Below, piece by piece: positions 1 to 64,000 of a stretch of DNA of 64,000 nucleotides; the first letter of the stretch is position 1; each line of letters starts with the position of its first letter. Under the pieces are notes generated by a model, which was given only the letters and a program-made list of their open reading frames with translations, was not told the DNA's origin and did not search any database. This DNA comes from Haloplanus sp. XH21 (GTDB lineage: Archaea > Halobacteriota > Halobacteria > Halobacteriales > Haloferacaceae). A program made the translations under genes and the position numbers. Where the stretch lies: the NCBI RefSeq assembly GCF_023276355.1, contig NZ_JALLPL010000001.1, positions 434,001 through 498,000 of the forward strand, read 5' to 3'.

Positions 1-912
1 GGGATGGAGTTCGCCCGACTCCAGATCCGCCGCCAGCGACTCGTAGTCGCCGTACTCGAGATTGCCGCCGTACTGCTCGGGGCGCTCGACGACCACCGTC
101 TCGTAGCGCGGGAAGACGTGATATTCGAAGATCTGGAGCACCGGATTCTCGCGCTCGTTCCCGTCGTCGTCGGGGGCGGGGTCCCGCGTCGGCGGGCAGA
201 AGGCGTCGTTGACCTTGCGCTCGATGTCGGCCGTCGAATCCTCCATCGAGATGGAGGTGCCAGAACTCGACGACATCTTTCCGACGCCGGTGTCGAGGTC
301 GGCGATCAGCGGCGTGTGCAGACAGGTGGGCGCGTCCTCACCGATCTTCGGCAGGGTGTCTCGGGCGAGCATGTGGACCTTCCGCTGTTCCATCCCGCCG
401 ACCGCGAGGTCGACATCGAGATAGACGATGTCGAGCGCCTGCATCAGGGGGTAGACCGCCTGCGAAACCGTCACCGAATCGCCGCTCTTGATCTCGGACA
501 TCGCCCGCTCGGCCCGCGAGAGCGTCGTCTCCAGTTCCAGCGCGTGCAGGTCGAGGACGTACTCGCGGTCGAACTGGAACGCGGAGCCGTAGACGAACTC
601 CGTCTGTGCTTCGTCGAGACCGTACGCGAGGAACTGCGCTTTCATCCGCTCGGCGGTCTCTCGGATCTCCTCGAAGGTCCCCTTGTCGTTGAGATAGGCG
701 TGAACGTCCGCGAGCAGGACCGTCACCTCGAAGCCGGCGTCCTGGAGGTCCATGAGTTTCGTCGCGGTGAGCATGTGACCGATGTGGAGCACACCGGACG
801 GTTCGTAGCCGACGTACGCCCGCTTACCCTCGGGGTCCTCGGCCAGCGCCCGTCCCTCCGCCTCGGTGACCACCTCGGGAGCGTTCCGGGTGATCCGCTC
901 GTAGACGTCCAT
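1..912 (-). CDS. tyrS: Tyrosyl-tRNA synthetase, C-terminus cut by window edge
   Basis: Class I aminoacyl-tRNA synthetase that charges tRNA-Tyr in the cytoplasm. Translating the minus strand from the ATG at 912 gives an uninterrupted 304-residue frame that runs off the window start. It contains an exact HIGH signature (codons at 775-786) and a VGKMSSSS loop (around 262-285), the two ATP-binding signatures of the class. The protein starts MDVYERITRNAPEVV and has the compact archaeal TyrRS layout without a bacterial-type C-terminal S4 domain in the visible part. Archaeal enzymes are usually about 325-330 residues, so only a short C-terminal piece should be missing. The plus-strand open frame across the same bases is a GC-rich shadow. 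Confidence 0.95.
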   Translation of the reverse strand, partial: MDVYERITRNAPEVVTEAEGRALAEDPEGKRAYVGYEPSGVLHIGHMLTATKLMDLQDAGFEVTVLLADVHAYLNDKGTFEEIRETAERMKAQFLAYGLDEAQTEFVYGSAFQFDREYVLDLHALELETTLSRAERAMSEIKSGDSVTVSQAVYPLMQALDIVYLDVDLAVGGMEQRKVHMLARDTLPKIGEDAPTCLHTPLIADLDTGVGKMSSSSGTSISMEDSTADIERKVNDAFCPPTRDPAPDDDGNERENPVLQIFEYHVFPRYETVVVERPEQYGGNLEYGDYESLAADLESGELHP

Positions 913-948
913 ATCCTGTAGAACGGGACCGCGGAAATATGACTTCTG

Positions 949-1545
949 TTACGACCCTGGCAGGAGGTCGCCGAGTGCCGCGCCGATGCTCATGGGGACG
1001 AAGGCAACGACGACGTTTGCGACGGCGAGATACGGCGCGCTCCAGTCGACTCGCCCCCATCCCGTCAACAGGAGGGTGGCGGTGAGCAGGGAGACGCCGA
1101 CCACGCCGACGAGGCGCCGCGGTATCAGGCCGAACAGCGGCTGGTGAACGCGCACGTCCTGGATGTCGGCGACGTAGATGATGCCGACGACGAGACCCAC
1201 GGAGAACAGGAACGTTCCCGCGAGCGCGCCGGTATGGGCGGCGAGAAACACGGCCACCTCCTGGGTGCCGCCCTCGACGGCCATCGGGATGCCAAAGAGG
1301 AGTGCCCCGAGAAGTGCCTCCGCGAGGTCGCCCCGGTCGTACCCTCTGATGACCCGCCCGAACGGGCTCGTCGCCTTCGAGGCCACCATCGCGGCTCGCA
1401 TCGTCTCGCGCACCTGCTCCCGTTCGGCTGGCGTGTCGACGATGTCCTCCAGTTCTTCGAGTTCGTCGAAGAGATCGCCCATGTCGGCGTCCGCGGCGGT
1501 GTCATCGTCGGCGCCGATGTCGGACTGCCCCTCGGCGTCGCTCAT
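949..1545 (-). CDS. DUF2391-like integral membrane protein
   Basis: A 198-residue protein with an acidic N-terminal tail (about 60 residues, including a DELEELEDIVDTP segment) followed by about four or five hydrophobic helices with small connecting loops. The layout fits the putative integral membrane proteins of the DUF2391 type found in haloarchaea; this assignment is from memory of the family and is tentative. I chose the ATG giving MSDAEGQ; a start seven codons upstream is possible. Transport or signalling activity is unknown. It lies downstream of the DUF460 gene on the same strand with a 43-nt gap, so the two may be co-transcribed. Confidence 0.65.
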   Translation of the reverse strand: MSDAEGQSDIGADDDTAADADMGDLFDELEELEDIVDTPAEREQVRETMRAAMVASKATSPFGRVIRGYDRGDLAEALLGALLFGIPMAVEGGTQEVAVFLAAHTGALAGTFLFSVGLVVGIIYVADIQDVRVHQPLFGLIPRRLVGVVGVSLLTATLLLTGWGRVDWSAPYLAVANVVVAFVPMSIGAALGDLLPGS

Positions 1546-1588
1546 GCGTTGGGACACGACACCCATTCGGATAAAGAGGTGTGGCCGA

Positions 1589-3556
1589 CTAGTCGCCGCT
1601 CTCGGCGCGGTGCTCGCTGATGATCTGATCGACCATCGCCGATTTCTGTTCCTGTTCGCGCTCGTCGGCGCGCTGTGCCCAGTCCGCGATGGCGGCCTCG
1701 ACCTCGCTCTCGCGGGCGACGGCGAGTTCGTCCACCTCCTGAATCGTCACGCTGTCGGCGGGTGCGACGGGGATGTCGTGATCGAAGAGCACCTGATCGG
1801 CGGCGTCGGAGAGGTTGCCGTCGCGGAGGACGACCCGTGGCCCGGTCGACGCGAGCCGCTCCGCGGTCGAGCGCCCGGCCCCGCTCGCGTCGCGGAGGTA
1901 CACCACGTCGCCGGCGGCGAGACCGTAGGCCTCGTCGGCGGCATCGATGGCGTCGCGGGTGAACTGCTCGATCACTTTCACCGGCACGAGGTCGCGACCC
2001 TCGGACACGTCGGCGAAGTCCGAGTGGTCGAGTTTCCACAGCGTCTTCAACCGCTCGAGTTTGGCTTCGAGGCGGTCGGCGCGCTCGCGCTCCTCGTCGC
2101 GTTCGCGCTCCAGCCGATCCGTCTCCCGCTCCAGGCGATTGATCTCGCGACGCTCGCGTGCCTCGCGGCGCTCCTCGCGGCGGGCCTCCGACAACTCCTC
2201 CTCGTACTCCGCGATGCGTTTGTCCTTCTCCGACAGCCGATCCGTGAGTTCGTCGACCTTCTCGTCGAGGCGATCCGCCCGGCGTTCGAGGCGCTTGATG
2301 CGGCGCTCCTCGGGCGTGAGCTCGCGGGGTTCGTGGCTCGTCTCCTCGTCGTCGCTCTCCTCGTCGCCCGAGAGGTCGCGCACCACGGCCTCGACGGACG
2401 CCTCGCCCGTGACGACGCGGTCGATGATCTCGCCGCGGTCGAACTGCGGGGGCGCTTTCCGGGTGATGCGCTCGAACTGATCCGCGTAGTCGTCGAACGC
2501 GAAGAGGGCGGCCGCCAGCGCGTCGCGTTCGTGGTCGTTGTCGTAGGTGCAGTCGCGGGCGCGGTGGAGTTTCTCGTCGACGGGCAGGTCCGAATCGGGG
2601 TGCCAGCCGTCGGCGTCGAAACTCCGCCGGAACTTCTCGACCGTCTCGGGCATCGGTTCCACGTCGGCGGCGACGACGATGGGACGCCCGCGTTCGACCA
2701 GCCACTCGATGACGGCCGCCGTATCATCCGTCCGCGTCGAATACACGTCGAGCACCTCGCCGTCGAGCGAGACGACGGCGACGGCGGTGGTGGTGCCGGG
2801 GTCGATGCCGACGAGCACGCGGTCGCGGCGCTTCACCAGCGGCTCGAACTCGATACCGTCCCGGCGCTCCCGCTCGATTTCGATGCGGGTGTCGCCGGAC
2901 CGCGACTGCGACACCGGCAGGTCGTCGGGCGCGGCCTCGACGGTGAAGACGGCGTTCGAAAACCCGCCGTATTTCTCCGTCACGTCGCGCTCGTACTCCA
3001 GATTCTCCTCGTCGAGCAGATCCTCGACTTCGCGGGCGCGGGCTTTCACGTTGCCGTGGATGCGCCGGGTGTAGCGGTCCTGGCTCCACCCGCCACTGCC
3101 CGTCGACCGGCCGCGGGACACCTTCACCGTCGTCGTATCCGTGAAGGCCGTCACCTCGTGGCCGACGTTCGCGGCGGCGAGACGGGCGGCGGCCTCCGCC
3201 TCCTGCATCGGGTCCTTGCCGTAGGGGACGCCGTGTCGCGAGGCGACCCGCGAGAGGGGTTCCGGTCGCTCCGCACCGGTCACCTGTACGAGGCGCGTCG
3301 CGCCGGGGAGCCACCGAAGGAATCGCACGAGGTCGTCGCGGTCAGTGGCGAGTTCGTAGACGTTGTCCGTGGCGAGCAGTGCCGGTTCCTCGCGTTCGAC
3401 GAGGCGCCGTAGTTTGCGGAACGACACCACGTCTCGGTCGAGGTTCTCGCCGTCGTAAGCGACCACCGCATACGAGGGGGCGTCCCCGCGGACGTCGCCG
3501 CTCTGCACGTCGACGCCGAACACCAGCGCGTCGAGCGCACTCGTCCGGGTGTTCAC
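1589..3556 (-). CDS. DUF460 protein with RNase H-like (RuvC/YqgF) domain
   Basis: A 655-residue archaeal DUF460 protein (COG2433 type). The N-terminal half holds a first predicted nuclease-like domain. It is followed at about residues 255-390 by an RNase H-fold domain with the motif VGIDPGTTTAVAVVSLDGE, an acidic E in VVAADVEPMP, and a final NDHERDALAAALFAFDDY segment typical of RuvC-like active sites. Residues about 420-540 form a long charged coiled coil rich in E/R heptads. The last 110 residues are a small alpha/beta domain. Family members are predicted nucleic-acid-processing nucleases; the substrate is not known. The gene is intact and has ordinary codon use. Confidence 0.85.
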   Translation of the reverse strand: MNTRTSALDALVFGVDVQSGDVRGDAPSYAVVAYDGENLDRDVVSFRKLRRLVEREEPALLATDNVYELATDRDDLVRFLRWLPGATRLVQVTGAERPEPLSRVASRHGVPYGKDPMQEAEAAARLAAANVGHEVTAFTDTTTVKVSRGRSTGSGGWSQDRYTRRIHGNVKARAREVEDLLDEENLEYERDVTEKYGGFSNAVFTVEAAPDDLPVSQSRSGDTRIEIERERRDGIEFEPLVKRRDRVLVGIDPGTTTAVAVVSLDGEVLDVYSTRTDDTAAVIEWLVERGRPIVVAADVEPMPETVEKFRRSFDADGWHPDSDLPVDEKLHRARDCTYDNDHERDALAAALFAFDDYADQFERITRKAPPQFDRGEIIDRVVTGEASVEAVVRDLSGDEESDDEETSHEPRELTPEERRIKRLERRADRLDEKVDELTDRLSEKDKRIAEYEEELSEARREERREARERREINRLERETDRLERERDEERERADRLEAKLERLKTLWKLDHSDFADVSEGRDLVPVKVIEQFTRDAIDAADEAYGLAAGDVVYLRDASGAGRSTAERLASTGPRVVLRDGNLSDAADQVLFDHDIPVAPADSVTIQEVDELAVARESEVEAAIADWAQRADEREQEQKSAMVDQIISEHRAESGD

Positions 3557-3603
3557 ACTGGAAAGTGGGGGTCAGGAGATAAATACTCCACGGCGAGGAG
3601 GGG

Positions 3604-3984
3604 TTACAGTAAAGCGAGACACAGTGCCGTCGTGACGGCCGCCAGTACGACGCTCACGACGCTGATCCGTAACGCCGAGCGCCGGTCCGCGCGCCGCGCC
3701 GCCGGGTCGGACACCGTCCCGACCGCGTCGTCGGCCCCGCTCCCCGAGAAATCGTAGCGGCCGAAGACGGCCAACCGCACGCAGAACGACTCGTAGGCCT
3801 GAATCCCCCACTCGAACGCCATCGCGAGGGGGACGAACAGGACGACGAGTGCGAATCGGGGCAGTTCGTCGGCGAGATACCCGCCCACGATGCCGAGGGC
3901 GACGAGCATCGAGGCGACGGCGAGGGCGGCCCGACGCCGGCGCTGTCGCGACCCGATGTTGCACTGTCCGGGCTGGTATTCCAT
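3604..3984 (-). CDS. Small membrane protein, conserved-hypothetical type
   Basis: A 126-residue protein starting MEYQPGQCNIGSRQRRRR. A basic, cysteine-containing N-terminus is followed by two hydrophobic helices (around residues 22-60), an Arg/Asp-rich cytoplasmic stretch, and a third helix at the C-terminus. I used the internal ATG at 3984 because everything upstream in this frame is arginine-rich shadow sequence. It sits 38 nt downstream of rnz on the same strand. I do not recognise a named family or function. Confidence 0.6.
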   Translation of the reverse strand: MEYQPGQCNIGSRQRRRRAALAVASMLVALGIVGGYLADELPRFALVVLFVPLAMAFEWGIQAYESFCVRLAVFGRYDFSGSGADDAVGTVSDPAARRADRRSALRISVVSVVLAAVTTALCLALL

Positions 3985-4022
3985 ACCTGTTCGTCGCCGG
4001 CGAGCAGGTTGATGGTTACGGA

Positions 4023-4952
4023 CTAGCCGACGTCCGGATACGGTACCTCGACGGTCTGGCCGTCGCTCGCGACGAACGAGTCGCCGTCGAAGACGGCTGC
4101 CGCCTCGCGTTCGAGGCGGTCCCACTCGCCGGCGTATCGGGAGGAGAGGTGGGTCAGGGCGAGGCGTTTGGCGCCGGCGCGGGTCGCGATTTCGCCCGCT
4201 TCGCGAGCGGTGGCGTGCCCCGTCTGTTTGGCCCGCTGGCTCGCGTCCTCGGCGAACGTCGCGTCGTGGATCAGGAGGTCGGCGTCGGTCGCCGCCTCGA
4301 CGACGGCCTCGACCGGCCGGGTATCGCCCGTGTAGACCAGCCGTCGACCGGGACGCGGCTCGCCGACCACCTGCTCCGGCTGGATGACGCGCCCGTCGTC
4401 GAGTTCGACCGGTTCGCCCTCGTGGAGCCGGCTGAACTTCGGCCCGACGGGCACGCCGAGCTCCTCGGCGCGTTCCCGGTCGAATCGCCCGGGGCGGTCA
4501 TCCTCGACCAACGCGTACCCCATCGAGCGGGTGCGGTGTTCGGTTTCGACGGTCCGGACCTCGAAGGACTCGGCCTCGTAGGCCACCGACCCCGGCGACA
4601 CCTCGTGGATGCGGACGGGGTAGCCGGGCTGGTAGCCGCCGGCGTGGACCAGTTCGGAGAGGTGTTCGCGCGATCGCGGGGGGGCGTGTATCGCCAGCGG
4701 CTCCGTGCGGTCGTTGAAATCGAGCGACTGCACGAGGCCAGGGATGCCGAGGATGTGGTCGCCGTGGAGATGCGTGACGAAGATGTGGGAGACGCCGAAG
4801 CCGGTCCCGAAGCGCATCATCTGGCGCTGGGTGCCCTCGCCGCAGTCGAACAGGAAGCGGTCGCCCTCGCGGTTGACGTGGACGGCGCTCGGCGCTCGCT
4901 GGGTCGTCGGGACGGCCCCACTGGTGCCGAGAAACGTCACACGCATCGACAT
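4023..4952 (-). CDS. rnz: Ribonuclease Z (tRNA 3' endonuclease)
   Basis: A 309-residue metallo-beta-lactamase-fold nuclease that cuts tRNA precursors just after the discriminator base. The zinc-binding HLHGDH motif is at residues 61-66, the N-terminal GTSGAVPT loop is present, and later ligands appear in YTGDTRP (Asp) and LTHLSSRY (His). Length matches the short (RNase ZS) form usual in archaea. The ATG start is followed by the expected MRVTFLGTSGA beginning. No CCA is visible after the tRNA genes in this window, so mature ends here should depend on this enzyme together with the CCA-adding enzyme encoded at 60,184-61,533. Confidence 0.96.
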   Translation of the reverse strand: MSMRVTFLGTSGAVPTTQRAPSAVHVNREGDRFLFDCGEGTQRQMMRFGTGFGVSHIFVTHLHGDHILGIPGLVQSLDFNDRTEPLAIHAPPRSREHLSELVHAGGYQPGYPVRIHEVSPGSVAYEAESFEVRTVETEHRTRSMGYALVEDDRPGRFDRERAEELGVPVGPKFSRLHEGEPVELDDGRVIQPEQVVGEPRPGRRLVYTGDTRPVEAVVEAATDADLLIHDATFAEDASQRAKQTGHATAREAGEIATRAGAKRLALTHLSSRYAGEWDRLEREAAAVFDGDSFVASDGQTVEVPYPDVG

Positions 4953-5046
4953 ACTCCCGACTGCGGGCGGCGGCGATAAACCCGTGTCGGTGTGGGCCGA
5001 CGAGGGATAGCGGGATTCTTGGTCCCCGACCCGCTAGAGACGGACG

Positions 5047-6069
5047 ATGGACGCTCCGCTGTGGACCGAGACGCACGCGCCGAGCCTCGAGGATCTGCCA
5101 CAGGAGTCGGTCCGCGACCGCCTCCAGCGCGCGGTCGACGAGCCGATGAACCTCGTCGTGCAGGGGCCGCCGGGGTCGGGCAAGACGGCCGCGGTGCGAG
5201 CGCTCGCGAACGAGGCCCACGCCGACCCGGCGAACGACCTCGTGGAGATCAACGTCGCCGACTTCTTCGACCGGACGAAAAAGGAGATCAAGAACGACCC
5301 TCGGTTCGAGCAGTTCCTCACCGGTCGCTCCCGGATGGCGAAACGCGACATGATCAACCGCGTGCTGAAGGAGTCGGCGAGTTACGCCCCCGTTTCGGGT
5401 GACTACAAGACCATCGTCCTCGACAACGCCGAGGCGATCCGCGAGGACTTCCAGCAGGCGCTCCGCCGCGTGATGGAGCAGTACCACCGCACCACGCAGT
5501 TCGTCCTCGTCACGCGCCAGCCGTCGACGCTCATCGCCCCCATCCGATCCCGGTGTTTCCCGGTGCCGGTGCGGGCGCCGACGGCCGCCGAAATCGAGGC
5601 CGTCCTCGACGACATCCTCGCCGCGGAGGACGTGGACTACGACGACGACGGCCTGGAGTTCCTGGCGGGCTACGCCGACGGCGACCTCCGGCGGGCGATC
5701 CTGGCCGCCCAGACCACCGCGACCCAGGCGGACGAGGTGACGATGGCGACGGTCCACGAGACGGTGCGTGACGTGGGTCACGACGACGCACTCGAATCGA
5801 TCCTGCAGGACGCGGCGGCCGGCGACCTGGCCGACGCGCGCAAGACCGTCGGCACCCTGCTCGACGACGAGGGCTACGACGGCCAGTCGCTGCTCGAAGA
5901 CCTCCTAGCCGCCGCGCGCAAGCAGTACAGCGGCGACGACCTCGCGCGCCTCCACCGCCTTGCGGGCGACATCGACCTCGACCTGGTGACCGGCACGGAC
6001 GACCGCCTCCATCTCACGCACCTGCTCGCGACGTGGAGCGTCCAGGACGATCCCGGGACGGGGGCCTGA
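5047..6069 (+). CDS. rfcC: Replication factor C small-subunit homologue (RfcC type)
   Basis: A 340-residue AAA+ clamp-loader subunit. Walker A is intact (GPPGSGKT, residues 40-47) and the SRC arginine-finger motif is present (168-170). The Walker B region reads IVLDNAEA (123-130) where canonical small subunits have a DEAD-type motif. The sensor-1 region reads FVLVTRQ where an Asn is usual. These changes suggest a subunit that can bind ATP but may hydrolyse it poorly, within a hetero-pentameric loader for PCNA. Haloarchaea encode a second diverged small RFC subunit, and this fits it. The next gene starts 3 nt after its stop, so they form an operon. Confidence 0.85.
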   Translation: MDAPLWTETHAPSLEDLPQESVRDRLQRAVDEPMNLVVQGPPGSGKTAAVRALANEAHADPANDLVEINVADFFDRTKKEIKNDPRFEQFLTGRSRMAKRDMINRVLKESASYAPVSGDYKTIVLDNAEAIREDFQQALRRVMEQYHRTTQFVLVTRQPSTLIAPIRSRCFPVPVRAPTAAEIEAVLDDILAAEDVDYDDDGLEFLAGYADGDLRRAILAAQTTATQADEVTMATVHETVRDVGHDDALESILQDAAAGDLADARKTVGTLLDDEGYDGQSLLEDLLAAARKQYSGDDLARLHRLAGDIDLDLVTGTDDRLHLTHLLATWSVQDDPGTGA

Positions 6070-6071
6070 CG

Positions 6072-6662
6072 ATGCGTCTGGCTCCCGGTGCGCGGCGGTT
6101 CGCGCTCCCGCCGCTCGTCGCGGCCGTTCCGCTCGCCGTGCTCTCGCCGCCGCTGGGTGCGCTCGCGCTCGCGCTGGGCGGCTTCGTCTGCTGGTTCTTC
6201 CGTGACCCCGAACGGTCGCCACCGCCGAACGGCGTCGTCTCGCCCGCCGACGGCCGCGTCTCCGTCGTCCGCGAAGAGGATGACCGCCTCCGCGTCGGCG
6301 TGTTCATGAACGTCACCGACGTCCACGTCCTCCGGGCGCCGCTGTCGGGCACCGTCACGGCGCTCACCCACCGCCCGGGCGCACACCGCCCCGCGTTCTC
6401 GAAGGAGTCCGACCGCAACGAGCGGGTCGATATCGCCCTCGGCGACGCCGAACTGTCGATGATCGCGGGGTGGTTCGCGCGGCGCATCTACCCCTACGTC
6501 GCGCCCGAGGAAGACGTGGCGCGCGGCGACCGGGTCGGACACATCGCCTTCGGCAGCCGGGCAGACATCCTCCTGCCGCCCGAATACGGCCGCGAGGACG
6601 TGCTAGTGGCCGAAGGCGAGACGGTGCGCGCAGGTGAGACAGTCGTCGCGCAACGGGAGTGA
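6072..6662 (+). CDS. Archaetidylserine decarboxylase (PSD-like)
   Basis: A 196-residue pyruvoyl-dependent decarboxylase homologue that would convert archaetidylserine to archaetidylethanolamine in the membrane. Two N-terminal hydrophobic helices (residues 11-42) are followed by FRDPER, VVSPADGRV and VFMNVTDVHVLRAP motifs, all typical of short archaeal and bacterial PSD proteins. The self-cleavage site that generates the pyruvoyl group is the Gly161-Ser162 pair in HIAFGSRADIL. The ATG at 6072 was chosen because it follows the rfcC stop by 2 nt and gives the family N-terminus. Confidence 0.88.
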   Translation: MRLAPGARRFALPPLVAAVPLAVLSPPLGALALALGGFVCWFFRDPERSPPPNGVVSPADGRVSVVREEDDRLRVGVFMNVTDVHVLRAPLSGTVTALTHRPGAHRPAFSKESDRNERVDIALGDAELSMIAGWFARRIYPYVAPEEDVARGDRVGHIAFGSRADILLPPEYGREDVLVAEGETVRAGETVVAQRE

Positions 6663-6675
6663 CGCGGGGCGCCGC

Positions 6676-7671
6676 TCACCGCTCCAACAGGAGAATGTGC
6701 CGCGTGAGCGACCGGTGGACCCGGCGCTCGAACGTGGTTTCGACGGTCCAGCCCGCCGCCCGCGCGGCCTCGACCCACGACCGGTCGGCGACGACGACCG
6801 CCCGCGGCGCCACCCGGTGAGCTTCCGCGAGCGCGCCCGAGACGAGGTCGGACAGCGAGTGCCGGGCGATTTTCGACTGCCGGCCGTACGGCGCGTCGAA
6901 GACGACGCCTGCGACCGCGTCGTCGGCGAGCGGGAGCCGGCTCGCGTCGCCGCGAACGAGGTCGAAGTCGGTGTCGAGATGTGCCCGCAGGTTCTCGCGG
7001 GCGCCCCGGACCATCTTTCGTTGCGCGTCGACGCCGACGGCGTGGGCACCCACGAGACCCGCCTCGATCAGCACGCCGCCCGTGCCACACATCGGATCGA
7101 GGAGGGTTTCGCCGGGCTCGACGCCGGTCAGGTTGACGAGCGCGCGGGCGTCCAGCGGCGCCATACTCCCCGGCTGGAAGAAGGGGCGGTCCGTGGGTCG
7201 GCGCGCCCCGTAGTCGCGGACGCTCTCCGCGACGAGCCAGCCGACGAGACAGGTGTCGGCCGCAAAGAGCACCCGGAGTTCGTGGTCGGGGTCGTCGAGG
7301 TCGACATCGAAACCACGGTCGACGAGGGTGGCACCGAGCGCCCGCTCGGCGCGCCGGGTGTCGACGCCTGCCGTCGAGCGCACGTCGCGCGCCCGGACGG
7401 CGACGGTGCCCGACCGCGAGAGCGACGCGGCGTCCACGACCGCTCGCGCCGCGTCGACGCTCGCCGCACACTGGCCGAGCAGGTGGATCGCGCGGTGGGT
7501 GTACGCGAGCGTCCGGAAGCGATCGGTGTCGACGCCGCGAGCCGTCGCGAGGCCGGGGGCGACTACCTCGACATCCCGCGCTGCACACGCCGCCTCCCGC
7601 GCCGCGAAGGCGTCGTCCTCGCCAGCGAGTTCGAGACCGTACACGCCAAATGGTTCGGCGGCCGCGGGCAT
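6676..7671 (-). CDS. trmG10: tRNA (guanine(10)-N2)-methyltransferase
   Basis: A 331-residue SAM-dependent methyltransferase with an N-terminal THUMP-type RNA-binding region (roughly residues 40-150) and a C-terminal Rossmann methyltransferase domain. The SAM-binding motif is DPMCGTGG (192-199). The catalytic motif reads DAPYG (259-263), where related archaeal enzymes usually have DPPYG. The predicted product is N2-methyl or N2,N2-dimethyl guanine at tRNA position 10. The ATG giving MPAAAEPFGVYGLELAGEDD was preferred over upstream starts that add arginine-rich shadow sequence. It converges with the decarboxylase gene. Confidence 0.88.
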   Translation of the reverse strand: MPAAAEPFGVYGLELAGEDDAFAAREAACAARDVEVVAPGLATARGVDTDRFRTLAYTHRAIHLLGQCAASVDAARAVVDAASLSRSGTVAVRARDVRSTAGVDTRRAERALGATLVDRGFDVDLDDPDHELRVLFAADTCLVGWLVAESVRDYGARRPTDRPFFQPGSMAPLDARALVNLTGVEPGETLLDPMCGTGGVLIEAGLVGAHAVGVDAQRKMVRGARENLRAHLDTDFDLVRGDASRLPLADDAVAGVVFDAPYGRQSKIARHSLSDLVSGALAEAHRVAPRAVVVADRSWVEAARAAGWTVETTFERRVHRSLTRHILLLER

Positions 7672-7723
7672 GAGGCTACCGAAGCCGCGAGTGGCGAAGC
7701 GTCGGGAGAACGGGACGACGGGA

Positions 7724-8953
7724 TCAGTCCTCGTCGAACAGCGTCTGTCCCTCGGCCAGATGCTCGGCGACGACATCCAGGTCGAGCGTGACGCCGAGGC
7801 CGGGCGACTCGGGGATCGGGACGTAGCCGTCGTCGATCGGCTCCTCCTCGATCAGGTCCGCCCACCAGTCCAGTTCGTAGGAGTGGAACTCCACGGCGAG
7901 CGCGTTGGGAATGGCGGTGGCGACGTGGGCCGACGCCGCGGTGCCGATGGGCGAGGAGACGTTGTGCATCGCGACCGGGACGTAGTAGAGATCGGCGAGC
8001 GTTGCGATCTTTCGCGTCTCGCGCATCCCGCCGACGCGTGGCACGTCCGGGGCGACGATGTCGACCGCGGACTCCTCGAGCAGGCGGCGCTGGCCGAAGG
8101 TCCGATAGACGTTCTCGCCGGTGGCGATGGGAACCGTCGTGCCCTGGGTGATCTCTCGCTGGACATCGTGGTTTTCGGGCGGAACCGGATCTTCGAGCCA
8201 CCAGATGTCGTAGGGTTCGAGGGCGCGTGCCAGGCGTTTCGCGCTCCCGGCGGTGTACGACCAGTGGCAGTCGAACGCGACCTCGGCCCGGTCGCCGACC
8301 CGTTCCGTGACTCGCTCGACGATTTCGGCTTTGTGTTCGATTTCGGCGCGGTTCAGGTGGCGGTTGGCGCGATCGCGTTCGTGGCCGGAGGGAACGTCGA
8401 GGTCGAACTTGAGCGCGTCGTACCCCAGGTCGTCGACGACGCGTTCGGCTTCGTCGGCACAGGCCGCGGGGTCGGCCTCGGCCTCCGTGTGGCAGTCACA
8501 GTAGAGGCGAACCTCGTCGCGGTACTTGCCGCCGAGCAGTTGGTACGCGGGAACGTCGAGCACCTTCCCGGCGACGTCGTGCAGGGCGAGTTCGACCCCC
8601 GAGATGGCGGCGACATCCTTGCCCGCGATGGAACCTTCACCCGACAGTTTCTGGATCAGATGCTCGTAGAGGCGGTCGATGTCGAGCGGGTTCTCCCCGA
8701 GGAGAAAGGGCGTCAGGCGGTCGATGAGTTCCGGCAGCGCGCCGCCCCAGTACGCTTCGCCGGTGCCGACGACGCCAGCGTTCGTGTACACGCGAACGAG
8801 TGCCCACGGGTAGTTCCCCTCGACGATGGTCGACTGGACGTCCGTAATCTCGATATCGCGGTCGCCACGTGAGTCCGAGAGCCCCATCGTCTCCGCGGAG
8901 AGGTCCCGCATCGTGTACGACGCGTTCGGGTCGGATAGCTGCCGATAGCTCAT
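7724..8953 (-). CDS. gnaD: Enolase-superfamily dehydratase, probably D-gluconate dehydratase
   Basis: A 409-residue mandelate racemase/muconate lactonizing family enzyme. Features of the superfamily active site are visible: a KFDLD strand lysine, metal ligands in FDCHW, WLEDP and ATGEN, and a general base in AMHNV. The N-terminus MSYRQLSDPNAS and the overall sequence resemble haloarchaeal gluconate (2-keto-3-deoxygluconate-forming) dehydratases of the semi-phosphorylated Entner-Doudoroff route; this is recognition from memory, and related galactonate or xylonate dehydratases remain possible. The ATG at 8953 was chosen because sequence upstream does not fit the family. No other pathway enzyme is adjacent. 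Confidence 0.8.
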   Translation of the reverse strand: MSYRQLSDPNASYTMRDLSAETMGLSDSRGDRDIEITDVQSTIVEGNYPWALVRVYTNAGVVGTGEAYWGGALPELIDRLTPFLLGENPLDIDRLYEHLIQKLSGEGSIAGKDVAAISGVELALHDVAGKVLDVPAYQLLGGKYRDEVRLYCDCHTEAEADPAACADEAERVVDDLGYDALKFDLDVPSGHERDRANRHLNRAEIEHKAEIVERVTERVGDRAEVAFDCHWSYTAGSAKRLARALEPYDIWWLEDPVPPENHDVQREITQGTTVPIATGENVYRTFGQRRLLEESAVDIVAPDVPRVGGMRETRKIATLADLYYVPVAMHNVSSPIGTAASAHVATAIPNALAVEFHSYELDWWADLIEEEPIDDGYVPIPESPGLGVTLDLDVVAEHLAEGQTLFDED

Positions 8954-9070
8954 GTGGGCGGCAATCGACGGGACGGCTGAAAACTCTTCGCGAGCGCCGG
9001 AGGTCGGCGACTGAGCGGCGGGTGTCGACCGCCCGACACCGCAACTATCCGCGATCCGACAGGACACCAA

Positions 9071-9080
9071 TCTTTTTAAC
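9071..9080 (+). promoter_or_regulatory. TATA box of tbp
   Basis: TCTTTTTAAC, centred about 30 nt before the tbp ATG, in an AT-rich stretch that stands out from the GC-rich surroundings. The spacing implies a leaderless transcript beginning at or next to the ATG. A short ACTTAAGT palindrome lies between this box and the start codon and could be an autoregulatory TBP site; that is inference. Confidence 0.6.
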
Positions 9081-9107
9081 CCTTAAATACGACACTTAAG
9101 TCGTGTT

Positions 9108-9668
9108 ATGACCGACCCCAAGGAGACCATAAATATCGAGAACGTGGTTGCGTCGACCGGCATCGGACAGGAACTCGACCTCCAGAGCGTCGCGATGGAC
9201 CTCGAAGGGGCGGATTACGACCCCGAGCAGTTTCCCGGGCTGGTGTATCGGACGCAGGATCCCAAATCGGCAGCCCTCATCTTTCGATCGGGGAAGATCG
9301 TCTGTACCGGCGCGAAGTCGACCGACGATGTCCACGAGAGCCTCCACATCGTCTTCGATAAACTCCGTGACCTCCGCATCAATGTGGACGAAGACCCCGA
9401 CATCACGGTCCAGAACATCGTCACGAGCGCGGACCTCGGCCGCAATCTCAATCTGAACGCCATCGCCATCGGCCTCGGCCTCGAAAACATCGAGTACGAA
9501 CCCGAGCAGTTCCCCGGTCTAGTCTACCGACTCGACGAACCGGACGTGGTCGCGCTGCTCTTTGGCTCCGGCAAACTCGTCATCACGGGCGGGAAACAGC
9601 CGGAAGACGCCGCGGAAGCCGTCGACGTCATCGTCACTCGTCTCGAAGAACTCGGTCTCCTGGAATAA
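9108..9668 (+). CDS. tbp: TATA-box-binding protein
   Basis: A 186-residue archaeal TBP. It is made of two imperfect direct repeats of about 90 residues, each with the IENVVAS/VQNIVTS opening, the PEQFPGLVYR segment, and a GKIVCTGAKS or GKLVITGGKQ strand, which form the DNA-binding saddle. The acidic C-terminal tail LEELGLLE is typical of archaeal TBP. It nucleates transcription initiation with TFB. Many haloarchaea carry several tbp genes; this one has the sequence of a standard housekeeping copy. Confidence 0.97.
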   Translation: MTDPKETINIENVVASTGIGQELDLQSVAMDLEGADYDPEQFPGLVYRTQDPKSAALIFRSGKIVCTGAKSTDDVHESLHIVFDKLRDLRINVDEDPDITVQNIVTSADLGRNLNLNAIAIGLGLENIEYEPEQFPGLVYRLDEPDVVALLFGSGKLVITGGKQPEDAAEAVDVIVTRLEELGLLE

Positions 9669-9680
9669 TCAGCCCAGTCG

Positions 9681-10046
9681 ATGGCCCTCCTTCAGACCGC
9701 GGCGACGCCACTCGCCGTCGCCGGCACCGCGGCGCTACTGGCGCTGTTCCTGTCGCTGAGCGCGCATCTCGCCGCGCGGAACGTCCTCGGCGACGTACCG
9801 ATCAGAAACGCCTTTCTGATCGGGCCGCTCCCGGCCGCCATCGCCGTCGCTGCCGGCGCGCTCGACCTGCCCTCGCTCCCCGCCGTCGCCGTGGCCGTCG
9901 TGGTCGATGCCCTGTTGCTCCGCTCCGTATACGCGCTGGATCGGCGTCTGACCGCCGCCGTCACCGCGATTCACGCCGTCGTGAGCGTCATCCTCGGGAG
10001 CGTCCTCTTCAGCCTCTATGTCCTCGTCCAGTCGGCGCCGGGGTGA
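9681..10046 (+). CDS. Small haloarchaeal membrane protein
   Basis: A 121-residue, almost wholly hydrophobic protein with four predicted transmembrane helices (about residues 8-28, 43-60, 65-82 and 93-116). It starts 12 nt after tbp and is probably co-transcribed with it. Polar residues are few (RNVLGDVPIRNAF loop, DRRLT loop). I do not recognise a functional family. Confidence 0.7.
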   Translation: MALLQTAATPLAVAGTAALLALFLSLSAHLAARNVLGDVPIRNAFLIGPLPAAIAVAAGALDLPSLPAVAVAVVVDALLLRSVYALDRRLTAAVTAIHAVVSVILGSVLFSLYVLVQSAPG

Positions 10047-10262
10047 CTACACACCCGTCGCGGTGCGCACGCTCCGAAAGGTGAGAACACAGACGACACA
10101 GACGATGCCGACGGCGACACCCGTCGTCGCCGCCTCGACGTTCCCGAGCGCCAGCCCCGCCACGTAGGTCAGTAACCCGACGGCGCCGCCCGCTGTGATA
10201 CAGGTGTCGACCGTGTCGAGTGGCGAGTCGAACGCCAGTGGACCGGTGGTTATCGACCCCAT
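10047..10262 (-). CDS. Small two-helix membrane protein
   Basis: A 71-residue protein starting MGSITTGPLAFDSPLD with two hydrophobic segments (about residues 23-42 and 46-64) separated by a short loop. It is convergent with the preceding membrane gene, whose stop is immediately adjacent. An in-frame ATG at 10310 would extend it by 16 residues (MNIYETYVSIENV). I prefer 10262 because the AT-rich stretch just upstream of it could serve as a promoter. Function unknown. Confidence 0.5.
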   Translation of the reverse strand: MGSITTGPLAFDSPLDTVDTCITAGGAVGLLTYVAGLALGNVEAATTGVAVGIVCVVCVLTFRSVRTATGV

Positions 10263-10383
10263 ATCGTGGTAGACGTTCTCAATAGACACATAAGTTTCGT
10301 ATATATTCATTATATTTTCCCGCTGTCGTCTAGAGCGGTTCAATCCCCGACGCCTATATCGTGCCACGCCGGAGATGCAAGCG

Positions 10384-11406
10384 ATGGATCCGCGGACGCT
10401 GGTGTGGAACGACAGGGAGCGTCGTCCTCGGGCGCCACTGCGGGTCGTCCTGCTGACCGTCGTCACCGTCCTGCTCGCGCTCGGCACGAGTCTCGGCGCG
10501 AGCGTCGAGGTCGGCGGCCTGCGCGCCCGTCTCGCCGCCGTGTTCGGCGATGTCGTCGCCACGACGGTGAGCGCCGTCGCCGGTATCGTCCTCGTGGCCG
10601 GCGTCGTCACGCTCGCCGTCCTGATCGCGGGGCGCTACATCGACCGTCGGCACCTGCGGGATTTCGGCTTCCACCTGGACCGTGGCTGGTGGCTCGACTG
10701 CGGGTTCGGCCTCCTGCTCGGCGCCCTCCTGATGACGCTCGTGTTCGCCGTTGAGGTGGCCGCCGGCTGGACGCGCGTGACGGGGATCGCCGCAATGGAC
10801 GCCGACTTCCTCGTCCGGTTTCTGGGTCTCGTCGTGGCCTTCGTCGCCGTCGGGGGCTACGAGGAACTGCTCGCGCGGGGGTATCTTCTGACGAACGCCG
10901 CGGAGGGACTGGTCGGCTGGGTCGGCGACGGCGCCGCCGTGGGTGGTGGCGTCGCCATCTCGTCGGTCGTCTTCGGCCTCGCCCACGCGAGCAACCCCAA
11001 CGCGACGCTCCTGAGCACAGGCGCCATCGTCCTCGCGGGCGGCATGCTGGCGGTGGGGTACGTCCTGACCGGCGATCTCGCGATTCCGATCGGCCTGCAC
11101 ACCACCTGGAACCTGTTTCAGGGCGGCGTCTACGGCTTTCCCGTCTCCGGTCTCGGCATCGAGACGAGCGTCGTCGCGATCCAGCGAGACGGACCGCGCC
11201 TCCTCACGGGCGGGACGTTCGGCCCGGAAGCAGGCCTGATCGGCGTCGGCGCGATGGGTCTGGGAAGCGCCGCCATCGCTGCCTGGGTGCGGTGGCGGAC
11301 GGGAGACCGGGGGATCGCACCGGGTGTGACGACGCCCGACCTCCGGGAGGGACGAGAGGACATCGACGGCACGCGGTGGGAACCGACGCCCGACGAGCGG
11401 GACTGA
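10384..11406 (+). CDS. CPBP-family intramembrane metalloprotease (CAAX-protease-like)
   Basis: A 340-residue membrane protein with about eight helices. Family catalytic motifs are visible: the paired glutamates and arginine in YEELLARGYLL, the histidine in FGLAHASNPN, and the final histidine and asparagine in GLHTTWNLFQ. These proteases are related to the CAAX prenyl endopeptidase Rce1; in archaea the substrates are unknown. An ATG three codons upstream is possible, but MDPRTLVWNDRERRPR looks like the natural start. Its acidic C-terminal tail (EDIDGTRWEPTPDERD) is cytoplasmic by prediction. Confidence 0.85.
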   Translation: MDPRTLVWNDRERRPRAPLRVVLLTVVTVLLALGTSLGASVEVGGLRARLAAVFGDVVATTVSAVAGIVLVAGVVTLAVLIAGRYIDRRHLRDFGFHLDRGWWLDCGFGLLLGALLMTLVFAVEVAAGWTRVTGIAAMDADFLVRFLGLVVAFVAVGGYEELLARGYLLTNAAEGLVGWVGDGAAVGGGVAISSVVFGLAHASNPNATLLSTGAIVLAGGMLAVGYVLTGDLAIPIGLHTTWNLFQGGVYGFPVSGLGIETSVVAIQRDGPRLLTGGTFGPEAGLIGVGAMGLGSAAIAAWVRWRTGDRGIAPGVTTPDLREGREDIDGTRWEPTPDERD

Positions 11407-11413
11407 ACCGCCC

Positions 11414-12259
11414 TCACTCCACCAGCCGCTCGATTTCGGTGACGAGGATGTCGCTCGCGCCCATCGCCTTGAGATCGTTGATGACGCTGAAGACCGCGCG
11501 CTCCTCGACGACGGCGTGGACGGCCACGTCGTCGGTGCCCGCCACGTCCATCACTGTCGGCCCGCCCATCCCCGGCAGCACGTCGCGTACGTCGTCGAGG
11601 CGGTCCTCGGGGACGTTCAGCATCAGATACCGGCGGTCCTCGGCGGCCAGGACGGATTCGAAGGCCGTCACCAACTGCTGGACCTTCTGATCGTCGGCGG
11701 TGTCGGGGTGGGCAAAGAGGCGGACCGAACTCGACAGCACCTCGGCGATTTCGGCCAGGCGATTCACCCGCAGGGTCGTCCCCGTCGACGTGATGTCGAC
11801 GATGGCGTCCGCCATGTCGACGTGGGGCGTGAGTTCGGTCGCGCCCGTCACCTCGACGACATCGGCGTCGACGCCCTGTTCCGCGAAGAAGTTCCGGGTG
11901 ATGGTCGGAAACTCGGTGGCGACGGTACCGCCCGCGAGGTCGGCCACCGTCTCGATAGCGCCGTCTTCGGGCGCGGCGACGACGAGGCGACACTGACCGA
12001 ACTCCAGGTCGAGCAGTTCCACCAGGTCGTGGCCCGACTCGCGGACCTGATCCAGGCCCGTGATCCCCACCGCGGCCGCGCCGTCCGCGATGTACTCGGG
12101 GATGTCGGCGGCGCGGGCAAAGAGCGCGGTCACGTCAGGGTCGACCGTGTCCGCGTAGAGTTTCCGCTCGGCGCCGCCTTCGAGGTGGAGGCCGGCGCGT
12201 TCGAGCAGGTCGATCGACGGATCGTGCAGTCGGCCCTTGTTGGGGACGGCTATGCGCAT
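11414..12259 (-). CDS. hisG: ATP phosphoribosyltransferase
   Basis: First enzyme of histidine synthesis, joining ATP and PRPP to phosphoribosyl-ATP. The 281-residue protein is the long form: a periplasmic-binding-like catalytic domain ([15 protein letters not shown] start, the [23 protein letters not shown]-loop region) and a C-terminal ACT-like domain from about residue 205 that normally binds histidine for feedback inhibition. The start is fixed by the [11 protein letters not shown] motif. A 73-bp tandem repeat lies about 55 nt upstream of the start codon and may affect its promoter. Confidence 0.96.
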
Positions 12260-12314
12260 CGTCGGACACGTCTCGCTGCCGGGTGAATTGCTTTTCGTTG
12301 GGTGCGAGGCCGAG

Positions 12315-12488
12315 CGACCATCGGGAGCGAGGCCTCGATGCGGAACGGCGAGCAGCGCGAGCCGTGGAGCGGCGGGGCGGGAGAGAGCGACCATCGGGAG
12401 CGAGGCCTCGATGCGGAACGGCGAGCAGCGCGAGCCGTGGAGCGGCGGGGCGGGAGAGAGCGACCATCGGGAGCGAGGCCTCGATGCG
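12315..12488. repeat. 73-bp tandem repeat (about 2.4 copies)
   Basis: Copies begin at 12315, 12388 and 12461, each opening CGACCATCGGGAGCGAGGCC. The first two units are full length and appear identical; the third stops after about 28 nt and is followed at once by the 3' end of the next gene. The unit is very GC-rich and contains AGGCCT and several GAGC runs. 73 is not a multiple of three and the repeat lies outside genes, so it is not a coding repeat. It occupies the space upstream of hisG. Confidence 0.9.
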
Positions 12489-13790
12489 CTATCCCGACCG
12501 CAACGCTGTGGCGACCCGCTCGCTCTCGGGGGGCGTCGCTCGGGCCCGCGCCATCACGGTGAGATACGTCGCGGTGTCGTACCGCAGCGACGCTGCCCGG
12601 ACATCGCCCTCGGCGTTCGACAGGGTTGCCTCGGGGTCTCGCAGCCGGGAGGACAGATTGGCGAGCGTCTCCCGCGTCAGCGCGGGCACCCCCGGGTTCT
12701 CGTTGGCCGCGTTGAGCGCCTCGATGGCCGCCGTCCGCATCGCCGCCACGTCGTCGACGGACTCGATGGCGAACGTCTCCCCGGACTGGACGCGATCGCG
12801 GAGCGCCCGGAACGCCCGCAGATCGATGAGCGAGCCGTGAACCCACAGCAGCGGCCGCGCCACGCCTTCGTCGAACTGGTTCCCGCCGACTTCCGCCCGG
12901 AGCGGGCGGGCGAGGTCCTGTAACGCCTCGGCTGCGGGCGTGTCTTCGATATCGCTGTCGGCGACTTCCCAGGGCCGATCCGGATCGGCGACCTCGATCG
13001 CTTCGCGCTCCGTTTCGAACGCGTCGGACAGATCCTCCTGGGCCGCCTGCAGTCGGGCGCGCAGATCGGTCGGATCGTCCAACGCGCGCGTATAGCGGTC
13101 GTAGAAGTGGGCGGCGTCGTCGACGGCGACGCGCGCGCGTTCGAGTTCCTCGCCCGCCTCGCCGACGCCGAGCGGGTTGCCCGAGCGGTAGCGATGCGGG
13201 TCGCTCAGGGTGGCGTTGGCCTGCGCCGAGTCGAGACGCCGTTCGATCGCGGCGTGAACCAGCGTCGCGTCCACGGGGTCACCGCCGACGTACGCCCATC
13301 GGTCGTGGAGCGCCGCGCGGTCGTCGCGGATGGCCGCGGCCGCCGAGGACAGGTCGTCGCGCGTCAAGCCCTCGTCGATGGCCCGCCACGCGTCGGCGGC
13401 GAAGCGGGCGTCGGCCCGGGCGTCGCCGAGCGCGTCGAGTCGTTCGAACGGCGCGGTTCGCTCCCGTGCCTGTTCGAGGCTTTCGGCGGCGTGGTCGCGG
13501 GCGCCCTGCACTCGTTCTCGGATCGCACCGTTCGGAATCTCTGCGGGAGAAAGGGTAGCAGGCACTGCATCGAGAAGCGTCTCCGCCCGCCCTTGTGCGG
13601 CCGCGAGATGCGACTGCTCGATGTCGACGGGGAGACGGTGGGGGATGGTCGGTGCGTCGGCGACGGCGAGCGCGCGCAACGCCGCGCCGTCGAGTTCGAT
13701 CGACTCGTCGGCGCCGAGGGGGTTCGTCGCGCCACAGCCCGCGAGCGCACCGAGCACGGCGAGCGCGCCGCGTCGGGTCAGATCGGTCAC
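12489..13790 (-). CDS. Secreted helical lipoprotein, unknown function
   Basis: A 433-residue protein with a lipoprotein signal: [15 protein letters not shown] places a twin arginine before a hydrophobic core and a lipobox cysteine at about residue 19. The rest is almost entirely predicted helix, rich in Ala, Asp, Glu and Arg, with DxxxxxR-type amphipathic repeats and no obvious catalytic motif. Its ATG overlaps the stop of the upstream lipoprotein gene by 4 nt, so the two are translationally coupled. No named family recognised. Confidence 0.7.
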
Positions 13791-14431
13791 CGTCGGTCAC
13801 TCCCGTTGCGGGCCTGCCGCTGACGGCGGATCCGCTCGTTGCGCCGCGCGCAGGAGGCGGAGCCGCGACTCGACCCGTAGCCGCTGACCTCGCTCGGATC
13901 GAGCGTCGCGGGGATTCGTATCAGCGTCGCCACGACGTCCTCGGCGCCCGTCTCGCAGGCCACGTCGGCGTCGCGGTAGCGGCGGGCGTAACTCGTCGTC
14001 ACCTCCGTCTCTGACCAACGGACGTGACAGAGTTCGTTTTCGAAACACTCCTCGACGGGCGTCTGTTCGACGTACACCGTCGCCGCGTCGTAGTCGGTGG
14101 CGTCGAGGAAGGCGCGCGCGTCGCCGGCGCGCTCGATATCGGCGAACGAGATATCGGCGGCGTCGCTGGCGTCGGCGACGAGCAGGTGATGTCGCAGATG
14201 CCAGCGGGTCTCGGCCTCGGTTTCAGTCACGGGCGTCGGCTGCTCGCCGGACCAGACGACGGGCGTTCGCTCGGCGTGTCGCAGGCTGTACGAGTCCGGA
14301 TCCAGATCGACGTTCTCGATCGATTCTGGGGGATAACTCGACCCCGCCGACTGCTCGCCGGCACAGCCGGCGACGCCGGCGAGGAGGGCTACTACTCCGT
14401 GGAGGGCGCGTCTGCGGGTCAGGGAGGGCAT
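13787..14431 (-). CDS. Lipoprotein, unknown function, coupled to the next gene
   Basis: A 214-residue protein beginning MPSLTRRRALHGVVALLAGV with a lipobox cysteine in AGVAGCAG. The mature part contains several cysteines (VEECFENELCHVRW, VACETGAED, SASCARRNE), suggesting disulfides outside the cell, and ends in a basic tail. It overlaps the following helical lipoprotein gene by an ATGA junction, so both products are probably made together and may work as a pair at the cell surface. Function unknown. Confidence 0.7.
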   Translation of the reverse strand: MPSLTRRRALHGVVALLAGVAGCAGEQSAGSSYPPESIENVDLDPDSYSLRHAERTPVVWSGEQPTPVTETEAETRWHLRHHLLVADASDAADISFADIERAGDARAFLDATDYDAATVYVEQTPVEECFENELCHVRWSETEVTTSYARRYRDADVACETGAEDVVATLIRIPATLDPSEVSGYGSSRGSASCARRNERIRRQRQARNGSDRR

Positions 14432-14512
14432 CGTCGTGACGTGCTCGGCCGACCGGCAAATGTCTTTCCGAAATCCCGGTGGCTTAACCCGGACGGGAGC
14501 GAGAGAGCGGAT

Positions 14513-15805
14513 ATGCAGACGCTTGCGATTCGGGGCGGGCGCGTCCTCCGCCCGGACATGACCGTCGTCGACGCCGATGTCCTCCTCGACTGCGACGCCG
14601 GGGAAATTATGGCCGTCGGCGACGCGTTCGACGCCGACGACGAACTCGACGCCACTGACGGCCTCGTCATCCCGGGGCTGGTGAACGCGCACACCCACGC
14701 CGCCATGACGCTCCTGCGCGGCTACGCCGACGACAAGCCACTGGAGACGTGGCTCCGCGAGGATATCTGGCCGGTCGAAGCGGCGCTCACGCCCGAGGAT
14801 ATCGCGGCCGGCGCCGAACTCGGCGTTCTGGAGATGATCCGGTCGGGGACGACCGCCTTCGCCGACATGTACTTCGAAATCGACCGCACGGTCGACGTGG
14901 TGGAGCGAGCGGGCTGTCGGGCGGTGCTCGGCCACGGCGCCATCGCCGCGGGCAAGGACGACGAGGCGGCCCGCGCCGACATCGAGGAGAGCGTCGAGAT
15001 GGCCCGGCGGTTCGACGGCGCGGCCGACGGCCGGGTGTCGACAGCGGTGATGCCACACAGTCTCACCACGGTCACCCCCGAGTTGCTCGAACTGGCCGCG
15101 GAGGAGGCCGTCGAGGCCGGCGTCCCCCTCCACTACCACGCCAACGAGACGGTCGACGAAGTGGAGCCGATCGTCGAGGAGCGCGGGATGCGCCCGCTGG
15201 AGTGGGCCGACGACCTCGGGATGTGCCGCGAGCGCGACTTTCTCGCCCATGGCGTCCACCTCGACGAGACCGAGATCGACCTGCTCGCGAAGACGGGGAC
15301 GGGCGTCGTCCACTGCCCCGCCTCGAACATGAAACTCGCGTCGGGGATGGCGCCGGTCCAGCGACTGTTCGACGCCGGCGTCGCGGTGGGACTGGGGACC
15401 GACGGCCCGGCGTCGAACAACGACCTCGACCTGTTCGACGAGATGCGGGACGCCGCGATGCTCGGGAAACTCGCGGCCGACGACCCGAGCGCGGTCGCCG
15501 CACCCGCCGTCGTGCGGATGGCGACGGCCGGCGGTGCCGACGTGTTGGGCATCGATTCGGGGCGTCTCGAGGCGGGCGCCAACGCGGACCTCGCGGTGCT
15601 CGACCTCGACGTGCCACACCTGACGCCGGATCACGACCTGGTGAGCCACCTCGCCTACGCCGCCCGGGGATCCGACGTGCGCCATACGGTCTGTGACGGG
15701 CGCGTGCTGATGCGGGACCGCGAGGTGCTGACCCTCGACGAGGTGCGCGTGATGGAACGGGCGAGCGAGCACGCGCGGGATCTGCTGGATCGGGCCGAGG
15801 TCTGA
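14513..15805 (+). CDS. mtaD: S-adenosylhomocysteine/methylthioadenosine deaminase
   Basis: A 430-residue amidohydrolase. Metal ligands are visible in NAHTHAAMTLLRG (HxH), PLHYHANE, DFLAHGVHL and the final Asp of GLGTDGPASNNDLD, the pattern of MTA/SAH and 5'-deoxyadenosine deaminases. The reaction is loss of the adenine amino group, giving inosyl products. The ATG was chosen because a TTAA-containing TATA-like box sits about 28 nt upstream and the family N-terminus follows. It lies directly upstream of the S-adenosylhomocysteinase gene with about 56 nt between them, indicating a joint role in recycling S-adenosylhomocysteine. Confidence 0.9.
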   Translation: MQTLAIRGGRVLRPDMTVVDADVLLDCDAGEIMAVGDAFDADDELDATDGLVIPGLVNAHTHAAMTLLRGYADDKPLETWLREDIWPVEAALTPEDIAAGAELGVLEMIRSGTTAFADMYFEIDRTVDVVERAGCRAVLGHGAIAAGKDDEAARADIEESVEMARRFDGAADGRVSTAVMPHSLTTVTPELLELAAEEAVEAGVPLHYHANETVDEVEPIVEERGMRPLEWADDLGMCRERDFLAHGVHLDETEIDLLAKTGTGVVHCPASNMKLASGMAPVQRLFDAGVAVGLGTDGPASNNDLDLFDEMRDAAMLGKLAADDPSAVAAPAVVRMATAGGADVLGIDSGRLEAGANADLAVLDLDVPHLTPDHDLVSHLAYAARGSDVRHTVCDGRVLMRDREVLTLDEVRVMERASEHARDLLDRAEV

Positions 15806-15861
15806 TCCTCGGCGGGCGACGGAGACGGTAGGGTTTTGCCACGTCTCTCGCTATGGGAGGT

Positions 15862-17142
15862 ATGAGCCACGTCACGATAGACGAGCGTCTCGACGACCCC
15901 GAGACCGCCCGAGCCGAGGGTCGGCGGAAGATGGACTGGGCCGAAGCCCACATGCCGATCCTGGCCGAACTCCGCGAGTCGTTCTCCGCGGAGCAACCCC
16001 TCGACGGCGAACGGATCGCCATGGCGATGCACGTCGAGGCCAAGACGGCCGTCCTGGTCGAACTCCTCGCGATCGGCGGCGCTGAGGTCGCCATCACGGG
16101 GTGTAACCCCCTCTCGACGCAGAACGACGTGAGTGCGGCGCTCAACGCCGTCGACGGCGTCACCTCCTACGCCGCCCACGGCGTCGATACCGAGGAGTAC
16201 TACGACGGCATCGAGGCGACCATCGGCGTCGATCCCACAATCACCGTCGACGACGGCGCCGACATGGTGACCCACATTCACAAGGAACACCCCGATCTCA
16301 TCCCGCAGCTCAAGGGTGGCTGCGAGGAGACGACCACCGGCGTCCACCGCCTGCGGTCGATGGCCGACGACGGCGCGCTCAAGTATCCGATGTTCGCCGT
16401 CAACGACACGCCGATGAAGACGCTGTTCGACAACGTCCACGGCACCGGCGAGTCCGCGCTCACGAACATCGCGGCGACGACCAACCTCGCCATCGCGGGG
16501 AAGACGGTCGTCGTCGCGGGCTACGGCTACTGTGGCCGCGGCGTCGCGAAGAAGGCCGACGGGATGAACGCCGACGTCGTCGTGACGGAAGTCGACCCCC
16601 GGCGCGCGCTCGAAGCCCACATGGAGGGCCACGAGGTCCGGCCCATGGCGGAGGCGGCGAGCGAGGGGGACATCTTCGTGACGACGACGGGCAACCGCGA
16701 CGTCATTCGCGAAGAGCATTTCGAGCGGATGGCCGACGGCGTCGTCCTCGCGAACGCCGGCCACTTCGACGTGGAGATCAACCTCGACGAACTCGATGCC
16801 ATGGCGGAGTTTACCCGCGAGGTCCGGGACGGCGTGACGGAGTACGCTCTCCCCGACGGGCGCCGCCTGAACGTCCTCGCGGAGGGACGACTCGTCAACC
16901 TCGCCGGCCCGCTCTCAATGGGCCACCCGGTGGAAGTGATGGACCAGAGCTTCGGCGTGCAGGCCGTCTGCGTGCGCGAACTCGCCGCCAACCCCGACGC
17001 CTACGACGCGGGCGTCCACGAGGTGCCGGACGAACTCGACCGCGAAGTCGCCGAGGTGAAACTCGACGCCGAGGGCGTCGCCATCGACGAGTTGAGCGAC
17101 GAGCAGCGCGAGTACATGGACTCGTGGGGCCACGGGACCTGA
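15862..17142 (+). CDS. ahcY: S-adenosylhomocysteinase (or S-inosylhomocysteine hydrolase)
   Basis: A 426-residue NAD-dependent hydrolase that splits S-adenosylhomocysteine to a nucleoside and homocysteine. Family motifs: GCNPLSTQNDVSAAL, GGCEETTTGVHRL, FAVNDTPMKTLFDNVHGTGES with the catalytic Lys, and the NAD loop VVVAGYGYCGRG. The protein ends in DSWGHGT and lacks the KPDHYRY-type tail of eukaryotic enzymes, as in other archaeal forms. The second ATG (MSHVTIDER) is used; one three codons upstream is possible. Because the neighbour encodes an SAH deaminase, the true substrate could be S-inosylhomocysteine, as described for a methanogen homologue. Confidence 0.93.
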   Translation: MSHVTIDERLDDPETARAEGRRKMDWAEAHMPILAELRESFSAEQPLDGERIAMAMHVEAKTAVLVELLAIGGAEVAITGCNPLSTQNDVSAALNAVDGVTSYAAHGVDTEEYYDGIEATIGVDPTITVDDGADMVTHIHKEHPDLIPQLKGGCEETTTGVHRLRSMADDGALKYPMFAVNDTPMKTLFDNVHGTGESALTNIAATTNLAIAGKTVVVAGYGYCGRGVAKKADGMNADVVVTEVDPRRALEAHMEGHEVRPMAEAASEGDIFVTTTGNRDVIREEHFERMADGVVLANAGHFDVEINLDELDAMAEFTREVRDGVTEYALPDGRRLNVLAEGRLVNLAGPLSMGHPVEVMDQSFGVQAVCVRELAANPDAYDAGVHEVPDELDREVAEVKLDAEGVAIDELSDEQREYMDSWGHGT

Positions 17143-17205
17143 GCGGCTGACCGTCCGCGTCGCACCACACATATTTGCCGGCGCCACCGGAATCGGAACA
17201 CATCG

Positions 17206-18885
17206 ATGGTGTCACTCCCGTCCCGGCTCTCGGAACTCTCCCGACGAGACCGGCTCATCCTCTACTACCTCGTCGGCCTCGCGCTCCTCGTCTGTCTGTA
17301 CACGATCACGTACAACGTCGCGATGGCTCGACTCGAGGGTGTCGACCAGTCCATCTTCGCGTCGTTCGAGTTCATCGTCCAGACGATGACAACGACCGGC
17401 TACGGCCAGGATTCGGGCATCTGGAGCCATCCCCTGATGTTCCTGTTCGTAGTGCTGGCCCAGATTTCCGGCATCGGGATCGGCTTCTTTACGCTCCGGC
17501 TCATCATCATCCCTCTCTTCACCGGGGCCGAGGTCGACCTCGACTCCCGACTCACGCCGAAAGAAGACCACGTCATCGTCTGTGAGTACCGCCGAGACTC
17601 CGCCGTACTCCTCGACGAACTCGAAGAACTCGGCATCGACTACGTCCTGATCTCGTCCGACGAGGCGGGCGCAAAATCGCTCTCCGACGAGGGATACGCC
17701 GCCATCCACGGCTCCCCACAGGACGCGACCGCCTTCGAGCGCGCCAGTATCGACACCGCCCGAGCGGTCATCACGGACGCGGGCGACGCGAACGTCAACA
17801 CCATCCTGACGGTCCGATCGGTCCGATCGGACGTCGACATCATCGCGCTCACGGACGACAGCGATATGCGGAGCGTATTGCTGGAAACCGGTGCGGACAG
17901 CGTGCTGTCGCCACACGGCGTGCTGGGGCATCGGCTCGCGGAGAAGGCCGTCTCCTCGTTCAGTTCGGAGTTGACGGATACGATCGATCTCGGCGCCGAC
18001 ATGGAAGTGGCGGAGATTCCGGTCGCCCAGGGGAGCCAACTGCTCGGGACGCGGATCCGCAACTCGAACGTCCGGGAACGGACGGGCGCGAACATCATCG
18101 GCGCCTGGATCGACGGCGAACTCCAGTTGCCGCCCGACCCCGACGCGATCATCCGGCCGAACACGGTGTTGCTCGTCTCGGGCAGTCACGAGGCGATGGA
18201 GGCGCTCAGCGAGTTCACTCGGCCGGCGCGCGGCGTGCGGAGTCACGATCGGATCGTCCTCGCCGGACAGGGGGAGGTCGGCCAGGCCGCGCGGTCGGTC
18301 GTCGACGAATCAGGGATCGAATCCATCACCATCGACATCGAGGACGGCGACGATATCGACGTCGTCGGCGACGCCGGATCGAAGGAGACACTCCGGGAAG
18401 CGGGCGTGGAGACGGCAGACGCCATCATCATCGGGCTGCCGGACGACTCCACGGCGCTGCTGACCACGGTGCTGGCGCGGTCGCTGAACGCGAACATCGA
18501 GATTCTGGCCCGGGTGAGCGACACCGACGCCACGCGGAAAGCACTGAGCGCGGGCGCCGACTACGTCCTCTCGGTGCCGCGGGTGAGCGCCCGGATGGTC
18601 GCCCGGGAACTGCGCGGCGAGGACGTGCTCGCGCCGGCGAGTCAGATTCGGATCGTCCGCGTCTCCGCGGAACCGCTGGCGGGGACGACGCTTGCCGACT
18701 CGGGGATCTACGAGGAGACGGGGTGTCGCGTCATCGCCGTCGAGGACGGCGAGGGACCCTCGGGGCGGATCGATCCCCACCGGCAGTTCACCGGCGACGA
18801 GCGAATCACGATCGTCGGCAGCGACGAGTCGATACAGCGGTTCCGCAAGCATTTCGACGTGTCACCGACGGAACCGGGCGCGTGA
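17206..18885 (+). CDS. Potassium channel with tandem RCK (TrkA-N/TrkA-C) domains
   Basis: A 559-residue two-helix K+ channel subunit. Residues 17-40 and about 78-105 are membrane helices flanking the pore, and the selectivity filter is TTTGYG (62-67). Two RCK gating modules follow: NAD/nucleotide-binding TrkA-N domain 1 starting [14 protein letters not shown], then a TrkA-C domain, then TrkA-N domain 2 starting [14 protein letters not shown] and a second TrkA-C domain. Channels of this layout open on ligand or redox change and handle K+, the main compatible cation of haloarchaea. An AT-rich ATATTTG box about 30 nt upstream supports a leaderless start. Confidence 0.9.
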
Positions 18886-18934
18886 CGCCGCCCGCAACCG
18901 GCGATTTAAGACCCACCACCGCCCAGTCGTTCGT

Positions 18935-19354
18935 ATGTCTGCGAACCGCAAGGGGGACCGCCGGGAGCGCGAACTCGTCAACAAACTCGACGAGGCCGGC
19001 TTTGCGGTCATGCGCGCGCCGGCAAGCGGCAGCGCGACCGACCGAGAGCTCCCCGACGTGCTGGCGGGTGACGGCGAGCAGTTCTACGCCATCGAGGCGA
19101 AATCCAGCGCCGGCGACCCCATCTATCTCACCGGCGAAGAGGTCGAGGCGCTGATCTACTTCGCACAGAACTTCGGCGCGAGCGCCCGCATCGCCGTCCG
19201 GTTCGACCGCGAGGACTGGTATTTCTTCCACCCCGACGACTGTTACGTGACCGACGGCGGCAACTACCGCGTCAAAAAGGAGACGGCGCTGGCTGACGGG
19301 ACTGATCTCGACGAACTCGTCGGCCACTCGACGCAGGCGCGCCTCGACGGTTAG
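18935..19354 (+). CDS. hjc: Holliday junction resolvase Hjc
   Basis: A 139-residue archaeal Hjc nuclease that cleaves four-way DNA junctions in recombination. The fold signature is complete: N-terminal [11 protein letters not shown] (Glu), RELPDVLA (Asp) and IEAKSS (ExK), the PD-(D/E)XK-type active site. The ATG is fixed by homology and by a GATTTAAG TATA-like box about 26-33 nt upstream. Its TAG stop overlaps the convergent stop of the SWIM gene by 4 nt. Confidence 0.95.
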
Positions 19355-20040
19355 ACGGGCGGCGGCGACACCGAGGCCGAGGCCGCAGTGTCGGTCGTGG
19401 GCGTCGGGTCGTCCGCCCGAGGATCGATCGGTTGGAGGCGCGACGCCGGGAAGGCGTACCGCTTGACCTCGCCGTCACGGCGGAGCGCGTCGAAATACAC
19501 CGCGTGGAAGACGGGTTCGTGCGCGCCGTAGGCCTCGTTGGTCGGGTAGTCGGCGACGAGGCGTCCTTCGTCCGTCTCGAACCGGTCCGCGCGCTCACCG
19601 GTCGCCGCGACGACGACGAGTCGGTCGCCGGTTTCGCGGTCACGAACGAACGCTCCCGGGCGAACGCCGTGGCGGTCACAGAGAGTCGGGCCGCGCTCGC
19701 CCGTCGGGACGAACGTGCGCCCGCCACACACCGCACAGACGGCGGTGCGCTCGCCGGGGCGGGGGACGAGGCCTTCGCGCACTTCGAGTTCGACCCGGCG
19801 GAGATGCTTACAGCGGGCGCCGCGCAGTTCGCTGTCCGGGCACGTGCAAGTGTCGGCGTCGAGTGCGACGACGTACGTTCCGCCATCGGTTTCGACGACG
19901 TAGCGGCCGTCACGAAGCGGGCGAACGACCATCGGTTCGGTCCGGGCGCGTCGCTCCCGACCCGCCGTTCCCGCGGCGGGGAACGTCGTTTTTGAACGGG
20001 TTGCCGGCAGTGACGCGGGTGTGTATGCTGATTGCGTCAT
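19351..20040 (-). CDS. SWIM zinc-finger protein
   Basis: A 229-residue protein with a SWIM motif, [15 protein letters not shown] (CxC...CxH), at about residues 66-80, followed by a CAVCGG and LCDRHG pair that may form a second zinc site. SWIM domains mediate DNA or protein contacts in many archaeal proteins. The long start is preferred because it includes an N-terminal [20 protein letters not shown] stretch resembling other haloarchaeal members; an internal ATG at 19932 would remove 36 residues. Role unknown; the partner of the convergent hjc gene is not implied by position. Confidence 0.8.
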
Positions 20041-20257
20041 AGGTGTGGAGCGACCGTCGCTCCGATATCGGTACTAGACGCTCGATACACCTAAACCCTC
20101 GTTTGGGCGGTCGTTACCGGCCGAATGCGGCGTCCTCGGGGGTAGAAATCGCTGTGGCTAGCACCGAGCTGTCGCCCGGACACGAGGGCAGGGACCGCGC
20201 GGCCGCGCCTCACTGCCGCATCGAAGCCCTTTTGCCGAGGCTGACGGATGTGCGAAC

Positions 20258-20455
20258 ATGGAACTCGAAGAGGGGATGGTCCGGAAAATAGCCATCTCAG
20301 TCGGCGTCGTCGGCGTTTTCGTCGCGGCCGTCGTCGGCATCGGTACCACCTACAGCGACGGAGGGCTTGGCTCAACCGGCGGGTTGGCCCTCGTCGCCAG
20401 CATCGCGGTGTTCATTCTCCTGATGGCGGGCGTCGGCCTCTTCCTCGCGGATTAA
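20258..20455 (+). CDS. Small two-helix membrane protein
   Basis: A 65-residue protein (MELEEGMVRKIAISVGVVGV start) with two transmembrane helices and a short extracytoplasmic GTTYSDGGLGSTGG loop. The acidic start and clean helix pattern are typical of real short haloarchaeal membrane proteins. A CCCTTTTGCC stretch about 27 nt upstream may be its promoter. The TAA stop overlaps the convergent priL stop by 4 nt (TTAA). Function unknown. Confidence 0.65.
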   Translation: MELEEGMVRKIAISVGVVGVFVAAVVGIGTTYSDGGLGSTGGLALVASIAVFILLMAGVGLFLAD

Positions 20456-21570
20456 TCGCCCGCCTCGCCCTCCGCGCTCGACTCCGACTGAGTCGCGTCG
20501 TCAAGGGCCGCGGCGTAGTATCGGAGCGGATGATCGATCGTCTCACACCGCTCGTCGGGGTTCACACAGTCGCCGAGCGCCTGCATCGTCGCACACGAGG
20601 GCGTGGGGTACTGGCTCCCACCGGGACCGCCGTCGTCGTCGAGGACGGTCACGCGATAGTCGAGCGCGTCGTCGTCAAGGCCGGGCCACCGGTCGGCGAT
20701 GGCGTCGGCGTCGAGGCCGAGGGAGACGAGAAACGACGTGACGGCGAAGGCGGCGTGGGGTGATAGCTCCGCGTCGGCAGCGTCGTCGAGCAACGCCTGC
20801 ATGCAGGGCGGAAACGCGTCGGGCGCGACGACATCGACCGAGGGCAGGCGTTCGCGCTCCGCGAGACGGTCGCGGAGCGTCGCCACGTCGTCTTCGAGTG
20901 CGGCGGCGATGGCGTCGCCGCTGGCACTGCCGCGGACCCCGAAGGGAAGCTCGTCGGCGACCCGGCGGCGGATGGCCTCTCGGAGCAGGCGGCGGAGTTC
21001 CTTGCGGTCGATCGGGACCGCACCGTCGGCCAGTTCGCGGTTGACCAGTCGCCAGTCGGTGCCCCACTCGGGGTCGGCCAGGCGGAGGTAGTCGGTCACG
21101 TCGATGCGGAAGGCGTCGGCATCCCGGGCGTCGTCTCGCTCATTACCGGCGTCGACGCGGGTCACCGATTCCGTGAGGTCGAACTCGTCGAGCACCTGCG
21201 ACAGGGTGGCGCGCGTCGTGTCGACGCTCCGGAGTTCGTCGTCGTCGGCCGTGAGGTCCGCGACGAGTCGGTCGTGGGCGGTGTCGGCCTCGGCCTCGGC
21301 GTATTTCTCGACTGCCGCCCGCATATCCACCAGCGAGACGAGGATGCGAGCGATGGGGTACGAGAGGAGTTCGTCGCGGTCGCTCCAGCGCTCCGGCGTC
21401 TCGGAGGCGACGGTGCCCGACATGAGCGCGCGCTCGACCCGTTCGCGGGCGCGGTCGACCGCTGGGTCACCCTCGGTAACCAGGCGAGGCGGGGCGATGT
21501 CGGCCGCCTGGACCGCCTCCCGTGCCGCACGGAAGAAGGGATAGCGGGCGTAGAGCGGGTCGGGACGCAT
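20452..21570 (-). CDS. priL: DNA primase large subunit
   Basis: A 372-residue archaeo-eukaryotic primase large subunit that partners PriS to make primers for replication. Four conserved cysteines that bind the 4Fe-4S cluster are present at residues 256 (FPPCMQ), 326 (TPSCATM), 335 (LGDCVN) and 342 (ERCET). The N-terminal domain contains the expected DPLYARYPFF start and LVSLVDMRAAVEKYAEAEA helix. The acidic C-terminal tail is haloarchaeal. priS is not in this window. Confidence 0.95.
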   Translation of the reverse strand: MRPDPLYARYPFFRAAREAVQAADIAPPRLVTEGDPAVDRARERVERALMSGTVASETPERWSDRDELLSYPIARILVSLVDMRAAVEKYAEAEADTAHDRLVADLTADDDELRSVDTTRATLSQVLDEFDLTESVTRVDAGNERDDARDADAFRIDVTDYLRLADPEWGTDWRLVNRELADGAVPIDRKELRRLLREAIRRRVADELPFGVRGSASGDAIAAALEDDVATLRDRLAERERLPSVDVVAPDAFPPCMQALLDDAADAELSPHAAFAVTSFLVSLGLDADAIADRWPGLDDDALDYRVTVLDDDGGPGGSQYPTPSCATMQALGDCVNPDERCETIDHPLRYYAAALDDATQSESSAEGEAGD

Positions 21571-21657
21571 CGCCGAACGGTTGTGGAGCGGGGTGGATAA
21601 GCGCGACGGTCAGCGCGTCCGGACCACACGACCTAAGTCCACGCCGGCCTACTCGAC

Positions 21658-22248
21658 GTGGTAGTGCCGACGTTCGACTACCCGTGCCCGGACTGCCGGA
21701 CGACGAACAGTCTCCACGACGCCGACTGCCAGTTCGAGGGGACGCCCTGGGCGGAGATAGAGACCGCCTACGTCGACGTCGTCAGCGTGCTTTCGGGCGG
21801 CGTGACCGACGCCGACGACGTGCCCGAACGCGTCGCGGAGTGGGGACCGATCCGGCAGGCGGCGCTCGACCGCCTCCAGCAGGACGGCCGGGTCGACGAG
21901 TCCAACGACCGCCTGCGACTCCTCCCGGCCGAGGAGTACCGCGAAGCGGTGTCGGTGCCGACCCGCGATCCGATCAAGACCCTCTACGAGCGCGGGAGCG
22001 TCCCCGGCTGTCACGACAACGCCGTCTTCGCTATGATCGCGTGGTACGAGATGGTCGGGCTCTCCTGGCCAGAGACGAAAGCGACCGTCGTCGAATGGCT
22101 TCACGAGAGCGGCGCGTGGGACCGCGGCGGGTTCGAGGAGGCGTCGCCCGAGGCACTGGTCGAGAAGAAACGCCACGTCTACGAGGCGGGCTACGGCTGG
22201 AAGGAGAAGGCGACGGCCGCGAAACGGGTCATCGACCGGCGTCACTGA
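21658..22248 (+). CDS. Conserved haloarchaeal protein with N-terminal zinc ribbon
   Basis: A 196-residue protein starting with a four-cysteine element (YPCPDC...HDADC) followed by an acidic helical domain and a central PGCHDNAVFAMIAWYEMVGL segment. The C-terminal half (GLSWPETKATVVEWLHESGAW, YGWKEKATAAKRVIDR) is helical. The start is GTG at 21658 or a second GTG two codons later; no ATG fits. It is divergent from priL. I cannot assign a function. Confidence 0.75.
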   Translation: MVVPTFDYPCPDCRTTNSLHDADCQFEGTPWAEIETAYVDVVSVLSGGVTDADDVPERVAEWGPIRQAALDRLQQDGRVDESNDRLRLLPAEEYREAVSVPTRDPIKTLYERGSVPGCHDNAVFAMIAWYEMVGLSWPETKATVVEWLHESGAWDRGGFEEASPEALVEKKRHVYEAGYGWKEKATAAKRVIDRRH

Positions 22249-22350
22249 GCGGCCGAGAGTCCGAACCGCGACACTGATTCTCACGGGCTGGGAACCGGCA
22301 CGAACAGGTTCGCAACCAGACATACGCGGCTCATCGTCCCATTCTCTCCC

Positions 22351-22691
22351 ATGGCGACGGAACCGGGAGAGACAGACGACCGCGTGTCCGAACGCTCGAC
22401 TGCGCCGGCGCGGACATCAACCCCGACCTGCTCTGTCCGAAATCGGCGACGGGTGGGGAGACACAGGTCCACTGCCACCTGACTGACTCCGAAGGCATCG
22501 ATCACGTGACGGTCGTGAGCGGCGGGGAGCGTGTCGCCATCGACCGGTCGCCGCCGTTCGAGTTCGACCTTCGGGCGAGCGAGTTGACCGAGGTGACGGG
22601 CGAAACGCAGTTTCAGGTCGTCCTCCGGGACGCGGAAGGGAACACGATCCGGCGGTACACGCGGACGCTCTCGATGATCCCGGAGGGGTGA
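22351..22691 (+). pseudogene. Frameshifted remnant with Ig-like domain
   Basis: An ATG at 22351 opens a frame (MATEPGETDDRVS) that becomes meaningless after about 15 codons, while a good acidic protein continues in another frame from about 22400: DINPDLLCPKSATGGETQ, then a DSEGIDHVTVVSGGERVAI beta-rich segment ending TRTLSMIPEG and a stop at 22691. The second part resembles a single extracellular Ig-like strand-rich domain. One frameshift between the two, or loss of the true 5' part, would explain this. A sequencing error is an alternative. Confidence 0.4.
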
Positions 22692-22733
22692 CCGCGGCCG
22701 AAGGTATTTGTTCCGACCGAAACAGGGGCGTGT

Positions 22734-23105
22734 ATGGTCTCCGACTCGACTCTCCACGCACTGATCGGTGCCGTCGTGACCGTCGTCCTCTCGTTCATCC
22801 CGTTCTCGCCCGTCCTCGGCGGGGGCGTCGCGGCGTATCTGAACGACGCCGACTACGACACCGGCATCCGCATCGGCGCCATATCCGGCGTCATCGCGTC
22901 GATACCGCTGTTTCTCGGCATCTTCCTCGTGCTCGCGGTCGGAACGTTCATGCTCGGATTCGGTCCCCAGCCGCACATGGTGTTCGGCATCGGCGGGATC
23001 ATCTTCCTGTTCGTGTTCGGCGTCCTGATCAGCCTGGTGTACACCGTCGGTCTGAGCGCGCTCGGTGGGTATCTGGGGGCGTACGTGGTTGAGGACGTGG
23101 AGTGA
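22734..23105 (+). CDS. DUF5518 membrane protein
   Basis: A 123-residue membrane protein with four hydrophobic helices and glycine-rich turns (SPVLGGGVAAYLND, GIRIGAISGVIAS, ALGGYLGAYVVED). The GGGVAAYL followed by a small acidic loop and GARVGA-like segment is the DUF5518 pattern common in haloarchaea. Function unknown. It is the last plus-strand gene before the tRNA-Arg repeat cluster. Confidence 0.8.
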   Translation: MVSDSTLHALIGAVVTVVLSFIPFSPVLGGGVAAYLNDADYDTGIRIGAISGVIASIPLFLGIFLVLAVGTFMLGFGPQPHMVFGIGGIIFLFVFGVLISLVYTVGLSALGGYLGAYVVEDVE

Positions 23106-23121
23106 GCTGTTGAGTCGGTAT

Positions 23122-23403
23122 CGCAGATAGCGGGCACGATGGGAGTCCCGCGAGCGAACGAAGTGAGCGAGTGGGACTCAATCGTGCCCGTGAACGAACG
23201 AAGTGAGTGAACGGGCACGATGGGATTTGAACCACGGTCGCTCACGCTGTTCGCTCCCTGATTCAAATCCAGTAGCCGCTACTGCTCACTGACGTTCGCA
23301 GATAGCGGGCACGATGGGAGTCCCGCGAGCGAACGAAGTGAGCGAGTGGGACTCAATCGTGCCCGTGAACGAAGTGAGTGAACGGGCACGATGGGATTTG
23401 AAC
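23122..23403. repeat. Ladder of hairpins built from the tRNA-Arg(TCT) 3' end
   Basis: Two direct copies of about 110 bp begin at 23122 and 23297 (both open CGCAGATAGCGGGCACGAT) and differ by one 4-nt duplication. Each contains GGGCACGATGGGA, the complement of the tRNA acceptor and T-stem, followed by alternating inverted copies of it (ATCGTGCCC at 23181). A 21-nt exact copy of the tRNA 3' end is at 23213-23233, matching 23384-23404 inside the tRNA gene. Loops between the arms read CGAGCGAACGAAGTGAGCG or close variants. A third hairpin pairs GGATTTGAA (23223) with TTCAAATCC (23262). Confidence 0.85.
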
Positions 23404-23481
23404 CCACGACCGTCGGATGACTTCCCCCGCCAGCCTCGGGGTTAGAAGTCCGACGCTCTATCCGGACTGAGCTACGTGCCC
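23383..23481 (-). tRNA. tRNA-Arg(TCT) with a 24-nt intron
   Basis: Cloverleaf: acceptor GGGCACG/CGTGCCC, D-arm GCTC...GAGC, anticodon stem TCGGA/TCCGA, T-arm GTGGG-TTCAAAT-CCCAT, discriminator G, no encoded CCA. The anticodon loop starts CTTCTA, giving anticodon TCT. A 24-nt intron (23419-23442) interrupts after position 37, the canonical archaeal site. It folds a perfect bulge-helix-bulge: outer helix = anticodon stem, central 4-bp helix CTTC/GAAG, 3-nt bulges TAA and TCA, inner helix CCCC/GGGG. The splicing endonuclease should cut within the two bulges to leave a 75-nt tRNA. Confidence 0.93.
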
Positions 23482-23653
23482 TCGTCGAGAAGGTAGAGTA
23501 GCACGTCAAAAAACCGTTCGACTCACACGGACCGGTTGGCGTCGCCGATAAACCGGCACAACGACCCGTCTCATACGGTTTCTTGGAAGTCAGTACCGGT
23601 GATTCGCTGGACCGTCCCAGCGAACCGCCGGTAAACAGTTCCGATAATCCGTC

Positions 23654-24031
23654 TCAGCCGTCGAACCGATACAGCGACGTGACGTACGGCAGCCGGTCGA
23701 ACATGGGAATCGCGAGCGGGAGACCGATGACGGTGACCGCGAGGAAACTGGCGAGGTTCGCCCAGAGCCAGCCGAGCCACCACCCCACGAACACGAAGTA
23801 GAGCGCCCGGAGCGCGAGCGAGCGCTGCTCGGGAGCGGCGGACGGATCCGCGATCGATTCGGGTTCTTTCAGCGTCAGCACCGTCGGGACGAGGTTGATG
23901 AGCTTGACGCCAATGGGCGCGCCGACAACAGTGGCACAGAGGAACCACGCCACGTTGACGACGGCCGGCGTGGCCCACCAGCCGACGACGACGAACCACA
24001 GGGCACGGGTGAAGAGGGAGCGTTGCGTCAC
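23654..24031 (-). CDS. YccF-type inner membrane protein
   Basis: A 125-residue protein made of two similar halves, each with RALWFVVVGWW or RALYFVFVGWW followed by a helix and a GAPIGVKLINLVP or GLPLAIPMFDRLP turn, the duplicated pattern of YccF-domain membrane proteins. I use a GTG start (VTQRSLFTRALWF); an ATG 29 codons upstream would add arginine/proline-rich residues that look non-coding. Function unknown. It is divergent from the UPF0200 gene. Confidence 0.72.
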   Translation of the reverse strand: MTQRSLFTRALWFVVVGWWATPAVVNVAWFLCATVVGAPIGVKLINLVPTVLTLKEPESIADPSAAPEQRSLALRALYFVFVGWWLGWLWANLASFLAVTVIGLPLAIPMFDRLPYVTSLYRFDG

Positions 24032-24138
24032 GGTGGAGAGTGGCGGGGCGCGAGCAAAAGCCTGGCGCGGTCCAGAAGCGCCACGGGAGCGCGGATGCAT
24101 CGCATTACATAAGGCCACGAGGCCGGTACTGACTGGTA

Positions 24139-24696
24139 ATGAAGGTAGTCGGCACCGTGGGGCTTCCCGGGAGCGGCAAGGGCGAAGCCGCGGAGGTGGC
24201 CCGCGAGATGGGCGTCCCCGTGGTGACTATGGGCGACGTGATCAGAGCGGCGTGTCGGAACCGCGGGCTCGACCCGGCCGAGCACCACGGCGAAGTGGCG
24301 CAGGCGCTCCGCGACGAGGGCGGCCCTGCGGCCGTCGCCGAACGCTCGCTGCCACACATCAGGGACGCGCTGGAGGACGCGGAGGCAGTGCTCGTCGATG
24401 GACTGCGCGCCCCCGAAGAGGTGGCGCGCTTCGAGGACGCCTTCGGCGACGCGTTCGTCCTCGTGAGCGTCGAGGCGCCGTTCGAGACGCGCGCGAAGCG
24501 TCTGGGTGAACGGGGACGCGACGCCACCGATATCGACCGGGAGGCGCTCCGAGAGCGCGAGGAGCGCGAACTCGGCTTCGGCATGGGCGACGTGATGGAC
24601 CGCGCGGACGTGACCATCGAGAACACCGGCTCGCTGTCGGCGTTCCGGGACCGCGTTCGTGAGGTACTCGACGACCCCGTGGAGGCCGAGCGATGA
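24139..24696 (+). CDS. UPF0200 family nucleotide kinase-like protein
   Basis: A 185-residue P-loop protein. Walker A is GLPGSGKG near the N-terminus, followed by a VTMGDVIRAACRNRG segment and a lid-like R-rich helix (RAKRLGERGRDATDIDRE), the arrangement of adenylate/dephospho-CoA kinase relatives. UPF0200 proteins are conserved across archaea; the substrate is not established in what I can see. Its stop overlaps the start of the next gene by ATGA, so the pair is co-translated, a conserved archaeal arrangement. Confidence 0.85.
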   Translation: MKVVGTVGLPGSGKGEAAEVAREMGVPVVTMGDVIRAACRNRGLDPAEHHGEVAQALRDEGGPAAVAERSLPHIRDALEDAEAVLVDGLRAPEEVARFEDAFGDAFVLVSVEAPFETRAKRLGERGRDATDIDREALREREERELGFGMGDVMDRADVTIENTGSLSAFRDRVREVLDDPVEAER

Positions 24697-25103
24697 TCCA
24701 CCAGGTCGACGTGCGGATCGTCGCGCCGGTTCGCGACACGGAAGTGACCGATCGGGTTGCCGACGCGATCCACAACCTGTTCCCGAACGCGGAGATCGAA
24801 CACGAACCGGGACGACTCGTCGCCGAGGCACACTCGATGGAGGCGCTCTCCGAACAGTTGCACGAACAGGCGATCCTCGACACCGCCCGCAAGGAGTTCT
24901 TCCGCCGCGCCGACGACGAGGGGTTCGCCTTCGCGCTGAAAAAGCAGGCGGCGTTCAAGGGCATCATCAACTTCTCGGTCGGGTCGCCGGACGAACTCGG
25001 CGATATCGAGGTGCAGATGACGGTCCACGAACCCGACGTGGAGTCGTTCATCGATCACGTCGCGCCGCCGACGGAAGAGGGAACGCCGGTCGACCCCGAC
25101 TGA
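24693..25103 (+). CDS. UPF0201 family protein
   Basis: A 136-residue alpha/beta protein (IHQVDVRIVAPVRDTEVTDR start; LKKQAAFKGIINFSVGSPDE central motif) of the archaeal UPF0201 family, which has a ribosomal-L5-like fold and is suspected to bind RNA. It is coupled to the upstream UPF0200 kinase by a 4-nt overlap. The C-terminus is acidic and proline-rich. Confidence 0.85.
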   Translation: MIHQVDVRIVAPVRDTEVTDRVADAIHNLFPNAEIEHEPGRLVAEAHSMEALSEQLHEQAILDTARKEFFRRADDEGFAFALKKQAAFKGIINFSVGSPDELGDIEVQMTVHEPDVESFIDHVAPPTEEGTPVDPD

Positions 25104-25125
25104 TACGGGGGGTCCGCGGGAAGAG

Positions 25126-25683
25126 CTACACGAACGCCAGCACGGCGAGATAGAGCAGCACCACGCCGAGCACGTCGCAGGTGTTCGTGACGACCGGGAT
25201 CACCACGTCGTCGGGGTCGAGTTCGAACCGGTAGGCCGCGTACGTGGCGACGACGGTGACGGCGACGGCGAGGACCGCGAGCGAGAGACCGCTGGCGAGC
25301 GAGACGACGAGAACCGTCGACAGCGGGAGAGCGGTCGAGCCGAGGAGCGCGGTCAGTCCCCACGCCCCGAAACCGACGAGGGGAAACATCGTGGCGGCCA
25401 GCGCGACGATGGCGACGGCGTTGCCGACGAGCGCGGCGTCATCGAGTGCGAACGAGAGGGTCCCGAGGTGGAACGCCGTCGAGAGGCGGGCCGCGAGAAT
25501 GCTTCCCAGATTCCCCGCGGTACCGATAGTGACGGGAACGAGCACGAGAAGCGAGGGATACTGCAGGAGCGTCGACTCGAAGCTCCCGAGGACGAGACCG
25601 CTCCCGATTTCGACGAGCGTTAGCAGCAGGAGGACGGGGAGCATCGCCCGGGTTATGGCGCGAACGGTCCACGCGGTCGACAT
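25126..25683 (-). CDS. MgtE-type transporter membrane domain, second half
   Basis: A 185-residue membrane protein with five predicted helices corresponding to the membrane domain of MgtE/SLC41 divalent-cation transporters. Motifs: YPSLLVLVPVTIGTAGNLGS, helix-5-type DPDDVVIPVVTNTCDVLGV, where the acidic and small residues line the ion path. It has no cytoplasmic N and CBS domains. It starts on the base after the stop of a homologous gene, so the two halves are probably made in equal amounts and assemble as a heterodimer. Confidence 0.85.
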   Translation of the reverse strand: MSTAWTVRAITRAMLPVLLLLTLVEIGSGLVLGSFESTLLQYPSLLVLVPVTIGTAGNLGSILAARLSTAFHLGTLSFALDDAALVGNAVAIVALAATMFPLVGFGAWGLTALLGSTALPLSTVLVVSLASGLSLAVLAVAVTVVATYAAYRFELDPDDVVIPVVTNTCDVLGVVLLYLAVLAFV

Positions 25684-26265
25684 TCAGGCACCCCCCATGA
25701 CGAGCGCGACGAATCTGACGGCGATGAGGAGAAAGAGGACGCCGAAGACGTCGCCGGTAGTGGTCACGAGGGGGCCGACGAGCGGGTCGGGGTTGTAGCC
25801 GCGGCGGTAGCCCGCGAAGACGACGGTGACGACGACGACGGTGAGCGTGATGCCCGAGAGGACGCCGGCGACGAGGGCGATACCGAGCAATCGCTCGATG
25901 CCAGCGACGGGAGTGCCGAGGGCAGTGAGGACGGCGAAGGCCGCGGCGGCGGCGAAGAGCGAGGCGACGACGCCGTTCGCGAGCGCCGCGGCCGCAGCGG
26001 CGCGCAATCGCGGGTCGCCGGCCTGGATTCGCGGTTCGATCAACCCCTGGTGGAGTCCGGTCGCCAGACGGGCCCCGAACGAGCCGTAGACGTTGCCACG
26101 CGTCGCGAGCAAGGCGGGAACGAGGACGAGCAATCCCGGCACTGCGCGGAGGTCGGCGCGCATCCCGCCGAGGACGACGCCGGCCAGCAGTCCGCCGACG
26201 AGGCTGGTGCCGAGGGCGGGAAGCGCCTCGCGGTAGGCCTCGGTCGCCACCTCGCGGACGGTCAT
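25684..26265 (-). CDS. MgtE-type transporter membrane domain, first half
   Basis: A 193-residue membrane protein homologous to the following gene: PGLLVLVPALLATRGNVYGS and NPDPLVGPLVTTTGDVFGVL match the same two ion-path motifs. The regulatory N-domain and CBS pair of bacterial MgtE are absent, so gating must differ. The ATG giving MTVREVATEAYREAL is used; upstream residues in frame are non-coding. Mg2+ or Co2+ transport is the likely function from the family. Confidence 0.85.
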   Translation of the reverse strand: MTVREVATEAYREALPALGTSLVGGLLAGVVLGGMRADLRAVPGLLVLVPALLATRGNVYGSFGARLATGLHQGLIEPRIQAGDPRLRAAAAAALANGVVASLFAAAAAFAVLTALGTPVAGIERLLGIALVAGVLSGITLTVVVVTVVFAGYRRGYNPDPLVGPLVTTTGDVFGVLFLLIAVRFVALVMGGA

Positions 26266-26320
26266 CGTCGAACGCAACACGGCCGGGGATGAAAAGTTGG
26301 GCGGAGTGAGAAGAGAGCGA

Positions 26321-27721
26321 CTAACCGAACGGACCCATGCCGCCCATCCCGCCCATGCCGCCACCGCCGCCGCCGTCGCCCTGCTGCATCTTCTTCATCA
26401 TCCGCTGCATGTCGCCGTCGCCCATCCCCTGGAACTGCTTGATGGTCCGTTCCATCATCTTGTGCTGTTCGAGGAGTTCGCGGATGGACTCCTCGTCGAC
26501 GCCGGCGCCGCGGGCGATGCGCTCGACGCGTGATTGACCGATGGTCCGCGGGTTCTCCAGTTCCTGGTCGGTCATCGAGTCCATCGCCACGTCGAAGGTG
26601 CGCATCCGATCCTGGGTCACGTCCATGGCGTCGTCGGGCAACTGGTCCATCAGCCCGCCGCCCATGCCGGGGATCATGTCCATCACCTGATCCAGCGGCC
26701 CCATGTTGTTCATCGCCTCCATCTGCTTTTGCATGTCCTTCAGCGTGAACGACCCCTCCATGATGTCCTCGGGGTCCCAGTCGTCGTCCTCGGTCCCCGT
26801 CTCGGCCATCGCGCGCTCGACGCGCTCGGAGAGTTGCTTGAGGTCGCCCATCCCCAAGAGGCGGGAGATGAAGCCGTCCGGTTCGAAGCGTTCGATATCC
26901 TGGACTGTCTCGCCGGTACCGAGGAACGCGATGGACGAATCGGTCTCGTTGACGGCGGTGAGGGCGCCGCCGCCCTTGGCCGTCCCGTCGAGTTTCGTGA
27001 TGACGACGCCGTCGATGCCGATGGATTCGTCGAACTGCTGGGCCTGATCTTTGGCGCCCTGACCGATGGCGGCGTCGAGGACGAGCAGCGAGCGGTCGGG
27101 ATCGACCGTCGACTCGATCTCCTCGATCTCGTCGATGAGGTCGTCTTCGAGCGCGTGGCGGCCCGCGGTGTCGACGATGTGAACGTCGGCGTCGCTGGTC
27201 GCTTCCAGCCCTTCGCGGGCGATTTCGACCGGGTCGTCGTTCTCGGGGTCGCCGTAGAACTCGACCTCGGCGCGCTCGGCCATCTGCTCGGCCTGTTCGT
27301 AGGCGCCGGGGCGGAAGGTGTCGGTCTGGATGATGGCGGGGCGCAGCCCCTTCTTCGAGAACCACCACGCCATCTTCGCGGCGGAGGTGGTCTTCCCCGA
27401 CCCCTGGAGACCGGCGAGCATGATGGTCTGCGGTTCGAGGGGGAGTTCGGTCGACTCGCCGATCAGGTCGACCATCTCCTCGTAGACGATCTTCAGGACG
27501 TGATCCCGGGCGCTCGTGCCGCCCGGCGGCTCCTCTTCCAGCGCGCGCGTTTTGATCGAGTCGGAGAGGTCCATCACGAGGTCGACGTCCACGTCGGCCT
27601 GAAGCAAGGAGCGCTGGATCTCCTTGACGACCTCCTGGACGTCGTCCTCGTCGAGACGGGACTTCCCTTGGAGTTTCGAGAGGGTGTCCCGCAGAGAGCT
27701 CCCGAGATTGTCGAGTACCAT
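26321..27721 (-). CDS. srp54: Signal recognition particle 54 kDa protein
   Basis: A 466-residue GTPase that binds signal sequences and SRP RNA for co-translational targeting. The N domain is followed by the G domain with GLQGSGKTT (G1), [15 protein letters not shown] (G3) and [11 protein letters not shown] (G4/closing loop). The methionine-rich M domain spans about residues 320-450 and ends in a [16 protein letters not shown] tail. SRP RNA is not in this window. Confidence 0.97.
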
Positions 27722-27823
27722 TACCGGTGACTACGCGCCGGCGCCGGTAAAGGCTTTGTTCGTCCCGAACGCGCGGCACGCACGGGGAACGCGCATAAGA
27801 CCCCGCAGTCCCAACTCGGGGCG

Positions 27824-28310
27824 ATGCACCGCCGTTCGTATCTCCGGAAGGCGCTCGCGGCCACGGTCGTAACGGGCGGGCTTGCCGGCTGTGCGGAGTC
27901 GGGATCGTCCACGACGTGCTGCTCAGCATCAGTGCCGCGGAGGCGGCGAGGGGTCCGCTGTCGGCGTCCATCGAGCAACACGAACGCGGCCGTACCGGAC
28001 CGCCAACGACGGGACGCTCTCCACGCTCGTCGACCACTTCGGCGACGCGGACTACGCCACCGGCCGCGAGCTCGAAGCCACCGCCGACGACGGCTCCCCT
28101 TGAGCGAGGCGGTGGCCACGGGACGCCGACTCGACGTGCGCGAGACCACGTCGTGGGCCGAACGTGCGTACGTCTTCGCCCCTGACACGACCATCGACCG
28201 CGAGGCCATCGAGGAGAAACGTCGGACAGCCGATCGAGGAGTACTGACGCGACGGGCGCGTCGTCATCGTCGCCGGCGAAGTGGAGAACTCGCTGGTGCG
28301 CCTGGTGTGA
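27824..28310 (+). pseudogene. Lipoprotein gene broken by several frameshifts
   Basis: The ATG opens a clean lipoprotein signal, MHRRSYLRKALAATVVTGGL then AGC. Coding quality then jumps among frames: DVLLSISAAEAARGPLSA in a second frame, DGTLSTLVDHFGDADYATG in a third, LSEAVATGRRLDVRETTSWA back in the first, and GRVVIVAGEVENSLVRLV ending at a TGA at 28308. One TGA also interrupts the last section. At least four shifts are needed to join these, so the gene is dead unless the sequence contains errors. The original product was an exported lipoprotein of about 160 residues; function unknown. Confidence 0.6.
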
Positions 28311-28350
28311 CTGCCGGAAAGCCCTTACGGAGACGGCCGAAGGCGCGCCC

Positions 28351-28689
28351 ATGCCCTCCAGACGAGCGGTCGTGAGCGGTGTCAGTACAGCCTTTCTGAC
28401 CGGGCTCGCCGGATGCAGTGCGCTCGCCTCGCCCGATCCCACCGTCGTCGACACCGATCGAAGGCGGGTTCGAGGCGCTCTTCGGCGAGACGGACATCTA
28501 CGTCACCGTCCAGAACGACGGCGCGGCGGGCGGCGTGATCGTCGAACTCGTACTGCTCGACAGCGAGGAGACGATCCCTACGACGACAGCCAGACGGTGG
28601 CCTTCGGGGCCGACGAGCGGCGGCGCGTCACGTTCTCGGTCGACGTGCCGAGGGGACGGAGCGTAGGGTGGTCGAGTCGTCTGGGGTAG
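28351..28689 (+). pseudogene. Second frameshifted lipoprotein gene
   Basis: It starts MPSRRAVVSGVSTAFLTGLA with a lipobox cysteine, continues in another frame as GGFEALFGETDIYVTVQNDG and VIVELVLLDSEET, then returns to the first frame for DDSQTVAFGADERRRVTFSV. Two compensating shifts are implied. The middle part looks like an extracellular beta-sandwich domain of the kind haloarchaeal lipoproteins use. It lies 40 nt after the previous broken lipoprotein gene and may have been its operon partner. Confidence 0.55.
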
Positions 28690-29127
28690 TCGTCACGTCC
28701 GCTGGGGTTCCGGGCTTCATGACACATCCAGCCCCCATATTCTGGCGGTAAAGCTGTTCTGTGCCCCACCTTCGAAAATATCACCCACAGTCATTTCCGC
28801 ATGGGACAAACCTTATTCCGCTATATAGAATGGCGCGGGTCCAAAAGTTGAGACTGCTAATCTCAATGCATACGACAGTAGTTAGGCCAGTGATGGCAAA
28901 ACAATTTCTGGGACTACCACCTACCGGTTGAGCGTCGTGTATCGGGGATGTCTCGCGAAGGACCCTCCAGTATGTCGTGTTCGGGACCATTCCCGAAAGA
29001 GGTCGCCAGCGATCTCAGAGTACCGTCATCATGGCGAAACGTGATCTCGAAGTCACGTCACGCATGACTCGGTGGTTCAAAAGCCGCCGCTCGTAGTCCG
29101 GCTCGTTGAGAGCAGTCGAATAAGCAC
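28690..29127. other. AT-richer gap without recognisable genes
   Basis: Start of the accessory stretch. Short open frames on both strands are not convincing. The base composition is visibly lower in GC than the flanking genes, with stretches such as CGCTATATAGAATGG and TTCGAAAATATCACC that could be promoters or decayed DNA. I see no RNA gene, transposase fragment or terminal repeat that I can defend. Confidence 0.5.
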
Positions 29128-29586
29128 TCAGTCGTCAGGTTCGACGGGGATGTCGACGCCGCCTGTCCCGCCGCCGGACCCGTCCGTCTCCACCGCTTCG
29201 GCCAGGTCCTCCAGTGCGAGCGCGACGTTGCGCTTGTTCGCCTTCCAGAGCGCGTCGAACACGGCCCCGATGTAGGGGATGGACCCACCCGCCACGTCGA
29301 TGGTGATGTTGGCGAGCATCTCCAGCAGCGTCGTGAAAGAGACTCCGAGGTACGCCGACTCGGCGACGATGTACAGGGAGAAGGCGCCACTCACCACGTC
29401 GCCAGCGACGGGGAGTGCTCCCAGAACCGGGTCGATACCGATGCGGACGCCGATGCCGGGGACGCGCACGCTCTCGTCGAGCACGTACGCGACCGTCTCC
29501 ATCCGCTTGAGCGCGGCCTCGTCGACGCTTCCCGGTAGTTCACCGTCGTAGTTGACGTCGAAGCGAGATTCGAAGTCCGCGGGCAT
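29128..29586 (-). CDS. DUF4112 protein
   Basis: A 152-residue protein with the DUF4112 pattern: RMETVAYVLDESVRVPGIGV, GIDPVLGALPVAGDVVSG, and a paired hydrophobic region (LYIVAESAYLGVSFTTLLEM, SIPYIGAVFDALWKANKRNV) ending in an Ala/Glu helix. Two helices are probably membrane-associated. The ATG at 29586 gives MPADFESRFDVNYDGEL; an ATG 35 codons upstream coincides with a short repeated motif (TTCTATGACACCCTC). Function unknown. Confidence 0.82.
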   Translation of the reverse strand: MPADFESRFDVNYDGELPGSVDEAALKRMETVAYVLDESVRVPGIGVRIGIDPVLGALPVAGDVVSGAFSLYIVAESAYLGVSFTTLLEMLANITIDVAGGSIPYIGAVFDALWKANKRNVALALEDLAEAVETDGSGGGTGGVDIPVEPDD

Positions 29587-29777
29587 GGGGGTAGCGTTTC
29601 GAGTTGGTGACGGAAAGTCTGTGTGGTGGGCGTCGTCCCGACGCCAGTCTCGGCCCTTCATTCGTTCAACTTTCGTGGCGGAGGGTGTCATAGAACGATT
29701 ACCACACTAAAGAGCTAGATGAACGCTGAGGTGGGATGATTCCGGTCGTGAGGTATTTTGGCCTGCACCGGATAGTA

Positions 29778-30635
29778 ATGAGAGTGTTCGGAGAAGACAT
29801 TACGCCAGCAGCGGCAGTACTCGGTCCCGGAGACGACGCTGACGTGGCAATTGTCGGGGGCATTCATGGCGATGAACCGAGTGGCGTTCGGGCAGTCCGG
29901 GAAGTTCTCGAATCCTCCACGAACTTACAGCGACCGATACAACTCGTAGTAGCGAATCCGCCTGCCGTCGCGAGCCATCGCCGATACCTCGATGCCGACA
30001 TGAACCGAGTGTTTCCAGGCGATCCGGCCAGCGAGGACCGCGAACGCCGACTCGCTGCTGCGCTCCTCAAAATAATCAGCGACTGTGGCGTCGTCCTCTC
30101 TCTCCATTCCACCCACTCCTACGATGATCCAATCGCGCTCGTCTCACGGTCACACCCCGAGGTACAGGCACTAGCCGCTCGCCTCCCAGTTACTCACGTT
30201 GTTGACCCAACGCCCTGTTTTGAGGGAGCATTCGCAGCGTCAGCACCCGTTCTCACTATCGAAGCAGGCCGAACGCGTACCGAGGAGGCGACAGAGAACG
30301 CGCGGCAAATCGTTGAGGCCTTCCTCCAGTTGGTTGATGCACTTCCTGGGGAACCGGTAGAGGCAGATTCGACATATTACACGATGACTGAAGCAGTCTC
30401 GACACAGCCGGACGCCAACTACGATCTCCTCGTCGACAACTTCGAAGTGGTCGAACCAGGGACAACCGTCGTACGCAGCGAGAGGGACGAATACGTAGCC
30501 GATACCTCCTTCGTTCCGATTCTGATGTCCGAAACAGGGTATGACGACATCCTCGGATACAAGGGTGCTGTCGCCGGCGAGACGCTTTCGTCAGCGCGCA
30601 ACGCCTGGGGAGTCTCCCCGATTCCCAGGAACTAA
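29778..30635 (+). CDS. Succinylglutamate desuccinylase/aspartoacylase-family hydrolase
   Basis: A 285-residue M14-like zinc hydrolase (299 residues if an ATG at 29736 is used). The zinc-binding motif GGIHGDEPSGVRAV (H and E) and the third ligand in LSLHSTHSY are present, as is the RYLDADMNRVFPG arginine/asparagine substrate loop. The C-terminal beta domain ends LGYKGAVAGETLSSARNAWG. Family members deacylate N-acyl amino acids. Codon use is less GC-biased than the core genes, consistent with an accessory origin. Confidence 0.83.
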   Translation: MRVFGEDITPAAAVLGPGDDADVAIVGGIHGDEPSGVRAVREVLESSTNLQRPIQLVVANPPAVASHRRYLDADMNRVFPGDPASEDRERRLAAALLKIISDCGVVLSLHSTHSYDDPIALVSRSHPEVQALAARLPVTHVVDPTPCFEGAFAASAPVLTIEAGRTRTEEATENARQIVEAFLQLVDALPGEPVEADSTYYTMTEAVSTQPDANYDLLVDNFEVVEPGTTVVRSERDEYVADTSFVPILMSETGYDDILGYKGAVAGETLSSARNAWGVSPIPRN

Positions 30636-31013
30636 TTCATCCGTGTCGTTCCGTAGAGAGTAACTGTTTTCCTGAGACAGACACCCCTATCGTGAGTAGC
30701 CACCAGACTCTCGGCAGAAGGATGGCAACTGTTCTACGACATTCTCTAATGAACGCCTTGGGAACCCTTCTATGACACCCTCTTAGTGGCGAACAAAGGC
30801 GAACTCTCCTGATTCAACCTGTCTGCGAAAGCGTTCGTGGGCTCGGATTCTGTGCCGGCTCCAATAATAATTCGTCCAGATCGGGGAGTTCGTATCCTAA
30901 CTCCACCTACGCAACCACCCAAGTTATACAATAACGTCCCGAAGCCCGAGTGAACGTGTGATATTCAGATCGATAGTTGTCGCGACCGTGCCACAGTTTG
31001 TTCGGAGGAGTCG
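30636..31013. other. Intergenic gap, AT-richer, with a repeated 15-bp motif
   Basis: No coding frame of quality. It contains TTCTATGACACCCTC at 30768-30782, which also occurs at two other places in this island. A possible promoter (AAGTTATACAATAACG) begins near 30920, about 90 nt before the next gene. Nothing else recognised. Confidence 0.5.
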
Positions 31014-32009
31014 ATGAGTGGGACAGCGTCGACGGCGAGTTCGGTCCGGAGTATCGAGGGAGTCGGTGAACGAGCGTTGCATTGGCTCCTTCTCGGTGGG
31101 AATCGAATCGCCGTCACTGGCGTTCTCGTCGGCGCTGTCGCGGTGCTGTTTTTCGCACTCACCCGGCTCGGGTTGTTGGCCATCGGGCCAGGGAGTGCTG
31201 CGGCGGCGGCCTTCGCGAGCGGATTCATCTCCGGTACGGTGACCCTTGTCACTATCGCGCTATCCATCAACCAGCTGGTCCTCTCGCGCATGTTCGGCTC
31301 CCCCAGGGAACTGTTCGATCAGATGGACGGCACGCGTGACCTCCGCCAACGGGTGCGGGAGCACGCCGGCGCGTCATCCGTGCCGAACGATCCGGCGGAT
31401 TTTCTCGGCCTGATCGCCGAGACGCTCACCGAACGCGCGAACCGCCTCAGTTCAGCGTTCGAGTCCAGTGACGGCACTTCTGCCGAGGCCGAAGACTACG
31501 CGGAGGGAATCGCCACCTACGGTGAGAGCATCTCCGAGAAGATAGAGAGTCAGACAGCCATCGTAAACGTTCTAGCGGTCATCCTGGGTACTGAATACGC
31601 ACGGAACATGACCGCGACAGAACATCTCCAGAACGAGTACGACCAGTTCTCTCCGGCCGCCGAGTCGGAACTCGATGCGATCGACGACCTCTTGGAGGCG
31701 ATCGCCGTCACGCGGCAGTTCTTCAAGACGCTCTCGCTCCAGCAGGACTTCGCTCGACTCTCCCGTGTGGTCGCGTACAGTGGCCTCGTAGCCCTCGCCG
31801 CCAGCGTCGCAATGGCCCTCATCTATCAGCCCGCCTCCGTCACCGTTCCGGAACCGTCTCTCCCGCTGGTGTTTAGCCTCGGTCTCGGGATCATCGTCAC
31901 GCCGCTCGCGGTGTTCATCGCGTACATGTTCCGTGCGGCAACCATCGCTCGCCACACTGTCTCAGTCGGCCCGTTCGTCCCGCCCGAGGAGCGAACCGAC
32001 AGCGAGTGA
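31014..32009 (+). CDS. Four-helix membrane protein, paralogue A (unknown family)
   Basis: A 331-residue protein with two N-terminal helices (about 36-56 and 63-92, the second ending GTVTLVTIALSINQLVLSRM), a roughly 140-residue helical cytoplasmic middle, and two C-terminal helices (about 248-268 and 280-305) followed by RHTVSVGPFVPPEERTDSE. Paralogue B, 3 kb away on the other strand, has the same layout and matching landmarks (TLVLTLSQLVLS, RTLSIGPFIL). The arrangement loosely recalls bestrophin-like channels, but I see no diagnostic motif, so the function stays open. Confidence 0.72.
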   Translation: MSGTASTASSVRSIEGVGERALHWLLLGGNRIAVTGVLVGAVAVLFFALTRLGLLAIGPGSAAAAAFASGFISGTVTLVTIALSINQLVLSRMFGSPRELFDQMDGTRDLRQRVREHAGASSVPNDPADFLGLIAETLTERANRLSSAFESSDGTSAEAEDYAEGIATYGESISEKIESQTAIVNVLAVILGTEYARNMTATEHLQNEYDQFSPAAESELDAIDDLLEAIAVTRQFFKTLSLQQDFARLSRVVAYSGLVALAASVAMALIYQPASVTVPEPSLPLVFSLGLGIIVTPLAVFIAYMFRAATIARHTVSVGPFVPPEERTDSE

Positions 32010-32119
32010 TGCCTCCCACTGTCTCGTCCTTTGAATGCTCTCGTGGAGGCACCTCTCAGGCCGATTCACACCGCCGACCCCTCGCGTCTACCATCGACGG
32101 CTCCCGTGAGGTCGCCTTC

Positions 32120-32953
32120 CTACTCTTCGGTCGCTTCGATGGACTCGGCGACGGTCTTCCCTTCGGTCCCCCAGACGACGTGGCTGTAGTTTAGCAGAGC
32201 GACGAACACGACACCACCGACGATGTTCCCGACCGTGGTGAGTGCGAGAAACTGAGCCCACTGGAGGAGGGTGATTTGGGCGCCAGCGAGCATGCCGGCG
32301 ATAACCTCGATGTTGCCAGCGACACAGTGGGGCAGGTGACCGAATCCAATCGGGAACGTACAGACGATGATGATGGCGATACGACTGATACTGTCGCCCA
32401 CGGAGGTGTGAATCCAGGACAGCAGTGCCATCAACCAACCGGCCATGATCCCGCCGGTGACGACGGCGAGCGGAGAGAGTTCGATGAACGTGCTGGCGAC
32501 ATCGATGAAGACCTCCGGTTCGATCAGGTCGAGGGCGGGACCACTCACGGAGATGAATCCGGCAAACAGCGTCCCGCCGACGATATTCCCGACAAACACG
32601 AGAGTCCACAGCCGACCGAGACTGCGTGACGTGGCATCCCCGGAAAGAACGGGGAACACGGCGAGAGTGGTGTGTTCTGTGAACAGTTCCGTCTGGCTCA
32701 TGATCGCGAGGACGAACCCAAACGTGTACGCCCCCGATCGGAGGAGATACACCGCTCCATCGCCGAACAAGGGCCCGAGTACTGTCGTGACCATGAGCAG
32801 GCTGAAGACGCCGATGCCGAGCGTGAGCCCACACGAAAGCGACGACAGGAACTGGCCCTGAGCCGGGCGCTCAAGCTCCTTCAACCCCTCCTCGATCTGG
32901 AAACGGAGGATCGTCTGGTAGTCACGAGTCGTATCGTAGCTGTCAGGAGCCAT
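32120..32953 (-). CDS. Formate/nitrite transporter (FNT) family protein
   Basis: A 277-residue membrane protein with six helices. FNT landmarks are visible: the first-helix GLTLGIGVFSLLM, the slit-region AIMSQTELFTEHTTLAVFPV, and FGHLPHCVAGNIEVIAGML carrying the central histidine and asparagine of the anion pathway. Such proteins pass formate, nitrite, hydrosulfide or related monovalent anions. The N-terminal cytoplasmic helix (LRFQIEEGLKELERPAQGQF) is typical of haloarchaeal members. It lies between two related four-helix membrane proteins. Confidence 0.88.
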   Translation of the reverse strand: MAPDSYDTTRDYQTILRFQIEEGLKELERPAQGQFLSSLSCGLTLGIGVFSLLMVTTVLGPLFGDGAVYLLRSGAYTFGFVLAIMSQTELFTEHTTLAVFPVLSGDATSRSLGRLWTLVFVGNIVGGTLFAGFISVSGPALDLIEPEVFIDVASTFIELSPLAVVTGGIMAGWLMALLSWIHTSVGDSISRIAIIIVCTFPIGFGHLPHCVAGNIEVIAGMLAGAQITLLQWAQFLALTTVGNIVGGVVFVALLNYSHVVWGTEGKTVAESIEATEE

Positions 32954-33045
32954 CTCTGTGGGAATGAGTGAATCCCGACGGATACTATTTCGGTCGGTCT
33001 TGACGCCGAAACGCCGAGTCCCCCTGTTTGCTCTCCGACCTGAAC

Positions 33046-33315
33046 CTACTCCCTCGCCGTGCGAAGGATGATTCTCTCTGGATCCCCGAGACGGGTGTGT
33101 AGTCGTCTCTCGACTCGGGGTATTTGGTCGAACCCGCTGATCTCCCTGTGTTTCGTCGAGCGGTCGAAGATGCTCGGCGGAACGGCCTCGACGGCCGACC
33201 GAATCGACGCCAGCGCACTATCTGGCAGCGTCTTGAACATGGTTTGCGTGCGCCGCTCGCTCAATCGGGTGACGCTCTCGACACATAGGGTGCGATAAAA
33301 CCCGTCGCGACGCAC
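33046..33315 (-). CDS. Possible short hypothetical protein
   Basis: An 89-residue open frame (MRRDGFYRTLCVESVTRLSE start, or from MFKTLPDSALASIRS, 25 codons later). It is less acidic than most haloarchaeal proteins and matches no family I know. It fills an otherwise empty stretch between the FNT gene and the receiver-PAS gene, which is the main reason to list it. Confidence 0.25.
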   Translation of the reverse strand: MRRDGFYRTLCVESVTRLSERRTQTMFKTLPDSALASIRSAVEAVPPSIFDRSTKHREISGFDQIPRVERRLHTRLGDPERIILRTARE

Positions 33316-33519
33316 GTCCGTGCCAACTGGCGCACGGGTTCTTTCACTTGAGAGACTTGGCGGCGGGTGGGGGTTGAGAATGTGAACCAGCTAGAACAGT
33401 GTTAACAGTTCGCAAATATTGTTTCTTTCGTCAACGGTAGCAGTAACACTCCCGTTCAGTACAGGGGTGCTACTTATCACATCGTACAGAAACACAGTAC
33501 TCGAATTTGCTTCTAAAGA

Positions 33520-33540
33520 GGGAACCCGCAGGATTCGAAC
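33520..33540 (-). other. tRNA 3'-end remnant (possible attachment-site scar)
   Basis: On the minus strand the sequence reads TTCGAATCCTGCGGGTTCCC: a T-loop and 3' T-stem (TTCGAAT-CCTGC) plus what looks like a 7-nt acceptor strand and discriminator. The rest of a tRNA is absent. It does not match any intact tRNA of this window. Such 3' tails are what an excised or rearranged tRNA-integrating element leaves behind. Confidence 0.4.
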
Positions 33541-33587
33541 GAAGAGATAATGATGAAAGTTAACACACAACGTCCCCAATCGATCGT

Positions 33588-34382
33588 ATGGACAACAATA
33601 ACCAACATAATGGGTTGGATATTGAGGGGATCGTTCGACCTCCCACCGATCGCTATCGAATCCTCCACGTCGATGATGACCCCCCACTCGTTGATCTCAC
33701 GTCCACCTTTCTCGAACGCGAACAGGAACTGTTCGAACTGGTCACCGAAACCAGTGCCTCCGACGGACTTGACCGCTTAGATGCTGCAGATCTCGACTGC
33801 ATTATTAGCGATTACGACATGCCGGGAATGGACGGATTGGAATTCTTGGAGGAAGTGCGCATACGGTATCCCGACCTTCCGTTCATCCTGTTCACCGGCA
33901 AGGGGAGCGAAGAGATTGCGAGTGAAGCCATTGCTGCGGGCGTAACCGATTATCTCCAGAAAGCTGGAGGTGCCGACCAGTATGCTCTCCTCGCAAACCG
34001 CATCATGAATTCGATCGACAGGTATCATGCGAATCAGCAGATGGTTCGCGGATTCAAAGCAATAGATACCGCTCGCGAAGGCATCGCGCTTCTCGATGAA
34101 GACGGGTACTTCCTCTATGTCAACGAAGCCTTTGCTGAGATGGTCGGGTATGCTCAGGCGGACATCCTCGACAACCACTGGGAATTTCTCTATCCAGAGG
34201 ACGATGTTGATATCCTCTACGATGAAATTCTGCCGACCGTCCCTGTCGAAGGACGCTGGTCAGGCGTCACGACGTACGTTCGTGAAGACGGTAAGCGAAT
34301 TCAAGTCGATCATGCCCTCAGCCACACGGAGGACGGCACGATGATCTGTCTGATTCAGGAGATGACCACTAACGATATATAG
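33588..34382 (+). CDS. Receiver-PAS protein without kinase domain
   Basis: A 264-residue signalling protein. The receiver domain (residues about 23-145) has the acid pair HVDDD, the phospho-acceptor Asp75 in IISDYDMPGMDG, the FTGKGSEE threonine/switch segment and the KAGG lysine. A PAS domain follows (about 150-262: GIALLDEDGYFLYVNEAFAE, GYAQADILDNHWEFLYPED). There is no HisKA or HATPase. It closely resembles the N-terminal half of the hybrid kinase at 46,522-48,432, so it may be phosphorylated by another kinase and act by protein contact. Confidence 0.88.
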   Translation: MDNNNQHNGLDIEGIVRPPTDRYRILHVDDDPPLVDLTSTFLEREQELFELVTETSASDGLDRLDAADLDCIISDYDMPGMDGLEFLEEVRIRYPDLPFILFTGKGSEEIASEAIAAGVTDYLQKAGGADQYALLANRIMNSIDRYHANQQMVRGFKAIDTAREGIALLDEDGYFLYVNEAFAEMVGYAQADILDNHWEFLYPEDDVDILYDEILPTVPVEGRWSGVTTYVREDGKRIQVDHALSHTEDGTMICLIQEMTTNDI

Positions 34383-34454
34383 GGAGATCTGCTTGTCAGC
34401 TTCTTCAGCAAAATGATCAATGAAAAACCACCGAATGGTTCTAGGACACCCTCG

Positions 34455-34787
34455 TTAGTGATGTATCAATTCCAGTAGCCGTCTTCGAACGTCGTAGGCG
34501 GAGTCGTACGTTTGGTTATCGGTTGCGGCAAGTACTTCATCGAGGGTTTCCGTTCCGCCCTGCGTTTCGATCTCATAGTCGCCATAGGCTTCAACCAATT
34601 TATCCGTTGTCGTCGGATAGTTGTGGGTTTCGAGTGCTTCATCAAGGTCACCGAGCCGCTCACCAGAATCGGCGCGCATCGGCTCTTCTTCATCGGCGCG
34701 GGTACGTGCCTCCTTTTGCATCCGCTCTCGCTGGCGACGTTTTTCGTCATCCGCTTGCTCGTTTCGGCCCTGTTTGTCATCTGCCAT
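34455..34787 (-). CDS. DUF5789 family protein
   Basis: A 110-residue acidic protein. The N-terminal third is a charged coil (DDKQGRNEQADDEKRRQRER). The rest has the DUF5789 pattern: LGDLDEALETHNYPTTTDKL, AYGDYEIETQGGTETLDEVL and DNQTYDSAYDVRRRLLELI. Small DUF5789 proteins are widespread in haloarchaea with no assigned function. The ATG at 34787 is used because residues upstream do not fit. Confidence 0.82.
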   Translation of the reverse strand: MADDKQGRNEQADDEKRRQRERMQKEARTRADEEEPMRADSGERLGDLDEALETHNYPTTTDKLVEAYGDYEIETQGGTETLDEVLAATDNQTYDSAYDVRRRLLELIHH

Positions 34788-34899
34788 ATTTGAGTTTTGG
34801 CTCTCTAGTCGGATAGTCCTGTGGACGGTGACGGGTGAGCCCGAACGTAACGGATAGACTTCGAAAAGCAGGTTCAGCGAACGCCTCTCCACCGGTCAG

Positions 34900-35142
34900 T
34901 CAGTACGATCCGCGGTCGCCGGACAACAAGAACGAAGGGCTAGTCCTATGCCCGGCGAAAAAACTCGTTGTGTTCCTCCCGAACAAGGGTTGCAAGCGTC
35001 CGCTGGTCGAACGTCGGAGGCACCGGCCATCACTCCATCCAGAGTCCATAAGTTGGCGAGAGCTCCGAAGCGGCGAGATCACTGGATCGGGGAGACTCGC
35101 GGCGTTACTGCCATCGGTCGGGACGAGCACCGCGTCGTACAC
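34900..35142 (-). pseudogene. N-terminal scrap of a universal stress protein gene
   Basis: The frame starts MYDAVLVPTDGSNAA, an unmistakable UspA-type first strand and nucleotide-loop opening, then loses all resemblance to the family and ends after 80 codons. The body of a UspA protein (about 130 further residues, including the GxxGxxG ATP motif) is missing. Decayed remnant, probably after a deletion or rearrangement within the island. Confidence 0.55.
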
Positions 35143-35212
35143 GTGGTACTTGACGCGACACCACCATGTGAGTCTCGGGCCGCGCTACTCGTTCTGGTTG
35201 CCGACGTTTGCT

Positions 35213-36304
35213 TTACTCACCCTCGTCGCCGACGGCCGCGTTCTCCTCGCTCTTCGCTTCGGGTTCGCCCCAGTCGAGGTCACGGGACCGGTCGGTCTCC
35301 CGGAGGATGAACGGCCCGATGGAGAGCGTGCGCTTCGTCACGGTGACGATGCGAAGAATGTAGGATAACAGGAACGCGAACGGCAGCAGGGAGACGGCGA
35401 CCCCCGCGCTCACCACCACGACGAGCGTGCGCACGCCGAACACGGTCCCCGGGAACAGCGCCGGTTCCAGGTAGAGAATACCCGCGACCGCCGTGAGGAG
35501 TGCGGGGATGGACGCGTACAGCATCGTCCGGGAGAGGTCGATGAGCGCCCACTGGAAGTACAGCGTCTTGAAGTGCTCGCGCGCCGGCCCGAACAGTTCG
35601 AGCGCGTTGATGAGTTCGTCGAACGCGTGGTGCGCTTCCTCGGTGAGCACGTCCTCGTTCTCTGCGCGGATGCGACGCGCCGCGTACAACTTCCACGAGT
35701 AGTTGTAGTTCAGCGCGGAGAACACCACGTCGAACTCCCCGAACTGGGAGCCTTCGAGATTGCTCTCGACGGCGTCCGCGTTCCGCTTCACGTTCTCTGT
35801 GAACGCGGCCACCTGATCGTTCAGGTTGTCGTTGTCGATGTCCGCGATGGCGTCCTGGAGAGCGTCCGTGTGGCGCTTCGTGAGTTTCACGAGCGACCGG
35901 AGGAACGCCGAGGGCTGGGCGGGGCTCACAGGCTCCTCGATGACATCCTCGACATCCTTCCGGAACGCCATCGCGCCCTCCATGCGTTCGCGCTGGTCCC
36001 CGACCGGCCCCTGTTCCTGGGAGAGGACGAGCTGGCTGAGCGTGAGCACGAGCGTGACGCCCGTGATGATGGACGTGAGCAGCCCCTGGAACAGCGTCTC
36101 GATGGGGTCCTCCTGGCTGAACAGCGCCGGTGTCCCGGTCGGGTGGAGTTGTCCGATGATGGCGAGCGCGAGGAACACGCCGCCCGCGATGCCAGCGGCA
36201 ACCAGCCACCGGTTCGCATTCAACAGTAGCCAGAATTTCCGGCTGCTCTCCGGCACGCGCTCCCGCATCGTGTCGCTCGGACGACTTCCCTCACTGTCGC
36301 TCAT
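35213..36304 (-). CDS. Four-helix membrane protein, paralogue B (unknown family)
   Basis: A 363-residue protein with the same plan as the protein at 31,014-32,009: two N-terminal helices (about 31-51 and 72-98, ending TLVLTLSQLVLSQEQG), a helical cytoplasmic middle with SLVKLTKRHTDALQDAIADI, two C-terminal helices, then TVTKRTLSIGPFILRETDR. The shared SQLVLS and (S/V)IGPF(I/V) signatures mark one family. Unlike paralogue A it is GC-rich like the core genome. No catalytic or channel motif recognised. Confidence 0.75.
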   Translation of the reverse strand: MSDSEGSRPSDTMRERVPESSRKFWLLLNANRWLVAAGIAGGVFLALAIIGQLHPTGTPALFSQEDPIETLFQGLLTSIITGVTLVLTLSQLVLSQEQGPVGDQRERMEGAMAFRKDVEDVIEEPVSPAQPSAFLRSLVKLTKRHTDALQDAIADIDNDNLNDQVAAFTENVKRNADAVESNLEGSQFGEFDVVFSALNYNYSWKLYAARRIRAENEDVLTEEAHHAFDELINALELFGPAREHFKTLYFQWALIDLSRTMLYASIPALLTAVAGILYLEPALFPGTVFGVRTLVVVVSAGVAVSLLPFAFLLSYILRIVTVTKRTLSIGPFILRETDRSRDLDWGEPEAKSEENAAVGDEGE

Positions 36305-36498
36305 ACCGGCCGTACTCCGCTCACGATTGAAAAACTGGCTGCCGAACTCGGGTCAGGCCAGGTCAACGAGCAGGGACTCGGCCGCAGTCCGCCATCGGTC
36401 CGGCACGCGTCCACGTCCTGAGACGGATAACCCGTCGGGCGTCCTGGGAGCAAGAATAGGATCGCACCGACCACAAGGATAAGTGTCGAGAGTTTCAT
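36301..36498 (-). CDS. Possible short membrane peptide upstream of paralogue B
   Basis: A 65-codon frame whose start MKLSTLILVVGAILFLLP is a convincing single membrane helix; the remainder is proline/serine-rich and may be out of frame. Its stop overlaps the ATG of paralogue B by 4 nt, which favours translation, but the tail looks unlike a haloarchaeal protein. Either a leader-type ORF or a frameshifted remnant. Confidence 0.3.
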   Translation of the reverse strand: MKLSTLILVVGAILFLLPGRPTGYPSQDVDACRTDGGLRPSPCSLTWPDPSSAASFSIVSGVRPV

Positions 36499-36746
36499 CT
36501 GACAGTACTTTGAGATTCAAGTGGTTACGTGTTACGCCCATTCATGTTCGGTTCTGCAGGAAAGAGGGAAACCAACCGGCGTCGTATGAGCGTTGGAGAG
36601 AATCCAGGCAGCACAACCTCTCTCTACGCGGTTTTTTAGATAAGATCATCAAGACATCGGCGTCTGTCGGGTTCGGTCTTTAACCGAATACGAATGCTAC
36701 TGCAACCTAACGGCTATCGCATCATCAGCTAAGCCGTCGACTGGGA

Positions 36747-36890
36747 TTAGTCGTGAGCGACAGTTGTGTTTCGCAATGGCCCACCACAGTCGGGACACTC
36801 ATCTTCATGTTCCGGGTTTTCGACACCAGCGCCACACTCTTGACACACATACAACGTAGACTCGGCGGGATCAGGATCAGTTTCTACCAT
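36747..36890 (-). CDS. Rubrerythrin/rubredoxin-like zinc-ribbon mini-protein
   Basis: A 47-residue protein reading MVETDPDPAESTLYVCQECG onward, with two CxxC knuckles (CQEC and CPDC) separated by an acidic loop. This is the rubrerythrin-like zinc or iron ribbon found as a free-standing small protein in many haloarchaea. The start is the ATG at 36890, with AT-rich DNA upstream. Likely a metal-binding redox or regulatory mini-protein; the exact role is unknown. Confidence 0.7.
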   Translation of the reverse strand: MVETDPDPAESTLYVCQECGAGVENPEHEDECPDCGGPLRNTTVAHD

Positions 36891-37101
36891 TATCAATAGT
36901 TATGTTTACCGACAGATAAAGTATGGGGTCTAATCATCGCGATACCTTCGCGACGGAGCATCAATCCATACAACGTTGGGATAAGTTGGTGACTGCTCAC
37001 ACTACATCTAACGATTAGCTACACCAGACCTGTTCGCGATTGAGGAATCCAATAGAGCTACCGAAACCGCTATACAGATAAGTTAGACGGACTCTTGAGT
37101 A

Positions 37102-38468
37102 TGTCCGGGATATCCATCCATAGTGGTCGCGACTCGCGAGTCTCGATGGAGTGTCTTTCGACGAATCGCACACCAGCAGCACGTCGAGTGGCCCGCATAT
37201 GACTCGACGCCGCTGTACGATCGAACCTCGCTCGCCGGGTTAGAATCGGACATCCGAGTCGTCTCGGAAATCTGATTTACTCACCACGAACACGACTCAC
37301 ACGAGCAGTTCGTCTGCGAACTCCCAATAGCCTACTTCAGATTCGAGGCTCACGATCGCTACGGGAATTCGACACGCTACGAGATGGACACCCTCTTTCG
37401 CGTGTTCGTGTTGAAAGAACTCCACGGATGGGACCACGAAACAGCACTACTCGAGTACCTCGATAGCTACTCCGACCTCTGTGAGCGCTTAGAGTTGGGG
37501 ACGGTCCCTAATCAATCTACATTGTGGCGCACCTGGAACGAGCGCTTCACCGATGAGCTTCGGGAGACGGTCCAGAAAGCCGCTCGAGCAATTCTGATCA
37601 AAGCCCAGAATGCGGATGTCGCCGTGCCACGCGAACCAGAACGGAGTCTCCCGGATCAAGGCGACGCCGCCGCTGAATCGGACCCAAATGATCAAGCCAT
37701 TCTCGACAAGGGAGGAACGATTACCAAGCACGTCAATCGAGTCGTGTTCCCCGAGTTCTCGCTCAATCGTGGCGAGGACTGGGAGATACACGAGAACGTC
37801 CACTGGGGCTTACAGACCTATCTGGGGCTCCGTGAGAACTTGGCGGCTAACGAGGGCGCTCGGAGCGTCATTCACGAGTCAACACGTGATCGAACACCCC
37901 TCGGGCACGGTTATCGCGACCAGATTCGTGATATCCCTGTCGAGCAAACTCGCGAGATGTACCAACAGGCGGCCCAGCAACTCATCGACGAGCTCGCGGA
38001 GACGGAGGAGTTCTTCCGGGCGGGTATTGTCGCGATCGACATCACCAAGGACGATCCCTTTACGGGCGACTGCACGGGCCACGAAGACGAAATCATCGGG
38101 ACGAAGGAGAAGAACGACGAGTACGCCTACCAGTGGGCGACAGTCCAGCTCGTGGGCAACGCTGTCCCACTTGTGCTCGATGCGCGGCCAGTTCGACGAG
38201 GCGAGTCACGCAAAGAGATTGTCGAGGACTTGCTGGATTCGGCTGAAGAGCTCGTTCACGTCGATAACGTGTTAATGGACCGGGAGTTCGACAGCCAGCA
38301 CGTTCTGGAGACGATCAGCCAGCGTGGGCTCTCCTACGTCGTGCCGAAGCGGATGCAGACTAGCGAGAAAGCCCAGGCGAAGCGGTTGCTCCAGCGCGAT
38401 CAAGACCGGTACGAGACCGATCGGAAGCTCCATCTCGGGAAGAACGAGTGGCACGAGACGACTCACGG
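37102..38468 (+). pseudogene. Broken insertion-sequence transposase
   Basis: A DDE-type transposase resembling haloarchaeal ISHwa16/ISNpe8-like elements (recognised from memory). The frame from 37384 (MDTLFRVFVLKELHGWDHET) continues upstream through YDSTPLYDRTSLAGLES but is cut by an in-frame TGA at 37273, and the first residues need a frameshift. Active-site pieces remain (AIDITKDDPF; NVLMDREFDSQHVLE). After KNEWHETT at about 38465 the last section, including the final catalytic Glu region (YRSIKRF-type), is missing and replaced by the tRNA-Val hairpin DNA. No terminal inverted repeat pair is visible. Confidence 0.85.
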
Positions 38469-38528
38469 GTCGCAGTCCCTGGGAGCCAATCGGCTAGGTG
38501 TGAGATGGCGGGTGGTCTCCAGAGGAAT

Positions 38529-38638
38529 GGGCGGATTCGAACAACGAGAAACTCGTCGCTTCGCTCCTCGTTTCTCTCGTTCGAACCGCCCTCGGTACAC
38601 GGATTTGTGACTCACCGTGCGGTTCGTCACAAAATCCG
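38529..38638. repeat. Two hairpins at the tRNA-Val 3' side
   Basis: Hairpin 1 (38529-38591): arm GGGCGGATTCGAAC, an exact copy of 14 nt of the tRNA-Val T-arm/acceptor (38647-38660), pairs with GTTCGAACCGCCC; the stem continues through AACGAGAAAC/GTTTCTC and the tip reads CGTCGCTTCGCTCC. Hairpin 2 (38600-38638): CGGATTTGTGAC pairs with GTCACAAAATCCG around a TCACCGTGCGGTTC tip, and ends 1 nt before the tRNA gene. The transposase remnant stops where this DNA begins. Confidence 0.85.
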
Positions 38639-38639
38639 A

Positions 38640-38713
38640 TGGGCTCGGGCGGATTCGAACCACCGATCTCGGCCTTGTAAAGGCCGCGTCATAACCAACT
38701 AGACCACGAGCCC
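38640..38713 (-). tRNA. tRNA-Val(TAC)
   Basis: Cloverleaf on the minus strand: acceptor GGGCTCG/CGAGCCC, D-arm GTC...GAC with a GTTGG loop, anticodon stem CGGCC/GGCCG with loop TTTACAA (anticodon TAC), variable AGATC, T-arm GGTGG-TTCGAAT-CCGCC, discriminator A. No intron and no encoded CCA. It marks the boundary between the accessory island on its 3' side and core genes on its 5' side. Confidence 0.95.
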
Positions 38714-38802
38714 TCGTCGTCAACACCGGCCCCCGGCCGAATAACGGTTTCTGTCTTCGTCGTCCGCAAAACGCTTACCCGCACGCGGCTGAGTCGTCAT
38801 CC

Positions 38803-39366
38803 ATGCCACGCCGCGCGACCGTGTTCGCCACCGTCGCCCTCCTCGTCGCCGTCAGCCTCGCGGGCTGTTTCGGTGGCGGAGCGGGGACGCCGACGCCGAA
38901 CGGAGCGACGCCAGCGGGAACGGAGACCGCCGCCTCGACCGCGACACAGACACCGGTGACTCCCGGCGACTCCTACCGGACGGCGACCGTCGACCTCGTC
39001 GACCGCAACGGGACGCAGTTAGCGACGGTCGACGTCTGGATCGCGGATTCGTTCACCAAACGCTACACCGGGCTGAGCGACACTACCGCGCTCGAACCGG
39101 GGCAGGGGATGCTGTTCGTCCACGACCAAGAGGGTAATCACGCCTACGTGATGCGGGACATGGCCTTCCCGCTCGACATGGTGTTCATCGCCGAGAACGG
39201 CACCATCACGACCATCCATCACGCGCCGCTGCCGCCCGAGGGGGCGGGCGGGAACGACCTGACACGGTATTCGGGCCGCGCGAAATACGTCCTCGAAGTG
39301 CCGATGGGCTACACGAACGAGACGAGGATCGATGAGGGCGACCGGGTGCGCGTCGGCGACATCTGA
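38803..39366 (+). CDS. DUF192 lipoprotein
   Basis: A 187-residue exported protein. The signal ends in a lipobox (VSLAGCFG), followed by a Thr/Ala/Pro-rich linker (about residues 28-55) and a DUF192 domain: QLATVDVWIADSFTKRYTGL, PGQGMLFVHDQEGNHAYVMR, and MVFIAENGTITTIHHAPLPP. DUF192 domains are small beta-sandwich proteins of unknown biochemical role; archaeal members are often surface-anchored as here. Confidence 0.88.
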   Translation: MPRRATVFATVALLVAVSLAGCFGGGAGTPTPNGATPAGTETAASTATQTPVTPGDSYRTATVDLVDRNGTQLATVDVWIADSFTKRYTGLSDTTALEPGQGMLFVHDQEGNHAYVMRDMAFPLDMVFIAENGTITTIHHAPLPPEGAGGNDLTRYSGRAKYVLEVPMGYTNETRIDEGDRVRVGDI

Positions 39367-39403
39367 CCGAAAGGACCACCGGCGAGGGCGACGAACGGCG
39401 CCC

Positions 39404-39679
39404 ATGAACGAGTGGTCGTCGGTCGACGCGCTCGCCGAGCAGGAGGGGTGGCGCGCCGAGGGGTTCGCCGCGCGGGTGCACTACCGCGGCGAAACCGAGC
39501 GGTACGCGGTCGAGTATTACGAGCCGAGCGACTGCGTCCTCTACTGGAAGGTGAAAGGCGACGGCGAGACGGCGGTGCCGGTGGGGCGCGAGACGGTGCC
39601 GGACCCCCTCCGCGAGCGCGTCCGCATCGACCTCGACGCGGCGGGTATCGACCCCGATGTCGAAGCGCGGTCGCTGTGA
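39404..39679 (+). CDS. Small conserved haloarchaeal protein
   Basis: A 91-residue protein (MNEWSSVDALAEQEGWRAEG start) with beta-rich core RVHYRGETERYAVEYYEPSD and CVLYWKVKGDGETAVPVGRE, ending in an acidic helix. The sequence is typical haloarchaeal coding DNA, but I cannot name the family with certainty. It is followed 67 nt later by the interrupted ABC exporter gene. Confidence 0.7.
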   Translation: MNEWSSVDALAEQEGWRAEGFAARVHYRGETERYAVEYYEPSDCVLYWKVKGDGETAVPVGRETVPDPLRERVRIDLDAAGIDPDVEARSL

Positions 39680-39746
39680 GCGGGCCGTCGGGGCGGCGCG
39701 TCGCCGACGGGTCAGCCTTTTGCCTGCCGACCACCGAGAGTGGGTG

Positions 39747-40750
39747 ATGGACGTCCCCGCGGACGACGACCCCTTCGAGCGACAGCGTGAGCGAACGGCG
39801 AACCCGATGCGGCGCTTGTTCGACGAGTACGGCCGCGGCCGCCCCGGACTCCTGTCGGTGAGCGTCGTCGCGAGCGTGCTCGCCCGCCTGCTCGACCTGT
39901 TGCCGCCACTGATGCTGGGCATCGCCGTCGACGCCGTCTTTCTCGACGAAGGCCCGTTCTCCCTCCCGCTGGTGCCCGATGCGTGGCTCCCGACGGATCC
40001 GGAGACGCAGTTCTGGCTGACCGCCGGCATCGTCCTGATTTCGTTTCTGGGCGGGGCCGCCCTCCACTGGGTGCGCAACTGGGGCTGGAACCGGTTCGCT
40101 CAGGAGGTCCAGCACGACATCCGGACCGACACCTACGACGCGATGCAGCGACTGAACATGACCTTTTTCTCCGATAAGCAGACGGGGGAGATGATGTCGG
40201 TGCTCTCGAACGACGTGAACCGCCTGGAGCGGTTCCTCAACGACGGCCTGAACTCGGCGTTCCGTCTCGGCGTGATGGTCGTCGGCATCGCCGCGTTCCT
40301 CCTCTGGATGAACCCGCAACTCGCCATCGTGGCGCTGGCGCCCGTCCCGCTCATCGCGGTCTTCACCTATCGGTTCGTGCAGAACATCCAGCCGAAGTAC
40401 GCGGAGGTGCGGTCGACGGTCGGGCAGGTCAACTCCCGACTGGAGAACAACCTCGGCGGCATCCAGGTCATCAAGACGAGCAACACGGAGGCCTACGAGG
40501 CCGACCGGGTCGAGGAGGTGAGCGGGGAGTATTTCGACGCCAACTGGGACGCCATCGAGACGCGGATCAAGTTCTTCCCGGCCCTCCGAATACTCGCTGG
40601 CATCGGCTTCGCGCTCACGTTCACCGTCGGCGGTCTCTGGGTGTTCCGCGGCGAGGGACCCTGGTTTTTCACCGGCACCCTGCGCCCCGGCGAGTTCGTC
40701 ACGTTCATCCTCTACACCCAGCGGTTCATCTGGCCGATGGCGCAGTTCGG
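39747..40750 (+). pseudogene. ABC exporter, 5' part (interrupted by integrative element)
   Basis: The first 335 codons of a fused permease-ATPase (type IV exporter, ABCB/MsbA-like). Six membrane helices are recognisable (VSVVASVLARLLDLLPPLML, TAGIVLISFLGGAALHWVRN, LGVMVVGIAAFLLWMNPQLA, LRILAGIGFALTFTVGGLWV) with the coupling-helix region MTFFSDKQTGEMMSVLSNDV. The reading frame enters element DNA after MAQFG and continues as an artefact (KQRVSYRTHS...) to a stop at 40827. Joined to the part at 45608 it gives an intact 634-residue exporter, the normal family length. Confidence 0.92.
40739..40750. repeat. Left 12-bp direct repeat (att/target duplication)
   Basis: GGCGCAGTTCGG, inside the exporter gene and identical to 45608-45619. 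In both copies GCG CAG TTC GG is in the exporter reading frame, so one copy plus one crossover restores the gene exactly. Confidence 0.88.
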
Positions 40751-40758
40751 AAAGCAAC

Positions 40759-40778
40759 GTGTGTCGTATCGTACACAC
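40759..40778. repeat. Left terminal palindromic motif of the element
   Basis: GTGTGTCGTATCGTACACAC followed by AGT. It matches the right-end copy at 18 of 20 positions; the two differences are the central two bases. Likely a binding site for the integrase or its accessory protein (inference). Confidence 0.65.
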
Positions 40779-41022
40779 AGTACGGGCGGATTCACGGCCC
40801 GAACGCGCCAGACTACTCTACCAATCTGATATGTAAGCCACGCGCCACTTCTCGCGCCACGCCCATAACCGCCCGAAGGCGGTACGACTCCCCCCGTGAA
40901 GATTACAACAGACGGTCCTCAGTTCCTCACTGGGTAGGGGGTGGGTGTCCGCGGGCGGTGTGTCGGAACAATCCGCGCATATATGAGCGGCCCCGCCACC
41001 CGTGTCTGAGCCTCAAAATTAG

Positions 41023-41331
41023 TTATTTGCTCAGATTCTCAGCAAGGTTCCCCTCCCGCCGTCGGATACGTCGGGCAACCAGATTATCCACCTCAGTAAA
41101 CAGTTTCGTGACGACCTTGTAGGCTACAAACAGATTGAGCGGGAGGGCGATTATCGCCCCAATCACGCCAAGAGCCGCCCCTAATATCACGTTCACAATT
41201 CCCGTGAGTAACCCGATTCCAACCGCGTATATCATAAAATTCTTAACGTGTTGGGTAACGATTGAATCGTCCTCTGTCATCGGAGTATCCGCCCACAAGT
41301 CGTGTATATCCTGTTTCGTATCTGGCATCAT
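41023..41331 (-). CDS. Element-encoded small membrane protein
   Basis: A 102-residue protein with an acidic N-terminus (PDTKQDIHDLWADTPMTEDD), two adjoining hydrophobic helices (about residues 32-75, VKNFMIYAVGIGLLTGIVNV and VIGAIIALPLNLFVAYKVVT) and a basic tail (RRIRRREGNLAENLSK). The topology is common in small haloviral and plasmid membrane proteins. It is separated from the upstream operon by about 350 nt and has its own AT-rich upstream region. No family recognised. Confidence 0.65.
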   Translation of the reverse strand: MMPDTKQDIHDLWADTPMTEDDSIVTQHVKNFMIYAVGIGLLTGIVNVILGAALGVIGAIIALPLNLFVAYKVVTKLFTEVDNLVARRIRRREGNLAENLSK

Positions 41332-41445
41332 ACAGTAGAATAAGTCAGACTATGAAATAAGTTACCACACCGCCCCGCGTGTCGAGGCGGTCCCTGCGGT
41401 CCCTCGCTATCCGCAGTACGGCTACGCGCCTGAGCCGCCCGTCCC

Positions 41446-41473
41446 GACACTTGTCAGTACGGTATAACTGAGA
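41446..41473 (+). repeat. 28-bp repeat, plus-oriented copy (TATA-like)
   Basis: Contains TCAGTACGGTATAACTGAGA. It matches the minus-oriented copy at 42910-42937 in 27 of 28 positions, so the two form an inverted pair enclosing the small-gene operon. The GGTATAACT core resembles a haloarchaeal TATA box. Confidence 0.8.
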
Positions 41474-41500
41474 GGGGCGGGAGATTGTCGGCCCGCTCTG

Positions 41501-41605
41501 ATGACCACACAGTGGTTGCCTGTCAGCCAGTCAACCACCACTGTCGTTGTCGTTCTGGACATCTTCCTTTTTTCTAACCGTTTTCGTGTTACTCAATACC
41601 AGTGA
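41501..41605 (+). CDS. Possible 34-residue peptide
   Basis: The ATG lies about 30-37 nt after the TATA-like core of the plus-oriented 28-bp repeat, the spacing expected for a short leader. The frame reads MTTQWLPVSQSTTTVVVVLD and ends FRVTQYQ. It is the only plus-strand candidate in the element. It may be a real small peptide, or the transcript may be a regulatory RNA antisense to the gap before the 233-residue gene. Confidence 0.25.
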   Translation: MTTQWLPVSQSTTTVVVVLDIFLFSNRFRVTQYQ

Positions 41606-41677
41606 GCCACTGCTATACCCTCGGCTAAGGGATATTGAATTAACGTAAAAAGAGCCGCAGAGGGTTGTCAGACGGTC

Positions 41678-42379
41678 CTAAGCGAAGTCTTCGGCGTTCA
41701 CAGTAAGGCCATTACTGTCGCCACCCTCCGAACGGTCGAAGGTGGTCCCACCGATACGGCCGTCCTTGTCCTCGAATGCCGTTTGCTGTTCGTCACGGGT
41801 ACGACCCTTCAGTAACCCTGCGGTCTTGAGAATATCCCGAACGTGGCCCTCACTGACGCTACCCTCCACCCTTGGCGTGAGGGTGTCGGCTATCTCCGCA
41901 ACGGACAGTCCAAGGGTATACAACTCCGCCACCAACACGGGGTTGTCACGGTGTACCACGTCCGCGGGCGGCTCGTAGCCGAGAAGGGACGTGAGCGTAT
42001 CGCCACCCCCTTGGTCCCCACCCTTGGCCGTGAGAGTGTCCACGTCGAGACTGTGCGCCTCACTGGCCGCCTCCACGGTACTGAGCCACTTACGGAGGGT
42101 CGGACTGTCGCCCGCCCCCGTCATTTCCTCCACGGCCGTATCCAGTCCATCAACCAAGGGGTGGGCGAGAAGGTCCCGAAGGAACTCCCCACGGTCGGGG
42201 TTGCTCAGTTCCTCCCGAGAGGGGTAGTCTTGGTACGACTCACCAACCAGCGGCTCACCGTCGCCGTAGCCGAGTTCCGCCCGCTCAACCGCCTCAGTGA
42301 TACTCTCGGGGCGGTCCTCCGCGGCCGCTCCACCCCGCTCACGGGCCGCCTCCACACTGTCGGGGTGTAGGTCCGTCAT
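41678..42379 (-). CDS. Element-encoded HTH protein, 233 residues
   Basis: Last gene of a four-gene minus-strand operon. The N-terminal half is acidic and helical (SREELSNPDRGEFLRDLLAH, LRKWLSTVEAASEAHSLDVD). The segment NPVLVAELYTLGLSVAEIADTL, followed by EGHVRDILKTAGLLKGR, reads as a helix-turn-helix DNA-binding domain. The C-terminal tail is glycine/asparagine-rich. It is a candidate replication-initiation, partition or copy-control protein of the element; this is inferred from position and the HTH only. It overlaps the upstream gene by ATGA. Confidence 0.7.
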   Translation of the reverse strand: MTDLHPDSVEAARERGGAAAEDRPESITEAVERAELGYGDGEPLVGESYQDYPSREELSNPDRGEFLRDLLAHPLVDGLDTAVEEMTGAGDSPTLRKWLSTVEAASEAHSLDVDTLTAKGGDQGGGDTLTSLLGYEPPADVVHRDNPVLVAELYTLGLSVAEIADTLTPRVEGSVSEGHVRDILKTAGLLKGRTRDEQQTAFEDKDGRIGGTTFDRSEGGDSNGLTVNAEDFA

Positions 42380-42645
42380 TCCTCACCCTCCACACCGTAG
42401 GCGTCAGATGGGACAGCGGTCACTACCACGCCCTCCCCGACACTGAGAACTACCGCGCCCTCGGGGAGTTCGACCGTGTTACTGTCGGCGTACCGAAACA
42501 CGGCGATAACGAACTCAGTGGTGTCCTTCTCAGACGGGTAGAGACACCGTAGACGGCCGTCGTCATACTCCACCCGCCCATCTGCCGAAAACTCCACACG
42601 GCTCAGTGGCGACACGGCCGTATCCAGTACCTCCAGTTCGCTCAT
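42376..42645 (-). CDS. Element-encoded small acidic protein, 89 residues
   Basis: A beta-rich protein (MSELEVLDTAVSPLSRVEFS start, GAVVLSVGEGVVVTAVPSDA near the end) with no recognised family. It overlaps both neighbours by 4 nt (ATGA at each end), so it is translated as part of a tightly coupled operon. The single cysteine and even spacing of hydrophobic strands suggest a compact globular domain. Confidence 0.65.
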   Translation of the reverse strand: MSELEVLDTAVSPLSRVEFSADGRVEYDDGRLRCLYPSEKDTTEFVIAVFRYADSNTVELPEGAVVLSVGEGVVVTAVPSDAYGVEGEE

Positions 42646-42737
42646 TCGTCGCCCTCCAGTTCGATAAAGTATTTGACAGAATCCTCACCGTCGCCAGTGG
42701 GGTCGTCCGCCTCGGTGTAGCCGAGTCGGTCGTTCAT
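42642..42737 (-). CDS. Element-encoded 31-residue peptide
   Basis: It opens MNDRLGYTEADDPTGDGEDS and ends VKYFIELEGDE. It is strongly acidic and is framed by ATGA overlaps with the genes on both sides, which is the main evidence that it is translated. No family known. Confidence 0.55.
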   Translation of the reverse strand: MNDRLGYTEADDPTGDGEDSVKYFIELEGDE

Positions 42738-42907
42738 AGGCGGACCCCTCCGCTATCGCCTTCACTGTCCTCCGCCAGTTGCTCGCAGGCGTAGCGGGCG
42801 ACAAATCCAAGGGCGGTGGATTTGTCGAAGTGTTCGTTTCGGGCGGCTTTGATGGCCGCTCGGTCCTTTTCGTTAATCCGTAGTTCCGCGTCTCGTCGTT
42901 CGCTCAT
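42734..42907 (-). CDS. Element-encoded RHH-like small protein, 57 residues
   Basis: It opens MSERRDAELRINEKDRAAIK, then an ALGFVARYACEQLAED helix. A short N-terminal strand followed by two helices is the size and pattern of a ribbon-helix-helix regulator. It is the first gene of the four-gene operon and overlaps the next by ATGA. The 28-bp repeat ends 2 nt before its ATG, so this protein may bind that repeat and autoregulate; that is inference. Confidence 0.6.
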   Translation of the reverse strand: MSERRDAELRINEKDRAAIKAARNEHFDKSTALGFVARYACEQLAEDSEGDSGGVRL

Positions 42908-42909
42908 CG

Positions 42910-42937
42910 TCTCAGTTATACCGTACTGACGAGTGTC
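42910..42937 (-). repeat. 28-bp repeat, minus-oriented copy
   Basis: Inverted partner of 41446-41473 (27/28 identity), directly in front of the small-gene operon. The TATA-like core is only about 10 nt from the first ATG, too close for a normal leaderless promoter of that gene, so it may instead be an operator, an origin sequence or a recombination site. Confidence 0.75.
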
Positions 42938-43944
42938 CCCACAACTCTCGGGACACGGCCCCTATCGGCTTGAGCAACAGATAGACGGCCCCACGCCGTA
43001 ACTCACGGCGATTTGGGCCGCGCTTACGTGAAAGGCGATATGGGGTCGGATGTGTGTCGGCAAACAGTTAATAATTCTCCGAACCAAGTTAATAACTGGA
43101 ACCGCCTTGGCTTGCGCGCAGGCGCGGGCGCGTAAGGACAAAATAGCCGATAGAAGCCCCGCAAAGGCCGTAGAAGTCACAATTCGGGATTAGGGGCGGG
43201 TACGCGGGTAACGGCCGCCCGATTCGAGGACACGTCAATCGGCCAACACACCGCCAGCGGGGGCGGTTGAGAACGCGAGCCGCCGTGAGCGGGACGGGAG
43301 TATGCCAGCCACCCGCATAGCCGCCCGCCACGACCGCCCGCTGTGGTTATGTCAGGAAAGTAGGTATTCCGAAAAGATGGAATCGGCTAAGGCGTCTGAT
43401 AGCGGGCGGTACGGGCCGTAACACGCCCGTATCACTTCTTACGCGCGCAAATATATACGTCCGTGTAATAATCTCCACGCTGGTAGTCGTGCGGTACTAC
43501 AACCAGCGTGACCGGGTTGCGCGCGTTGTGCGCCCGCCTACGCCCGTCCGTAGCCGAACGCGGCCCAACCACGGGCGAGATACCGAACGCGCTTGAGCCG
43601 CCTCTCACGCTGTTTGTGGGGCCGCCAATATGACCGTGAGTTATGCTTGAGTCACGGCTCTCAGACACGGGCCGCCACCCCGATATTGGCCCGTCGGCGT
43701 CTCTACCCACCACAGACGGGCCGTAGAGGCGTTTTACCCCCACCCGACAGAGACGGCTTGAGACTGCTGATACTGAGCGGTAGAGCGGGGGCGGTGCTTA
43801 GTCCACGCTACCCCTACCCCACACGCAACTCAAATCCAAAGACCGCGGTTCCCGTCTGAGCGATTCCGTCGATACGTGGCGGCTTGGGTGGTTGAGTCGG
43901 CTACAAACGGCAAAAGAGCGTCTGAGTACGGCGTAGTGGGCGGC
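42938..43944. other. 1-kb ORF-poor region of the element (possible origin)
   Basis: Between the integrase 3' end and the small-gene operon. It contains many short related words (TTGAG...GCCGCC, GGGCGG, CCGCCCG) in both orientations and an AT patch (CGCAAATATATACGTCC near 43447), the look of a replication or control region. The best open frame is 43432-43743 on the minus strand (103 codons, MGVKRLYGPSVVGRDADGPI start), but it is basic and unlike the acidic genes beside it, so I do not call it a gene. Confidence 0.4.
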
Positions 43945-44949
43945 TCAGATAGTCGGCCCGTGTTCCTTGCCCGCGTCTACCGCGTCCTCACTGGCGATTT
44001 GAAGGTATATCTCAGTGACATTAATGTCGTGCTGGCCGAGTAGGTCCCGAAGGAAGGGGGCGCGCATACCGTTCTTGGCCGCTTGAACCGCGTAGGAGTG
44101 TCGTAGCGTGTGAGGCGTGATTAGCGCCCGCTCACGGCCCTCCACGTCGGTCCCGTACACTTCTTGAAGGCCCGCTTCCTCCGCGGCTTTCGTGACTAAG
44201 TAGCGGACAGTCTCGCCCGATATGCGGTCACTCTGGCGGGTGGGAAAGAGGTACTCACTGTCCTCCGCTCCGTAGACCATTCCGCGCCCCACGTCCATCC
44301 AGTTCGCTATCTGCTGGCGGAGTGAGTCGGGATACGGGACCTTTCGAGAGTCGCCCGCCTTCTCCGTCCAAACCGCGATAGTCTGACTGTCACGGTCTAC
44401 GTCCTTCACACGGAGGTTACACAGTTCGCCACGTCGAAGGCCCGTAGCGTAGAGTAGGCGGACGATTAGGGCGTTTCGAGGGACTGGCGACGGGACGTTA
44501 TCGGCTAACGCCTCCACGTCCTCCTTGGGGAGGTACTTCACGGGGTCCCGCGTTTTCTCCTTAATTAGAGTGGTAGCGGACCAAGAGCGGTCGATATGGT
44601 CCGCGTCCGCTGGATTCCGTCGGAACTGGCGGAGGGTTTGGTAGAAGGCTGAGATAGCCGCCCGCGCCCCGTTAGCAGTGTTCTCCGCGTAGCCACTGGC
44701 GTACATATCGTCTAAGTGGTCCTCCACGTCCCCCGCGGTCACGCCCTCCACGTCCGCGGGACGGGCGTCTACGTCCTCCGCCACGTTCTCTACGTCCTTC
44801 TCGCGGAGTTCCAACCAGTCCCGCCACCGCTCAAGGTGGGTAGTGTACCGCTCCGCGGTGGAGTCGGATTTCTGACTGGCGTACCGCTGTTTGAACCGCT
44901 CTATGGGGTCCTCCGCCACGTCGGACGTGTCCATATTATCCAGTGACAT
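43945..44949 (-). CDS. Tyrosine recombinase (integrase) of the element
   Basis: A 334-residue phage-type integrase. The N-terminal SAM-like domain (about residues 14-110) is followed by the catalytic domain with R172 (YATGLRRGELCNLR), Lys in the WTEKAGDSRKVPYP beta-hairpin, H280-xx-R283 (TPHTLRHSYAV), H307 (LLGQHDI) and nucleophile Y315 (VTEIYLQI). All catalytic residues are present, so it should be active. Its start is 3 nt after the stop of the RHH-type gene, so the two are co-transcribed. It is the likely enzyme for the 12-bp site in the exporter gene. Confidence 0.93.
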   Translation of the reverse strand: MSLDNMDTSDVAEDPIERFKQRYASQKSDSTAERYTTHLERWRDWLELREKDVENVAEDVDARPADVEGVTAGDVEDHLDDMYASGYAENTANGARAAISAFYQTLRQFRRNPADADHIDRSWSATTLIKEKTRDPVKYLPKEDVEALADNVPSPVPRNALIVRLLYATGLRRGELCNLRVKDVDRDSQTIAVWTEKAGDSRKVPYPDSLRQQIANWMDVGRGMVYGAEDSEYLFPTRQSDRISGETVRYLVTKAAEEAGLQEVYGTDVEGRERALITPHTLRHSYAVQAAKNGMRAPFLRDLLGQHDINVTEIYLQIASEDAVDAGKEHGPTI

Positions 44950-44951
44950 CG

Positions 44952-45542
44952 TTACTCACGCCTCCACCAAAGAGGATTCCGACGTTTGACCGCGGTCCCC
45001 GTGTCCTCTATCTCAAGGGTCCGCCCTTGGTGGTCCGTGACAGTGGTGGTCCCGTCGCCTTCCTCAATCTGCTGTATCTCACGCTTCTCCACCGCGGACC
45101 CCGTTTTGTCGTGGAGGGTTTCGAGGGCCACGCGGACAGTGTTGGGGTCCGTGTCCAACCCCTCCGCTATCCCCTCCGCGGTGGTAGCGCGTTCGGGAGC
45201 CGTGGGGAGGGCGGACCACACTTCCGTAGTGGTTTCCTCATCAACCCCACCGCCCGCGGTCATAGCCCGCGTAGCGTCCTCTACGCTGTCCTCAAGCGTC
45301 TCAATCTGGTTCGACATACGTTCGACCGTCTCCACCAACTTATCCACCCGCTCCGTACTCGCGCCCGTCTGAGCCGTCTGAGCGGTACTGTCGCCACCCA
45401 CGCCCTTGTCCCGCTGTATCTGTTGGTCAACCGCGTGTTGAATGAACTGACTGCGATTGTCGTACACGTCGGATTCCTCTACGTGGCTGTCCCAGTCTTC
45501 CTTCTTGGCTTCGGGTACGCGGAGATTCACGCGTTCGCTCAT
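44952..45542 (-). CDS. RHH plus coiled-coil plus winged-helix-like protein of the element
   Basis: A 196-residue protein. Residues 1-45 (MSERVNLRVPEAKKEDWDSH, then YDNRSQFIQHAVDQQI) form a ribbon-helix-helix-type DNA-binding unit. Residues about 62-95 are a coiled coil (RVDKLVETVERMSNQIETLE). Residues about 110-170 resemble a winged helix (TTAEGIAEGLDTDPNTVRVA then LEIEDTG). The layout suggests a multi-site DNA-binding protein next to the integrase, for example an excision factor or a regulator of int. Homology is not established. Confidence 0.72.
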   Translation of the reverse strand: MSERVNLRVPEAKKEDWDSHVEESDVYDNRSQFIQHAVDQQIQRDKGVGGDSTAQTAQTGASTERVDKLVETVERMSNQIETLEDSVEDATRAMTAGGGVDEETTTEVWSALPTAPERATTAEGIAEGLDTDPNTVRVALETLHDKTGSAVEKREIQQIEEGDGTTTVTDHQGRTLEIEDTGTAVKRRNPLWWRRE

Positions 45543-45574
45543 TACACTCCCCGTTTCTAACCCCAGTCACTTGT

Positions 45575-45594
45575 GTGTGTCGGTTCGTACACAC
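45575..45594. repeat. Right terminal palindromic motif of the element
   Basis: GTGTGTCGGTTCGTACACAC followed by AGT. It is in the same orientation as the left-end copy and 13 nt from the right 12-bp direct repeat. Candidate arm-type recombinase site. Confidence 0.65.
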
Positions 45595-45607
45595 AGTTCT
45601 TGGAGAA

Positions 45608-45619
45608 GGCGCAGTTCGG
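45608..45619. repeat. Right 12-bp direct repeat (att/target duplication)
   Basis: GGCGCAGTTCGG, identical to 40739-40750. Exporter coding resumes here as GCG CAG TTC GGG CAG ATC (AQFGQI). Confidence 0.88.
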
Positions 45620-46520
45620 GCAGATCATCAACATGTACCAGCGGGCGTACGCCTCCGCCGCCCGCATCTTCGGCTTGATGGACGAGAACGCAGGCATCGA
45701 CGAGCGTCCGGACGCCGCGGAACTGACCGTGGCGGAGGGCCGCGTCGCGTACGACGACGTGACCTTCGGCTACGACGACGACACCATCCTCGACGGCGTC
45801 TCCTTGGTCGCCGAGGGCGGCGAGACGGTGGCACTGGTCGGCCCGACCGGTGCTGGGAAGTCTACGGCGTTGAAACTCCTCCTTCGGATGTACGACGTTG
45901 ATTCGGGGGCGATCAGGGTCGACGGCCAGGACATCCGCGAGGTGACTCTCGCCAGCCTCCGCGACGCCATCGGCTACGTCAGTCAGGAGACGTTCCTGTT
46001 CTACGGCACGGTCGAGGAGAACATCACCTACGGCAGTTTCGACGCGAGCCACGAGGCGGTCGTCGAGGCCGCGAAAGCCGCGGAGGCCCACGAGTTCATC
46101 ACGAACCTGCCCGACGGCTACGACACGATGGTCGGCGAACGCGGCGTGAAGCTCTCGGGCGGCCAGCGCCAGCGTCTCGCCATCGCGCGGGCGATGCTCA
46201 AGGATCCCGAATTGCTGCTCCTCGACGAGGCAACGAGTGACGTCGACACCGAGACGGAGATGCTGATCCAGCGGAGCCTCGACCGCCTCACCGCCGACCG
46301 CACGACGTTCGTCATCGCGCACCGCCTCTCGACGGTGAAAGACGCCGACCGGATCGTCGTCCTCGACGAGGGCCGCGTCGTCGAACGCGGCACCCACGAG
46401 GAACTGCTCGCGGTGGACGGGCTCTACGCCAACCTCTGGGGCGTGCAGGCGGGCGAAATCGACGACCTGCCCGAGGAGTTCGTCGAGCGGGCGACGCGCC
46501 GCGGGTCACAGACCGACTAG
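45608..46520 (+). pseudogene. ABC exporter, 3' part (ATPase domain) beyond the element
   Basis: It contains the end of the membrane domain (QIINMYQRAYASAARIFGLM) and a complete nucleotide-binding domain: Walker A GPTGAGKST, Q-loop YVSQETFLFYGT, signature LSGGQRQRLAIARAML, Walker B LLLLDEATSDVD and H-loop VIAHRLSTVKDADRI. An ATG at 45573 inside the element could in principle start a short separate polypeptide (316 aa), which would be a soluble ATPase lacking the membrane helices; the full exporter cannot be made while the element is in place. Confidence 0.92.
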
Positions 46521-46521
46521 C

Positions 46522-48432
46522 TCAGGAGAGGAACTCGACGCCACGGATTTCGAACCGCGCGCCGTCGTCGGCGCTGTCGGTGACGCTGATCGTCCAACCG
46601 TGCGCATCAGCGACCTGTTCGACGATGCGCAGTCCGAAGCCGGTGCCCTCGTCCGACATCGAGTAGCCGGCGTCGAACACGTCGTCCCGCATCGACTCGG
46701 GGATGCCGGGACCGTCGTCGGCGACGTAGAACCCGTCGTCGAGCTCGCCGATGGTGACGGTCACGTCGTCGCCACCGTGTTCGATGGCGTCGTCGGATTC
46801 CATCCGACTGCCAGTCGAGCCATGCTCGACGCTGTTCACGACGAGGTTTTCGACGAGTTGGCGGAGACGGCTCCGGTCGGCGCGGATGGCTCGCTCCGTC
46901 TCGACGACGAGCGTCGCGTCGTCGGTCACGGCGTTCGTCCAGCAGTCCTCGACGAGGGGCGCGAGGTCGACCGACACCAGTTCGTCGATGTCGTCGCCGC
47001 TCCGGGCGAGCGTCAAGAGGTCCTCGATCAGCGCGCCCATGCGTTCGTGGGCGTCGATCGCAGTGTCGAGATGCTCGCTCTCGCAGTCCTCCCGAGCCAG
47101 TTCCGTACAGCCCTGGGCGACGTTCAGCGGGTTCCGCAGGTCGTGGGAGACGATGCTGGCGAACTCCTGGAGCCGTTCTTTCTCGCGTTCCAGTTCCTTC
47201 CGCTCGCTCACGTCGACGTAGAGCGCGAGCGTCCCGACGATTTCGTCGCCGGCGTCGTGCCGGGGGACGGCGCGCAACAGCGCCTCGACGGTCTCGCCGT
47301 CGGCGGTCATCAGCTCCCGGTCTTCGCGCAGGAACTCGCCGGAGAGCGCGCGCTCGTAGCCGCCCTCCTGTAGCAGTTGTCGCCGGGAGTCGGCCGTGTA
47401 GAACTGGGCGAGTTCCTCACCGACGACGGCGTCCCGCTCGTAGCCGAGCGTCTCGACGAACCGCCGGTTGCAGTCCTCGACGATCGGACGACCGTCGTCG
47501 ACGCGCGTGACGACGGCCATCACCGGCGACTCCTCGAAGAGATACCGGTACTGCTCTTCGAGGCGGGTGGTCAACGCCTCCAACTCTTCGGTCCGCCGCT
47601 CGAGTTCCTGCTCGCGCTCCTTGCGGTCGGTGATGTCGGTGATGAACCCCTCCAGTGCCACCGGTTCGTCAGCGTCGTCGTCTTCGAACACGCCGCGCCC
47701 CCGTTCCCACATCCACTTCGTGGCGCCGTCCCGGGTGTGGATCCGGTACGTGACCTCGAACGTACCGTCGGCGTCGAGTTCGTTCTGGACGGTCTCCCAG
47801 ATCGGCTCGCGGTCGTCGGGGTGGAGCACCTCCTCGCCCCACGTCACGTCGCCACGCGCCAGTTCCGCAGCGGTGTAGCCGGTGATCGCCTCGACCTCTC
47901 CCTCGACGGTTTCCATCGGCCACCCGGGATCGTTCCGACACCGGTACACGACGCCCGGGAGGTTGCTGATCAGCGTCTCCAGACGGCGCGTTCGCTCGCG
48001 GAGCATCCGCCGGGACCGGTGGGCTTCGACGGCGTTCCGAACGCGGTTGGCGAGTAGTTCGTATCGTTCGGTCCCCGACCCCTTCCGCAGGTAGTCCGTC
48101 GCCCCCGCGGAGAACGCCTCGCTGGCGACCTCCTCGCTTCCCTTGCCAGTGAACAGGACGAAGGGGAGGTCCGGATACTCGGCCCGAACGGCTTCGAGAA
48201 AAGCGATCCCGTCCATTCCGGGCATGTCGTAGTCGGAGACGACACAGTCGACATCGTCCGCGGCCAGTCGGGACAGTCCCTCGCGAGCGCTCGTCGCCAC
48301 CTCGACAGCGATCCGGTCGTCCGCTCGCTCGAGCAGTGTCGCCGCTAGCTCGGCGAAATCGGGGTCGTCATCCACGTGAAGCACGCGGACCGATCCGGGT
48401 GCGTCGTGGGACGTGGCTGTGCCGTCGGTCAT
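46522..48432 (-). CDS. Hybrid sensor histidine kinase (REC-PAS-PAS-HisKA-HATPase)
   Basis: A 636-residue signalling protein with no membrane helix. Receiver at about residues 15-135 (HVDDD, phospho-Asp67 in VVSDYDMPGMDG, FTGKGSEE, LRKGSG), PAS 1 at about 150-280 (VVYRCRNDPGWPMETVEGE, ITDITDRK), PAS 2 at about 300-410 (YLFEESPVMAVVTRVDDGRP), HisKA with the phospho-His box SIVSHDLRNPLNVAQ, and HATPase with N box LVENLVVNSVEH, G1 VADDGPGIP and G2 EGTGFGLRIV. The order, with the receiver first, means it probably both receives and sends phosphate. The ATG giving MTDGTATSHDA is used. Confidence 0.92.
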   Translation of the reverse strand: MTDGTATSHDAPGSVRVLHVDDDPDFAELAATLLERADDRIAVEVATSAREGLSRLAADDVDCVVSDYDMPGMDGIAFLEAVRAEYPDLPFVLFTGKGSEEVASEAFSAGATDYLRKGSGTERYELLANRVRNAVEAHRSRRMLRERTRRLETLISNLPGVVYRCRNDPGWPMETVEGEVEAITGYTAAELARGDVTWGEEVLHPDDREPIWETVQNELDADGTFEVTYRIHTRDGATKWMWERGRGVFEDDDADEPVALEGFITDITDRKEREQELERRTEELEALTTRLEEQYRYLFEESPVMAVVTRVDDGRPIVEDCNRRFVETLGYERDAVVGEELAQFYTADSRRQLLQEGGYERALSGEFLREDRELMTADGETVEALLRAVPRHDAGDEIVGTLALYVDVSERKELEREKERLQEFASIVSHDLRNPLNVAQGCTELAREDCESEHLDTAIDAHERMGALIEDLLTLARSGDDIDELVSVDLAPLVEDCWTNAVTDDATLVVETERAIRADRSRLRQLVENLVVNSVEHGSTGSRMESDDAIEHGGDDVTVTIGELDDGFYVADDGPGIPESMRDDVFDAGYSMSDEGTGFGLRIVEQVADAHGWTISVTDSADDGARFEIRGVEFLS

Positions 48433-48533
48433 TCTGGTTGCGCTCAGCCACGTATGGACGGTGGAGCGACCTAATGGTAACGGGTGACACGGGGTAGCCG
48501 GGCGTTGAAGTTCTCCGCCACCGATCACCCGGT

Positions 48534-49268
48534 ATGCATCTCGCCGACGCGACCTGGACCGATGTCCGCGACACCGACACGAACCTCGCCCTGTTGCCGG
48601 TCGGAAGCACCGAACAACACGGCCCGCACGCGCCGCTCGGCACCGACGCCTACCACGCCGAGGCCGTCGCCGAGGCGGGCGCGGACCGCCACGCGAGCGA
48701 CGTGGCCGTCGCCCCGACGGTGTCCGTCGGCGTCGCGGAGGAACATCGATCGTTCGACGGCACGCTCTGGGTGTCGCCCGATACGTTCCGCAGCTACGTC
48801 CGTGACGTGGTCGGCAGCCTCGCCCACCACGGGTTGGACCGGGTCGTCGTCGTCAACGGTCACGGGGGGAACATCTCCGCCCTCGGCGAGGTGACGGCGA
48901 CCATCACCCGCCACGACGACGCCTACGCCGTCCCCTTTACCTGGTTCGAGGCGGTCGGCGACCACGGGTCGGAGATGGGTCACGGCGGGCCACTGGAGAC
49001 GGCACTCCTGCGCGCGACCCGCCCCGAACTGGTGCGGGAGGATCGGGTCGGCGCCGCACGCGACGGCGCGAGCGATGGCTGGGGCGACTGGGTGCCGGGG
49101 ACGGGGACGAACCTCGCGCACGACTCGGCGGAGTTCACGAAAAACGGCGTGGTCGGCGACCCCAGCGCGGGCGACGCCGAACTGGGTGACGAACTGCTGG
49201 ATCTGGCGGCGGACGCACTCGATCGACTGCTGACGGCCGTCGCGAACCGCGACCTGCCCGAGCGGTGA
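48534..49268 (+). CDS. Creatininase-family amidohydrolase, ArfB-like
   Basis: A 244-residue creatininase-fold hydrolase. Metal and active-site motifs: GSTEQHGPHAPLGTDAYHAE (E, H, D) and VVNGHGGN (H), with an ExGHGG-type segment SEMGHGGPLETALL. In archaea this family includes the formamide hydrolase ArfB of riboflavin/F420 synthesis, a reasonable guess here, but other amidohydrolase activities are possible. It is divergent from the histidine kinase and convergent with the DUF5790 gene, whose stop is on the next base. Confidence 0.85.
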   Translation: MHLADATWTDVRDTDTNLALLPVGSTEQHGPHAPLGTDAYHAEAVAEAGADRHASDVAVAPTVSVGVAEEHRSFDGTLWVSPDTFRSYVRDVVGSLAHHGLDRVVVVNGHGGNISALGEVTATITRHDDAYAVPFTWFEAVGDHGSEMGHGGPLETALLRATRPELVREDRVGAARDGASDGWGDWVPGTGTNLAHDSAEFTKNGVVGDPSAGDAELGDELLDLAADALDRLLTAVANRDLPER

Positions 49269-49679
49269 TTACGCCGCGTCCCCGTCCCCGTCGGCAAGGT
49301 CCTCCAGCGTGCCGCGGAGCTCCGGCACCGCGTTCGTGAGGTCGCTGACGTCCTCGTGGGCGTCATCGATGGACGCGATCAGCGTCTCGAGTTCCGCGAT
49401 GGCGTCGGCGAGGTCGTCGGCCTGGTCGAAGGCGTCGGCACGGTCGCCCATCGTGTACCACTTCTTGGCCTGGCGGAGATGCTCGCGGGCGTCGCCGGCG
49501 TCGAGCGCCGACCGCAGGCCGTTCAACACGCCGAGGACGTTGTCGGCGTCGGTCTCCCACACGTCGGCCGCGTCCGGCAGTTCCGCCCGCGCCGCGTCCA
49601 GATGCTCCTCGACATCCGCGCGCATCTCGTCTGCCGCTTCGCCGAAGAGTTCGTCGTCGCCGAGCGTCGTCTGACTCAT
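49269..49679 (-). CDS. DUF5790 family protein
   Basis: A 136-residue acidic all-helical protein (MSQTTLGDDELFGEAADEMR start; REHLRQAKKWYTMGDRADAF centre; IASIDDAHEDVSDLTNAVPE near the end), matching a small haloarchaea-specific family. No enzymatic motif. Ends back to back with the creatininase-family gene. Confidence 0.8.
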   Translation of the reverse strand: MSQTTLGDDELFGEAADEMRADVEEHLDAARAELPDAADVWETDADNVLGVLNGLRSALDAGDAREHLRQAKKWYTMGDRADAFDQADDLADAIAELETLIASIDDAHEDVSDLTNAVPELRGTLEDLADGDGDAA

Positions 49680-49760
49680 ACACGGGGGTTCGCTGCCGTG
49701 TGAGTTAAACGCACGCCCGAAAGTGAAAGTGAAATGCGACCGTTCGGCCCGCGAACGGGC

Positions 49761-50096
49761 CTACTCGACCTCGACGAGCTGCATCAGCGGGTAGCCGTCC
49801 ACCATCGACATCTCGGCGTGGACGACGACGCCCTCGCGTTCGATGCGCATCCGCACCTCCATGAACTGCCCCGTGAGTTCGACGTAGCCGTGGTCGTCGG
49901 CCGCGTCGGCGAGGGCGTCGACATCGATATCGACCGACACCGACTCACAGAAGGGTTGGTTCTCGATCGATTCCGCCATCGCGCGTTCGAGACTCGCGGC
50001 GCTGTCGGGGGAGACCGGCGTGCCCGCGAACTGGTGATAGAGCGATCCGAACTTGATGCCCGCCTCGAAACAGGCGTGCTGGGCGTCGGTGGCCAT
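49761..50096 (-). CDS. mptD: Archaeal dihydroneopterin aldolase
   Basis: A 111-residue protein of the archaeal MptD (COG2098) type, which cleaves 7,8-dihydroneopterin to 6-hydroxymethyl-dihydropterin for folate/methanopterin-type cofactors. Family features: the ACFEAGIKFGSLYHQFAGTP N-terminus, the ESIENQPFCESVSVDID region, and the ending RIEREGVVVHAEMSMVDGYP then LMQLVEVE. It is divergent from the Azf gene. Confidence 0.87.
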   Translation of the reverse strand: MATDAQHACFEAGIKFGSLYHQFAGTPVSPDSAASLERAMAESIENQPFCESVSVDIDVDALADAADDHGYVELTGQFMEVRMRIEREGVVVHAEMSMVDGYPLMQLVEVE

Positions 50097-50183
50097 AGGG
50101 GAGCGTCGGCCCCCCCAGTGGTAAGGTCTGTCGTCGCGGAGAATCGGTTGTTACTTGGGTTCGGTCGCCCCAGTACTGCCCGA

Positions 50184-50972
50184 ATGGACGACCCGGTGTT
50201 ACTGACTGGCGCGGGTGGGCGCGTCGGGCAGGCGATCCTGAACGGGATCGCCGACGCCCACGAGTGGCGACTGCTCGACCGGGAGCCGCTGTCGAGCGAT
50301 CGTCTCCCGCCGGGCGTGGACGACGACGACGTGGTCGTCGCGGACATCACCGACGACGAGGCGATGGCCGACGCGATGGAGGGCGTGGGCGCCGTCATCC
50401 ACCTCGCGGGCGACCCGCGGCCCGAGGCGCCGTGGAACTCGGTGCTCGAAAACAACATCGACGGCACGCAGACGGTGTTCGAGGCGGCCGTCGACGCGGG
50501 CGTCGAGAAGGTCGCCTTCGCCTCCTCGAACCACGCCGTCTCCGCCTACGAAACCGACGAGCGCACGCCCGAAATGTACCGCACGGACGACGACTACCGC
50601 CTCGACGGGACGGAACTGCCCCGCCCGGGGAACCTCTACGGCGTGAGCAAGGCCGCGGGCGAGACGCTCGGGCGCTACTACCACGACAGCGAGGGCCTCG
50701 CCGTCGTCTGTGTCCGCATCGGCAACCTCACCGAGGGGCATCCGCCGCGCAACTACGAACGCGGGCAGGCGATGTGGCTCTCGCATCGCGACTGCGCCCA
50801 TCTCTTCGATCGGTGTATCCGCGCCGACTACGGCTACGAGATCGTCTACGGCGTCTCCGACAACGAGCGCAAGTACTACTCCATCGACCGTGCGAAAGCG
50901 GTGCTGGGCTACGAGCCACAGGACGATTCGGCGGAGTACACGCTGGCGGGCGAGCCGAAAGACGGGGCGTGA
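50184..50972 (+). CDS. azf: NAD-dependent glucose-6-phosphate dehydrogenase, Azf type
   Basis: A 262-residue extended short-chain dehydrogenase. The cofactor loop is LLTGAGGRVGQAIL, an acidic residue after strand 2 (LLDREPL) indicates NAD preference, and the catalytic pair is in YGVSKAAGE (YxxxK). Sequence and length fit the archaeal zwischenferment Azf described in Haloferax, which starts the oxidative pentose phosphate pathway; recognition is from memory. Related sugar dehydratase/epimerase activities are an alternative. The sugar ABC transporter lies 770 nt downstream, with a DUF309 gene on the other strand between. Confidence 0.82.
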   Translation: MDDPVLLTGAGGRVGQAILNGIADAHEWRLLDREPLSSDRLPPGVDDDDVVVADITDDEAMADAMEGVGAVIHLAGDPRPEAPWNSVLENNIDGTQTVFEAAVDAGVEKVAFASSNHAVSAYETDERTPEMYRTDDDYRLDGTELPRPGNLYGVSKAAGETLGRYYHDSEGLAVVCVRIGNLTEGHPPRNYERGQAMWLSHRDCAHLFDRCIRADYGYEIVYGVSDNERKYYSIDRAKAVLGYEPQDDSAEYTLAGEPKDGA

Positions 50973-50987
50973 GCCGAGGAGAGGTCC

Positions 50988-51605
50988 TCAGCCCTCGAAC
51001 AGCCCTTCGACATCCGTATACTCCCGCTCCCGCCGATCGACGTGTTCCGTCAGGCGCTGGTAGACCAGATCCCGCGCGTCGCCGTCGGCGACGAACGACA
51101 GCACCAGGCCGGTGAACTGCGTTCGCTCGCCGCCCGCGATTTCCTCGCGGGCGAACTCGATGGCGCGGTCGACGGTCGCCACGTCGTAGTCGTACGCCTC
51201 GGCCAGAACCACCGCGGCGACGGCCGCCGCGTCGAAGCGCAGGTCGGCGAGGCCGAGCACCTGTCCCTCAAATCGAAGCGGTGGCGGTCGACGGCGCTCG
51301 ATGACTGCCGGATCGGCGGCGAGCGTCGCGAGCGAGCGCCGAACGGCCGCGATGTCGACGCCGCGATACGATGATTCAAGGTCGGCGAGATAGTCGCGAG
51401 CGCTCGTCGCGAGGCCGGTCGCGCCGCTCCAGTTGCGCGTCCGGGCGTGGTGGACGGCGGCGGTGAACTGAATGAGGCCGTGGAGGAACCGCTCGTCGGC
51501 GGTGTCGCGCTCCAGGTCGAGCCATCGGTCCTCCCAGGCGTCGTGGGCGGCGTGGTGCTCGCCGTCGTTGTAGAGGGCGATGCCCGCGCGGAGCGACGCG
51601 TCCAT
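50988..51605 (-). CDS. DUF309 family protein
   Basis: A 205-residue protein with the DUF309 core near the N-terminus: ALYNDGEHHAAHDAWEDRWL and RFLHGLIQFTAAVHHARTRN, carrying the conserved H, E and W residues of this helical family. The C-terminal half is a haloarchaeal extension rich in Ala and Arg. Function unknown. The ATG at 51605 is used; it is divergent from the sugar transporter operon. Confidence 0.85.
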   Translation of the reverse strand: MDASLRAGIALYNDGEHHAAHDAWEDRWLDLERDTADERFLHGLIQFTAAVHHARTRNWSGATGLATSARDYLADLESSYRGVDIAAVRRSLATLAADPAVIERRRPPPLRFEGQVLGLADLRFDAAAVAAVVLAEAYDYDVATVDRAIEFAREEIAGGERTQFTGLVLSFVADGDARDLVYQRLTEHVDRREREYTDVEGLFEG

Positions 51606-51742
51606 GCGCTGAGACTGGGGCCTCGAACGGGAAAAACGCCGCGTCGACCCGTTGCTCGTCCGGTGTGCGGTGCCGGGACCCACATAATAGACGGGGTTAA
51701 TCGTGATAAACGGTTTTGTATCTCGAATATAGAGGAGAAACT

Positions 51743-53125
51743 ATGTCGAGTGAAGATTCGACAGGGACGGTGGGCAGGGTATCTCGACGACGATTCCTGG
51801 CGACAACCAGCGCCACAGGGATGACGCTCGGACTGGCAGGGTGTTTCGGTGGTGGCTCTTCCAGCAACGAGGCCGTCACGTACATCTCCAACAACAACTC
51901 GCCGCAGTTCAAGGAGATGCTCCGTGGCTTCGCCGAGGACTTCGAGGCGGAGCGCGACATCCCGGTCGATATCGAATTCACCGAGATCGGTGGTGACTAC
52001 GGGCAGCGGGTGAGCCAGCTCATCCAGGCCGGCAACCCGCCGGACATCATCAACGCCGAGCAGTTCCGCATCGGCGCCTACGCCACGCAGGACATCCTCC
52101 GACCCGTCGGCGACGTCATCGAGGCCGTCGAGGAGGCGGAGGAGGCCATTCCCGAGAAGTTCGGGTTCGTCTACGACGGAGAGCACCGCCTGGTGCCGGC
52201 GGTCGCGTCGCTGGCGAACAACTGGTACCGAACCGACATCTACGACGAACTCGGACTGGACGCGCCGACGACGTGGGAGGCCGAGCGGGAGGCCGCCCAG
52301 GCGATCACGGAGGCCGACAACGACCTCTACGGACTGGGCTACACGACCGCCGCGACCGTGTACGGCTCGTATCACGCGTGGAACCGGCTCTGGGGCAACG
52401 ACGCCCAGGTCGCGATGCGCAACGGCGACGCCGTCGAGGTTGCCATCGACTCCGGCGGGAACCGGGACCGCGTCCGCGAGGTGCTCGAACGCGCCCAGCA
52501 GATGGTCGAATACTCGCCGACGGCGACCAACTGGGACTGGGGAGAGATCTACGAGTCCTACGCCGGCGGGACGACCGCCACGGCGCTGTACTCCGGCGGC
52601 CGACCGAAAACGCAGTCCATCGGCCAGGACCGCCCGTGGGCCGACGCGACCAAGCGGGTCTCGAACCCGTACAACACGTCGAACCGTGACGGACATCTCG
52701 GCAACTCGGCCGCGACCGGATACGCGCTGGTCCAAGGCTCGTCCAATCCCGAGGGCGCAAAGGAGTTCGTGCAGTACATGGTGACCGGCGAGCGACTCGT
52801 CGAGTACGCCCGCGCGCTCCGCTTCCACAACATTCCGATCTTCGAGAGCTGGTACGAGCCGGGCTCGGCGTACCGCGAGGGCTGGGACTACCTCAACGAC
52901 AACTTCGACGAGGAGACGATCCAGAGCGAGCGCGAGGCGCTGTTCTCGGACAGCACGGCGCCGTTCACCGCGGAGACGGAGCCGGCGAACCCCTACGCCT
53001 CGCCGGCGTTCACCTCCTTCCAGCTCGGCCAGATGTTCTACGACGCGACCGAGGGTGGCATGGGCATCGACCAGGCCATCGACCAGACCGCATCGACCCT
53101 CCGCGAAAACACCGGAATGGAGTAA
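51743..53125 (+). CDS. Sugar ABC transporter substrate-binding lipoprotein
   Basis: A 460-residue family-1 solute-binding protein. A twin-arginine lipoprotein signal (VSRRRFLATTSATGMTLGLA then GC) is followed by a GGGSSSNE linker and a two-lobe binding domain (QFKEMLRGFAEDFEAERDIP, QLIQAGNPPDIINAEQFRIG). The ATG is preceded by GAGGAG 5 nt upstream, an unusual clear Shine-Dalgarno, which decides the start. First gene of a four-gene operon (binding protein, two permeases, ATPase); the ligand is probably a sugar or sugar oligomer. Confidence 0.92.
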   Translation: MSSEDSTGTVGRVSRRRFLATTSATGMTLGLAGCFGGGSSSNEAVTYISNNNSPQFKEMLRGFAEDFEAERDIPVDIEFTEIGGDYGQRVSQLIQAGNPPDIINAEQFRIGAYATQDILRPVGDVIEAVEEAEEAIPEKFGFVYDGEHRLVPAVASLANNWYRTDIYDELGLDAPTTWEAEREAAQAITEADNDLYGLGYTTAATVYGSYHAWNRLWGNDAQVAMRNGDAVEVAIDSGGNRDRVREVLERAQQMVEYSPTATNWDWGEIYESYAGGTTATALYSGGRPKTQSIGQDRPWADATKRVSNPYNTSNRDGHLGNSAATGYALVQGSSNPEGAKEFVQYMVTGERLVEYARALRFHNIPIFESWYEPGSAYREGWDYLNDNFDEETIQSEREALFSDSTAPFTAETEPANPYASPAFTSFQLGQMFYDATEGGMGIDQAIDQTASTLRENTGME

Positions 53126-53131
53126 CTGAGT

Positions 53132-54094
53132 ATGTCGACGGTGACGGATTTCGTCGTGTCCGCCGTGCCCGAACAGTGGCGGCAGACGACTGACAGCACC
53201 CTGTCGGATATCTTCGAGAACGACTACGCGCTGCTACTGCTGTGTCTCGCGCCGGCGCTCGTACTGTACGTCTTCATCGCCATCCTACCGATGGTGTGGG
53301 CGTTCAATCTCAGCCTCTACGAGGTGTCGACGCTGAATCCGGTGTGGACGTGGACCGGGCCAGGCCGCCTGGCCGACATCGTCATGGCGAGCGAGTTCCA
53401 GGCGGCCTTCGGTCGGAGCCTGATCTTCGGATTCGGCTCGGTTCTGTTCCAGCTCGTCGTCGGCGTCGGCCTGGCGCTGCTGGTCAACAAAGAGTTCAAG
53501 GGCGCGGTGCTCGCCCGCGCGCTTGCCCTCCTGCCATATATGGTGCCGGCCGTCGTTATCGGCATGGTCGGGCAGTTCATGCTCAACGCGCAGTACGGCA
53601 TCATCAACCTCGTCCTCCTCGAACTGGGGATCCTCAGTCAGCCCATCGCGTTCCTCGGCCTCCCCGAAACCGCGATGGTGACGGTCATGGTCGTCGGTTC
53701 GTGGAAGTTCGCGGTGTTCGTGACGCTGCTGACCCTTGCGCGACTCCAGTCGATCCCCGAGCATTTCTACGAGGGAGCGACGATGTGCGGCGCCAACGCG
53801 TGGCAGAAGTTCCGCGACATCACGCTCCCCCGCATCCAGAACGTCATCCTCATCGCGGCCTTGCTCCGCACGCTGTGGATGTTCAACAAGTTCGACATCA
53901 TCTACATCATGACCCGTGGTGGACCGGGCGAGGCGACGACGACGATCCCCCTGCTCGCCTACGAGATAGCCTTCAACCAGTATAACCTCGGGCAGGCGGC
54001 GGGCATCGCCGCGCTCATGTTCATCTTCCTGGTCGGCTGGTCGCTGGTGTACTTCCGGGTCGCTCGACCCGAAGAGGAGGTTCGGGTGGCATGA
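53132..54094 (+). CDS. Sugar ABC transporter permease (MalF/UgpA type)
   Basis: A 320-residue inner-membrane permease with six helices. The EAA coupling loop is YEGATMCGANAWQKFRDITL, which docks on the ATPase. It starts 6 nt after the binding-protein gene and its stop overlaps the next permease start (ATGA). Pairs with the following permease to form the channel. Confidence 0.93.
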   Translation: MSTVTDFVVSAVPEQWRQTTDSTLSDIFENDYALLLLCLAPALVLYVFIAILPMVWAFNLSLYEVSTLNPVWTWTGPGRLADIVMASEFQAAFGRSLIFGFGSVLFQLVVGVGLALLVNKEFKGAVLARALALLPYMVPAVVIGMVGQFMLNAQYGIINLVLLELGILSQPIAFLGLPETAMVTVMVVGSWKFAVFVTLLTLARLQSIPEHFYEGATMCGANAWQKFRDITLPRIQNVILIAALLRTLWMFNKFDIIYIMTRGGPGEATTTIPLLAYEIAFNQYNLGQAAGIAALMFIFLVGWSLVYFRVARPEEEVRVA

Positions 54095-54945
54095 GACGGA
54101 TCGTCGGGGAGTATATCTCCTACCGGCAGGCTGCCCGGATCAAGTCGATCTCCTACCAGATCGTCGTGTGGGTGACGCTCCTACTGTTGATGGCGCCGAT
54201 CATCTGGGTCATCATCGGAGCGTTCAGCGGTCTCGACGCGCTCCTCGGAGGCAACCTCTCGCGCATCCTCGGGAGTTTCACCGTCCAGCCGATTCAGGAC
54301 GTGTTCCTCGCATCGAACTTCTTCACCTACTACAGGAACAGCCTCATCGTCGCCGCGGGCGTCGTCGTGTTCACCGTCACCGCGTCGACGCTGGCAGGCT
54401 ACGGCCTGACGCGGGTGCAGTTCCGCGGGAAGAAGTGGCTCGCGCGGTTCATCCTGTTCGGCTACATGTTCCCGCCACTCCTACTGTCGATTCCGATGTA
54501 CCAGATCTGGCGGGAACTCGGCCTGCTCAACTCGCTGCTCGGCCTGGTGCTGGCGGAGGCGTCGATCCCGCTACCGTTCGGCATCTGGACGATGTGGCTG
54601 TTCTTCCAGACGGTGCCGCTCTCCTTCGAGGAGTCCGTCTGGATGGCCGGCGGGTCGCGCTGGCATTCGTTCAAGGACATCGCGCTCCCACAGGCGGCAC
54701 CGGGGATGGTCGCGGTCGGTATCTTCGCCTTCCAGTCGTCGTGGAACAACTACACCTATCCGAAGGTGCTCATCTCGGAGGACGCGCTCCGTCCGCTCAC
54801 GACGGGGATTACCCAGTATGCCGTCCAGAACTACGTGTTCTGGAATCAGGTGATGGCGGTCGTGTTCACCATCATCATCCCGGCGTTCCTGCTGGTGTAC
54901 TTCCTCCAGAAATATCTGCTCGAAGGGTACAAAGCAACCGCATGA
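54091..54945 (+). CDS. Sugar ABC transporter permease (MalG/UgpE type)
   Basis: A 284-residue permease with six helices and the EAA loop EESVWMAGGSRWHSFKDIAL. The ending FLQKYLLEGYKATA is typical of MalG-type subunits (QKYLVxGLxxGAVKG-like). Translationally coupled to the upstream permease by a 4-nt overlap. Confidence 0.93.
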   Translation: MRRIVGEYISYRQAARIKSISYQIVVWVTLLLLMAPIIWVIIGAFSGLDALLGGNLSRILGSFTVQPIQDVFLASNFFTYYRNSLIVAAGVVVFTVTASTLAGYGLTRVQFRGKKWLARFILFGYMFPPLLLSIPMYQIWRELGLLNSLLGLVLAEASIPLPFGIWTMWLFFQTVPLSFEESVWMAGGSRWHSFKDIALPQAAPGMVAVGIFAFQSSWNNYTYPKVLISEDALRPLTTGITQYAVQNYVFWNQVMAVVFTIIIPAFLLVYFLQKYLLEGYKATA

Positions 54946-54963
54946 CTGCACCACATCCAATCC

Positions 54964-56088
54964 ATGACTGATATTCAGATCGAAGACCTCCGCAAGGAGT
55001 TCTCGGGAGAGGCCGGAACGATTGTCGCGGTAGACGACGTGTCGTTCACCGTCGAGGACGGCGAGTTCGTGTGTATCGTCGGCCCGTCGGGCTGTGGAAA
55101 GACGACGCTGTTGCGGTGTATCGCGGGGCTGGAGACGCCGACGAGCGGGAGCATCCGCCTCGGTGGCGAGGAAGTCGCGGACGTGCCACCCCAGAACCGG
55201 AACCTCGCGTTCGTGTTTCAGGACATCACGCTGTACCCGCACATGAAAGTGTGGGAGAACATCTCCTATCCGCTGAAACTCGACCGCGTCTCCAAGGAGG
55301 AACGGTACGACCGCGCCCAGGAAGTCGCGGAGACGATTCAGATCGGCGAACTGCTCGACAAATATCCGGGACAGCTATCGGGCGGTCAGCAACAGCGAGT
55401 CGCCATCGGTCGCTCGATCATCCGGTCGCCGCGGGCGTACCTGCTCGACGAGCCGATGAGCGACCTCGACGCGAAGCTGAAAAAGGAGATGCGGGTCGAA
55501 CTCCAGCGCATCCAGAAGCAGGTCGGCGGGACGATGGTCTACGTCACCCACGACCAAGAGGAGGCGATGACCCTCTCCGATCGCATGCTGGTCATGGATC
55601 AGGGCAACATCCAGCAGTACGGCTCGCCACACGCGGTCTATCACCGTCCCAGCAACGCGTTCGTCGCGCAGTTCATCGGCTCGCCCGAGATCAATCTCCT
55701 GCCGGCGACGTGTCCGGGCGGCACCGGCGAAACCGTCGAACTCGACGGCACCGACTGGACGGTCGAAACCGACATCACCGAGAGCGTGCCGAACGAGATC
55801 ACGTTCGGCTTCCGGCCGCGGCACACGACGGTTCGACGCGGCGAACCCGACGGCCTCGGCGGCGAAGTGACGCTCGTGGAGACGGTCGGTGACGAGGGGA
55901 TCCTGTACATCGACAGCGACATCGGCGAACTTCGGGCCGTCGTGGACGCCGAACGGAATCCGATCGATGAGGGCGACACCGTCTCCATCGAAGTCGAGCG
56001 GTCGTACATCTTCGACCGATCCGACGGGACCCGGGTCGCGTACGACGCGGATGTCGAGGCGGACGGCCCGCCGAGCCCCGACCACTGA
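54964..56088 (+). CDS. Sugar ABC transporter ATPase (MalK/UgpC type)
   Basis: A 374-residue ATPase. Walker A GPSGCGKTT, Q-loop VFQDITLYPHM, signature LSGGQQQRVAIGRS, Walker B YLLDEPMSDLD and H-loop VTHDQEEAMTLSD are complete. The C-terminal third is the beta-rich TOBE/MalK regulatory domain (TFGFRPRHTTVRRGEPDGLG). It starts 18 nt after the permease and ends the operon. One such ATPase may serve several haloarchaeal sugar importers. Confidence 0.94.
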   Translation: MTDIQIEDLRKEFSGEAGTIVAVDDVSFTVEDGEFVCIVGPSGCGKTTLLRCIAGLETPTSGSIRLGGEEVADVPPQNRNLAFVFQDITLYPHMKVWENISYPLKLDRVSKEERYDRAQEVAETIQIGELLDKYPGQLSGGQQQRVAIGRSIIRSPRAYLLDEPMSDLDAKLKKEMRVELQRIQKQVGGTMVYVTHDQEEAMTLSDRMLVMDQGNIQQYGSPHAVYHRPSNAFVAQFIGSPEINLLPATCPGGTGETVELDGTDWTVETDITESVPNEITFGFRPRHTTVRRGEPDGLGGEVTLVETVGDEGILYIDSDIGELRAVVDAERNPIDEGDTVSIEVERSYIFDRSDGTRVAYDADVEADGPPSPDH

Positions 56089-56130
56089 CCGCTCCGGTGG
56101 TGTGCGGAGGCGCCGCTGCGAGTTCGATAT

Positions 56131-56452
56131 TTGCGGACTTTCTTCAGCGCGAACGACTCGCTACGCTCGTCGTGTTGTGCTGAAAGGAAACGTCCTGACG
56201 GAGGTCCACGCGAGCGTCAGCGAGCGTGGGCCACGTCAGGGCGGGAACAGAGCGAGACCGACGGTCTCGCATGCAGCCGGTTGACAAAGTCGACCGGCGA
56301 CGAAGTGAGCGTCCTGACGGAGATTTGAACTCGCCGAGACGGTCGGCCTCGCTCCGCTCGGCCGCTGCGACTCGTCTGCTCAAATATCTAGGGGCCGTTT
56401 CCTTTCAGCAGACACTCCTCGCTACGCTCGTCGTGTTGCGCTGAAAGGAAAC
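56131..56452. repeat. Hairpin cluster at the tRNA-Arg(GCG) 3' side
   Basis: Copies of the tRNA 3' end lie at 56192-56203 (GTCCTGACGGAG) and 56311-56331 (21 nt, identical to 56453-56473 inside the tRNA). Palindromes: TTCAGCGCGAACGA with its near-complement around CTCGCTACGCTCG (56146-56183); GTCCTGACGG...CACGC with GCGTGGGCC...CAGG (56192-56240); GATTTGAAC with an imperfect partner around CCTCGCTCCGCTCGG (56322-56388); GTTTCCTTTCAGC (56397-56409) with GCTGAAAGGAAAC (56440-56452) around CTCGCTACGCTCG. The last arm abuts the tRNA. Confidence 0.85.
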
Positions 56453-56524
56453 GTCCTGACGGAGATTTGAACTCCGGTCCCTGGCTCCGCAAGCCAAGAG
56501 GATAGTCCACTACCCTACCAGGAC
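56452..56524 (-). tRNA. tRNA-Arg(GCG)
   Basis: Cloverleaf on the minus strand: acceptor GTCCTGG/TCAGGAC, D-arm with GGGTAGTGGACTATCC, anticodon stem TTGGC/GCCAG with loop TTGCGGA (anticodon GCG), T-arm CGGAG-TTCAAAT-CTCCG, discriminator G. No intron, no encoded CCA. Its 3' side carries the hairpin cluster. Confidence 0.92.
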
Positions 56525-56648
56525 TCATCTCTCTATACCCCGGAGCGGCTTAAGACGGTTACGATACACACCGACCGGAGCGGGGAAACGTCAAACGATC
56601 GTTTGAGATTAGGGAAGGAGTATGTCGCCACCGGCCGAGGTGAGCCGT

Positions 56649-57080
56649 ATGAAGCGACGCTCGCTGCTCCGAACGCTTCCGGTACTGGCGACGGGACTCG
56701 GTGGCTGTCTCGCTCCCCGCGGCGACGGCGGAAGCGACCCGCCACGGCGCGTGACTGAACGGGCGCTCCGGGATACGGGCCGGTGTTCGGAGCCCGAATC
56801 GGCGACGGTCGACACCACCGCATCGCGGATCCGCGTCACGGGGTGTATCACGGGGCCGAACGGCTGTGCGGTTGCTCGGCTCGAATCGGCGACGCTCGAC
56901 GAGGAGACGATGACCGTGACGGTGACGACGGGGTCGGACGAGCCACCGGGCACGGCCTGCACCCAGGCGCTCGTCTACCGGGGCTACGTGGCGACGATCC
57001 GGGTCGCGGGTGGCGCACCGTCGGCGGTCCGTGTGGTTCACGACGTGCCCGGTGGCCGGCGGACGGTCGTGACGGCGTAG
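56649..57080 (+). CDS. Small exported lipoprotein
   Basis: A 143-residue protein starting MKRRSLLRTLPVLATGLGGC, with a short signal and lipobox cysteine. The mature part has two further cysteine pairs (DTGRCSEPE/VTGCITGPNGCAV/TACTQALVY) and a regular beta-strand pattern (MTVTVTTGSDEPPGTACTQA), so it is probably a disulfide-stabilised surface domain. Family not recognised. The upstream ATG nine codons earlier would spoil the signal. Confidence 0.72.
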   Translation: MKRRSLLRTLPVLATGLGGCLAPRGDGGSDPPRRVTERALRDTGRCSEPESATVDTTASRIRVTGCITGPNGCAVARLESATLDEETMTVTVTTGSDEPPGTACTQALVYRGYVATIRVAGGAPSAVRVVHDVPGGRRTVVTA

Positions 57081-57207
57081 GTTCTTATCCGAAGCCGGGA
57101 CCAGGCTGTACCGTGATCGACCGACGGCAGAGAAAATCGACCGACTGCGTGGGGTCGTTCGGCCAAGGACAACGCTTAACCGGAGGGTTCGCCTGTTGCA
57201 CGATACG

Positions 57208-58677
57208 ATGGGTGTAATCGAGGACGTCTACGAAGACCTCGACACCGACGTGGCGTTCGAGGAGTTCGAGGCTGCCGTCCACGACAAGGTCGAGCAGATG
57301 GGGGGGCTCGCCGACGAGGAGACGGCGGCGATGCTCATCGCCCACGAACTCAAAGACGAGGAAGTGAGCGGCATCGCCGACATCGATCCCGGGATGGGCG
57401 AGGCGAAGTTCCTCGCAAGAGTGGTCGGCATCGGCGAACTGCGGACGTTCGAGCGCGACAGCGACGGGGACGAAGACGACGAGGCCGACGAGGGCCGCGT
57501 CGTCAACGTGGAGGTCGCCGACGAGACGGGACAGCTCCGCATCTCGTTCTGGGACCGGATGGCGCAGTCGGTCGTCGACGGCGAAATAGAAGTGGGTGAC
57601 GTGCTCCGCATCAAGGGCCGACCACAGGACGGCTACAACGGCGTCGAGGTGAGCGTCGACCAGGCTGAGATCGACGAGGACGCGGCGGTCGACGTGCAGG
57701 TACAGGACACCTACCACGTCGAGGACCTCTCGCTCGGCCTGTCGGATGTCAACCTGCGCGGGCGCGTGCTGTCGACGGACACCGTGCGGACGTTCGACCG
57801 CGACGACGGCTCCGAAGGTCGGGTCGCCAATCTCACCCTCGGCGACGAGACGGGGCGCGTCCGGGTGACGCTCTGGGACGAGCGGGCCGACCGTGCGACG
57901 GAACTCGACCCCGAAACGTCGGTCGAAGTGGTCGACGGCTACGTCCGGGAACGCGACGGCGATCTCGAACTGCACGTTGGCTCTCGCGGCGCCGTCGAGG
58001 AGATAGACGAGGAGATACGCTACGACCCCGAGACGACCGATATCGACGACCTCGAACTCGGCGAGACGGCCGACATCGCTGGCGGCGTCATCGAAACCGA
58101 TCCCAAGCGGACGTTCGACCGCGACGACGGGTCGGAAGGCCAGGTCCGGAACGTCCGGATCAAAGACGAGACGGGGGATATCCGGGTCGCGCTCTGGGGG
58201 GAGAAAGCCGACCTCGACATCGAGCTCGCGGACTACGTGGCCGTCACCGACGCCGAGATTCAGGAGGGGTGGCAGGACGACCTGGAGGCCTCGGCTGGCT
58301 GGCGGTCGACGGTGACGGTCACCGATCCACCGGCGGACGCGCCAGGGGCCGACGCCGGGGCGGCGGCGAGCAGTGACTCGGGGGCGGGGACGGAGACGGA
58401 GACGGCCACCGGGAATACGGGTCTCGATTCCTTCGGTGACGGCGACACCGACGACGCGTCCGGTGGCGGAGGTGGCGGAACCGCCGTCGCGGCCGAGGCA
58501 GAGAGCGAGTCCGTCACGTTCACCGGGACCGTCGTCCAGGCCGGCGATCCAGTCGTCCTCGACGACGGGACCGAGACGCGGAGCGTCGACACCGACGCCA
58601 ACCTCCGTCTCGGCGAGGAGGTGACCGTCCGTGGCCACCTCCGTGACGGGCGGATCGACGCCGACGAAGTCCACTAA
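57208..58677 (+). CDS. rpaC: Replication protein A-like ssDNA-binding protein, RpaC type
   Basis: A 489-residue protein with an N-terminal helical domain (MGVIEDVYEDLDTDVAFEEF) and repeated OB folds. Three copies of the strand pattern are clear: GRVVNVEVADETGQLRISFW, GRVANLTLGDETGRVRVTLW and GQVRNVRIKDETGDIRVALW, at about residues 95, 210 and 310. An Asp/Gly/Thr-rich linker then leads to a small C-terminal OB-like domain. No zinc finger is seen. It should coat single-stranded DNA in replication and repair. A CGCTTAAC TATA-like box 28-35 nt upstream supports the ATG used. Confidence 0.9.
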   Translation: MGVIEDVYEDLDTDVAFEEFEAAVHDKVEQMGGLADEETAAMLIAHELKDEEVSGIADIDPGMGEAKFLARVVGIGELRTFERDSDGDEDDEADEGRVVNVEVADETGQLRISFWDRMAQSVVDGEIEVGDVLRIKGRPQDGYNGVEVSVDQAEIDEDAAVDVQVQDTYHVEDLSLGLSDVNLRGRVLSTDTVRTFDRDDGSEGRVANLTLGDETGRVRVTLWDERADRATELDPETSVEVVDGYVRERDGDLELHVGSRGAVEEIDEEIRYDPETTDIDDLELGETADIAGGVIETDPKRTFDRDDGSEGQVRNVRIKDETGDIRVALWGEKADLDIELADYVAVTDAEIQEGWQDDLEASAGWRSTVTVTDPPADAPGADAGAAASSDSGAGTETETATGNTGLDSFGDGDTDDASGGGGGGTAVAAEAESESVTFTGTVVQAGDPVVLDDGTETRSVDTDANLRLGEEVTVRGHLRDGRIDADEVH

Positions 58678-58720
58678 TCGGTCGAACGCCCCGGACGCGG
58701 CCGCTCGGCCGACGGAAAGG

Positions 58721-58727
58721 ATTATAC
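58721..58727 (+). promoter_or_regulatory. TATA box of the histone operon
   Basis: ATTATAC, about 27 nt before the histone ATG, the standard distance for a leaderless haloarchaeal transcript. It indicates that the histone and the deacetylase-family gene have their own promoter separate from rpaC. Confidence 0.55.
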
Positions 58728-58750
58728 GCGACAGGAACGGGTATCACCGT

Positions 58751-59182
58751 ATGAGCGTCGAGTTACCGTTCGCCCCGATAGACACGATCATCCGGCGGAA
58801 TGCGGGTGACCTCCGGGTGAGTGCGGGCGCGGCGGAGGAACTCGCACGGCGCGTCCAGCGCCACGGGGCGAACCTGGCCATCGACGCGGCCGAACGAGCG
58901 ACGGAAGACGGACGAAAGACCCTGATGGCGGCCGATTTCGGCGTCGAACGGGTCGTCGACCGGGAGTCGTTGGAACTCCCGGTCGCCCCCGTCGACCGCA
59001 TCGCACGACTCGAAATCGGCGAGCAGTACCGGGTCTCGATGGATGCGCGCATCGCACTCGCCGATATTCTGGAGGATTACGCGGACAACGTCGCCGCGGC
59101 GGCCGCGACACTCGCGAACCATGCCGACAGACGGACCATCCAGGCGGAAGATATCGAGACGTATTTCGCCCTCTTCGAATAG
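58751..59182 (+). CDS. hstA: Doublet archaeal histone
   Basis: A 143-residue protein with two histone folds in tandem: MSVELPFAPIDTIIRRNAGD...LMAADFGVERV and LELPVAPVDRIARLEIGEQY...IQAEDIETYFALFE. Each repeats the helix-loop-helix-loop-helix unit (RVSAGAAEELARRVQRHGAN / RVSMDARIALADILEDYADN). This fused, acidic doublet is the haloarchaeal form, which folds as an intramolecular dimer. The stop TAG is followed immediately by the ATG of the deacetylase-family gene. Confidence 0.95.
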   Translation: MSVELPFAPIDTIIRRNAGDLRVSAGAAEELARRVQRHGANLAIDAAERATEDGRKTLMAADFGVERVVDRESLELPVAPVDRIARLEIGEQYRVSMDARIALADILEDYADNVAAAAATLANHADRRTIQAEDIETYFALFE

Positions 59183-60187
59183 ATGCAGTTCGGCTACAGC
59201 GAGGCCTGTCTCGACCACGACACCGGCGACCGGCATCCGGAGACGGCAGACCGGTTACGGGCGATCCGAAAACAGTTATCCAGACGCCACGGCGTCGACT
59301 ACGTCGCGACCGACCCGGCGTCGGTCGACGCGCTGACATCCGTCCACGACGCCAACTACGTGACCGACGTGCGGGAGTTCTGCGCGAACGGCGGCGGCAA
59401 CTGGGACCCGGACACGGTCGCCTCGGGAGCGACGTGGACGGCCGCTCGCACGAGCGTGGGCCTCGCGCAGTGGGTCGCCGAACGCGCCCTCGCCGGCGAC
59501 GACGGGCGAGAGACGCCGTTTTCGATCGGTCGGCCGCCAGGCCACCACGCCCTCGCCGACGACGCGATGGGCTTCTGCTTTTTCAATAACGTCGCCGTCG
59601 CCGCCCGGACGGTGATCGATTCGGGCGACGCCGACCGCGTCGCCATCTTCGACTGGGACGTCCACCACGGCAACGGCACCCAGGAGATCTGTTACGACCA
59701 GGACGACGTGTTCTACGCCTCGATCCACGAAGAGGGCCTGTTCCCGGGGACGGGCGCCGTCGAGGAGACCGGAACGGGGGCCGGCGAAGGAACGACGCTC
59801 AACATCCCCCTCGCGTCGGGTGCGGGGGACGACGACTACCTCACTGCCGTCGAGACGGTGATTGGCCCGGCGATCGAGCGGTTCGGTCCCGACCTCGTGC
59901 TCGTGAGTGCGGGGTTCGACGCCCACCGTCACGACCCCATCTCGCGGATGCGCGTCTCGACCGAAGGGTACGCCAACCTCACCGACCAGCTCCGCGAGAC
60001 GGCCGAGGCGGTCGGCGCGGGACTGGGATTCGTTCTCGAAGGTGGCTACAGTCTAGATACGCTCTCCGAGAGCATCGCAACCATCCACGAGACGTTCGAC
60101 GGGCGCGTGCCCGTCGACGACCGGGGCGACCCGACCGACGCCACGCAGGACCTGCTGGACGACGTGCGGGCGATCCACGGCCTCTAG
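59183..60187 (+). CDS. Histone deacetylase-family zinc hydrolase (HdaI/AcuC-like)
   Basis: A 334-residue class I/II-type deacetylase. The catalytic His pair is in PPGHH (121-122), zinc ligands are Asp159 and His161 (DWDVHHGNGTQ) and Asp246 (SAGFDAHRHDP), and the transition-state Tyr289 is in EGGYSL. All essential residues are present. It begins at the base after the histone stop, so the two are co-transcribed. The substrate may be acetyl-lysine in proteins, possibly histone, or small acetylated compounds as for AcuC and polyamine deacetylases. Its stop overlaps the cca stop by 4 nt (CTAG). Confidence 0.93.
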   Translation: MQFGYSEACLDHDTGDRHPETADRLRAIRKQLSRRHGVDYVATDPASVDALTSVHDANYVTDVREFCANGGGNWDPDTVASGATWTAARTSVGLAQWVAERALAGDDGRETPFSIGRPPGHHALADDAMGFCFFNNVAVAARTVIDSGDADRVAIFDWDVHHGNGTQEICYDQDDVFYASIHEEGLFPGTGAVEETGTGAGEGTTLNIPLASGAGDDDYLTAVETVIGPAIERFGPDLVLVSAGFDAHRHDPISRMRVSTEGYANLTDQLRETAEAVGAGLGFVLEGGYSLDTLSESIATIHETFDGRVPVDDRGDPTDATQDLLDDVRAIHGL

Positions 60188-61533
60188 GGCGACGGATCGA
60201 AGTATCGGGCGAGAGCGACGCCGAACGTCTCGGCCAGCGACGTTACCTCGTTCCCGACCAACAGATCGTACTCGTCACGGAGCGCCCGCTCGATGTGAGT
60301 CCCGAGGGCGACCTCGAAGATGGCGTCGCTTTCGAGCAGCGCGTCGGGCGTCGTGAACTCCCGCTCGCGTTCGACGACGTAGCGGTCCCCGTCCAGAAAC
60401 GGGCCGTACACGTCGGCGTCGGCGTACGCGTCGTAGAAGCCGGTGGCGTGTTCGCTGACGTGGACGGGCGGGCCGCGGTGCCGACGGATCGCCGACAGTT
60501 CGCCGACGGCGAGTTCGACGAGCAGGACGGCCTCGTCGTCGGCGAACGTGGCGGTGCGAAGGGGGTCGAAGCCACGGCGATCGAGTTCGGACGCGATCCC
60601 ATCGAGCGATTTCCGAAGTTGTGGATACAGTTGATCCGCGACCAGATCGGGAGTCTCGAAGACGACGGCGACCGGGGTCGTGCCGCGGCGGTCGAGATGG
60701 TCGCAAACGGCGTCGGCGTCGATTGGATCGGGGTCCGTAGCGACGAACAGCGACTCGCGGGGGTCGGCCAGTAGGTCCCGGGCGAAATGCTGGAGACGAG
60801 CGACGTTTTCCGGGGCGCAGACGGCAGCGACGTTGCGCTCCGGATCGGTGGGATCGATCACGACGAGCGGATCGGCGAACGTGGCGGTGCCGTGTCCCTC
60901 GGGATCGAGTCGGATCGGCGGCGTCCAGTCGGCCGCGGCCTCGATGAGCGGCTTGAACCCGCCGTATTCGAGCACGAGGAGTTCGGAGAGATAGCCCGAG
61001 AAGCCACGCGTCCGGAGGTCGCTCCCGTAGGCGCCGATCCCGGTGAGAAAGGCCTTGAACAGACGGACATCGCGGGCGAGGTTGGGGTCGAGGCGTTCCT
61101 GCAGGTAGGCGTCGTGGAAGGGCGTGCGGTCGACCGCCGACTGGATCTCGGTCGCGTCCGCGACGTCGAAACAGGGGACGAGGTCGACATCGAACCCCTG
61201 AATGTCGCCGGTGACGTACGGATGTTCGGCGTACTCCTCGCGTCCGTCGGGCAGCGCGGCACGGCCGACGGCGAGACCGTACCGTTCCAGTTCGTCGCGG
61301 TCGAGGTCGGGCGGAAAACAGACGAAGAGATCGATATCACGGTCGTCGGCGAGCCAGGTGCCGCGCGCCGTCGAGCCGACCTGGACGATTCGCGCGTCGA
61401 CGGGGAGGTCGTCGACCGCGTCGCGCACCCGGTCGGTCAGCGTCTCGACGGCCGCCTGGAGGCGTTCGCGCTCCGTGGCGTCGGGCGTCACCCGCCGGGC
61501 GACACGGGAGACGACGGACTCGAAGTCGCTCAT
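60184..61533 (-). CDS. cca: CCA-adding tRNA nucleotidyltransferase, archaeal class I
   Basis: A 449-residue enzyme that adds CCA to tRNA 3' ends. The nucleotidyltransferase motif GSTARGTWLADDRDIDLFV has catalytic Asp66 and Asp68, with the third carboxylate in FDVDLVPCF. The central domain contains RDVRLFKAFLTGIGAYGSDL and the Arg/Tyr-rich TRGFSGYLSELLVLEYGGF, both typical of archaeal CCA enzymes. The ATG giving MSDFESVVSRV is used. None of the four tRNA genes here encodes CCA, so this activity is required. Confidence 0.96.
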   Translation of the reverse strand: MSDFESVVSRVARRVTPDATERERLQAAVETLTDRVRDAVDDLPVDARIVQVGSTARGTWLADDRDIDLFVCFPPDLDRDELERYGLAVGRAALPDGREEYAEHPYVTGDIQGFDVDLVPCFDVADATEIQSAVDRTPFHDAYLQERLDPNLARDVRLFKAFLTGIGAYGSDLRTRGFSGYLSELLVLEYGGFKPLIEAAADWTPPIRLDPEGHGTATFADPLVVIDPTDPERNVAAVCAPENVARLQHFARDLLADPRESLFVATDPDPIDADAVCDHLDRRGTTPVAVVFETPDLVADQLYPQLRKSLDGIASELDRRGFDPLRTATFADDEAVLLVELAVGELSAIRRHRGPPVHVSEHATGFYDAYADADVYGPFLDGDRYVVEREREFTTPDALLESDAIFEVALGTHIERALRDEYDLLVGNEVTSLAETFGVALARYFDPSP

Positions 61534-61643
61534 GGAGGCACATCCGCCCGCCCGGGCGAAAGCGTGTCGGTCCCACCGGACCGACCGACGGGATCGGGTG
61601 AAAACGAAAGCCCTTTCTGCCGACTGCAACTATCAGTTTTTGA

Positions 61644-61716
61644 GCCGTCGTAGCTCAGATGGTAGAGCACCTCGCTGTTAACGAGGTGGTCCCAGGTTCG
61701 AGCCCTGGCGACGGCG
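61644..61716 (+). tRNA. tRNA-Asn(GTT)
   Basis: Cloverleaf: acceptor GCCGTCG/CGACGGC, D-arm GCTC...GAGC with AGATGGTA loop, anticodon stem CCTCG/CGAGG with loop CTGTTAA (anticodon GTT), variable TGGTC, T-arm CCAGG-TTCGAGC-CCTGG, discriminator G. No intron. Unlike the other three tRNA genes, no copy of its 3' end is seen nearby. Confidence 0.95.
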
Positions 61717-61844
61717 CTTCTTCCCGTATTCTACACCCAGTAGTCGCACGACAGTCGGTAGTCACCGGCTTCGCGACACTGAGTGACTGATAATAGTACC
61801 GATGAAACGTTTAAGTGAGGGGAATCCTATCGCCATTGCAAGGT

Positions 61845-62939
61845 ATGCCTCGGTCAACCACGACACGGCGCGGCGTATTGCAGGCAGCGGGAGCGGCGGG
61901 CGTCGCCGGGCTGGCAGGCTGCGTCGGTGGGGCGATCGGCTCTGGCGATACGGGTGGGTCGTCCCAGCAGGACGTGTCGGTGATCCTGAACTGGAAGCCC
62001 AACGCGACGCAGGCGGGCTACTTCGTCGCGGATCAGAACGGATTCTACGAGGAGGAGGGTCTCTCGGTCGACCTTGTGTCCGGACAGGGCGGGAGTTTTG
62101 CCGCCAAGCAGGTCGGCCTCGGAAACCAGGACATCGGTCTCGGGACGGGGATCGCACTGCTGAAAGCGCGGAACCGCGACCTCGACATTCAGTCGTTCGC
62201 GGCGGCACAGGACTCAAACGCGGTTATCTACACGGTCGAAGAGGCGTTCGGCGGGGAGCTCACGGACCCGTCACAACTCGCGGGCAAGCGGGTGGCGGTC
62301 GTCACCGAATCGGCCAAGACGTACACCTACCTGCAGATGCTCCTCTCGCAGGCGGGCATCGCCGACGACGTGGAACTCGTCAGCGTCGGGGTCGAACAGC
62401 AGACCTCGCATCTCCTCTCGGGGAACGCGGACGCCGCGGTGGGCATCTTCTCGGACCCGCTCGGCCTCGACGCCGAGGGTTACAACGCGTCGATGCTCTG
62501 GCTCTCCGACTACACCCCCTCCATCGGCCGAACGGTGTTCGCCCGCCCCGACTACGCGGCCGAGAACCCGGAGGTCATCGAGGGGTTCCTGCGAGCGACC
62601 GCTCGGGGCTGGGCGTGGGCCTCGAACGAGCCGGCCGACGGGATGGATCGGATGATCGACGCGAGAGAGAGCCTATCGAAATCCCGCGACATCGGCCTGC
62701 TCAAACTGAAGTACACGGCGAAGAATCTCGTGTTGAGCGAGGCGGTTCGCGAGCAGGGCTGGGGCTATCAGCGCGCGGACATCTGGGATCGGGTGGCAAC
62801 GAACCTCACCGAGAGCGACGTGATCGACGCCGATGTCGCCGTCGACGACGCCTGGTCGAACGACCGCCTCGACACCGACGCGGACTACGTCGGCGACTAC
62901 GCGACGCGTGTCACCACCGACTACGACCTCCCAGTCTGA
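61845..62939 (+). CDS. THI5/NMT1-type ABC substrate-binding protein
   Basis: A 364-residue solute-binding lipoprotein. A twin-arginine signal (TTRRGVLQAAGAAGVAGLAG then C) is followed by a Gly/Ser linker and a SsuA/THI5-like domain: VILNWKPNATQAGYFVADQN, FYEEEGLSVDLVSGQGG, GIALLKARNRDLDIQSFAAA. Members bind sulfonates, taurine or thiamine precursors; the N-terminal LNWKPNxxxAGYFVA pattern is closest to pyrimidine (HMP)-type binding proteins (inference). A CGTTTAAG TATA-like box 28-35 nt upstream fits a leaderless start. The permease gene starts at once after the stop. Confidence 0.88.
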   Translation: MPRSTTTRRGVLQAAGAAGVAGLAGCVGGAIGSGDTGGSSQQDVSVILNWKPNATQAGYFVADQNGFYEEEGLSVDLVSGQGGSFAAKQVGLGNQDIGLGTGIALLKARNRDLDIQSFAAAQDSNAVIYTVEEAFGGELTDPSQLAGKRVAVVTESAKTYTYLQMLLSQAGIADDVELVSVGVEQQTSHLLSGNADAAVGIFSDPLGLDAEGYNASMLWLSDYTPSIGRTVFARPDYAAENPEVIEGFLRATARGWAWASNEPADGMDRMIDARESLSKSRDIGLLKLKYTAKNLVLSEAVREQGWGYQRADIWDRVATNLTESDVIDADVAVDDAWSNDRLDTDADYVGDYATRVTTDYDLPV

Positions 62940-64000
62940 ATGCGAACGGGTCAGATTCGTCGCGCCGCCGGTGACCTCTCTCGGCCGCTCACGGCCGCCG
63001 CAGCCCTCGTGGTGGGTGTCGCCCTGTGGCAAGCCGCGACGGCACTCACCGGCGTGCGGACGATTCTCCTTCCGTCACCCGTCGACGTGGTCGGCGCGCT
63101 CGGTGGGCACGGCGGCGCGCTCGTCCAGCACGTCGCGTACACGGGCTACGAGATCGGTCTCGGATGGCTCGCCGGCGTCGGCGTCGGCATACTCAGCGCG
63201 AGCGCGATGGCCGCCTCACGTCGCCTCCGTCTCGCCGTTTACCCGCTCTTGCTGTCGGTGCGGATCGTTCCGCTCATCGCCATCGCCCCGCTGTTGATCG
63301 TCGCCTTCGGCGCGACGCTCCGGACGCGAGTGCTGATGGCCGCGATACTCACCTTCTTCCCGGTCGCCGTGGCGACGCTCGACGGATTGCTGTCGGTGCC
63401 GGCTCGCCAACTCGACCTCATGCAGTCCGTCGAGGCGTCGACCTGGAAGCGGATCCGTCACGTCCGGCTCCCGAACGCCGTCCCGAGCGTCTTCGCCGGG
63501 GTGAAAATCGCTACCCCGCTCGCCGTCGAGGGCGTGTTGATCGCGGAGTTTCTCGCCTCGTCGCGTGGCCTGGGCCACGCCGTTCTGCAGGCAGCCGCGG
63601 CGCTGGATACGGCGCTGCTGTTCGCGGAGGTGGTCCTGATCATCGGGATCGGCCTGGCGCTGTTCGGTCTGGTCGCGGCCGCCGAGCGAGCGGTCCGCTG
63701 GAACGACGCCTCGGGGGTCGCGAGCGGGTTCGGAAGCGGCGGTGGCGGGATCGAGACGCCGACGCCGGACCGGCTCGTCTTCGGCGGGCTCGCGCTCGCG
63801 GCCATCGCGAGCCTCTGGGTCGGCGGGACCGTCCTGTTGCCGACGACATCGGCGTTTCTCCCCCGTCCGACCGCCGTCGCGGCGTCGCTGTGGGCGACGC
63901 CGGGCCTGTTTCTGCGGGCGTCCGTGGGAACCCTGGGAAAACTCGCGGCGGGCTGGGCGGTCGGCGCGGGCATCGGCGGAACGATCGGCGCGGTCATCGC
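62940..64000 (+). CDS. Double-length ABC permease (runs off window)
   Basis: The visible 353 residues contain one complete SsuC/ThiX-type permease unit of about 260 residues, with the coupling loop EASTWKRIRHVRLPNAVPSV, followed by a glycine linker and the start of a second, similar unit: LPTTSAFLPRPTAVAASLWA...LGKLAAGWAVGAGIGG mirrors ILLPSPVDVVGALG...YEIGLGWLAGVGVGI in the first. So two permease subunits are fused in one chain. The ATG overlaps the TGA of the binding-protein gene by one base. The ATPase gene is presumably beyond the window. Confidence 0.88.
   Translation, partial: MRTGQIRRAAGDLSRPLTAAAALVVGVALWQAATALTGVRTILLPSPVDVVGALGGHGGALVQHVAYTGYEIGLGWLAGVGVGILSASAMAASRRLRLAVYPLLLSVRIVPLIAIAPLLIVAFGATLRTRVLMAAILTFFPVAVATLDGLLSVPARQLDLMQSVEASTWKRIRHVRLPNAVPSVFAGVKIATPLAVEGVLIAEFLASSRGLGHAVLQAAAALDTALLFAEVVLIIGIGLALFGLVAAAERAVRWNDASGVASGFGSGGGGIETPTPDRLVFGGLALAAIASLWVGGTVLLPTTSAFLPRPTAVAASLWATPGLFLRASVGTLGKLAAGWAVGAGIGGTIGAVI

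Follow-up and report, generated by a model that had tools for sequence, protein, structure and literature searches.

A doublet histone gene and the gene of a predicted class II lysine deacetylase form a class-wide tight pair in haloarchaea, with one conserved histone lysine as a candidate acetylation site

Introduction

Among the described systems, the hstA-hdaI pair of Haloferax volcanii (HVO_0520 and HVO_0522) is the closest to the locus studied here, with members of the same two families standing side by side. According to a review (PMC2946573), hdaI overlaps the histone gene and is co-transcribed with it, and HdaI is reported to be essential in H. volcanii, a deletion not having been obtained. 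The H. volcanii histone, HstA, can be deleted and is nonessential, its loss slowing growth, and HpyA/HstA doublet histones are reported as nonessential DNA-binding proteins (PMC10128011). The Alba, Sir2 and Pat system of Sulfolobus likewise brings together a chromatin protein and a deacetylase, and acetylation of a lysine of Alba has been demonstrated there, as the review relates (PMC2946573). Alba, however, is unrelated to the histone and Sir2 is NAD-dependent, whereas the pair described below is known from its genes and acetylation is only a candidate modification.

The pair, its co-transcription, the essentiality of HdaI and the idea of the histone as substrate are already known for H. volcanii. 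Here we describe the pair in a window of 64,000 nucleotides from Haloplanus sp. XH21 (assembly GCF_023276355.1, contig NZ_JALLPL010000001.1, positions 434,001 to 498,000), its extent in haloarchaea, and the likely targets of the deacetylase. A first-pass annotation of this DNA had proposed that co-production of the two proteins suggests reversible acetylation of the histone or of associated proteins.

The histone-deacetylase locus of Haloplanus

The features of the locus are collected in Table 1.

Table 1. Features of the histone-deacetylase locus, in positions of the window
Feature	Position	Strand	Evidence and remarks
RPA-type single-stranded DNA binding protein	57196..58677	+	NF005551, 3.6e-225; ends 73 bp upstream of the histone gene
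Histone core promoter	58715..58725	+	BRE-like GAAA at -36 to -33; TATA box at -29 to -26, which reads TTAT
Doublet histone, HstA/HpyA type, 143 aa	58751..59182	+	PF00808, 2.1e-24; NF043032, 4e-28
Codon of K56 (AAG)	58916..58918	+	Interhelical GRKT loop of the N-terminal fold (residues 53-59 in the structural model)
TAGATG junction of histone stop and deacetylase start	59180..59185	+	Read from the bases
HdaI, predicted class II zinc-dependent lysine deacetylase, 334 aa	59183..60187	+	PF00850, 6.5e-88
Archaeal CCA tRNA nucleotidyltransferase	60184..61629	-	TIGR03671, 2e-146; convergent, marks the conserved locus

The histone frame opens with the ATG at 58751 and closes with the TAG at 59180-59182, and the ATG of the deacetylase gene follows on the next base, 59183, which confirms the zero spacing given by the first-pass annotation. 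The two genes thus share the same-strand adjacency of the hstA-hdaI operon, in another species and with a spacing of 0 rather than an overlap; two Haloferax loci (L019, L020) carry the same tight pair. A longer GTG start for the histone frame lies at 58631 in the list of open reading frames. The ATG at 58751 was chosen because the alignment of 145 genomes starts at MSVELPF and because the conserved promoter directly precedes it. Pfam places two CBFD_NFYB_HMF folds (2.1e-24) in the histone and a Hist_deacetyl domain (6.5e-88) in the next frame, and by the profile models used the Haloplanus genome has a single gene of each kind, PF00850 and doublet histone.

The histone has two histone folds with RxTxxxxD loops in one chain, which places it with the HstA/HpyA doublet histones. 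Loop residues R55, T57 and D62 of the first fold and R127, T129 and D134 of the second are invariant among 39 aligned histones. Its AlphaFold2 model has a mean pLDDT of 95.6 and finds its best PDB match in the doublet histone of Methanopyrus kandleri (1f1e). The acidic character noted at first reading holds: the pI is 4.69, and the range over 145 genomes is 4.27-5.26.

Conservation of the gene pair

One histone locus per genome was examined across 58 genera and 10 families of haloarchaea, 145 genomes in all. The deacetylase gene lies on the strand of the histone gene and starts between -4 and +24 bases relative to the histone stop in 141 of the 145, and this tight linkage spans 55 of the 58 genera and 9 of the 10 families. 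The histone-HdaI pairing is not a matter of chance and is class-wide, which now gives the published pairing its extent. Among the 141 genomes, the genes overlap in 46, abut exactly in 33, are separated by 1-7 bases in 59 and by 8-30 bases in 3. Near-zero spacing held in so many genomes argues for selection on co-expression; that exact zero spacing is special in itself was considered and rejected, since the spacing varies and closeness alone is conserved. An HdaI orthologue lies 605 bases from the histone gene in one further genome (G131), and three genomes (G001, G007 and G021) are without HdaI beside the histone. In the named loci that hold both genes, the two are linked in 36 of 36, a count that omits two copies of the window's own locus (L002, L003) and gives no independent rate because the loci were found via HdaI; two more loci (L040, L052) start inside the deacetylase gene and are uninformative on linkage. 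An RPA gene lies upstream of the histone gene on the same strand in 132 of the 145 genomes, at a median distance of 68, although some of the upstream sequences used do not extend far enough to show it, and the convergent CCA gene lies downstream in 121, was not found in 23, and had too short a flank to tell in 1.

The neighbourhood is possibly older than Haloarchaea, since it occurs outside them as well. Histone, deacetylase and convergent CCA genes were found together in six of six opened loci of non-haloarchaeal Halobacteriota (L329-L334), which were picked by eye from listed rows for having both genes close on one contig and so give no rate. The deacetylase gene lies there 0.6-4.4 kb downstream, on the strand of the histone gene, and no RPA gene was found in the 9-13 kb of these six loci. 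Near-zero spacing was seen in haloarchaeal loci only. Descent of HdaI from the CCA-side deacetylase of such relatives was also considered: a tree of 10 HdaI rows and seven of these non-haloarchaeal enzymes separates the two sets, and grouping them gave a borderline p-AU of 0.038, so that this descent is at most weakly disfavoured.

Promoter and translation signals

Ahead of the histone ATG, the AT fraction reaches 0.94-0.99 at -29 to -26 over the 145 genomes, and A stands at each of the positions -35 to -33 in 128-136 of them. The distance of this BRE/TATA pair from the ATG is that expected for a leaderless transcript. The histone gene has its own promoter, located after the RPA gene. Shine-Dalgarno-like motifs are not in excess before the histone gene (2 of 145, against 4.6 in shuffles) and were found in none of 141 genomes before the deacetylase gene (3.7 in shuffles); an AT-rich box before the deacetylase gene is likewise missing from the 30 bases examined in the 141 genomes.

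Since the histone gene has a promoter without a Shine-Dalgarno motif and the deacetylase gene has neither signal, a single leaderless mRNA of two genes with coupled translation would be the simplest reading, and it fits this pattern. The conserved promoter directly 5' of the histone gene would drive one mRNA for both proteins. Lacking start signals of its own, the deacetylase gene is probably read by ribosomes that finish the histone and restart at the abutting ATG, which would tie the output of HdaI to that of the histone. Together with the 141 tight pairs, these signals support well the co-production claimed at first reading.

As a separate observation, the BRE/TATA pair at 58715-58725 of the window, strongly conserved over 145 genomes, illustrates clearly what a leaderless promoter of haloarchaea looks like.

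The deacetylase HdaI

The PF00850 match of HdaI covers profile positions 1-295 of 298, and none of the NCBIfam models matched HdaI at a threshold of 0.001. H121, H122, D159, H161, D246 and Y289 are invariant in 142 of 142 orthologues; from the alignment with HDAC6, we take these six residues to be the catalytic histidine pair, the zinc ligands and the tyrosine. The full set of catalytic residues read by the first-pass annotation is thus present. By sequence, the best solved relative of HdaI is HDAC6 (2.7e-90), and acetylpolyamine amidohydrolases and HDAC10 rank lower in the same list of PDB sequence matches. The AlphaFold2 model (mean pLDDT, 87.7) is matched best, over its whole length, by Acinetobacter Kdac1, HDAH and HDAC6 (Z about 41). 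HdaI is like HDAC6, bacterial HDAH and Acinetobacter Kdac1 in its full active site and whole-chain fold; it differs from them in an identity of 30-38% in the structural rows, in forming a separate haloarchaeal clade (SH-aLRT 99; the tree holds 30 of the 171 distinct linked sequences plus the G131 sequence), and in a strict DPISR at the gatekeeper loop. In that loop, I253 is aligned with the leucine of DPLGG in HDAC6 and is isoleucine in 142 of 142 orthologues. Position 253 is the gatekeeper, which is glutamate in polyamine deacetylases of the HDAC10 type; an HDAC10-type identity was rejected on this residue.

By sequence and model, HdaI belongs with the class II zinc enzymes of the HDAC6/HDAH kind and has every active-site residue in place, and it most likely deacetylates lysines of many proteins.

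The single conserved lysine of the doublet histone

K56 is the sole lysine of the doublet histone of Haloplanus sp. XH21. This sets the protein apart within the HpyA/HstA type, with which it otherwise shares two folds in one acidic chain, and the same state, no lysine besides K56, is found in 40 of 145 genomes (G057 was scored from an upstream GTG start, which adds two lysines to its count). The position is lysine in 145 of 145 haloarchaeal genomes and arginine in none, and it is the only conserved lysine of the family; the matching C-terminal position, 128, is arginine in 144 and lysine in 1. Judged from the alignment, K56 is the only conserved lysine that could serve as a shared acetylation site, which narrows the acetylation question to one residue.

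The equivalent loop residue is lysine in 76 of 78 folds of non-haloarchaeal Halobacteriota and arginine in 2, the folds coming from 74 of 124 genomes and not including every histone copy of each. At the six opened loci it is lysine in four and arginine in two (G150, G168), and one genus holds both states (lysine in G197, arginine in G168). Among relatives with a histone and no PF00850 match, all 12 genomes, from 7 genera and 5 families, keep the lysine; that search covered PF00850 enzymes, and sirtuins may still deacetylate lysines there. HdaI is thus not needed for retention of the lysine, its conservation does not point to HdaI, and K56 conservation was rejected as proof of HdaI action. The loop lysine is presumably kept without HdaI for contact with DNA.

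Natural losses of HdaI

In the two genomes G001 and G007 (loci L145 and L144), which belong to one genus, the order is RPA, histone and then directly the convergent CCA gene, HdaI being missing and the histone intact; both keep the face-to-face histone as well. K56 is kept in these two genomes and in G021 although HdaI is missing. G021 is an assembly of 120 contigs, and its loss of HdaI could be a gap. The three losses are probably two events, since G001 and G007 share a genus.

None of the 145 genomes is without a PF00850 gene. Four of them (G001, G007, G021 and G093) encode a deacetylase of another type, with 65-100% identity to the G001 copy; G093 is the only carrier of this type among the 142 other genomes and has HdaI besides, and the next closest sequence, from G090, is 44% identical. 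The chance of finding this type in all three genomes without HdaI is p about 8e-6, or 2e-5 when the G090 copy is counted with it, both figures ignoring kinship. The pattern points to a constant need for a zinc deacetylase, which the alternative type can meet in place of HdaI. The persistence of the histone and of K56 without HdaI in G001 and G007 fits a needed deacetylase activity that is not tied to the histone, and this genus provides a natural test of what HdaI is needed for.

Three further observations concern these genomes. The alternative deacetylase, encoded elsewhere in the genome, may have replaced HdaI in G001 and G007. In G021 (L146), besides the missing HdaI, the face-to-face histone found no match, which holds for no other of the 145 genomes. 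At 59%, the doublet histones of G021 and G001 are jointly the least similar to the window's histone among 38 aligned.

Candidate targets of HdaI

The reading that we prefer, with a probability of roughly 0.62, is that HdaI is a general class II lysine deacetylase, co-expressed from one operon with a minor chromatin protein, whose indispensable targets lie elsewhere. It is favoured because of the linkage, the promoter pattern, the invariant active site, the structural matches, and the combination of an essential HdaI with a deletable HstA. Given that the histone is dispensable and HdaI essential, the need for HdaI cannot be put down to loss of histone function; an acetylated histone could instead do harm and so underlie that need, and deletion of the histone would not reveal it. 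The general-deacetylase reading fits better than acetylation of the histone, which is possible at one conserved residue; the indispensable target would lie outside the histone, which would be at most a minor substrate with a single site, K56. Against the preferred reading, an irrelevant histone would leave unaccounted for why HdaI is tightly linked to a histone gene and not to one of metabolism, and the slower growth on loss of HstA also counts against it.

Within the interpretation first proposed, co-production stands, and "associated proteins" is the stronger half, as conserved lysines are more numerous in the upstream RPA and in the face-to-face histone than in the doublet histone. Either or both could be the chromatin target, the operon grouping DNA-binding proteins with their modifier, which we regard as a tentative possibility with the odds somewhat against it. 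For RPA, the upstream position on the same strand and six alignment columns with lysine in at least 82 of 93 sequences (the upstream RPA frames of 400 aa or more, out of 132 genomes) are in favour; against it, the histone promoter comes after the RPA gene, and RPA was not found at the six older, non-haloarchaeal loci. The face-to-face histone has matches in 144 of 145 genomes; K7, K11, K17 and K48 are present in all 30 of the sequences compared, which were the closest among the 144, a choice that favours conservation, and the protein is described as highly expressed, with conserved exposed lysines (PMC11390915). Both proteins persist in G001 and G007 without HdaI, which counts against either as the reason for the enzyme. 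They are nevertheless better candidates for a deacetylase target than the doublet histone.

The Haloplanus genome has two 55-aa genes of the face-to-face type (L352:1432-1599 and L351:1429-1596), one on contig C1 and one on contig C2.

The histone itself is the weaker half of the proposal, with its one conserved lysine kept equally where the PF00850 enzyme is missing. As a one-site switch, K56 would have its charge neutralised by an acetyltransferase and restored by the co-produced HdaI, which would tune DNA binding of a sparse histone. The invariance of K56, its standing alone in many histones, the contrast with the arginine of the C-terminal site and the co-expression with HdaI speak for such a switch, as does the review, which proposes the histone as substrate and calls the candidate lysines conserved (PMC2946573). 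Lysine, however, is also the rule in other Halobacteriota, with or without a PF00850 enzyme, K56 survives in the three genomes without HdaI, and arginine replaces it in two of the six relatives with a deacetylase gene downstream. Moreover, HstA is nonessential, and the main text of the H. volcanii acetylome report, in the passages covered, is silent on the organism's own histone. We consider the switch unlikely. Its fullest form would be that Haloarchaea have cut histone acetylation to a minimum, with one doublet histone, one lysine (the C-terminal match being fixed as arginine) and translation coupled to that of its own deacetylase, a single residue per histone then being the whole switch; to this we give slightly less credence still.

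Least probable is that HdaI deacetylates a small molecule of the acetyl-polyamine or acetoin type and that the histone link is inherited gene order: the acetylpolyamine amidohydrolases and HDAC10 in its match list and the shared gene order at all six non-haloarchaeal loci, chosen for gene closeness, would allow the linkage to be old baggage, but near-zero spacing in haloarchaea argues for selection on co-expression, the invariant hydrophobic gatekeeper, I253 in place of the glutamate of polyamine deacetylases, disfavours the acetyl-polyamine substrates raised at first reading, and the closest solved relatives of HdaI are HDAC6 and bacterial lysine deacetylases.
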